From a virus, in the IMG/VR virus record IMGVR_UViG_3300025168_000395, positions 1-30,862 of that record: a stretch of DNA of 30,862 nt, one strand, 5' to 3'. Positions 1 to 30,862 of the stretch are shown here, in pieces (position 1 is the stretch's first letter; every line of letters begins with the position of its first letter). A model generated the notes under the pieces. The model was not told the origin of the DNA and ran no database searches. It was given only the letters and a program-made list of their open reading frames with translations. A program made the position numbers and the translations under genes.

Positions 1-3
1 GCG

Positions 4-50
4 TTCAAGGCACCAACTATGGTGCCTTGGGTCTTTTTTGGTGCCTTGAA
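4..50 (+). terminator. Rho-independent terminator with a third, competing repeat arm
   Basis: TTCAAGGCACC (4-14) pairs with GGTGCCTTG (21-29) to give a 9-bp stem with a 6-nt loop, followed by TCTTTTTT (32-39), the standard form of an intrinsic terminator. A second copy, GGTGCCTTGAA (40-50), directly follows the T-tract and matches the left arm over 11 bp. Two mutually exclusive hairpins can therefore form. It most likely ends transcription from a gene left of the window. An attachment site near the integrase is an alternative, but no tRNA end is visible. Confidence 0.6.
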
Positions 51-102
51 TTATCACCATTGGTTATTCTATTGTTGCCTCACAAGCACAAAAGGAAACC
101 AA

Positions 103-1383
103 ATGCGCTTCGCAATAACGCAACAAAATCGACGGAATCATCAGGGTGTTGCAGTGCCAAAATGGCGACTGCTGGAATACACAGGTGCGCAAAGGCGCGT
201 CATCGCAACCTATGACATTGACCCAGACGATCCCAAAAACCCGCCGCTCGAAGCCAGACGCGAACTGTTGCGCCTGGAAGAAGGCTTTGCGGCAGAGCCA
301 GTTCCTCGGTCGGCAGACGATCTTACCTTTCAGCAGTTGGCGCAAAAATGGATCACAGAACAGGAGCGACTACGAGACACTGGTGGCATTTCCCATAAAT
401 GGTTTAAAAACTGCAAAACCTACAAGGAGCAGCTTGCCGCTTTATATGGAGATCGTCCGTTGCGCGATTGGATTGATGACGAGGATCATTTTCTCAGTTT
501 GTTTGCGGCGTCGTTTGGTATGCAGGGCGTCAAAACACAGAACAACAAGAAAAATGCGCTGGCGAACATTCTTGAGCCAGCCGTCGCAAAGCGAATTCTT
601 GGTCACAATCCAGCGACGGCTATCAGCATCTATGCGACCGACCATCTTGCCACGGAAGAAGAGATCGAGGCCAAGTCTAATGAACACGATTATGACTTAG
701 ATTATTTTCGCGCCATGTGCGCCCACGCGCTTGAGGTCATGCCAGGCGGGTTTGGGGTCATGACAAACTTTTTGTGCATGACAGGGCTCCACGTTGGCGA
801 AGCGGCTGCGTTGCGTTGGCGGAATGTGCATTTAGGTGCGAAGTTCTCGGAAATTCATGTCGTTGTTTCTCGCCGACAAACCAAAGACGGTTGGGTAAAT
901 GGCGGCGTGAAGAACACAAAGAAAGAAAAGGGATTAACGAAGCGCGATAGGTGGGTGCCGCTGCCGCCGACACTCGTTGACATGATGCGGAACTGGCGAG
1001 TTCGGTCTGAATCGTCGCGTGAGGAAGATTTTGTGTTTCCAAAAGTCGAAGGAGAGCCGCAAGACGGTGCAGATCACTATCGTGGCACTCATTGGGAAAA
1101 GCATCTTGATCCGTTTAGAGACGACTTTAACAAACTGCGCCGCGCTAACGGTGACAGCGAGGTGGTGCGTATTACGCCGATTGACACTCGTCATTACTAC
1201 GCGACGCGGATGCTGATGCTTTATGGCGCAGATTGGAACCGCGTCGCTGACCTGATGGGCCATTCCAGCGCAGACTTCACGCGCAGACAATATGCAAAAA
1301 GATTTGCACGAATGGAAGCAAAGGGCGAGGTCGCAGTGCCTGAAACGCATCGCGCGATTGCGTCTGGCGATTTCCGACTCTAG
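103..1383 (+). CDS. int: Phage tyrosine integrase with substituted catalytic residue
   Basis: This is a 426-aa site-specific recombinase that would integrate and excise the phage genome. The start at 103 is chosen because AAAGGA (91-96) precedes it; the frame is open to 19, but that extension is hydrophobic and unlike the family. The C-terminal catalytic domain shows K270 in the beta-hairpin, R363 in TPIDTRHYYAT, the H387 box in LMGHSS, and the nucleophile Y397 in RRQYAKR. Box I reads T227-G-L-H230-V-G-E, where the family almost always has Arg (TGLRxGE), and the first His of HxxR is Ile360. One base (CAC versus CGC) separates H230 from Arg. The protein may be inactive, weak, or a divergent variant. 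The family call is secure; activity is uncertain. Confidence 0.9.
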   Translation: MRFAITQQNRRNHQGVAVPKWRLLEYTGAQRRVIATYDIDPDDPKNPPLEARRELLRLEEGFAAEPVPRSADDLTFQQLAQKWITEQERLRDTGGISHKWFKNCKTYKEQLAALYGDRPLRDWIDDEDHFLSLFAASFGMQGVKTQNNKKNALANILEPAVAKRILGHNPATAISIYATDHLATEEEIEAKSNEHDYDLDYFRAMCAHALEVMPGGFGVMTNFLCMTGLHVGEAAALRWRNVHLGAKFSEIHVVVSRRQTKDGWVNGGVKNTKKEKGLTKRDRWVPLPPTLVDMMRNWRVRSESSREEDFVFPKVEGEPQDGADHYRGTHWEKHLDPFRDDFNKLRRANGDSEVVRITPIDTRHYYATRMLMLYGADWNRVADLMGHSSADFTRRQYAKRFARMEAKGEVAVPETHRAIASGDFRL

Positions 1384-1390
1384 AATTATC

Positions 1391-1402
1391 ACTGTGAGTA
1401 AC
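1391..1402. promoter_or_regulatory. Operator-like word shared with the repressor/cro region
   Basis: ACTGTGAGTAAC lies between the integrase stop and the ribosome-binding site of the next gene. The same 12 bases occur inside the palindrome at 3652-3670 between the divergent repressor and Cro-like genes. Its position just upstream of GGAGGA (1405-1410) suggests the phage repressor can control this gene. This is inferred from the exact match only. Confidence 0.4.
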
Positions 1403-1417
1403 TTGGAGGAATCAAAA

Positions 1418-1939
1418 ATGTCTCTCAAAATTGTGAATGACGACCCTCAAGATTTTGACGACCTAAACACTTGGATTGAAAAACGTGAGATCACGCGCGA
1501 ACAAATTCAAAACACAATTGTGCTGCGCTGGCTAGGCACGCACGAACACATAATGCAATTCCGCCGCGAAAACGAAAACGCCGCATCGGATCAGTACGAC
1601 GACGCGGACAGGTTTTGGTACGGCACAAAGAATCGGATTGTTCTTGGGCTAGCGCTGGTCAACGCACATCTGCATGGCGAAACGCCCAGCCGCAGCGAGT
1701 TTGCGCGTCGCACAGCGATCAGCGTGCAGACTGTCATTAACACGCTGAACGACGCGCATCAGTTGGGCTTTGTCGATGACGAAGATCACCCAGACAAACG
1801 CACCCGCGTTCTGATGCGCGCGCGCATTCTCGAAATGATTGACCACCACACGTTTGCAAGTTTTGCTGCTGCTTTAAGTTTTTACCGCGCCATTGACCGG
1901 GATGAAATCAACCCCCGAAAATCAAAGCCAAACGTCTAA
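1418..1939 (+). CDS. Winged-helix DNA-binding regulator
   Basis: The product is a 173-aa protein with a strong Shine-Dalgarno sequence (GGAGGA at 1405-1410) ahead of ATG 1418. The N-terminal half is acidic and helical. The C-terminal part, about residues 90-135, reads as a MarR/GntR-like winged helix: TPSRSEFARRTAISVQTVIN is a helix-turn-helix, followed by a short LGFVDDEDHPDKRT wing. Directly after the integrase, such a protein could be an excisionase-type directionality factor or a transcription regulator. The operator-like word in front of it suggests control by the phage repressor. The exact role is not known. Confidence 0.65.
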   Translation: MSLKIVNDDPQDFDDLNTWIEKREITREQIQNTIVLRWLGTHEHIMQFRRENENAASDQYDDADRFWYGTKNRIVLGLALVNAHLHGETPSRSEFARRTAISVQTVINTLNDAHQLGFVDDEDHPDKRTRVLMRARILEMIDHHTFASFAAALSFYRAIDRDEINPRKSKPNV

Positions 1940-2022
1940 AATTGCAGTCGCGCGTTTGCCGAATGGAAACTTCTTCTGCGCACACTTAGGCGCTAGCCTT
2001 AGTGGTGCAGAAGGAGTTTGCG

Positions 2023-2220
2023 ATGATTACAAAGGTAATAATTCGAGAAGACGGCAGCGCCGATTTGTTTTTAACCGGCGACGGCTACCGGGCTGATGGC
2101 ACGCTGGCGATTAGCTGTACAAACGGGCAAGAAGCGCTAAAAATTCAACAGACGCTTGACGACGCGCTGCGTGAATTTTTCCCCCCGATTCAGCCGGTGC
2201 CGATCAGTGCAATGGGTTAA
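2023..2220 (+). CDS. Small hypothetical phage protein
   Basis: A 65-aa protein with AAGGAG (2011-2016) six bases before ATG 2023. It opens with a beta-rich stretch (MITKVIIREDGSADLFLTG), then a helix (NGQEALKIQQTLDDALREF) and a short proline-rich end. I do not recognise the family. Its last 84 bases overlap the end of a leftward helix-turn-helix gene, so the two genes converge tail to tail. It is the last rightward gene before the leftward operon. Confidence 0.55.
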   Translation: MITKVIIREDGSADLFLTGDGYRADGTLAISCTNGQEALKIQQTLDDALREFFPPIQPVPISAMG

Positions 2221-2349
2221 TATATTCCAGATTGTAGATTCTGGCTCATCAAGCAGACGCGCAACTTCTGCTGTGCTTTTGCGCTCCTGATAGTAAAGGC
2301 GACAAGCTATCTCGCGCAGGGCAATTTGCTTCGGCGTCAGCGCCACCAC
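2137..2349 (-). CDS. Small helix-turn-helix protein
   Basis: A 70-aa protein read leftward from a GTG at 2349. LTPKQIALREIACRLYYQERKS is followed by TAEVARLLDEPESTIWNILT, a helix-turn-helix of the kind seen in sigma-region-4 and transposase-type DNA-binding proteins. It is the last gene of the leftward operon and overlaps the preceding 34-codon ORF by 13 bases, suggesting translational coupling. It may act as a small regulator. The opposite-strand gene at 2023-2220 overlaps its 3' end, so one of the two could be shorter than drawn. Confidence 0.5.
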   Translation of the reverse strand: MVALTPKQIALREIACRLYYQERKSTAEVARLLDEPESTIWNILTHCTDRHRLNRGEKFTQRVVKRLLNF

Positions 2350-2441
2350 CGATACCGTCCCTGAAATGTAGCCTCGGCGATGTGTAGCGCCAAATAGTGA
2401 GCATTGCGCATCGGCGGATATTTGTCTGGCGACGGCAGCAT
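2337..2441 (-). CDS. Possible 34-aa ORF
   Basis: The ORF starts at ATG 2441, shortly after the stop of the DUF6378-like gene (2458), and ends at TGA 2337 inside the start of the helix-turn-helix gene. It encodes a peptide with MLPSPDKYPPMRNAHY near its start and an aromatic/basic end (RYRWWR). No clear Shine-Dalgarno is visible. Its fit between two operon genes is the main support; it could also be an untranslated spacer. Confidence 0.3.
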   Translation of the reverse strand: MLPSPDKYPPMRNAHYLALHIAEATFQGRYRWWR

Positions 2442-2457
2442 CAGGCGGCGAAAAAAT

Positions 2458-2739
2458 CTAATCACCATCACTGCACTCCCAACCGATCGCGGCATAGCCG
2501 CAGACATCGACATATGAGTCGAACGAGGTCTCGTTGACGTTACGCGCCAGCTTGAGAGCGATCATGCAATCGGCAACCTGGCGCGGCGTCACCTCGATGC
2601 CCAGCACGACGCCCCACATGGTTGCCGTGCGTTGCAGATTGTCTTTTGCGTTGCCGTAAGCTTTCGCGCGATCTCCCGTGATGAGATCGCGCGCGGTCAA
2701 CAGCACCATCTCCCGCTCCATCACATCATCAAAGTTCAT
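2458..2739 (-). CDS. DUF6378-like phage protein
   Basis: A 93-aa leftward protein. The order LLTARDLITGDRAKAYGNAKDN, MWGVVLGIEVTPRQVADCM, ALKLARN, and YVDVCGYAAIGWE matches what I recall of the DUF6378 family, common in phages of alphaproteobacteria and often near replication or nucleotide genes. Its function is unknown; the helical pattern resembles nucleotide-pyrophosphatase-like phage proteins, but I see no complete metal-binding motif. It overlaps the preceding excisionase-like gene by 11 bases (2729-2739). Confidence 0.65.
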   Translation of the reverse strand: MNFDDVMEREMVLLTARDLITGDRAKAYGNAKDNLQRTATMWGVVLGIEVTPRQVADCMIALKLARNVNETSFDSYVDVCGYAAIGWECSDGD

Positions 2740-2911
2740 CGGGCCGCCCCAATCTTTCTATCTCTGCTGCCGGGATGTAGAATTTGCGACCAATTCGACG
2801 CGCTGCGAGTTCTTGGTCAGCAATCATGCGGCGGACGATTTGCTCGGTCTTGCGGGTAGCCTCACCAAACAGGTGGGCGGCGGCTTCCTTTGTGGAAAGC
2901 AAGGCGGGCAT
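2729..2911 (-). CDS. Excisionase/AlpA-like DNA-binding protein
   Basis: A 60-aa protein starting at ATG 2911, where the A is shared with the TGA of the preceding gene (TGATG). LLSTKEAAAHLFGEATRKTEQIVRRMIADQ is a helix-turn-helix of the MerR/excisionase type, followed by the typical short wing LAARRIGRKFYIPAAEIERL. Such proteins bind att-site DNA as recombination directionality factors or act as small activators. Location in the lysogeny region supports an excisionase role, but it lies away from the integrase, so a regulator is equally possible. Confidence 0.6.
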   Translation of the reverse strand: MPALLSTKEAAAHLFGEATRKTEQIVRRMIADQELAARRIGRKFYIPAAEIERLGRPDEL

Positions 2912-3015
2912 CACAACCCCACCACGCACGCGCTGCCATCGAAAAAACAGGCGCTTAAAATCAGCATGTAAATAAAGACGGCAAGGCACAGGCCACTCAG
3001 GCAATGTTTAAGCAT
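2911..3015 (-). CDS. Tiny single-span membrane protein
   Basis: A 34-aa protein, too short for usual ORF cut-offs. GGAGG lies about six bases before ATG 3015, and its TGA shares one base with the next gene's ATG at 2911. After MLKHC the chain is almost entirely hydrophobic (LSGLCLAVFIYMLILSACFF), forming one transmembrane segment with several Cys residues. Function is unknown. Tiny membrane proteins in lysogeny operons can be exclusion or anti-holin factors, but nothing here proves that. Confidence 0.5.
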   Translation of the reverse strand: MLKHCLSGLCLAVFIYMLILSACFFDGSACVVGL

Positions 3016-3178
3016 CTTTTGCCTCCGCGATCTGTTCGCGCACGGTGCCAAGCGCATGGCCGAGAGCAATGATTTCTGAGTGATAAGATTTGTCTGCGGC
3101 AAGAAAACGCAAGCGGTCGTCCAGCCAATCGTGGACTGCGACGAGGTCGCAAACGGAAAATGATAATTTTCTGGTCAT
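3008..3178 (-). CDS. Small hypothetical protein, first gene of leftward operon
   Basis: A 56-aa protein beginning at ATG 3178 behind a near-perfect Shine-Dalgarno, AGGAGGAA (3183-3190). It is mostly helical and charged: a DLVAVHDWLDDRLRFLA segment, then YHSEIIALGHALGTVREQIAEAKDA. Its end overlaps the start of the membrane peptide by 8 bases. No family is recognised. It is the first gene after the candidate leftward promoter at 3204-3233. Confidence 0.55.
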   Translation of the reverse strand: MTRKLSFSVCDLVAVHDWLDDRLRFLAADKSYHSEIIALGHALGTVREQIAEAKDA

Positions 3179-3203
3179 GTGTTCCTCCTAGTTACAGGAG
3201 AAC

Positions 3204-3233
3204 ATCATAATGTCACTGATGGTTATAACTCAA
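3204..3233 (-). promoter_or_regulatory. Candidate leftward promoter
   Basis: Read leftward, TTGAGT (3233-3228) and TATGAT (3209-3204) are spaced by 18 bases and sit 26 bases ahead of the first gene of the leftward operon. A small palindrome, GTTATAAC (3222-3229), overlaps the -35 box and could be a regulator site. This is a sequence match only. Confidence 0.4.
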
Positions 3234-3263
3234 CGCACTAATTTTAGACGGCAATCGCTGTGG

Positions 3264-3584
3264 TTACTTTTGCTCGTCGATTGTGCTTGGAGTGACCGTG
3301 GCGTTGATCGTGATCGAGAGCGTTTGGCCTTGGCCCACTTGCATTTCGACCACTTGGCGGGGTGTGTCAGATGTGTCAGCAGCGCCACGCAAAAGCGTAT
3401 CTGTCGAGATGCAATAAAGGTCCGCCAGCCGTAAAATTATAGACGCTTGCGGCGAAACCTCGTCCCGCTCATAGCGCCGATAAGCTGCGCTTGAGACATC
3501 TAGTTTTTCTGCAATCGCGTCTACAGATAACTCCGCATTTTTGCGCGCTTCGCGCAAGCACAGTCCTATGGTCATGTTTCGCAT
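3264..3584 (-). CDS. XRE-family phage repressor (CI/C2-like)
   Basis: A 106-aa leftward protein. Residues 7-64 form a classic XRE helix-turn-helix: LCLREARKNAELSVDAIAEK, then LDVSSAAYRRYERDEVSPQA, then IILRLADLYCISTDTLL. The remaining tail is short and beta-rich with no visible S24 peptidase, so RecA-stimulated self-cleavage is unlikely. It is divergent from a Cro-like gene and separated by a perfect palindrome, the usual lysogeny-switch arrangement. It probably holds the phage in lysogeny and may also bind the matching words at 1391 and 11762. Confidence 0.8.
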   Translation of the reverse strand: MRNMTIGLCLREARKNAELSVDAIAEKLDVSSAAYRRYERDEVSPQASIILRLADLYCISTDTLLRGAADTSDTPRQVVEMQVGQGQTLSITINATVTPSTIDEQK

Positions 3585-3651
3585 GCTCTCTGGTGCTTAT
3601 TACTACGAGTTAACCCTGTTGGATGCGATCTAGTCAACAACTGCATTCCCA

Positions 3652-3670
3652 TAACTGTGAGTAACAGTTA
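3652..3670. promoter_or_regulatory. Palindromic operator between repressor and Cro-like genes
   Basis: TAACTGT-GAGTA-ACAGTTA has perfect 7-bp arms with a 5-base centre and ends 11 bases before the Cro-like start codon. Its place between divergent helix-turn-helix genes makes it the likely operator of the switch. Part of it (ACTGTGAGTAAC) recurs at 1391-1402 and a half-site (TAACTGT) at 11762. Confidence 0.65.
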
Positions 3671-3681
3671 GGGCTACCAGC

Positions 3682-3867
3682 ATGACTTTATCCGATTATC
3701 TTGCCGCCAATGACATCACGCGAGCAGAATTTGCCGCAAAAATCGCGGTAAGTCAGGGTTTCGTGTCCATGCTTTGCAACGGCGTGAAGCGCCCGTCCCT
3801 GAAAACGCTGGCTGACATTCAGCGCGTGACAAAGGGCGCGGTCGCGCTTGAGGACTTTCTTCAGTGA
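3682..3867 (+). CDS. Cro/YdaS-like helix-turn-helix protein
   Basis: A 61-aa protein consisting almost wholly of a helix-turn-helix: ITRAEFAAKIAVSQGFVSML then VKRPSLKTLADIQRVTKG. The size and layout match Cro- or YdaS-type antirepressors. It is the first gene of the rightward early operon and divergent from the XRE repressor. The operator palindrome ends 11 bases before its start, overlapping where a Shine-Dalgarno would be, which hints at tight control. Its stop overlaps the next gene's GTG start. Confidence 0.75.
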   Translation: MTLSDYLAANDITRAEFAAKIAVSQGFVSMLCNGVKRPSLKTLADIQRVTKGAVALEDFLQ

Positions 3868-4184
3868 GCGCGCGCAACAAGCAGCGCGGCTATGAACTTG
3901 AGAAAGAGACTGCTGATTTCTGGCAGTCGCACGGCTTTGACTGCGCCCGCGTGTTTGGTTCTGGCGCTTATAAAAACCAGCTTGGCGACGACTACGCTGG
4001 CGACCTTCGCTTGGAAGGTTTTTCAGTAGAGGCCAAACGTAAAAAATCCGGTTTCAAATTTCTGATGGATTCACTGGCTCAAGACGACGCCGATCTACTC
4101 GTTGTTCGCCAGGATCGTGCGCCGCGTCTTTATGTACTGCGCGAAGAGACGTTGCTGACGCTGATGCGTGAGGCGAAGCAATGA
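3864..4184 (+). CDS. Hjc-like PD-(D/E)XK nuclease
   Basis: A 106-aa protein starting at GTG 3864, overlapping the Cro-like stop (GTGA). The layout is that of small archaeal-type Holliday-junction resolvases and phage PD-(D/E)XK nucleases: N-terminal basic helix with E13, then RVFGSGA, then D47 in YAGD, and E56-A-K58 in the next strand. These provide the D...ExK metal site. It likely cuts branched DNA during phage replication or recombination. Alternatively, as the direct neighbour of the modification genes, it could cut unmodified DNA. The next gene starts within its stop codon. Confidence 0.7.
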   Translation: MSARNKQRGYELEKETADFWQSHGFDCARVFGSGAYKNQLGDDYAGDLRLEGFSVEAKRKKSGFKFLMDSLAQDDADLLVVRQDRAPRLYVLREETLLTLMREAKQ

Positions 4185-4861
4185 TCCATTACCACGGCAC
4201 GCCTTTGACGCCGCGCTCTGAGCTACAAAAATTAGCGGGCAAGCACTTCTGCGTCAGCTTCGCGGCACCGCAAGATGCTGATTGGTGTCTCACACACGCG
4301 CAGAGCGTCATGTGGGACAACGGTGCTTTCAGCCTGCACACGCAAGGCAAGCAGCCCGACTGGCCCGCTTTTTATGATTGGGTCGAAGCGCGCGCCGCGC
4401 ACCCACATTGGGCGATTGCGCCTGATGTGATTGAGGGGTCAGCCGAAGACAACCTATCGCTTGCCGCCGCATGGCCGCACCGCCGTGATTGTGCAGCGGT
4501 TGTTTGGCATTTGCATGAACCATTTGAGCAGATGGCGCGCCTGCTTGACCTTGGCTTTGACAAGTTGTGTTTCGGCAGTAGCGGAGCCTACTGGCAGGTG
4601 GGTTCTGAGGCATGGGAGCGCCGCGTCGATGCGGCGTTTAATTGGCTGGCACAGCGCGGGACGCTGCCGTGGATACACATGCTGCGCGGTCTCGCACTAT
4701 GCGGAGATCGCTGGCCGTTCGCTAGTGCCGATAGCACCAACGTCGCCCGTAATTTCAAAGATAGCAATACATGTCCTGAACGGATGGCGCGTCGCATTGA
4801 TGCCGTGCAGTCGCCGCTTGGGTGGTCGCCACAGCCTCAAACCATGGAGTTGTTCGCGTGA
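4181..4861 (+). CDS. TGT/DpdA-like 7-deazaguanine transglycosylase
   Basis: A 226-aa protein, ATGA-overlapping the nuclease gene. The pattern fits the tRNA-guanine transglycosylase fold seen in phage DpdA-type enzymes: D46-N-G-A-F50 corresponds to the DSGGF-type substrate loop, followed by AIAPD82VIEG, VVWHLHEP (108-114), LCFGSSG, IHMLRGL (165-171), and ASAD184STN as the likely second catalytic Asp. Such enzymes exchange guanine for preQ0/preQ1-type bases in DNA (DpdA) or tRNA (TGT). It is much shorter than bacterial TGT and lacks an obvious zinc site. The adjacent queuosine-precursor transporter strongly supports a deazaguanine substrate. Whether DNA or tRNA is the target cannot be told from sequence. 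Confidence 0.65.
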   Translation: MIHYHGTPLTPRSELQKLAGKHFCVSFAAPQDADWCLTHAQSVMWDNGAFSLHTQGKQPDWPAFYDWVEARAAHPHWAIAPDVIEGSAEDNLSLAAAWPHRRDCAAVVWHLHEPFEQMARLLDLGFDKLCFGSSGAYWQVGSEAWERRVDAAFNWLAQRGTLPWIHMLRGLALCGDRWPFASADSTNVARNFKDSNTCPERMARRIDAVQSPLGWSPQPQTMELFA

Positions 4862-5364
4862 ACCGATATGTTTCGCTTGTTGGATTTATCGCCACCATTC
4901 CGGCGGCGAATTGGCTGATTGGCAACGTCGGCACTGTTTGCGTTCCCAACGGTCCATGCCTCGTGCCGGTCGCGCCGGGATTGATGGCCCCGAGCGGCGT
5001 TCTCTTGATCGGCCTCGCTCTTGTCCTGCGCGACGCCGTGCATGAGCAATCAGGCGCGCGCTGGGCTATGGGCGCGATCATTGTCGGCGCTGGCCTGTCC
5101 GCGCTGATTGCGCCGCCAGCTCTTGTCGTCGCAAGTGCCGCAGCCTTTCTGTTGTCTGAAGCCGCCGACATGGCTGTCTACACGCCGCTGCGCAAGCGGC
5201 ATTTGATCGCGGCTGTTTTTGCAAGCGGCGCAGTTGGCTCCTTGGTTGACAGCGCCCTGTTCTTGTTTCTGGCTTTTGGTTCGCTCGATTACCTAACGGG
5301 TCAGGTCGTCGGCAAACTGTGGATGACCGCGCTAGCGGCTGCCTACTTGGCGGTGCGCCGATGA
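4858..5364 (+). CDS. VUT/YhhQ-family queuosine precursor transporter
   Basis: A 168-aa integral membrane protein starting at GTG 4858, overlapping the previous stop (GTGA). It has about five to six hydrophobic segments and VUT-family landmarks: IPAANWLIG near the start, LRDAVHE (about 61-67), a central SAAAFLLSEAADMAVYTPLR run, AVGSLVDSALFLFLAFG, and VGKLWMTALAA at the end. YhhQ-type members import preQ0/preQ1. The length matches the short phage/actinobacterial type rather than the longer E. coli protein. It probably supplies the base used by the upstream transglycosylase from outside the cell. Confidence 0.85.
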   Translation: MNRYVSLVGFIATIPAANWLIGNVGTVCVPNGPCLVPVAPGLMAPSGVLLIGLALVLRDAVHEQSGARWAMGAIIVGAGLSALIAPPALVVASAAAFLLSEAADMAVYTPLRKRHLIAAVFASGAVGSLVDSALFLFLAFGSLDYLTGQVVGKLWMTALAAAYLAVRR

Positions 5365-5579
5365 TCTGCCCGGACTGCGGGCTGCTTCGTCATCCAAAAA
5401 CCGATTGCAAATTTATCGAATGCCCGGATTGCGAAGGGCATGGCCGCGTTGAGGAAGAAATCACACACGGCGGAGTTGACAACAACGGCCCGTGGCAAAG
5501 CTACCGCACCCGCTGGACGGAGTGCGACCGATGCCAAGGGTGGGGTGAAATTGCAGCAGAAGGAGAAGATGATGAGTAG
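5361..5579 (+). CDS. Cys-rich zinc-ribbon/DnaJ-like small protein
   Basis: A 72-aa protein, ATGA-overlapping the transporter stop. Three CxxC knuckles are visible: CPDC at the start, CPDCEGHG in the middle and CDRCQGWG near the end. The latter two carry the CxxCxGxG-type spacing of the DnaJ cysteine-rich domain. It probably binds one or two zinc ions. Function is unknown; it could be a chaperone-like partner of the neighbouring proteins. Its end overlaps the Sak4-like gene by 8 bases. Confidence 0.6.
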   Translation: MICPDCGLLRHPKTDCKFIECPDCEGHGRVEEEITHGGVDNNGPWQSYRTRWTECDRCQGWGEIAAEGEDDE

Positions 5580-6330
5580 TTTGAAAGATATTATTTCCGG
5601 GCAGAGTCTCAGCCCGCCAATTGTTTTGCTCTATGGCCCACCTGGCGTCGGCAAAACGACTTTCGCAGGCAATGCCCCAAAACCTATTTTCATTCAAACG
5701 GAAGACGGTGCTGGCGTTGTTGGCGCTGATCGTTTCCCGCTGGCGGAAAGCTACGACGCCATCGAGGCGCAGCTTGGCACGCTGGTCAAAGAAGACCACG
5801 ACTTTAAGACGCTGGTGATTGACTCTCTTGATTGGCTGGAGAGTTTGGTCTGGGCAAAGGTGTGTGAAGCCCAAGGCTTGAAAAATATTGAAGATGCTGG
5901 ATATGGCAAAGGCTATGTCTTCGCACTCGACTTCTGGCGGCGGTTTCTGAACGGCGTTGCGGCACTTCGCAAGCAGCGCGGCATGGCGGTTGTGATGATC
6001 GCGCACAGCCACATTCGCAAGTTCGATGACCCTGCCGGCGAACCCTACGACAGGTTTGAAATTAAGCTGCACCGCAAGGCGGGCGACCTGTGCATGGAGG
6101 CGTCTGACCTGATCGGCTTTGCCAACTACCGCACGGCGACTAAGCAAATTGATGGCGGCTTTGGCCGCAAGATCACACGCGCGGTCGGCACTGGCGAGCG
6201 CGTGCTGTTCACCTCAGAGCGCCCCGCATTTATCGCAAAATCACGCTACCCCGTACCGCATGAGTTGCCGTTGGAGTGGTCGGCGCTTGTGAATGCCATT
6301 GTTGGAAAGGAAAAGAAAGATGCAGCTTAA
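5572..6330 (+). CDS. Sak4-like RecA-fold ATPase, phage recombinase
   Basis: A 252-aa ATP-binding protein of the AAA_24/Sak4 type. ATG 5572 is preferred over ATG 5569 because AGGAG (5561-5565) is then six bases upstream. Walker A is G22-PPGVGKTT30, Walker B TLVID84SLDW, and a sensor-like AVVMIAHSHIRKF follows. Sak4 proteins are short RecA relatives that promote single-strand annealing in phage recombination. The next gene is a DUF669 protein, the usual partner and probable single-strand binder, overlapping by 11 bases. This pair and the exonuclease at 6852 form a phage recombination set. Confidence 0.85.
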   Translation: MSSLKDIISGQSLSPPIVLLYGPPGVGKTTFAGNAPKPIFIQTEDGAGVVGADRFPLAESYDAIEAQLGTLVKEDHDFKTLVIDSLDWLESLVWAKVCEAQGLKNIEDAGYGKGYVFALDFWRRFLNGVAALRKQRGMAVVMIAHSHIRKFDDPAGEPYDRFEIKLHRKAGDLCMEASDLIGFANYRTATKQIDGGFGRKITRAVGTGERVLFTSERPAFIAKSRYPVPHELPLEWSALVNAIVGKEKKDAA

Positions 6331-6802
6331 CTACACGGTGGGCAGTTCGCCCGCACCGCAGAATGATTTTCAGCCGTTGGCTGCTGGCACCTATCCCGGT
6401 CAGATTGTGGAGTGGGCCGAGCATACATCCAAGTCGGGCAACCAGTGCCTTAAGCTACAGGTGCGGCTTGAGAATGGCCGCGTGCTTTTTGATTATCTGG
6501 TGATGCAGGCGGCTGACGCCAGCAACCCCAAAAGCGCGACAGCAATTGAGATTGCAAAGCAGCGGTTGGATTCAATCGGCTCGGCGCTTGGGCTGCAAGT
6601 CATTGCACAAGCTGATGACCTGATCGCCAAACCGTTGTCGGTCAATGTCGGCGTGCGGCCACCGGCCAACGGTTACGACGCCTCGAACGAAATCAAAGGA
6701 TATGCAGCGGCAACACAACCCAGCCAGGGGCAGCCCCCCGCCGTTGCATCCACGCCACCGGCCCCGCCGGTTGCCCCCAGCCAATCAACGCCTTGGTCTT
6801 AG
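6320..6802 (+). CDS. DUF669 family, probable ssDNA-binding protein
   Basis: A 160-aa protein starting at ATG 6320 behind GGAAAGGA. The core (FQPLAAGTYPGQIVEWAEHT, then LKLQVRLENGRVLFDYLV, then the helical AKQRLDSIGSALGL) matches the DUF669 pattern found beside Sak4 or Erf recombinases. The last 35 residues are rich in Pro, Gln and Ala and probably unstructured, like an SSB tail without the acidic tip. It likely coats single-stranded DNA for the Sak4-like annealase. An intrinsic terminator follows immediately. Confidence 0.75.
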   Translation: MQLNYTVGSSPAPQNDFQPLAAGTYPGQIVEWAEHTSKSGNQCLKLQVRLENGRVLFDYLVMQAADASNPKSATAIEIAKQRLDSIGSALGLQVIAQADDLIAKPLSVNVGVRPPANGYDASNEIKGYAAATQPSQGQPPAVASTPPAPPVAPSQSTPWS

Positions 6803-6808
6803 GGAGCA

Positions 6809-6851
6809 GGGGGTGGGCTTCCTCCCTTCGCCCACCCCCGGCGTCTTTTTT
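6809..6851 (+). terminator. Intrinsic terminator abutting the next start codon
   Basis: GGGGGTGGGC (6809-6818) and GCCCACCCCC (6830-6839) form a perfect 10-bp stem with an 11-base loop, followed by GGCGTC and six T (6846-6851). The T-tract touches the ATG of the exonuclease gene at 6852, so that gene has no Shine-Dalgarno. Partial termination here would set the ratio between the recombination genes and downstream genes. Confidence 0.8.
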
Positions 6852-7802
6852 ATGGAACTAGATTTTTTTGATCCCACGCTTGCGGCGGCTGATGCTGCGC
6901 TAGAGAACGCGGAGAGCGGAAAGCCGCAGCGCGGCTATCTTGGCATGAGCGGCATCGGCGATTGCCCGCGCAAATCGTATTACCAATTCTATGCGGCGGG
7001 GCAGCAGCCCTTCGCCGCCAAGACTTTGAAGAATTTTGCAGACGGCCATCGCACTGAGGACTTGGTGATCGAGCGGCTGCGGGCCGTTGATGGTCTGACG
7101 ATCATTGACCGCGATCCTGACACGGGCAGGCAGCTTGAGGTCAGCGACCACGAAGGTCACTTTCTGGGACACCTCGACGGCGAGGCGTTTGGGCTGCTGC
7201 AAGCGCCAAAGACGCCGCATGTTTTCGAGGTCAAATGCACTTCAGAAAAGGTGTTTGCGCGGTTCCAGAAGTGCAAGGAAAAGCACGGCGAGAAGGCTGC
7301 GCTGCGCGAATGGAATGAGACGTACTACGCGCAGCATCAGGTCTACATGCTCTATCGCGGCAGAACGCGCGGCTGGATGGTTGTCGCCACGGCTGGCGGA
7401 CGCGATTGGGATTCGTGTCGCACTGACTTTGATCGCAAGGCGGCAGAGTTTTATTCGGCCCGCGCCGCCGACATCATCTTTACGCCTGACGCCCTGCCGC
7501 CAAGGATTGCGGACTCTCCTGATTTCTACAAATGCCGTTGGTGCCAGTTCTCAAAGATTTGTTACGGCGAGACTGCCGCCAATCGCAACTGCCGCACATG
7601 CGTGTGGTCTGCGCCGGTCGAGAATGGCGGCTGGTTGTGCAATCGCCATGACAAATCGCTAACGGCTAGTGAGCAGATCGAGGGCTGTAGCGATCAGCGT
7701 TTCCGCCCCGTGCTTGTGCCTGGCGAAGTCGTCGAGGTGCACGACGACCGCATCGACTACCGCATGACCAATGGCGAGTTGTGGTCCGACGAGGGTGCGT
7801 GA
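6852..7802 (+). CDS. RecB/Cas4-like PD-(D/E)XK exonuclease
   Basis: A 316-aa protein with the RecB-family nuclease signature: G-H-L-D109-G, then F-E126-V-K128, then Q161-H-Q-V-Y165 (QxxxY). The N-terminal SGIGDCPRKSYYQF resembles the Cas4/AddB-type start with Cys and Arg. The C-terminus carries several cysteines (CRWCQFSKIC, NCRTC, LC, GC) that could hold an Fe-S cluster, as in Cas4 and AddB. It probably resects DNA ends for the Sak4/DUF669 pair. ATG 6852 is taken as the first Met after the terminator; it lacks a Shine-Dalgarno, so a leaderless or internal start remains possible. Confidence 0.8.
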   Translation: MELDFFDPTLAAADAALENAESGKPQRGYLGMSGIGDCPRKSYYQFYAAGQQPFAAKTLKNFADGHRTEDLVIERLRAVDGLTIIDRDPDTGRQLEVSDHEGHFLGHLDGEAFGLLQAPKTPHVFEVKCTSEKVFARFQKCKEKHGEKAALREWNETYYAQHQVYMLYRGRTRGWMVVATAGGRDWDSCRTDFDRKAAEFYSARAADIIFTPDALPPRIADSPDFYKCRWCQFSKICYGETAANRNCRTCVWSAPVENGGWLCNRHDKSLTASEQIEGCSDQRFRPVLVPGEVVEVHDDRIDYRMTNGELWSDEGA

Positions 7803-8158
7803 CACCGCGCGGCCTGTGCGTGGCGTGTTGGAAAAATGAGCGCGGTTTTGGATACCGCAAGGGTCTGCGGCGGGCCGTCTGGTTTTGCTCGAGGGACCAT
7901 CAAATTCGGTTTGTGAAGGAGTTTCTAATGGTTGATTGGACGAAGGAAGAAGACGAGATGCTGCGGCAAGCTGGTCAGGCGGGCGGCGAGTATCTCGACA
8001 GCATTGGCGTCACAGACTTGGGGCGGCTGAACAAGACGCAGTGGACGATGTTTTTGCGTTGCTTGGTTGGGCGCTTGGCAGAGGTGCGGCCCGATTGGCA
8101 TCGCAAGTGGGAAGCGCAGATTGATAGCGATCCCGACGATCTGGCGTTGCCGTTCTGA
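7799..8158 (+). CDS. DUF6511-like phage protein
   Basis: A 119-aa protein starting at GTG 7799, overlapping the previous stop (GTGA). The N-terminus has a Cys pair (CVAC), an aromatic GFGYRKGLRRAVWFCS segment, and then the helical GQAGGEYLDSIGVTDLGRLN core, which matches my memory of DUF6511. Function is unknown. A second start, ATG 7928, has a strong AAGGAG (7918-7923 region) and would give a 76-aa form without the Cys part, so two products may be made. The methyltransferase ATG overlaps its stop (TGATG). Confidence 0.6.
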   Translation: MTPRGLCVACWKNERGFGYRKGLRRAVWFCSRDHQIRFVKEFLMVDWTKEEDEMLRQAGQAGGEYLDSIGVTDLGRLNKTQWTMFLRCLVGRLAEVRPDWHRKWEAQIDSDPDDLALPF

Positions 8159-8996
8159 TGGCTCAAAAAAAAACTTCGCCGTCCTTGACCTCTTTAGCGG
8201 CATCGGAGGATTCAGCCTTGGGCTTGAAGCAGCCGGACCTTTTCGGACAGTCGCCTTTTGTGAACAAGACGCCTTCTGCCAAGCCGTCCTCAGAAAGCAT
8301 TGGCCCAACGTCCCAATTTACGACGACATCAACTCATTCGACTGGCAGGGCGACTGCGACATCATCACGGGCGGCTACCCATGCCAACCCTTCTCCGTTG
8401 CCGGGAAGCAAAAAGGCGCGGCAGATGACCGCCACCTCTGGCCGTCGATGTTTGAAATTATTAAACACAAAAGACCCCGCTGGGTCTTGGCTGAAAACGT
8501 TGCTGGTCACATCGCAATGGGCCTCGACGAGGTGCTGTTTGACTTGGAAAGCGAAGGCTACACCGCGAGGCCGCTTGTTATTCCAGCTTGCGCCGTCAAT
8601 GCCCCGCACAGACGCGACCGCGTCTGGATTGTGGCCCACGCCGACCGGGCAGGACAATGCACAGGTCAGAGGGCAGGGCAAAACGATCGGAACGAATCGC
8701 GGCACGACGCTGGGCGGCGCGGTGCGGATGTGGCCGACGCCAGCAGCACACGAGGCGCGGCTGGGTTATCAGGACAGGACGACGGGCAAAAAGGGATCGC
8801 AGAAAAGTTTGACGACCGAAGTCATAGACCAGTTGGGTGGTCGGCAAGCGACAACTGGGCAATTGAACCCGCAGTGGGTCGCCTGGTTGATGGGATTTCC
8901 AACCGGGCACACCGACTTAAAGCCCTCGGAAATGCCGTCGTCCCGCAAGTCGTCACGCAAATCGGACGCGCAATCCTCGCGGCAGAGGGCGCGTGA
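8158..8996 (+). CDS. dcm: C5-cytosine DNA methyltransferase (start needs -1 shift)
   Basis: The enzyme methylates cytosine C5 in DNA, probably for protection from host restriction. Motifs appear in order: FAVLDLFSGIGGFSLGL (I), GGYPCQPFS with the catalytic Cys (IV), AENVAG (VI), HRRDRVWIVA (VIII) and RLKALGNAVVPQV (X). The target-recognition region is short. The domain frame begins at about 8172, but the coupled ATG 8158 (TGATG with the previous gene) is in the other frame. Slipping back one base on the A9 run (8165-8173) gives MAQKKN-FAVLDLF. In-frame alternatives are TTG 8121 or ATG 8067, both deep inside the previous gene. A missing A in the assembly is also possible. Confidence 0.85.
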
Positions 8997-9009
8997 TGTC
9001 AGCGAGTAG
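8158..9009 (+). CDS. Overlapping +1-frame ORF spanning the methyltransferase
   Basis: From ATG 8158 without a frameshift the frame stays open for 283 codons across the entire methyltransferase gene, ending at TAG 9009. The first half is low-complexity Ser/Thr-rich. The second half has features I recognise from phage proteins linked to cytosine methyltransferases: TWKAKATPRGRLLFQL, SGLWPTPTGQD (from 8623), a second MWPTP block, and LNPQWVAWLMGFPTGHTDL (from 8863). The same DNA encodes methyltransferase motifs VIII and X in the other frame. It may be a true overprinted gene or a by-product of constrained DNA. Expression is unproven. Confidence 0.35.
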   Translation: MAQKKTSPSLTSLAASEDSALGLKQPDLFGQSPFVNKTPSAKPSSESIGPTSQFTTTSTHSTGRATATSSRAATHANPSPLPGSKKARQMTATSGRRCLKLLNTKDPAGSWLKTLLVTSQWASTRCCLTWKAKATPRGRLLFQLAPSMPRTDATASGLWPTPTGQDNAQVRGQGKTIGTNRGTTLGGAVRMWPTPAAHEARLGYQDRTTGKKGSQKSLTTEVIDQLGGRQATTGQLNPQWVAWLMGFPTGHTDLKPSEMPSSRKSSRKSDAQSSRQRARDVSE

Positions 9010-10831
9010 CGCAGCAGACATATTCCGCGCGCTCGGCGGCAGCAAAAAGGGCAGCGGCTACATGGTGCCATGTCCAGCGCATGACGACCGCAACCCATCG
9101 CTGTCGGTTGATGAGAAGGACGGCAAGCTGCTGCTCAAATGCTTTGCGGGTTGCGACCAACGCGACGTTGTATCGGCGCTGCGGGATCGAGGTCTGTGGG
9201 GCGAGGCTGCCCGCGAAGTCCGCCCGCTGCGCGTCGAGGGGTATTCGTTAATCACACATACATATGACTATGTAGACGAGGGCGGCGATCTGGTTGCACA
9301 GGTCTGCCGTTATATCCCCAAGGACTTTCGGCCTCGTGTTCCGTTGCCAGGCGGCGGGTTCCGCATGGGTGCCAAAGGTGCGCGGGTGGTGCCGTATCGA
9401 CTGCCCGAGTTAATGGCGTCTGATTCGGTGGTGCTTTGTGAGGGCGAGAAGGATGCCGACGCGCTGGCTGCGCTTGGCGTGTGCGCCACGACGCGACCGG
9501 GATATGCGGGCAAGTGGCCGGAAGGCTTTGAGCAGTTCTTTGCGGGTAAGCATGTCTTTGTCGTGCCTGATAATGATTCGGCTGGGCGCGACAAGGGCGA
9601 GGCTGCCGTTGCTGCGCTTTATGGCGTAGCGGCGTCGGTGCGGTACTGCACCGTATGCGCTGATCTTGGTGCGCGGGCCGATGTATCTGATTGGCTTGAG
9701 GCGTCTGGATTTGACGGGGTTGGCGTTGTTGCGGCGTTGCGCGCGTTTGCGGTTGCGGATGCGCCAGAGGTGCTGGATGAGGGCAACGTCTTCGACACCT
9801 TTGGGTTCTCGGAGATCGAGGCGTCGTTTGCGTCGGATGATTTTGTTGAGGACTTGCTGATTGCGGGCCAGATGAGCGTTGTTTACGGGCCGTCTAATTC
9901 GGGCAAGACGTTTTTCGCCACCGATCTGGCAGCGCATGTTGCTTTGGGGCGTACTTGGCGCGACCGCGACGTTACGCAAGGCGGGTGCCTTTATATTGCC
10001 GCCGAAGGTGCGTGGGGGATCAAGAATCGGCTTGTGGCCTTTCGCCAGCACTATGATGTGGCTGGCGATGTGCCGTTCCGTGTGCTGCCGCAAGCGGTCA
10101 ATATGTTTGATTCCGATGAGGATTTGGACCGCCTGATTAACACAGTGCGGGTGCTGGCGCGCGACATGAACGGGTTGCGGCTGATTGTGCTGGATACCTT
10201 GTCGCGTGTTGCAGCTGGTGCTGACGAAAATTCGGCCAAAGATGCGTCGATTGTGGTGGCGTCTGCCGACAAGCTGCGGGCGCTGACGGGCGCGCATGTG
10301 ATGTTAATTCACCATACAGGCAAGGATTCTGCGCGAGGTGCGCGGGGTTCGTCGGTGTGGCGGGCATCTTGCGACACTGAAATCGAGATCGAGGCTGGCG
10401 AGGGCATGTCGGTGGCAAAGGTCACCAAGCAGCGAGAGTTGGAGATTGGCGGCGAGTTTGGGTTCGGGCTCGACGTTGTGGAATTGGGGCTAAACGGGCG
10501 CGGAAAGCCGGTTTCGTCCTGTGTGGTTGCGGTGCGGGATGCTGCGGCTGCCGACGCACCCTCGCGGCCCGCCAGGCCGCGTGGTGCGGCGCAGCGCCAG
10601 GTAATGAAGGCGTTGCGGAATGCTCTGGTTGCAACTGGCGGGCAGCGAACGTTTAGCGATGGGCTGACGGTGCATTGCGTGCCGTGGGAAACTTGGCGCG
10701 ATGAAGGTTTGCGGCTTATTGGCGGCGAGGCGAAGCATCGCTCCACAACATTCAATCGTGCGGCTGATGTGTTGATTGGCGACGAATGGGTGAGTTGTCT
10801 CGACAATTTTGTGTGGGTTGTTAATGGCTGA
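8996..10831 (+). CDS. Bifunctional primase-helicase (CHC2-Toprim-RepA-like)
   Basis: A 611-aa replication protein. ATG 8996 overlaps the methyltransferase TGA. The N-terminal CHC2-type zinc finger uses C26, H29, C49 and C53. The Toprim part has E149 in CEGEKDADAL and PD192ND194SAG. The C-terminal RepA-like ATPase has Walker A G298-PSNSGKT and Walker B LIVLDTLSR, then MLIHHTGKDSARGARGSS. This is the architecture of phage and plasmid primase-helicases that load at an origin, unwind DNA and prime it. A set of iterons starts six bases after its stop, the probable origin on which it acts. Confidence 0.9.
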   Translation: MSASSAADIFRALGGSKKGSGYMVPCPAHDDRNPSLSVDEKDGKLLLKCFAGCDQRDVVSALRDRGLWGEAAREVRPLRVEGYSLITHTYDYVDEGGDLVAQVCRYIPKDFRPRVPLPGGGFRMGAKGARVVPYRLPELMASDSVVLCEGEKDADALAALGVCATTRPGYAGKWPEGFEQFFAGKHVFVVPDNDSAGRDKGEAAVAALYGVAASVRYCTVCADLGARADVSDWLEASGFDGVGVVAALRAFAVADAPEVLDEGNVFDTFGFSEIEASFASDDFVEDLLIAGQMSVVYGPSNSGKTFFATDLAAHVALGRTWRDRDVTQGGCLYIAAEGAWGIKNRLVAFRQHYDVAGDVPFRVLPQAVNMFDSDEDLDRLINTVRVLARDMNGLRLIVLDTLSRVAAGADENSAKDASIVVASADKLRALTGAHVMLIHHTGKDSARGARGSSVWRASCDTEIEIEAGEGMSVAKVTKQRELEIGGEFGFGLDVVELGLNGRGKPVSSCVVAVRDAAAADAPSRPARPRGAAQRQVMKALRNALVATGGQRTFSDGLTVHCVPWETWRDEGLRLIGGEAKHRSTTFNRAADVLIGDEWVSCLDNFVWVVNG

Positions 10832-10836
10832 TCACG

Positions 10837-10936
10837 ACACCGCAAACACCGCAAACACCGCAATGCGGTGTTGCGCGGCAATTGCGGGAAACACCGCAAA
10901 AACCGCAATCTCTTTAAAGATTGCGGTTTGCGGTGT
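10837..10936. repeat. Iteron cluster, candidate replication origin
   Basis: ACACCGCAA occurs three times in perfect tandem (10837-10845, 10846-10854, 10855-10863), immediately followed by an inverted copy ATGCGGTGT (10863-10871). A fourth direct copy is at 10891-10899 with a shortened copy AACCGCAA (10901-10908), facing TTGCGGTT (10921-10928) and TTGCGGTGT (10928-10936) across a CTTTAAAG centre. The right half can fold into a long imperfect hairpin. Iterons beside a RepA-like helicase gene are typical of origins; an operator for the next gene is the alternative. Confidence 0.7.
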
Positions 10937-10960
10937 CCGTACCGTGGCAGTTGTGTGGAT

Positions 10961-11407
10961 ATGAGTAAGATTGTTGCGCCAGAGGTGGTCGAGTGGGTCC
11001 GGCAGCATATTTCCGGGATCGATGATTTGGCGGGGTTATTTTTCGAGGCGGCGGAGACTGAGCGCAAGATGCCTCGTGGCGCACATCCAGGTGGTGGAGG
11101 TGGAGCGTGGCCGGAGATAGCGCCGGATGCGTCGCTGGCTTATGGGTATGGCGAGTATGCGCCGAGGCCGTCGCCTGCAACTGGTCGTGATGTGACGCGG
11201 TGGGATGTTGCGTTGGCGTTGACGCGGGCGATGGCGATAGATGATGCGCGCTTGGTGTGGCGCGTTTGCTTCTCAGCGGTAGGCAGGGAGCGTGGGCCAG
11301 CTTGGAGCGCCGTGGGGCGCTCGTATGGCGTTTCGCACAGGGTTGTGCGGCGGCGCTTTGAGGGGGCGCTGATTTCGCTTTATTATTTTATTGTGCATCA
11401 AGGTTGA
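10961..11407 (+). CDS. DUF6362-like protein
   Basis: A 148-aa protein. ATG 10961 (MSKIVAPEVVEW) is chosen because an upstream start at 10868 would put the iterons in the coding region. There is a glycine-rich linker (GAHPGGGGGAWPEI), then a helical C-terminal half (RWDVALALTRAM...RLVWRVCF, PAWSAVGRSYGVSHRVVRRR) that forms a helix-turn-helix. The pattern resembles DUF6362 in alphaproteobacterial phages. It probably binds DNA; directly after the candidate origin it could help replication or act as a late regulator. Confidence 0.5.
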   Translation: MSKIVAPEVVEWVRQHISGIDDLAGLFFEAAETERKMPRGAHPGGGGGAWPEIAPDASLAYGYGEYAPRPSPATGRDVTRWDVALALTRAMAIDDARLVWRVCFSAVGRERGPAWSAVGRSYGVSHRVVRRRFEGALISLYYFIVHQG

Positions 11408-11441
11408 CGAACAGCACGAAATCGCGGTAAAAAACCTTATA

Positions 11442-11460
11442 AGTGACTTACTGTGTCACT
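11442..11460. repeat. Short inverted repeat in intergenic space
   Basis: AGTGAC (11442-11447) and GTCACT (11455-11460) flank TTACTGT in the otherwise empty 106-base gap between convergent genes (11408-11513). It could be a weak bidirectional terminator or an operator. No T-tract follows, so the role is unclear. Confidence 0.3.
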
Positions 11461-11513
11461 CACGCGCACTATCCTAGCAGCAACACGATAATTTGAATGA
11501 TCAGGTCCATCAT

Positions 11514-11750
11514 TTAAGCCTCGGCTTTATGGTGTTGATCGGCAGCTTCGGCTGCCTCTTTGAAACTGTTAAACTTTCCCTGCAAATAGCGCGGTCCGGT
11601 TGCGCCGCTCTCAAAGTGCCAAAGCGCAAAGGTGTGGCTGCGTCTGTGCCAGCTTATGACCTGGCGTTCACGGGTTGGCTCGGTAGACCAAAAGTCATTC
11701 GTTCCAGCCCAATCACGCCAGATGCGTCGGTTGTGTGCCAATGTCTGCAT
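11514..11750 (-). CDS. Small hypothetical protein, leftward
   Basis: A 78-aa leftward protein. ATG 11750 has AGAGG five bases upstream; a longer GTG start at 11777 lacks a ribosome site. The chain is rich in His, Trp and Arg (NRRIWRDWAGTNDFW, VISWHRRSHTFALWHF) and ends in a helical FNSFKEAAEAADQHHKAEA. No family is recognised. It is the only leftward gene right of the repressor and stands divergent to the small terminase, so it may be a regulator or a lysogenic-conversion gene expressed separately from the lytic operons. Confidence 0.5.
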   Translation of the reverse strand: MQTLAHNRRIWRDWAGTNDFWSTEPTRERQVISWHRRSHTFALWHFESGATGPRYLQGKFNSFKEAAEAADQHHKAEA

Positions 11751-11761
11751 GTGTGCCTCTG

Positions 11762-11770
11762 TAACTGTTA
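11762..11770. promoter_or_regulatory. Operator half-site before late operon
   Basis: TAACTGTTA is itself palindromic (TAAC-T-GTTA) and contains the TAACTGT arm of the switch operator at 3652. It lies in the divergent gap between the leftward gene and the small-terminase-like gene, next to an AT-rich TATATAACTAT stretch (11780s) that could be a -10 box. Control by the phage repressor is an inference from the shared word. Confidence 0.35.
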
Positions 11771-11818
11771 AGTACACACTATATAACTATCGGTAACTAA
11801 TCAGGCAACAGGTAATTC

Positions 11819-12409
11819 ATGGTAGCGCGCACGCGATATAATTGGCCCGAGATCAGAAAGCAGTATCTCGACGGTGTCGGCTTTCACAAGTTGTCACGTG
11901 CTACCGGGGCGGCTAAGTCAACAATCCAAGAGCGCGCAACCAAAGAGGGCTGGCGTGCAGAGCGCGACGCGCTCGATAAAACGCGGGAGCGCGTGGAGAA
12001 GATGCCGATTCACGGCGGCGGCTCCAGCACGACGCAGAAGTTTACGCCCGAAACCGTGACGACAATTATTCATTACCTTGAACACGGCGCATCGAAAGCG
12101 TCAGCAGCGGCCGCAGCAGGCATTCATTACGACACATTGAAGCGTTGGATGGACCGCGACGGCGAGTTCAAGCTGGCGATTGAAATGGCGACAGCGGCGG
12201 GTCCAGCTAAACAAGCCAAGCGCATCAACAGCGCAGGAGAGCGTGGCGATTGGCGAGCCGACGCTTGGTTACTGAAGCACAGTCCACGATCGCGGGACGA
12301 ATGGGCCGAGGCAGCGGGTGGGGTCAACGGTTTGACTGTCAACCTACAGATTTTTGGTCGTGAGGATGAGCCGGTGACGATCAATGGCGAGGTAATCGAG
12401 GCCGAATAG
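11819..12409 (+). CDS. Terminase small-subunit-like DNA-binding protein
   Basis: A 196-aa protein with two helix-turn-helix units: RKQYLDGVGFHKLSRATG with AAKSTIQERATKEGW at the N-terminus, and ASAAAAAGIHYDTLKRWMDR in the middle. The latter is followed by a helical LAIEMATAAGPAKQAKRIN and an acidic tail (GREDEPVTINGEVIEAE). This resembles phage small terminases that recognise the packaging site and hand DNA to the large subunit. The large-subunit gene is 520 bases downstream beyond a structured gap and one small gene, an unusual separation. A general regulator is the alternative. Confidence 0.6.
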   Translation: MVARTRYNWPEIRKQYLDGVGFHKLSRATGAAKSTIQERATKEGWRAERDALDKTRERVEKMPIHGGGSSTTQKFTPETVTTIIHYLEHGASKASAAAAAGIHYDTLKRWMDRDGEFKLAIEMATAAGPAKQAKRINSAGERGDWRADAWLLKHSPRSRDEWAEAAGGVNGLTVNLQIFGREDEPVTINGEVIEAE

Positions 12410-12718
12410 TATGCGCGGCGGGCCGCGCGGGTGGGCAGAATAAGCCGAACGATTATTACGCAGAAACACATTAGCACGCAATAATATATCCTCGTCAGGG
12501 TCACAACCTGAAGTGCAAGCGCAAAGCGCAAGCAATTACAACGTGTTAGCAATCCGAGGCACAAACCAAGGCACAAGCTGGTGCCTCGATCCGCCAGGCG
12601 GCCCCCCGGCACAACCCCCAAGCCGCCGCGTCGGCGGCGATGAAGGTGATACTGACGCACGCGCGTTGAATAACTTGTTACCCCGGCCCACAAAAAAAAT
12701 GAGGTTTCAACCCGGCCC
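12410..12718. other. Non-coding gap with inverted repeats before terminase
   Basis: There is no convincing gene in these 309 bases. CGAGGCAC (12555-12562) and GTGCCTCG (12581-12588) make an 8-bp stem enclosing a further AGGCAC copy. GCCGCC-GCGTC-GGCGGC lies at about 12623-12639, and CCCGGCCCA is repeated at 12682-12690 and 12711-12719, 20 bases apart. The word AAGGCAC/GGTGCCT also forms the terminator at the left edge of the window. Between small and large terminase genes this could hold a pac/cos site, a late promoter or a small RNA. Confidence 0.45.
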
Positions 12719-12931
12719 ATGTTTGACGAAGTCGACATGCAGCACGATCAGATTGCGGTTGCGCTGACATACGAGCCCGCCGCTCATCAGGTCTTTCTAG
12801 CCCCGTGGCTTGCGCGCGAAATGTCCGCCGACGCCGTGGCGAGATACCTGACCGCTGCAATTGAGGTTCTGGGCGGCATTCGTGACGATTTTGAAATGCT
12901 GGCCGACCACGAAAACGGCACGATCCACTAA
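12719..12931 (+). CDS. Small protein upstream of terminase
   Basis: A 70-aa acidic protein with an even spread of helices: HDQIAVALTYEPAAHQVFL, then a SADAVARYLTAAIEVLGGIR helix, then DDFEMLADHENGTIH. Its stop overlaps the terminase ATG (TAATG), so the two are translationally coupled. No family is recognised. Small acidic proteins in this position may assist packaging. The CCCGGCCCA repeat covers its start codon. Confidence 0.55.
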   Translation: MFDEVDMQHDQIAVALTYEPAAHQVFLAPWLAREMSADAVARYLTAAIEVLGGIRDDFEMLADHENGTIH

Positions 12932-14376
12932 TGGCGCAGCCAAAAACGATCCGGCTCGAATACGAGCCGCAACCAAAGCAGCAGCTTCTACACAGCGCCA
13001 CAGCCCGCCAAATTCTGTTTGGCGGCGCAGTCGGCGGCGGCAAGTCCACGGCCATGCGCTGGGACATGATCAAGTTCTGCCTAGAGAACCCCGGCCTCGT
13101 TTGCTACCTGTTCCGCCGCACGATGCCGGAACTTGAGTCCAACCACATTTTGTGGATCAAGCGCGAGGTGCCAAAGGAACTCGGCCACTTTAACGAAACC
13201 CGAAAGCGTTTCGAGTTCCACAATGGGGCCATGATCGTCTTCCAATATCTGGAGCGCGACAACGACTGCGAACGCATTCAGGGCGCAGAAATCCATTACG
13301 CCGGTCTGGACGAAGGCGGCCAACTCAGCCCCTACCAGATCAACTATATAAAAAGCCGAAACCGGCTTGGCTCCTACAATGCCAGGCAACCAGAGTATTT
13401 CCCACGCTTCGTGGTGACCGCAAATCCGGGCGGGCAAAGTCACAACTATCTAAAATCCATATACATCGACGCAGCGCCGCCCGGACAGCTATTCTACGAC
13501 CACACGATGGTCGATCCCGACGACCCGACCGACAAAGGCTGGACCACGCTGTTCATCCCAAGTCGCATGGAGGACAACCAATATATTGATCCCGGCTATC
13601 GCGCCTCACTGAGCGGCCTGCCCGAAGAATTAGGCCGCGCACTGCGCGAAGGCGATTGGGATTTAGTGGTTGGCGCATTTTTTGGCGACGTATTCCAGCG
13701 CGATAAACACGTTATCGAGCCGTTCGACATTCCCGACACCTGGACAAAGTTCCGGGCGTTCGATTGGGGATCAGCAAAGCCGTTCTCTGTCGGCTGGTAT
13801 GCCGTGGCGCAACACCATGACCGCTTCCCTGATGGCGCAATCATCCGCTACCGCGAATGGTATGGGGCCGCAGGGCCGGATCGCGGCCTGAAGATGACGG
13901 CTGAAGAAGTGGCGGCGGGCATACGGGCGCGCGAGAACGGCGAACGCATTGATTATGGGGTGGGCGACCCGAGCGTATGGAAGTTCGACGGCGGCCCATC
14001 AATCGGGGAGCGCATGTCAAAATTTGGCGTGCGCTGGCGACGCGCTGACAACAGCCGCATCGCTGGGTGGGATCAGATACGCCAGCGCCTGATGGGCGAT
14101 GACAATATGCCCATGCTCTACATGTTCAAAACGTCCACGGAACTAATCCGCACGCTCCCTGGTTTGCGGCATGACAAGCATCGTTTCGAGGACATCGACA
14201 CGACGATGGAAGACCATGCGGCGGATGAATTGCGCTACGCAATGATGAGCCGCCCCTACACGCGCACAATCCAAGCGCCTGACAATGAAGACCAATGGCG
14301 ACCATCAACGCTTGACGAGATGTTGGCGGCCAGCCCAGCGCCGGGATATTCAGAATATCCGGTGAGGATGTTTTGA
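12931..14376 (+). CDS. terL: Terminase large subunit
   Basis: This 481-aa packaging motor has the ATPase and nuclease halves expected of large terminases. Walker A is FGGAVGGGKST (G31-T40), Walker B and catalytic Glu are YAGLD127E128GG, and the coupling-type TANPGG follows at about 166-171. The RNase H-like nuclease has FD278WGSAKP, GVGDPSVW and HAAD432ELRYAMM as acidic metal ligands. It pumps DNA into the prohead through the portal (16173) and cuts it. GGATATT-CAG-AATATCC forms an inverted repeat near its 3' end. Confidence 0.92.
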   Translation: MAQPKTIRLEYEPQPKQQLLHSATARQILFGGAVGGGKSTAMRWDMIKFCLENPGLVCYLFRRTMPELESNHILWIKREVPKELGHFNETRKRFEFHNGAMIVFQYLERDNDCERIQGAEIHYAGLDEGGQLSPYQINYIKSRNRLGSYNARQPEYFPRFVVTANPGGQSHNYLKSIYIDAAPPGQLFYDHTMVDPDDPTDKGWTTLFIPSRMEDNQYIDPGYRASLSGLPEELGRALREGDWDLVVGAFFGDVFQRDKHVIEPFDIPDTWTKFRAFDWGSAKPFSVGWYAVAQHHDRFPDGAIIRYREWYGAAGPDRGLKMTAEEVAAGIRARENGERIDYGVGDPSVWKFDGGPSIGERMSKFGVRWRRADNSRIAGWDQIRQRLMGDDNMPMLYMFKTSTELIRTLPGLRHDKHRFEDIDTTMEDHAADELRYAMMSRPYTRTIQAPDNEDQWRPSTLDEMLAASPAPGYSEYPVRMF

Positions 14377-14379
14377 TAG

Positions 14380-15573
14380 ATGCTACCGCAAACCCAAGCA
14401 CAGCAGCGCCTGCTGGCGCAGGCGCTTCGCGCTGCCCAGCCGCGCCCGGATGTATTTGCGCAAGCCATCGCCCGCAATCCGAGTGTGCAGTATTCAACCG
14501 TCCTGCCGCTTGGCGTTCAGACCACGCCTGACCCAGCGGGTTCGCTTTTAAGCCAGCAGCGCACAGTCATGGCAACGCCGGAACTGGTGCGCGGCCTTCT
14601 GGAAGGAATCGCCGCACCCAATCAGGTGCGACAGGGCAAAATGGACCCGATGACCGGCGCAATGCTGACCGCAGGCGCAGCCCCGGCGGGCGCATTGCTT
14701 GTCCGCGCCCCAGTCAATTCGCTGGGCATGAACGTGTTTCACGGCACGCCAAACAAGTTCGCCTCAGAACCCGGCTTCCCGCAGGGCCGTCCGCGCATGG
14801 ACAAGATGGGAACCGGCGAGGGTGCGCAAGCGTATGGGCGGGGGTTCTACAGTGCGGAAGCGGAAAAGGTAGGCAGGGAATATGCGGATGCCCTCGCGCA
14901 GCGCAAGCTGTTGGTCGATGGCGAGGTAGATGATTCGCAAATTTTAAGAACAGCAATAACAAGCTCTGGCAGCCCAGAGGCGCACATTCAACAAATAAAA
15001 AAAGGTCTAGTAAATAAAAGGCAAAAATTGGAAGAAGCTGATCGTACAGATTTAGGTGGGTTCAGCGAGTACAGTTTATATAGGGGTGATATTGATTATC
15101 TCGAAAACAATATAAAAACCCTTGAATCCTACATAGGAAAAACCATTGGGTTCGGCGACAAGGCCAACCTCTACAAACTTGACATCCCCGACGCAGACGC
15201 CGCCAAGCTGCTCGATTACGACGCGCCAATAAGCCAGCAGCCGAAGGTCGTCCGAGACGCAATAGACCGTCTTGGATTTATGCCCGACAATCCCGAGAAG
15301 ACAGCCGGTGGCGACGTTTGGTATCGCATGCGCCGTCAACTCGGCGAAGACGAGGCAGCGGCTGCGATGCGCGAAGCCGGTGTCCCCGGCCTGCGTTACA
15401 AGGACGCCGGATCACGCGGCACCGATAGCGGCGACGGCACCCGCAACTTTGTAGTCTGGGACCAAGACGTTCTCAACCGCACGAAGGTGCTTCAGCGCAA
15501 CGACGAAGTTTTTGAAAACAAAATGACCCAACAGCAGATGCGCGATCTGCTTGCCGACCCGTTTGGCGCGTAA
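14380..15573 (+). CDS. ADP-ribosyltransferase-like phage protein
   Basis: A 397-aa protein between terminase and portal. Residues from about 118 read like an ART fold: NVFH121GTPNKF, then GTGEGAQAYGRGFY157SAE, then a strand with LYKLDIPD, the helix EAGVPGLRYKD and the end GTRNFVVWDQDVL. Similar domains occur in phage virion-associated or polyvalent proteins that modify host targets on entry. The N-terminal 100 residues are Gln/Ala/Pro-rich. The insert at residues 187-257 is predicted coiled coil and coded in AT-rich DNA unlike its surroundings. The ART assignment comes from motif order only. The stop overlaps the next gene's ATG. Confidence 0.5.
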   Translation: MLPQTQAQQRLLAQALRAAQPRPDVFAQAIARNPSVQYSTVLPLGVQTTPDPAGSLLSQQRTVMATPELVRGLLEGIAAPNQVRQGKMDPMTGAMLTAGAAPAGALLVRAPVNSLGMNVFHGTPNKFASEPGFPQGRPRMDKMGTGEGAQAYGRGFYSAEAEKVGREYADALAQRKLLVDGEVDDSQILRTAITSSGSPEAHIQQIKKGLVNKRQKLEEADRTDLGGFSEYSLYRGDIDYLENNIKTLESYIGKTIGFGDKANLYKLDIPDADAAKLLDYDAPISQQPKVVRDAIDRLGFMPDNPEKTAGGDVWYRMRRQLGEDEAAAAMREAGVPGLRYKDAGSRGTDSGDGTRNFVVWDQDVLNRTKVLQRNDEVFENKMTQQQMRDLLADPFGA

Positions 15574-15701
15574 TGCCACGCCCGTCAATCGGCGCAAACA
15601 ACTACACGCGCAAGAAAAACATCAAGCGCCCTGGCCGCCACAAAAAGCGCGTCAAACGGCCTCAGTCATTTTTCAACCCACCGCAAAAACAGAGGCGATG
15701 A
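15573..15701 (+). CDS. Very basic 42-aa protein
   Basis: The ATG at 15573 shares its A with the preceding TAA, and its TGA shares a base with the ATG at 15701, so it is coupled on both sides. About 40% of the residues are Lys, Arg or His (TRKKNIKRPGRHKKRVKRPQ). It is too short for usual ORF cut-offs. Small basic proteins of this kind sit in the head operons of marine podoviruses and may bind packaged DNA. No family name is certain. Confidence 0.5.
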   Translation: MPRPSIGANNYTRKKNIKRPGRHKKRVKRPQSFFNPPQKQRR

Positions 15702-15919
15702 TGGCACCAAGGCCCGGACTATATGCAAACATCGCAGCCAAACGCCGCCGCATAGAAAGACAGCAGGCAGCGGGCAAAACGCCGGAACGGATGCGCAAGG
15801 CCGGAACCAAGGGTGCGCCAACCGCCAAGGCATTCAAGCAGGCGGCTAAGACCGCCAAGCCCAAGCCCAAGCGCAGGACAAAGACTGCCAGGCGCAGGAC
15901 AAAGCGTAGCTATGGCTGA
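15701..15919 (+). CDS. Lys/Arg-rich small protein
   Basis: A 72-aa highly basic protein. ATG 15701 (TGATG with the previous stop) is preferred to ATG 15698 because AGAGG (15691-15695) then has normal spacing. After APRPGLYANIAAKRRRIERQ the C-terminal half becomes a histone-like tail, AKTAKPKPKRRTKTARRRTK. It probably binds nucleic acid, perhaps inside the head. Its last 8 bases overlap the next gene. Confidence 0.55.
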   Translation: MAPRPGLYANIAAKRRRIERQQAAGKTPERMRKAGTKGAPTAKAFKQAAKTAKPKPKRRTKTARRRTKRSYG

Positions 15920-16172
15920 GTACAAGGGCCGCAAGGTGACGCTGAACAAGCCGCGTCGCATTCAAAAAGGACAAACGTCTTACGGCAAGAAGAAGTCCGA
16001 GGTGTTCGTCAAAAACCCCACCGGCAGAGTTGTCCGCGTCACGTTTGGCGACCCCAACATGACGATCAAAAAAAGCAATCCAGAGCGGCGCGCGAACTTC
16101 CGCGCCCGCCATAACTGCGCTAGTCCCGGTCCTAAAACCAAGGCCCGTTACTGGTCGTGCAAGGCATGGTAA
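15912..16172 (+). CDS. Conserved head-operon protein (DUF6321/DUF5872-like)
   Basis: An 86-aa basic protein. The C-terminal signature VRVTFGDPNMTIKKSNPERR then NFRARHNC then KTKARYWSCKAW is a motif block that I recall from small phage proteins beside portal and prohead genes. The paired Cys (HNC...WSC) could bind a metal. Its function is unknown; its position just before the portal suggests a head-assembly role. The family name is from memory and uncertain, but that the gene is real is well supported. Confidence 0.65.
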   Translation: MAEYKGRKVTLNKPRRIQKGQTSYGKKKSEVFVKNPTGRVVRVTFGDPNMTIKKSNPERRANFRARHNCASPGPKTKARYWSCKAW

Positions 16173-18149
16173 ATGGCTGACAGCTACGAAGACGACCTAG
16201 AGCCAAAGTCCAAGCGCGACCGCGCCGACTTCTGGCTGAAGAAGGTCAGCTATGCGCGCAACTATGAGCGCAGTTGGCGCAACCGCTCCGCCGCGCTTGT
16301 CGCCCGCTACCGCGACGACGACTATTCGCGCCAAGAGCGCGTCACGCGCATGAACATTTTCTACAGCAACGTCGAGACGCTACAGGCCGCGCTTTATTCC
16401 GGCGCACCGCGCCCGCGTGTCGTGCGCCGGTATCGGGATCAAGACCCTATTGGCAGACAGGCCGCCGAGATAATCGAACGCGCGCTGACTTATCAAACTG
16501 AACAGTATGACCTCGATGGCGAACTGATTAGCGCCATCCGCGACTATCTGATTGTCGGTCGTGGCGTCGTGCGCGTGGTTTACAGCCCCACCGTCATGGA
16601 AGGCGACAACCGCGAAGCGGTGAACATGCTGCCGATGTTTGGCGACATGGGCCAGCAGGCGGGCATGCAGTACATGCGCGGGCCGCAAGGCGATGCGATA
16701 GATGAGAGCGCAGTCGAGTTTGACGAGATGGGTTCGCCGTTTACGCGCGGCGAAGCCTACGAGTTCATTGCCGATCAAGCATACCGCTGCGAATACGTCC
16801 ATTGGCAAGACTTTGTGATCGAGCCAAGCCAGCGATGGGCAGACGTAAACTGGATCGCCTTCCGCAAGCTGATGACCCGCGCCGACCTGATCGAACGCTT
16901 TGGCGCTTCCAAGGGTAACCGCATTCCGCTCACGCACGAATACGATGACGCAGACACAAACTACTCAACCGAGGACACCAGCCAGCCGATGCGCGCTGAG
17001 TGTTACGAAATCTGGGACAAGCGCAGCGGCAAGCAGATATTCGTGGCGACCGGCTTCGCAGAAATCTTGGAAGAGGCCGAAGACCCATATCAGCTTGACG
17101 GCTTCTGGCCTTGCCCGGAGCCGCTCTACGCGATCAAAACCACCGACAGCACAATTCCGGTGCCTGAGTTTTTCCAGTACGAGGATCAGGTCAACGAACT
17201 CGACATTATTACACAGCGCATTGCGGTCCTGACCGAGGCGCTGAAACGGCGCGGCATCTACGACAGCAGCTTTTCAGAACTGACCCGCCTAGCCGACGCC
17301 AACGACAACGAGTTCATCCCCGTCGACAACTACGCGATGATGCAAGGCTCTGGCGGCCTCGCAGCGGTGATGCAGGAAGCCGACCTTGGCACGCTAATTC
17401 AGGCGCTAAACCAGCTTTACAACCAGCGCCAGGCGGTCATCCAAACGATCTACGAGATCACTGGCATCTCCGACATCATGCGTGGCGCAAGTGCCAGCCG
17501 CGAGACGGCAACCGCCCAGCGCATCAAGGGTCAGTTTGGCGCGTTGCGATTGACCAACCGCCAGCGTGGCATCGAGCGCTTCATCACCGCGCTCTACGGC
17601 ATCAAAGCCGAGATGATTGCCGAAAACATCGAGCCGCAACTGCTGGCGCAGATGACCAATCTGCCGGTCGGCCCGCAAGTCGCGGCCCTGCTTGAAAGCG
17701 ACCGCTTGCGCGGCTTCCGCTTGAACGTCGAAACTGAAGACAGCCTCGCGGTTGATAACGCCACCGAACAACAGCGCCGCGTCGAGTTTCTGACGGCGAT
17801 GGTGCAATACATTCAGGCGATCAGCCCGATTGTTGCACAAGGCGCGCTCACGCTTGAGCAGGCCAAGTCGTTTTTGATGTTTGCCGCGCGTGCATTCCCT
17901 GGCGCACGCGAACTTGAAGATGCGCTTGAAGCCATCGGCACGCAGCCGCCACCCGAAAAACAACCCAACCCAACTGACAAGCTGGTCGAGGTTGAGGCCG
18001 CCAAGGTGCAGGCGCAGACCGCCAAGGCGCAGGCTGACGCACAGGTGGCAGTACAGAAACTTGCGCTCGACCGCGAGAAAGCTGAAGCCGACATCAATCT
18101 GCGGCAGCAGAAACTCGACATCGACGCCGCCAAGGTTATGAGGCAGTAA
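16173..18149 (+). CDS. Portal protein
   Basis: A 658-aa head-tail connector subunit. ATG 16173 follows the previous TAA directly. The N-terminal RADFWLKKVSYARNYERSWR, the NIFYSNVETLQAALYSGAPRP block, and the central EFFQYEDQVNELDIITQRIA and GASASRETATAQRIKGQFGA helices are typical of P22-like portals. The C-terminus ends in a long Ala/Gln/Lys coiled coil (about 600-655), corresponding to the barrel or a tail that meets internal proteins. It forms the ring through which the terminase pumps DNA. Confidence 0.88.
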   Translation: MADSYEDDLEPKSKRDRADFWLKKVSYARNYERSWRNRSAALVARYRDDDYSRQERVTRMNIFYSNVETLQAALYSGAPRPRVVRRYRDQDPIGRQAAEIIERALTYQTEQYDLDGELISAIRDYLIVGRGVVRVVYSPTVMEGDNREAVNMLPMFGDMGQQAGMQYMRGPQGDAIDESAVEFDEMGSPFTRGEAYEFIADQAYRCEYVHWQDFVIEPSQRWADVNWIAFRKLMTRADLIERFGASKGNRIPLTHEYDDADTNYSTEDTSQPMRAECYEIWDKRSGKQIFVATGFAEILEEAEDPYQLDGFWPCPEPLYAIKTTDSTIPVPEFFQYEDQVNELDIITQRIAVLTEALKRRGIYDSSFSELTRLADANDNEFIPVDNYAMMQGSGGLAAVMQEADLGTLIQALNQLYNQRQAVIQTIYEITGISDIMRGASASRETATAQRIKGQFGALRLTNRQRGIERFITALYGIKAEMIAENIEPQLLAQMTNLPVGPQVAALLESDRLRGFRLNVETEDSLAVDNATEQQRRVEFLTAMVQYIQAISPIVAQGALTLEQAKSFLMFAARAFPGARELEDALEAIGTQPPPEKQPNPTDKLVEVEAAKVQAQTAKAQADAQVAVQKLALDREKAEADINLRQQKLDIDAAKVMRQ

Positions 18150-19252
18150 TGGCTTTCCCACCTATTCCCATTCCCGGCGTTGCTGGCGTTCCTGTCATGC
18201 GTGGCGGCCAGCAAGCCGGTGTGGCACCAACAGGTTATGCACCCGGAACGGTGGTGCAGATGCTTGGGCAGCAACTCATGCAGCCGCCAGCGCCAGCGCC
18301 AGTTCCTGTGTCGATTCCAGTGCCGCAGAATGTGTTTCAGTCGTTCGATGAAAACAGCTTTGACGGCATGGACGGAAGTTTTGGAGGCGGCCAACAGTCG
18401 GGCAGCGGCAACATGGCCGCCGATATTGGCATCCCCTCTAGCCTGACCGATCCAATCGCAGACTTGGGTCTCGGGTTTATGAATCCGACGCCGATGGGAC
18501 TTGGCCTGTCGGCGCTTGGCATGGCTGTGCCTGCGCTGGCTCCGCTCGGCCTTGCTTTTTCAGCGGCCAACGCTATGGGCGACGTATTCGGTTCGCCGCA
18601 GACAAACGCACTCGGCCAAACTCAGGAATTTGGCGTCGGCAATCAGTCGATTGATATGTTCGGCAATGTTGTCGGTTCGCCGGAAAACATGGCGTCAATC
18701 GCAAGTTTCAATCCTGACACACAATCTTTTACCGGACCTACAGGGCAGGCGATGGGGCCAGCCGCAAATCCTGACACGTTTTCGTCGGACGTAGACGCGA
18801 CAGCAGCAGCAGCACAGGCAGAATCACAGGCACAAGCACAAGCACAAGCAACTGCAAGTGCAATGGGTTTTGGAAGCGACAGCGGCAGTGATAGCGGCAA
18901 GGTAATCTGCACCGAGTTGCATCGCCAGGGCAAACTTGATGACGCCACGATGGCTGCCGACAAAGAGTTTGGCGAAATGGTGGCACAGAATGATCCGCAC
19001 ACAATGGCGGGTTATCACTTCTGGGCAAAGCCGGTCGTGCGCCTTATGCAGAAATCGAAAATCATAACTTGGATCGTTGCGCTTTTCGCGCTGCCTTGGG
19101 CGCGCGAAATGTTCCTGCGCCAAACCGGCAACGGTCGCGGTTCTTGGCGCGGACGCATCCTGATGCAACTCGGAATTCCGCTTTGCCGCTTTGTCGGCAA
19201 ACGCAACGCACGCGGGTGGCTGCCCCCGTTCAGGAGCAAAAAACATGCGTAA
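18149..19252 (+). CDS. Virion structural protein with low-complexity middle
   Basis: A 367-aa protein, TAATG-coupled to the portal. It begins proline-rich (PPIPIPGVAGVP), continues with Gly/Ala/Met-rich hydrophobic segments (LGLSALGMAVPALAPLGLAF), has an Ala-Gln run at about 225-240 and a Gly/Ser-Asp run. The C-terminal 110 residues form a distinct domain: KVICTELHRQGKLDDATM, GYHFWAKPVVRLMQ and WIVALFALPWAREM, recurrent in marine phage structural proteins. It could be an internal or ejection protein with membrane-active segments. Exact role unknown. Confidence 0.55.
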   Translation: MAFPPIPIPGVAGVPVMRGGQQAGVAPTGYAPGTVVQMLGQQLMQPPAPAPVPVSIPVPQNVFQSFDENSFDGMDGSFGGGQQSGSGNMAADIGIPSSLTDPIADLGLGFMNPTPMGLGLSALGMAVPALAPLGLAFSAANAMGDVFGSPQTNALGQTQEFGVGNQSIDMFGNVVGSPENMASIASFNPDTQSFTGPTGQAMGPAANPDTFSSDVDATAAAAQAESQAQAQAQATASAMGFGSDSGSDSGKVICTELHRQGKLDDATMAADKEFGEMVAQNDPHTMAGYHFWAKPVVRLMQKSKIITWIVALFALPWAREMFLRQTGNGRGSWRGRILMQLGIPLCRFVGKRNARGWLPPFRSKKHA

Positions 19253-19469
19253 AACTTACGTCTATGAGGACGGCAAGATTGTGCCGAAGGGGCCGCAGGC
19301 CGCACCCGCAGCCCGCACGCAAATCATTGGCGACATCGAGCCGTATCGATCGATTGCGACCGGCGAGATCATTAACTCGCGGAAGCAGCATCGTCAGCAC
19401 CTCAGAGACAACAACCTGGTCGAAATAGGGAATGAGCAACAAGCGAAGTTTGGGCTGCCTCGCAGTTAA
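19245..19469 (+). CDS. Small conserved phage protein upstream of scaffold
   Basis: A 74-aa basic protein, ATG 19245 with CAGGAGC (19231-19237) upstream and an 8-base overlap with the previous gene. The core YRSIATGEIINSRKQHRQHLRDNNLVEIGNE is a conserved block I have seen in small proteins of alphaproteobacterial phages in head operons. No function is known. The spacing to the scaffold gene is only 12 bases, so it is part of the head-assembly operon. Confidence 0.6.
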   Translation: MRKTYVYEDGKIVPKGPQAAPAARTQIIGDIEPYRSIATGEIINSRKQHRQHLRDNNLVEIGNEQQAKFGLPRS

Positions 19470-19481
19470 CCGGAGAACATG

Positions 19482-20540
19482 ATGAGCGAAGAAATGGAAA
19501 GCACTCCTGAACCGCAGGAGCCAGCGCCGCAGACAGTTCGAGAGAGTATCGCCGCCGCCTTGGCGACACGCGAAGAGCCGCGTGAGCCGGAGCCGGAGCA
19601 AGAACCGGAGCCGCTTGCGGCAGAGGATGCCGCGCCGCCCGCTGAAGATGTGGAGCCTGAAGGTAAGGTTGCCGACGAGGCAGAGGCGACCAACGTCGAG
19701 GCCGCCGACGACGAGGAAGTGCAGGGCATTGAAGCGCCCGCACACTGGTCGAGCGATTTCAAGGACACCTTCAACGCGCTGCCCTCAAACGCGCAGGAAG
19801 TGTTCCTGCAAAGATATAAAGACATGGAAGGCGATTACACGCGCAAGACGCAGGAGGTGGCAGACATTCGCCGCCGTGCATCTGCACTTGACGAGGTGAT
19901 GGTGCCTTTCCGAGATGAATTTGCCCGTGCTGGCTTGGACGACATTGGAGCCGTCCGCCAGTTACTCGGCGCACACAAGTTTTTGCGCGAAAGCCCACAG
20001 CAAGCGATTGCATGGCTGGCGCAAAATTATGGCATCAACACCGAAGCACTCGCCGCAAACGAGCAAGCCGACGATGATTTTGCCGACCCGCAAGTGAAGC
20101 AACTCAGAGATCAGGTGTCTCAGTTGCAAGGTTATTTGCAAACACAAGCGCAACAGCAGCAGGACGCAGCCGTTGCCGACACTCAGCACCAGATCACAAA
20201 TTTTGCCAGTGTGACAAAGGACGATGGATCGCTCGCGCACCCGCATTTCGATGCGGTTCGCACCACAATGGGCGGTCTCATCCAATCCGGCGTCGCGCAA
20301 GACATGGACGCCGCTTACGAAATGGCGGTCTACGCAAACCCGGAACTCCGGGGAAGCCTGATCGACCAGCAAGCGGAAAAAGTGACTGCCAAGCAAAAGC
20401 AGGCAGAAAACGTGCGCAAAGCAAAACGCGCACAACAGGCGAATGTGAAAGGCAGCGGTGCCCCGGCAAAGGAATCACTTCCTGGCGGCTCTAGCGTGCG
20501 AGACGCACTCCTTCACACGATGAAGGAACTGCAATCATAG
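19482..20540 (+). CDS. Scaffolding protein
   Basis: A 352-aa acidic, helical protein just before the major capsid gene, the standard place for a scaffold. ATG 19482 is preferred to ATG 19479 because GGAGA (19472-19476) then has proper spacing. The first 90 residues are Glu/Pro/Ala-rich and disordered. Then follow HWSSDFKDTFNALPSNAQEV, a coiled coil (QVKQLRDQVSQLQGYLQTQA), and a basic Lys/Gln-rich C-terminus (KQKQAENVRKAKRAQQ) that would contact coat subunits, as in P22 scaffold. Confidence 0.75.
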   Translation: MSEEMESTPEPQEPAPQTVRESIAAALATREEPREPEPEQEPEPLAAEDAAPPAEDVEPEGKVADEAEATNVEAADDEEVQGIEAPAHWSSDFKDTFNALPSNAQEVFLQRYKDMEGDYTRKTQEVADIRRRASALDEVMVPFRDEFARAGLDDIGAVRQLLGAHKFLRESPQQAIAWLAQNYGINTEALAANEQADDDFADPQVKQLRDQVSQLQGYLQTQAQQQQDAAVADTQHQITNFASVTKDDGSLAHPHFDAVRTTMGGLIQSGVAQDMDAAYEMAVYANPELRGSLIDQQAEKVTAKQKQAENVRKAKRAQQANVKGSGAPAKESLPGGSSVRDALLHTMKELQS

Positions 20541-20562
20541 AAACTTAATAAAGGAGAAGAAA

Positions 20563-21507
20563 ATGGCATCTCCGAATCTTTCGGAAATAGTCACGACGAC
20601 GCTCCGTAATCGATCTCGCCAGCTTGCAGACAATGTGACCAATCACAATGCTCTGCTTCGCAAAATGCGGGAACGCGGAAACGTCGTTGAACTGTCTGGT
20701 GGTCGGGACATTGTTCGTGAACTCGAATATCAGGCCAACGATACCGTGAACTTTTACTCCGGCTATGAAGTGTTAGACACTTCGCCTGCCGATGTATTGA
20801 GTTCAGCGGTTTTCGATTGGAAACAGCTTGCAGGCACGGTGACCATTTCAGGTCTTGAGGAAATCAAAAACTCAGGTCCAGAAGCGATCATCAATCTGCT
20901 TGAGGCCCGCATCAGCGTCCTTGAGAAATCACTGGAAAACTCCCTGTCCACTTCGCTCTACAGCGACGGTACGGGTTCCAGCGGCAAGGAAGTTGGCGGT
21001 CTTCAGTTGGTCATTGCTGACGCGGGAACAGGAACTGTTGGTGGAATCAATTCCTCGACATTCTCTTTCTGGCAGAACGTACAGACCACGGCCACCTCGT
21101 CTGCTTTTAGTGTCGCAAACGTCCAGACCGATATGAATAATATCTATCTGTCTCTCGTTCGTGGCGTTGATAAGCCCGACATTGTGACCGCCGATGCGAA
21201 CGCCTATAAGTCGTTCCTCGGATCGCTTCAAGCAATTCAGCGTGTTGCTGATGCGAATGAAGCTAACTCTGGTTTCGTCACCACGCGCTACCTCGGTAGC
21301 GATGTGTATTACGACGACCAGGTGCCGACCAACAAGATGTACTTCATCAACACCTCGTATCTGCGTCTTGAAGTTGCAGCAGACCGCAACTTTGTGCCGC
21401 TGGATTCGCGCATGTCTGTCAATCAGGATGCGATGGTGGTGCCGATGGTTTGGTCGGGAAATCTTACTTGTTCTAACCGCGCCCTTCAGGGCGTCATCCA
21501 CGTTTAA
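20563..21507 (+). CDS. Major capsid protein
   Basis: A 314-aa protein with a strong AAAGGAGAA ahead of ATG 20563. The pattern (N-terminal helix NLSEIVTTTLRNRSRQLADN, RELEYQANDTVNFYSGYEVL, LEARISVLEKSLENSLSTSL, VTADANAYKSFLGSL, and C-terminal VPMVWSGNLTCSNRALQGVI) matches HK97-fold phage coat proteins of this length. Its position after the scaffold and before a decoration-like gene supports this. No protease site or prohead protease gene is evident, consistent with scaffold-driven assembly. Confidence 0.88.
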   Translation: MASPNLSEIVTTTLRNRSRQLADNVTNHNALLRKMRERGNVVELSGGRDIVRELEYQANDTVNFYSGYEVLDTSPADVLSSAVFDWKQLAGTVTISGLEEIKNSGPEAIINLLEARISVLEKSLENSLSTSLYSDGTGSSGKEVGGLQLVIADAGTGTVGGINSSTFSFWQNVQTTATSSAFSVANVQTDMNNIYLSLVRGVDKPDIVTADANAYKSFLGSLQAIQRVADANEANSGFVTTRYLGSDVYYDDQVPTNKMYFINTSYLRLEVAADRNFVPLDSRMSVNQDAMVVPMVWSGNLTCSNRALQGVIHV

Positions 21508-21519
21508 GGGGGGCTTGAT

Positions 21520-21993
21520 ATGTCTACTATTCCAGTAATTGGCATCGATCCCGCCGCAGTTTCCAGCACCGCTGAATATGGTGTTGGTCAGCTTGGGTCT
21601 GTTATTGACTCCGGCGGCGTGACCAAAATCTACAAGTATGTCCAGTACGACACAGGCGCAGGTTCTGTTGCTGCTGTGTCGGGCCAGGTTGCGTACTATT
21701 ACACGCTTGATGGCTATAAGTTGAATAAGGTCAGTTCTGATCTGTCCGACAGCATTGAGATCGGCGCGGGCGTTCTAAACAGCGCACCGACCGATGGTCA
21801 GTATTGCTGGATTCAGATTGCCGGTCCGGCAACGCTTTCGATTGCGTTGACGGCTGGTGCTGATGGCGACCCGCTGACGCCAACCGGGAGTGCCGATGGC
21901 ACGCTCGATGTGTCGTCGGCTGCTACAGACAACGTCTGTGCAATCGCCGGGGATATTTCCGACAAGGAAATTATCTGCACCTTCCCGATGTAG
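21520..21993 (+). CDS. Capsid decoration-like protein
   Basis: A 157-aa, beta-rich, Gly/Ala/Ser/Asp-heavy protein 12 bases after the capsid gene. GVGQLGSVIDSGGVTKIYKYV, TLDGYKLNKVSSDLSD and IQIAGPATLSIALTAGAD are typical of head decoration or stabilising proteins. It lacks helices and Lys-rich parts. An intrinsic terminator directly follows, so capsid and decoration genes may be expressed at the highest level in the late operon. Confidence 0.6.
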   Translation: MSTIPVIGIDPAAVSSTAEYGVGQLGSVIDSGGVTKIYKYVQYDTGAGSVAAVSGQVAYYYTLDGYKLNKVSSDLSDSIEIGAGVLNSAPTDGQYCWIQIAGPATLSIALTAGADGDPLTPTGSADGTLDVSSAATDNVCAIAGDISDKEIICTFPM

Positions 21994-22001
21994 TAAAAAA
22001 A

Positions 22002-22026
22002 GGGGTCGCTTCGGCGGCCCCTTTTT
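22002..22026 (+). terminator. Intrinsic terminator after capsid genes
   Basis: GGGGTCGC, loop TTCG, GCGGCCCC (22002-22021) is an 8-bp stem with a stable UUCG tetraloop and one G-T pair, followed by TTTTT (22022-22026). A matching A7 run before it makes it usable on both strands. It separates the capsid genes from the tail-adaptor genes. Confidence 0.85.
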
Positions 22027-22056
22027 CATCTCACAACTTCAAAGGAGAAATGCGTT

Positions 22057-22521
22057 ATGCCAGAGGCAAACGTAAAGGCAACCTTTTATCGGTCCAGCCT
22101 TAACGGCGTAGAAAAAGATTTCGTTTCCATCTCAGTCACCGGCAACCGGGACACTTTTGTTGGCCCGGTCCGTGCGTCTGACCTTGATCGCTTTCCGACT
22201 GCATGGGCAGCCTACCGCGAAGGCAACGCGGAGACGAAGATTGGCACATCGCTGGCAAAGTTACCCGGCCTTGACGAAGCGCGAGTCCGCGAACTCACCG
22301 TTGCAAACATTGAGACGGTTGAGGAGCTTGCGGACATTTCCGATTTAGCGGCCCAAAACATGGGGCCAATTTTTGGCGAGTTTAAGAAAATCGCCTCTCT
22401 CTATTTAGAAGCCAATGGTCGATCCGATGCACCTGTTGCAGACGAACCGGCCAAGAAGCGCGGACGACCGCGAAAGGTTGTAGATAATGACCCTGCTGAC
22501 GATCTGCCAAAACACGGCTGA
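22057..22521 (+). CDS. Hypothetical protein with AT-hook-like tail
   Basis: A 154-aa protein with AAAGGAG ahead of ATG 22057. The N-terminus is beta-rich, the middle (LAKLPGLDEARVRELTVANI then ETVEELADISD) looks like a helix-hairpin-helix that may contact DNA, and the C-terminus has KKRGRPRKV, an AT-hook-like basic motif. It is located between capsid and adaptor genes, where head-completion proteins are expected. No family is certain. It overlaps the next gene by 35 bases. Confidence 0.55.
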   Translation: MPEANVKATFYRSSLNGVEKDFVSISVTGNRDTFVGPVRASDLDRFPTAWAAYREGNAETKIGTSLAKLPGLDEARVRELTVANIETVEELADISDLAAQNMGPIFGEFKKIASLYLEANGRSDAPVADEPAKKRGRPRKVVDNDPADDLPKHG

Positions 22522-23203
22522 CTATGTAGGCTTCGAGCGCCCGACCTCTGTGGTCGGCAACGTCGATGCAACTGCCCGCCAGCTTCTTGTCTGCGCCCAG
22601 CGCGAGGGCAAAACGCTGGTGAAGCGCGGCCCGTGGGCTATTCTTGAAAAAGAACACACGTTCAACACGGGCAGCGGGACCGCCAGCTATGCGCTGCCGT
22701 CTGACTTTGACCGCTTTCGCAATGACACGCAGTATAACCGCGCGGATCAACAGGCCATGCGTGGCCCGCTGAACGCGCAGCAGTGGCAGTTTGTCAAAAG
22801 CGGTATTGTCACCGCAGGCACGCAGCAGCGTTGGCGGGTGAAAGCTGACAGCAACGCCAAAAAGTTTTTTATCGACCCAACGCCGACAAGCACCGAAGCA
22901 ATTGCTTATGATTACGTCAGCAACGCGTGGTGCCAATCAAGTGGCGGCAGTGCGCAGACGGCGTGGGCTGCCGACGCTGACACCGGCATTCTTGACGAAC
23001 TGCTGCTGGAGATGGGCGTGACCTGGCGCTTTAAGCAACTGCACGGCCTCGACTATGCCGAGGATTTCCGCGACTACCAGATCAACGTCGCGCGTGCGCT
23101 TGGCGCTGATGGTGGTGCGCCAAAGCTGGCCTTCGATAACAGGTACAAGTCGGGCGTCGGGCCGTATTCCTACAACGTGCCAGAAGCAAATTACGGCACC
23201 TGA
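22487..23203 (+). CDS. Head-tail adaptor (P22 gp4/T7 gp11-like)
   Basis: A 238-aa protein with a typical phage adaptor layout: an N-terminal helical part (TICQNTADYVGFERP, DATARQLLVCAQREGKTLVK), a beta core with YALPSDFDRF and RWRVKADSNAKKFFIDP, and a long C-terminal helix (LDELLLEMGVTWRFKQLHGL). Such proteins attach below the portal ring and close the head. The order portal-capsid-adaptor-gp10-like supports it. The start overlaps the previous gene. Confidence 0.75.
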   Translation: MTLLTICQNTADYVGFERPTSVVGNVDATARQLLVCAQREGKTLVKRGPWAILEKEHTFNTGSGTASYALPSDFDRFRNDTQYNRADQQAMRGPLNAQQWQFVKSGIVTAGTQQRWRVKADSNAKKFFIDPTPTSTEAIAYDYVSNAWCQSSGGSAQTAWAADADTGILDELLLEMGVTWRFKQLHGLDYAEDFRDYQINVARALGADGGAPKLAFDNRYKSGVGPYSYNVPEANYGT

Positions 23204-24756
23204 TGCTTCAGCCGCTACCACAATCACAGCGCCCGCGTACGACAAACGTGAGCGTACCGCCGCCCGTGGGTGGTCTGAATACGCGCGACAGCATCGACGC
23301 AATGGCACCCGAAGACGCGATCCTGCTGGACAACTGGTTTCCGACGACCGGCAAGATTACGCTGCGCGAAGGCTATGCCAGTCACGCAACCAATGTCGGG
23401 TCTGGCGATGTGAAAACGCTGATCGAGCATCATGCAGGCGATACGCGCAAGCTGCTGGCAATTGGCAGCAACGGCACGCTCTACGATGCGACAAGCGCAG
23501 GCAGCAGCCCAAGCAGCCTGAAGACCGGCCTGAGTTCTGCTATCGCGCAAACTGCCGAGTTTGACGGCAATACGATTTTCGTGACCGGCGCAGACACGCC
23601 TTTCAAGTTTAACGGCAGCAGTGCCAGTGACTTGTCGATCACGCTGTCCGACAGCAGCAGCGTGACCACGCTTGACGGCGTGCATGTGTTCAAGAATCGC
23701 GTCTATTACTGGCGCGGCACGGATCAGCAATTTTACTACTCAGCCACGGTCAACACGCTTGAGGGCAACTTCACGGTGTTTCCGCTGAACCGCGTCGGCA
23801 ACTTTGGCGGCGACCTGTTGATGGTCACAACGCTGACGCAAGATGGCGGCGAGGGCATTGATGACCTGATTGCCTTCGTGATGACCAGCGGCGAGGTAAT
23901 CGTATATAGCGGCGACAACCCTGGCGACGCCAACAGCTTCGCGCTTGTCGGAACATTCCGAATTGCGGAGCCGGTGCCGCATGTTCGCGCTACGATAAAG
24001 CTGGGCGGAGATGTGGCGGTTGTCACAAGGGAAGGCATTATCGCCATGTCGAGCGTGTTTCGCTCGGCGACGGTTGCGCAAAAGGCGCAGGCGCTATCTG
24101 AAAAAATACGCGGCAGCTTCATAGACCAAGTCGCTGAAACTGGCACAACCGCCGGGTGGGAACTTTTCCTGTCGCCCAATGGCGACAAAATGTTCTGCAA
24201 CTACCCGACCGGGAACACGGCCAACCCGCATGAACAATTCGTATTTAACCCAGTGGTTGGTGCTTGGTGTCGTTTCACCGGCATCAACTCATTCACTTGG
24301 GGAAAGTTCAACGGCGATGTTTATTTCGGCGGTGCTGGAGGCGTGGTTTACAAGTTTTCGTCCGACAGCGTGAGCGATGCGGGCAGCGTTATCCAGGCGG
24401 ACTGCCGCACGGCGTTCAATTACTTTGGCGACCGCAATCGGATCAAGCAGTTTGCCAGTGTGCAGCCGTTTCTGGAGAGCGAAGGCACGCTGACGATCTC
24501 TACAGCGCTTTCAACCGATTTCGACAATAACTTCGTCTCCTTTGCGACCTCGACCTTTGATTCCAGCGGCGCAACTTGGAACGTGGCGGCTTGGAATGAA
24601 GAAGAATGGGCGGGCAGCGTGTCACGAACACGCCCGCGCCTGGCGACAGCGGCGCTCGGCTATGCCGCAAGTATGCGATTGAAAGTTTCTACATCAACAC
24701 AGACCGTCAGTTGGCTCTCAGCCAGTTACGGCATCAAACCCGGAGGCCCGATCTAA
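23203..24756 (+). CDS. Tail tube/DNA stabilisation protein (P22 gp10-like)
   Basis: A 517-aa beta-rich protein starting with the recognisable VPPPVGGLNTRDSIDAMAPE and DNWFPTTGKITLREGY. This start is characteristic of phage packaged-DNA stabilisation/tail-hub proteins. Repeated strand-turn units (LIEHHAGDTRKLLAIGSNG, NTIFVTGADTPFKFNG, GVHVFKNRVYYWRG) suggest a beta-propeller. It is directly after the adaptor and before the fibre, where it would form the short tail. TAATG coupling links it to the fibre gene. Confidence 0.75.
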   Translation: MLQPLPQSQRPRTTNVSVPPPVGGLNTRDSIDAMAPEDAILLDNWFPTTGKITLREGYASHATNVGSGDVKTLIEHHAGDTRKLLAIGSNGTLYDATSAGSSPSSLKTGLSSAIAQTAEFDGNTIFVTGADTPFKFNGSSASDLSITLSDSSSVTTLDGVHVFKNRVYYWRGTDQQFYYSATVNTLEGNFTVFPLNRVGNFGGDLLMVTTLTQDGGEGIDDLIAFVMTSGEVIVYSGDNPGDANSFALVGTFRIAEPVPHVRATIKLGGDVAVVTREGIIAMSSVFRSATVAQKAQALSEKIRGSFIDQVAETGTTAGWELFLSPNGDKMFCNYPTGNTANPHEQFVFNPVVGAWCRFTGINSFTWGKFNGDVYFGGAGGVVYKFSSDSVSDAGSVIQADCRTAFNYFGDRNRIKQFASVQPFLESEGTLTISTALSTDFDNNFVSFATSTFDSSGATWNVAAWNEEEWAGSVSRTRPRLATAALGYAASMRLKVSTSTQTVSWLSASYGIKPGGPI

Positions 24757-26387
24757 TGGCTTTTAGTGGCGGCACATTTTCGCGCCTTTATTCATGGGCG
24801 TCTGACCAATCCAACGGCATCAAAATTCGTGCAGATCGCATGGACGATGAGTTCAACGGGATGGCGACGGGCCTTTCGACCTGTCTGCTAAAGGATGGCT
24901 CGCAAACGGCTTCAGCGCGCATCCCGTTTGCCGCAGGCATCAAGATGGGCGGGCAGTCAATACAGCTTGACCCGGCAAACTCGTCAGCGATTACCGCAGG
25001 CACAAACAATATCATTATCGTGTCTGCCGGTGGCGCGGATCAGGTGAAGTTTACAGATGGCACCATAGAGCCTGCCACGGACAACGACATCGACCTTGGC
25101 ACTGCCAGCAAAGAGTTTAAAAACGCGTTTTTTGACGGCACGGTCACGACCGACGCGCTAGCGGTCAGCGGCGCGGTCGATTTTGATGGCAATGTCCAAC
25201 TCGACGGCACCTTGACCGTTGGCGTCGATGATACCGGATATGATGTGAAATTCTTCGGCGCTACGGCGTCCGCGCATCTGCTTTGGGATGCGTCGGCAGA
25301 CAAGTTGCTGACTGTCGGTGGCGCACTGATTGACATCGTAAAAGACAAGCTGATGATCGGCGGAACAGCGGTCACAACAACCGCTGCCGAACTAAATGTG
25401 CTGGATGGCGTGACCGCTGGCACGGTCGCCGCATCCAAGGGTGTCGTCGTTGATGCCAACAAGGACATCGCCAGTTTCCGCAATGTCACGTTGACCGGCG
25501 AACTCGACGCAGGATCGCTTGATGTGTCAGGCGACGCAGACATTGACGGCACGACAAACCTTGACGCCGTCGACATCGATGGCAACGTGCAACTTGACGG
25601 CACACTGACTGTTGGCGTCGATGACACAGGCTATGATGTGAAGCTGTTTGGTGCCACGGCAAGCGCGCATCTGCTATGGGACGCTTCAGCCGATAAGCTG
25701 CTAACCGCTGGCGGCGCTTTGATTGATATCGTCAAAGACAAGTTGATGATCGGTGGCACAGCCGTGACCACAACGGCTGCCGAACTGAACATTTTGGACG
25801 GTGTAACCTCAACAACTGCCGAATTGAATCTTGTCGATGCGGTGGCACGGGGAAAAATCATTTACGGGAATGCCAGTGGCGCAAGCGCGTTGCTGAGTCC
25901 TGGCGGAGCAAACTCCGTGCTTACGTCCGACGGAACTGACATTTCTTGGGCTGCTCCTGCTGGTGGCGGCAAGATACTACAGGTCGTCGAGGCAACGACG
26001 ACGACGGAAGTGTCCACGACCTCGAGCAGTTATGTGGACACCGGACTAACGGGCTCGATCACGCCCTCGGCTACATCCTCAAAAATACTAGTCCTAATCA
26101 GCTTGTCCGTTAACGCAGCAGGCGGCGCTGCCGTTTCTGAAAATAAAATCGTTCGCACAATCGGGGCAACCGCAACTGACAAATATGTGTTCTCGCAGAT
26201 TTGCGGTCCCGAGAATGACAAGGGAAACTATTTTCTCAGCGTTCTTGACAGCCCGTCCTCGACCTCGGCCTGCGTCTACAAGGTGCAGGGTTTTTTGACG
26301 GACCAAAGCGGCACGGTGCAATACCAGCGCAATGACGGGGCAGACATTGCACGTTCAGTGATAACCCTCATGGAGGTGGGAGCATGA
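24756..26387 (+). CDS. Tail fibre protein with duplicated module
   Basis: A 543-aa, Asp/Thr/Gly-rich fibre. ATG 24756 overlaps the previous stop; an upstream open frame is ignored. The N-terminus (GGTFSRLYSWASDQSNGIKI) is the virion-anchor type seen in podovirus fibres. The shaft has two near-identical blocks (NVQLDGTLTVGVDDTGYDV to AAELNVLDGVT) with AELNxLDG repeats typical of phage fibres. The C-terminal 150 residues (EVSTTSSSYVDTGLTG on) form a beta tip that would bind the host. It decides receptor recognition. Confidence 0.8.
   Translation: MAFSGGTFSRLYSWASDQSNGIKIRADRMDDEFNGMATGLSTCLLKDGSQTASARIPFAAGIKMGGQSIQLDPANSSAITAGTNNIIIVSAGGADQVKFTDGTIEPATDNDIDLGTASKEFKNAFFDGTVTTDALAVSGAVDFDGNVQLDGTLTVGVDDTGYDVKFFGATASAHLLWDASADKLLTVGGALIDIVKDKLMIGGTAVTTTAAELNVLDGVTAGTVAASKGVVVDANKDIASFRNVTLTGELDAGSLDVSGDADIDGTTNLDAVDIDGNVQLDGTLTVGVDDTGYDVKLFGATASAHLLWDASADKLLTAGGALIDIVKDKLMIGGTAVTTTAAELNILDGVTSTTAELNLVDAVARGKIIYGNASGASALLSPGGANSVLTSDGTDISWAAPAGGGKILQVVEATTTTEVSTTSSSYVDTGLTGSITPSATSSKILVLISLSVNAAGGAAVSENKIVRTIGATATDKYVFSQICGPENDKGNYFLSVLDSPSSTSACVYKVQGFLTDQSGTVQYQRNDGADIARSVITLMEVGA
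25185..25806 (+). repeat. Tandem duplication inside tail fibre gene
   Basis: Copies at about 25185-25413 and 25578-25806 are offset by 393 bases (131 codons). The encoded peptides are nearly identical (KFF versus KLF, LTV versus LTA, NVL versus NIL), but the DNA differs at many third positions. The copies are therefore old or have been selected for protein sequence rather than freshly duplicated. Confidence 0.75.
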
Positions 26388-26716
26388 ATTATTCTATACC
26401 CCATGCATTGTCTTCTCTGCGACCGGGCGCGCAATGGACCGTTGCGGGCAATGATCTTGACGGCATTATCTGGCACGACGAAGGCCAGAGCCGTCCCACC
26501 AATGCCGAAATCAACGCAGAAGTATCGCGGCTGACTGCGGCAGAGCCCTTGCGCCTCCTGCGCGCCGAGCGTGACCGGCTACTTGCCGCGACCGATTGGT
26601 GGGGTGTCAGTGACCGCACGATGAGCGACGCCGAGACCGCGTACCGTCAGGCACTGCGCGATCTTCCCGCCAACACAGACGACCCGGCAAATCCAAGCTG
26701 GCCCAGTAAGCCGTAA
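26384..26716 (+). CDS. Tail fibre assembly/tail chaperone-like protein
   Basis: A 110-aa protein, ATGA-overlapping the fibre gene. The C-terminus LRLLRAERDRLLAATDWWGV followed by AETAYRQALRDLPA matches the phage tail-assembly-chaperone pattern (LRxxRxxLLxxxDW...YRQALRDxP) that folds or attaches fibres. The first part (GAQWTVAGNDLDGIIWHDEG) resembles the NxY/W lead of the same class. Coupling with the fibre supports a role as its chaperone. Confidence 0.65.
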   Translation: MNYSIPHALSSLRPGAQWTVAGNDLDGIIWHDEGQSRPTNAEINAEVSRLTAAEPLRLLRAERDRLLAATDWWGVSDRTMSDAETAYRQALRDLPANTDDPANPSWPSKP

Positions 26717-27003
26717 TGCGCCAGACCCTCGCCGCAGCCGCCGCCTTGTTGGCGGCTTTTTTAATACCCGCGCAAAGCAAAGCCTCTGTCACCGTTTGCG
26801 CAAACACGCTTGCCGAGGTGCAGCGCGATATGGCGGAAAACTACAGCGAGGAATTGATCTGGACCGGCCTCACGCAAGCGGGCGTAAAAATGTATTTTTT
26901 CGCAAGTTTCGAGCAAAACACTTACACCGTCTTTTTTTCCTACAACAATCAAGTCTGCACTGCCGCTGGATACAGTGGCAAAATTATTGGCAACGCCGCC
27001 TGA
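26716..27003 (+). CDS. Secreted small protein with signal peptide
   Basis: A 95-aa protein, TAATG-coupled to the fibre chaperone gene. The first 24 residues (RQTLAAAAALLAAFLIPAQS then KAS) form a Sec-type signal peptide with a likely cleavage after about residue 24. The mature part has two Cys (VCAN, QVCTA) that could form a disulphide, and a beta-rich, aromatic middle. No family is recognised. It might be a periplasmic exclusion factor or lysis aid. A phage-encoded secreted protein in the tail operon is unusual. Confidence 0.5.
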   Translation: MRQTLAAAAALLAAFLIPAQSKASVTVCANTLAEVQRDMAENYSEELIWTGLTQAGVKMYFFASFEQNTYTVFFSYNNQVCTAAGYSGKIIGNAA

Positions 27004-27404
27004 TGCTGTTTTTTGATGCTGACGGCAGCGTGGAAAAGTGGGTGGCGAAACAACTTGGCGCAGACAGTTTCGCGCCCGCGCGTGCCGTTGGAATTACCCT
27101 GGACAACCAGTTTCTCGGCGGCGTCGTGTATCACCGCCTAGCAAACGAAAATGTAGAAATGAGTATCGCCACGCAGTCGCCAAAGTGGGCGACGCGGGCG
27201 CATATCCGCGATCTGTTTGCATACCCGTTCGGAACGCTTCAGGTGCGGCGCATCACGACCACTGTCACCGCTGACAACTCAACCGCCATCGACATGAACG
27301 AACGCTTGGGATTTAAGCGCGAAGGCACCCTTCGAGAATACATGGACGGCAAAAACACCGAGATTTTCGGAATGCTTGTCTCCGAATGCAAATGGATTAG
27401 ATGA
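27003..27404 (+). CDS. GNAT-family acetyltransferase
   Basis: A 133-aa protein starting at ATG 27003 (TGATG coupling). It shows a GNAT layout: strand FLGGVVYHRLANENVEMSI, then LFAYPFGTLQVRRITTTV, then the acetyl-CoA loop NSTAIDMNERLGFKREG and REYMDG-KNTEIFGML. Acetyl-CoA-dependent transfer to an amine is expected, with unknown substrate. Such genes occur beside fibre and internal-protein genes in podoviruses, where they may modify a virion or host protein. Confidence 0.8.
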   Translation: MLFFDADGSVEKWVAKQLGADSFAPARAVGITLDNQFLGGVVYHRLANENVEMSIATQSPKWATRAHIRDLFAYPFGTLQVRRITTTVTADNSTAIDMNERLGFKREGTLREYMDGKNTEIFGMLVSECKWIR

Positions 27405-27405
27405 C

Positions 27406-28701
27406 ATGGGATTTCTAAAACCTGACACGCCGTCGCTTCCGGCAGTTCCGTCTGTTGGCGAACTGACGCAAGCGCAGCAGGCGGCCAACCAGTTCACGCA
27501 GTTCACACCCTTTGGCAACCTTCTTTACGGCAGTGTTTCCGATCAAGGTGACTTTGTGCAGGAGCCAACGGACGAGGCTCTTTTTATCCAAGAGACGCCG
27601 TTTCAAAGCGCGCGGCGTGCTGGTGAAGAAGCACTTTCGCAGCAGCTTATTGGGCAGGCTGGCACGCAGTTCGGCAACATCTATGGCGCGGGCAGCACCG
27701 TGCCAACGCTTGACACGGCAGGACTTCCCGCAAGCCAGTTTGGCGTCGATTTGACTGCTGTGCCTGACCAAGTGAGTCAGATCAGTGGCATCAGCGCACC
27801 GCAGCAGCAGCTTGAACTTGCCAATCTGCCAGATCGCGTAACAAGCGTTGATGTTACGCCAAATTATCAGAGCAGCATCGACACCGCTGGCCTTGCTAGT
27901 CTGCCAACCGACTTTGCGCAGTTCCGCAGCGGCATCGAGCAGGACATTTACAACCGCGAGTTTGGCTTGTTGAATCCTGAGTTTCAGCGCCAACGCGAAA
28001 CGCTTGAGCAGAACCTTGCAAACCGTGGTCTGCCGATTGGCGGCGCAGCCTATAATGAAGCCGTGGACCGCCTTGAACGCTCTCAGGGCGAACAGCTTGG
28101 GCGTTTGGCGCAGGGCGCGCGCATTGGCGCTGGCACGGAAGCATCGCGGCAGTTTGGCATGCAATCGACTGCACGCGGGCAGCAGTTTGGAGAGCGCACA
28201 CAGCAGGCAGGGCTTGCGAACCAAATTGGACAGCAGCAGCTTTCCGATGCTTTTAATCAAGCGCAACTTGCCAACCAGCAGCGCCAGGCAGCCTTTGGCG
28301 AAGCCGCTGGTGCAGGCTCGTTCGGCCTTGGCGCACAACAGCAGGCATTCTCGCAGGCAGGGCAACAGACTGCGCTGGCAAACGCAGCGCGGCAGCAGGG
28401 CATTGCCGATCAGTTGCTTACGAGCGACCAGGCAAATCGAGCGCGTCAGACAGCGTTGGCCGAAAATCAAAATCTGCGCAGTCAGCAGCTTGCGGAATTG
28501 TCGGCGTTGCTCGGCGGTCCCGGTTACCAGGCTGGCGCGTTCCAAATGCCTTCGCCGGTTAACGTGCTTGGCGCGCAGGGTTTGGCGAACCAACAGCAAC
28601 TTGCTGCCTTCAATGCGGCAAATCAGCAATCAGCGGCGAACAGGGGCGGCTTGTTTGGGTTAGGCTCGGCAGCGATTACCGCTGGCTTGCCTCTACTCTA
28701 G
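27406..28701 (+). CDS. Gln/Ala-rich internal virion or tail protein
   Basis: A 431-aa protein. ATG 27406 follows the GNAT stop by one base. The N-terminal 190 residues are mixed; from about 200 on it is a long, helical Gln/Ala/Arg-rich region (QRQRETLEQNLANRGLPI, RSQGEQLGRLAQGARIGAGT, and many QQ pairs), ending in a short hydrophobic GLGSAAITAGLPLL. Similar proteins are found among podovirus ejection proteins and tail components. No enzymatic motif is seen. The strong third-position GC bias makes shadow frames open on the other strand. Confidence 0.55.
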   Translation: MGFLKPDTPSLPAVPSVGELTQAQQAANQFTQFTPFGNLLYGSVSDQGDFVQEPTDEALFIQETPFQSARRAGEEALSQQLIGQAGTQFGNIYGAGSTVPTLDTAGLPASQFGVDLTAVPDQVSQISGISAPQQQLELANLPDRVTSVDVTPNYQSSIDTAGLASLPTDFAQFRSGIEQDIYNREFGLLNPEFQRQRETLEQNLANRGLPIGGAAYNEAVDRLERSQGEQLGRLAQGARIGAGTEASRQFGMQSTARGQQFGERTQQAGLANQIGQQQLSDAFNQAQLANQQRQAAFGEAAGAGSFGLGAQQQAFSQAGQQTALANAARQQGIADQLLTSDQANRARQTALAENQNLRSQQLAELSALLGGPGYQAGAFQMPSPVNVLGAQGLANQQQLAAFNAANQQSAANRGGLFGLGSAAITAGLPLL

Positions 28702-28710
28702 GAGACAGAA

Positions 28711-29775
28711 ATGGCAATGGCACCGAGACTGATGCAGTCACCCGCATCGCAGCAGTTCCTCCTTGGGCAGAATTTGCAGAAGCAAGGGCTCGACACCAGC
28801 CCGATCCTGAGCAACACGCAGGGCTTTGCGCGGCTGGCGCAAGCACTTGCTGGCGGTTTGCTTCAGAGGGATGCGCAAACCAAATTTGCAGACGAACGAG
28901 CAGCAAAAATTGCAAGCAATACGCAAGCCCTGACGGCGCTTGGTCTAAGCCCAACGCAAGCGGCGACATTGTCTGCGGATGAAATCGATTCAGGCGTTCG
29001 CAGCGCTGCCGTTGCGTCTGTCCTGAGACCTAAAACTACACAATACAGAGACCTCACTGAAGAAGAACTCTCCAAATACAGTTCCGCAGGATATCCAGAG
29101 GACTTGCTGAAACTGGCGCGTGTTGGCACTGATGGCAGCATTAAATTCCCGCCAAAACTAGCAGCCGCACCAAAAGCGAGCCTAATAACGCTTGAAAAAG
29201 ACGGCGAGAAAAAAACGCTTACAGCGGGTGCGGTCGCCGAAATAGATGCACTTATTGGCGACGGCTGGGTGGAGTCCCGCACGCCAGCGGTACAGGTGAA
29301 CACTACGCCAACGGGATATGAACCAGACCCCGATAATCCCGGCAGCCTTCGACCGATAGTTGGTGGACCCGCCGATAAATTAACAAAAGCACAAACAAAC
29401 GCCGCTGGTTTTGCTGACCGTGTATATGCAACCAATTTGACGTTGTCAGAGGCGGCAGTGGAGCAGTCTTTCTTGCTACCGGAACAATTTGTTTTGGAAA
29501 AACTTCCCGGCGGCAATTTTATCGTAACAGCAGAGTTCCGTCGAGGACAGCGCGCTGCAAATGATTTTATATCTGCCGTGTTGCGACCTGAAAGTGGCGC
29601 AGCAATTAGTGATGCTGAATATGAACGTGAATATAAAAAATATATTCCTGCTCCCGGCGACGACGCAGGCACGTTGGCAGAAAAAAGACGGGCCAGAGAG
29701 CGGGCTTTTGATAATATCGCCCGTGACGCTGGCCCGAGATACAAGAGTCCAAAGCCCGAAAAGGTGGAATACTAA
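28711..29775 (+). CDS. Internal virion/ejection-type protein
   Basis: A 354-aa protein with AGGAG (28701-28705 region) before ATG 28711. It is helical in the first 110 residues (FARLAQALAGGLLQRDAQTK, LTALGLSPTQAATLSADEID), and its C-terminal part (QTNAAGFADRVYATNLTLSE, FRRGQRAANDFISAVLRPES, DDAGTLAEKRRARERAFDN) matches a block I recall from podovirus internal proteins, possibly DNA-ejection components. No catalytic motif is visible. Its TAA overlaps the next ATG (TAATG). Confidence 0.55.
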   Translation: MAMAPRLMQSPASQQFLLGQNLQKQGLDTSPILSNTQGFARLAQALAGGLLQRDAQTKFADERAAKIASNTQALTALGLSPTQAATLSADEIDSGVRSAAVASVLRPKTTQYRDLTEEELSKYSSAGYPEDLLKLARVGTDGSIKFPPKLAAAPKASLITLEKDGEKKTLTAGAVAEIDALIGDGWVESRTPAVQVNTTPTGYEPDPDNPGSLRPIVGGPADKLTKAQTNAAGFADRVYATNLTLSEAAVEQSFLLPEQFVLEKLPGGNFIVTAEFRRGQRAANDFISAVLRPESGAAISDAEYEREYKKYIPAPGDDAGTLAEKRRARERAFDNIARDAGPRYKSPKPEKVEY

Positions 29776-30862
29776 TGGCGTCTATCATTACAAAAGACGG
29801 CATCGTTGTTGAAAAACTTTCAGACGATGAAGCGAATGACTCGCAGAGGTTGCGCGACGAGGTTGCAAGAATCCGCGCAGAACGTGAGGCTGCCGCAACG
29901 GCAGAAACGCAAGCATCAGATGATGCAACAGATGATGCGCAAGAAACGCCTGACTTCCTGCAACGCGCTTTTGATTACGCTCAACGCGAGGTGCCGCGAC
30001 AGCTTGGTTTGACGGGCCGTTACATTGCAGAGGGCGTGGCTACTCCGGTAACTATGCTGGGCGATGCAGCGAACGCGCTATTAAACCTCGGCGCAAGCGG
30101 AGCAGAACGCGCTACCGGCGTCGATCTTGGTCGGTTTTTGCTGCCGTCACAGGTGTTGAGCCAGGGACTTACTGGCGCAGGCTTGCCGCAGCCCGAAGGT
30201 TTGTACGAAAACATTGCGGCTGTTCCCGCTCGCGTTCTTGCTGGCACCGGAGGCATGGTCAAAGGCGCGCAGATGGCTGGTGAAGGTTTGACGGCAACGC
30301 CGAAAATGATTGCCAACGCGCTTGCGATGCGTCCCGGCACTCAAGCGGTGGCAGGCAACATTGCCGCACCTGTCGCAATGGGCGCTGACGCTGCTGTTAC
30401 ATCAATCACAGGCAGCCCAGTTGCAGGCGACGTTGCTGGAATGATTGCCGGTGTTGCAACACCAGCGCCCTCGACAACAATGGCGGGCAGCATTGCGTCA
30501 GGCACGCGGTCGGCATTGCAGCCTTTCGGTGCAGGCGGGCGCGAGCAGGTCGTTGCTAATTTACTGCGAAGCAACACCGCCAATCCGGGTCAAGCAATCC
30601 GTAACCTCGAACAGGCGCAGCCCCTTGCGCCAAATGCGCCGCAAACAACGGCAGGCGCAAGCCGCGATCCCGGTTTGGCGAGTATGGAAGCGCCAGTGTT
30701 CGCACTTGATAATTCTGCCGCTTCCCCTGTTCGGACGCAACGCCAAACGGCGCAGACGCGGGAAATGGAAAATCTTGCGAAAAGCGATGCAGACCTTGAG
30801 AGGTTAATTGCCGCACGCGAGGCTAAAACCACGACATTGCGTGAAGAATCATTCGATAACGC
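29775..30862 (+). CDS. Large internal virion protein, cut by window edge
   Basis: An open frame from ATG 29775 to the end of the window, at least 362 codons with no stop. It begins with a charged, coiled region (QRLRDEVARIRAEREAAATA), then a long Gly/Ala-rich, possibly membrane-inserting section (about residues 95-250), and a region with LRSNTANPGQAIRNLEQAQP, SRDPGLASMEAP and RQTAQTREMENLAK. This resembles podovirus ejection proteins that form the channel through the cell envelope. The C-terminal domain, perhaps enzymatic, is outside the window. Confidence 0.6.
   Translation, partial: MASIITKDGIVVEKLSDDEANDSQRLRDEVARIRAEREAAATAETQASDDATDDAQETPDFLQRAFDYAQREVPRQLGLTGRYIAEGVATPVTMLGDAANALLNLGASGAERATGVDLGRFLLPSQVLSQGLTGAGLPQPEGLYENIAAVPARVLAGTGGMVKGAQMAGEGLTATPKMIANALAMRPGTQAVAGNIAAPVAMGADAAVTSITGSPVAGDVAGMIAGVATPAPSTTMAGSIASGTRSALQPFGAGGREQVVANLLRSNTANPGQAIRNLEQAQPLAPNAPQTTAGASRDPGLASMEAPVFALDNSAASPVRTQRQTAQTREMENLAKSDADLERLIAAREAKTTTLREESFDN

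Follow-up and report, generated by a model that had tools for sequence, protein, structure and literature searches.

How a phage that encodes a base-exchange enzyme is supplied with the base to be inserted is the question raised by two overlapping genes in IMG/VR record IMGVR_UViG_3300025168_000395, a linear contig whose full 30,862 bases (30.9 kb) are referred to here as the window. On the plus strand, a dpdA-like gene for a TGT-fold base-exchange enzyme (4181..4861, 226 aa, ATG start) runs into a gene for a short VUT/YhhQ-family transporter (4858..5364, 168 aa, GTG start), with the four bases GTGA (4858..4861) serving as both the stop of the first and the start of the second. The initial annotation had described this overlapping pair and read it as a means of importing preQ0 or preQ1 rather than making it; the two open reading frames and their overlap were confirmed, and the interpretation is examined below.

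The record is probably a phage fragment. An integrase gene (19-1383) together with terminase, portal and major head protein genes identifies the window as a tailed phage that is probably temperate, and replication and recombination genes are also encoded. Genes for a Sak4-like annealing protein, an SSB-like protein and a Cas4-type exonuclease follow one another at 5440-7802 (phrog_124, phrog_6015 and phrog_1990). A DNA methyltransferase-like gene at 8158-9009 (phrog_1008, E 4.4e-30) may represent a second DNA modification in the same phage, and PADLOC found no defence model among the window proteins. Directly upstream of the dpdA-like gene, a gene for a RusA/Hjc-like PD-(D/E)XK protein (3864..4184, plus strand; phrog_244, E 2e-10) overlaps it at ATGA, and this nuclease had been proposed as a coupled part of the system. 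That proposal did not hold: a PD-(D/E)XK gene adjoins dpdA in only 2/93 related loci with flanks, and we therefore regard it as a passing neighbor rather than a part of the module.

The identity of the enzyme was assessed from profile and structure searches. In the PHROGs profile search it matched phrog_887, 'queuine tRNA-ribosyltransferase' (E 5.2e-36), and its start at 4181 is supported by a conserved N-terminus, (M/T)IHYHGTP, shared by its relatives, 43 of which were aligned at 40-75% identity. An AlphaFold model built from 44 aligned sequences (pLDDT 89.5, pTM 0.86) has eight barrel strands, and the best 50 VIA matches of this model, with Z 14.4-15.1 over 200-216 residues at rmsd 2.8-4.5, all belonged to the TGT family; they comprise archaeosine TGT, Zymomonas TGT and, from CBASS, the TGT-like Cap10. 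Model and matches together thus indicate a TGT-type (beta/alpha)8 barrel, as had been anticipated. Foldseek alone ranked transaldolase and other barrels ahead, with low TM-score. Pfam returned no family at E up to 1, TGT PF01702 included, no TGT model of NCBIfam was matched, and an hhalign comparison of the DpdA profile with a single bacterial TGT, a poor template on its own, gave no match. PDB sequence searches with either protein of the pair or its profile returned no relevant match (antibody and other weak ones). By inspection of the sequence, neither the Cys-Cys-Cys-His zinc motif nor the C-terminal tRNA-binding part of tRNA TGTs is seen in the 226-aa enzyme.

In TGTs, the general acid/base, base-binding and nucleophilic aspartates are, in order, Asp102, Asp156 and Asp280. 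Three aspartates of the window enzyme follow the same order, and the first and last of them had been singled out from the start. Asp46 in DNGAF (codon 4316..4318, plus strand), the proposed general acid/base counterpart, is Asp in 131/131 non-redundant relatives and lies at the end of a predicted barrel strand; Asp82 in APDV (4424..4426, plus strand), the proposed base-binding residue, is likewise Asp in 131/131; and Asp184 in SADSTN (4730..4732, plus strand), the proposed catalytic nucleophile, is Asp in 123/123 relatives aligned there and closes the last barrel strand (182-184). Each of the three stands at or directly after a barrel strand in the AlphaFold model, and judging from motif order and strand ends, Asp46, Asp82 and Asp184 would correspond to Asp102, Asp156 and Asp280 of TGT.

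The downstream gene matched Pfam Vut_1 (E 2.9e-12, 47.6 bits versus a cut-off of 27.2) and phrog_4899 (E 4.7e-39), which PHROGs lists as unknown function. Its predicted structure (pLDDT 96.2) consists of six long helices (3-23, 48-65, 67-81, 87-112, 116-140 and 146-167), consistent with six transmembrane helices, and its best VIA matches were ECF S-components, a likeness that is only suggestive for a helical bundle at Z up to 10.0. Vut_1 and six helices are also features of E. coli YhhQ, a member of the COG1738 (QPTR) preQ0/preQ1 transporters that is cited as a preQ0 transporter in PMC6884629. The window protein differs from YhhQ in length (168 versus about 220 aa) and falls under the equivalog cut-off of the NCBIfam queuosine precursor transporter (TIGR00697, 33.5 versus 50.95 bits) as well as that of PRK11212. 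In the VUT tree, well-supported branches force at least five changes of label between phage and host, and long branches with unsettled bootstrap forbid a stronger statement.

We then estimated how tightly the two genes are linked across phages. Phage transporter loci were fetched with the transporter as the sole query and no reference to dpdA, and 53 of them had 1.2 kb or more of flanking sequence on each side. In 52 of these 53 loci, a TGT/DpdA gene with the same orientation lay no more than 1.5 kb away, and in the single exception (L086) the transporter is truncated; in a wider non-redundant set, which includes loci fetched by dpdA, the pairing was 55/55. Three DpdA groups are represented among the partners (phrog_887, phrog_15826 and phrog_1279 types) and both gene orders occur. 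Repetition of the pairing with different enzymes and in different orders argues for a functional tie and not for one inherited block. The same pair is found in the isolates Pseudanabaena phage Pam5, Rhizobium phages RHph_N3_2 and RHph_X2_30, Mycobacterium phage StevieRay and Arthrobacter phage Aoka, where a DpdA/TGT-like gene stands beside or near a VUT-family gene in varying order. The RHph_N3_2 genes also overlap by 4 bases, and the DpdA-like proteins of StevieRay (phrog_15826) and Aoka are more distant from that of the window. Elsewhere, transporter copies are truncated (L085/L086) or split across two frames (L082:9983-10539), which suggests that individual contigs contain decayed genes or were assembled wrongly.

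Based on these observations, we consider it likely that the pair is a two-gene supply-and-insert module for placing a 7-deazaguanine (preQ0 or a derivative) in phage DNA. The transporter would supply the infected cell with preQ0 (or preQ1) from outside or add to a pool that already exists, and the small TGT-fold enzyme, using the TGT mechanism with its two aspartates, would put this base in place of guanine in phage DNA. dPreQ0 may subsequently be converted to dADG, as in other dpdA-only phages, and a likely purpose would be to shield thinly spread sites against host nucleases. The analysis establishes the fold, the conserved residues, the coupling of the genes across phages and the absence of synthesis genes, and from there the transporter's substrate, DNA as the target, the inserted base and its protective role are inferred.

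The proposal that the phage imports rather than makes its precursor depends first on which synthesis genes are present. Profile searches of the window record left QueE (phrog_2076), QueD (PF01242), FolE (PF01227) and QueC (PF06508) unmatched, in agreement with the absence noted initially, and this absence is weak evidence from the record alone given that it is probably a fragment. The complete genomes of Pam5, RHph_N3_2, RHph_X2_30, phiLM21 and StevieRay contain none of folE, queD, queE and queC; across whole phage records, QueC, QueD and FolE are each absent from 50/50, and QueE occurs only in two (L012 and L013), both without the transporter. This dpdA clade provides 131 non-redundant loci, 106 of them with the transporter. 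The 25 loci without it have queD nearby in 4, queE in 2 and no recognized helper in 19, so that queD or queE accompanies dpdA in 6/25 loci without a transporter versus 0/106 with one (Fisher p 3e-5, uncorrected for kinship). Helper families were confirmed with curated models, under whose equivalog cut-offs the QueD of L321 and the QueE of L012 score. In two loci, a QueE-like radical SAM gene (L012:8168-8911 and L013:10473-11135) stands where the transporter would be, following a closely related dpdA (69% identical), and in four others (L184, L204, L306 and L321) a QueD-like gene is the sole preQ0 gene adjoining dpdA.

Whether the infected cell depends on import can be considered from the transporter's closest relatives on chromosomes, most of which are alphaproteobacterial. 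Phage-type dpdA does not adjoin 79 of the 80 closest chromosomal transporters, and the exception, in Devosia (L167), looks like a prophage. Conversely, queC lies directly beside the transporter in 52/74 chromosomal relatives with upstream room, and in each of the 40 genomes tested that contain one of the closest chromosomal transporters, both QueC and one or more TGT-family matches are encoded. The transporter family is thus tied to preQ0 metabolism, and its bacterial owners can make preQ0. We had considered these chromosomal transporters as a marker of hosts without preQ0 synthesis, and the presence of QueC in every tested genome led us to reject this use. In Roseovarius atlanticus, an island of bacterial DpdA, DpdB, QueC and a QueE-like radical SAM protein (L096:5784-10531) is followed just downstream by a short VUT transporter that falls in this clade too; outside that island, locus L144 has a similar TGT-QueC layout.

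As a result, the claim of import without synthesis stands for the phage genes but not necessarily for the infected cell, which may well make preQ0 itself. A narrower version of the supply-and-insert module, and not its opposite, has preQ0 made by the host; the transporter would then only relieve a bottleneck while infection proceeds, as queD or queE would in relatives. We give this version a chance slightly short of even. It accounts for QueC and TGT in the genomes of the closest transporters, for relatives that exchange the transporter for one synthesis gene and never the whole pathway, and for two loci that combine the transporter with a short QueC of about 182 aa placed between it and dpdA (L193:3456-4001 and L302:7173-7718). 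It fits less well with the pair carried by mycobacterial phages, as Mycobacterium is without the preQ0 pathway (PMC6884629). For phages of hosts unable to make preQ0, such as mycobacteria, DNA marking might depend on preQ0 from neighboring microbes, a prospect we find rather doubtful; if true, marking would be environment-dependent and protection from restriction would be a community trait.

Returning to the supply-and-insert module as a whole, the target of the enzyme would be DNA rather than tRNA, by analogy with characterized DpdA proteins. Pantoea phage vB_PagS_MED16, whose DpdA lies in the same PHROG neighborhood and is 39% identical over 84% of the protein, has dpdA only and carries dADG in its DNA at about 0.13% of G (PMC8306585), and the genetics of DpdA in CAjan point the same way (PMC6884629). 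MED16 DpdA is longer than that of the window (786 bp gene), and no transporter was found adjoining the MED16 gene. That the enzyme instead inserts preQ0 or preQ1 into tRNA, raising queuosine in host or phage translation, would suit its TGT fold, the tRNA-based name of phrog_887 and the location of chromosomal transporter relatives within queuosine gene clusters. We nevertheless judge this improbable: the 226-aa enzyme shows neither the extra C-terminal part nor the zinc motif of tRNA TGTs, a full-length TGT already exists in the genomes with the closest chromosomal transporters, and in the closest relative for which a measurement exists, the base is in DNA (PMC8306585). That the transporter carries another substrate or exports, with the pairing reflecting something else, is distinctly improbable in view of its near-perfect linkage to TGT/DpdA in phages and to queC in chromosomes, even though it is short, divergent and under the equivalog cut-off, its PHROG has no listed function and certain chromosomal copies belong to operons that make preQ0 and would seem to have no need of import.

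Several findings weigh against the supply-and-insert module. The enzyme matches no TGT model of Pfam or NCBIfam, and the transporter scores under the NCBIfam queuosine-transporter cut-off. Salmonella phage 7-11 and MED16 contain very little modified base, and MED16 DNA is still cut by most enzymes tested; such low levels had little effect or an unclear use. In Mycobacterium phage Orion, which also has dpdA only, no 7-deazaguanine was found in the DNA (PMC6884629).

The initial annotation had considered a salvage-only pairing coupled to a PD-(D/E)XK nuclease in a short-tailed temperate phage notable; its interpretation is supported in part, and the components are not in themselves new. Phages with dpdA only (the group 3 'DpdA only' phages of Hutinet et al. 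2019, e.g. Salmonella phage 7-11), YhhQ homologues in phages and the proposal that group 3 takes up exogenous precursor are all already published (PMC6884629), and, as far as a probable fragment shows, the window resembles group 3 phages in having DpdA without preQ0 or G+ synthesis genes. The window differs from them in a transporter that is coupled to dpdA, and in that this coupling is recurrent. Enterobacter phage EC151 and Seuratvirus clusters likewise combine dpdA with a preQ0 transporter gene (PMC8310023), but these clusters are larger and also contain the synthesis genes folE, queD, queC and queE. In open-licence papers, we did not find the strict coupling, the exchange for queD or queE, or the link between phrog_4899 and dpdA described. 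These patterns make the source of the modified base testable in the largest group of dpdA phages, in which dpdA is accompanied by either a dedicated transporter or a single synthesis gene. They also provide a lead to the function of phrog_4899, and identify isolates whose modification could be compared between cultures with added preQ0 and cultures without.

A separate observation concerns a clade of dpdA homologues that are split over two frames (L056, L060, L066, L072, L176, L177, L179 and others). These share an invariant TGG CCC TTT CGC site immediately ahead of the Asp proposed as catalytic nucleophile, where a +1 shift at CCC TTT C would join the frames; the exact motif is present in 21 viral contigs. 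Close relatives without the extra base have an uninterrupted reading frame. Across seven diverged members, downstream substitutions fall mostly on third positions of the +1 frame (475 versus 209 and 188), which indicates that this frame is under purifying selection, and from its sequence the site looks like a candidate for programmed +1 frameshifting.
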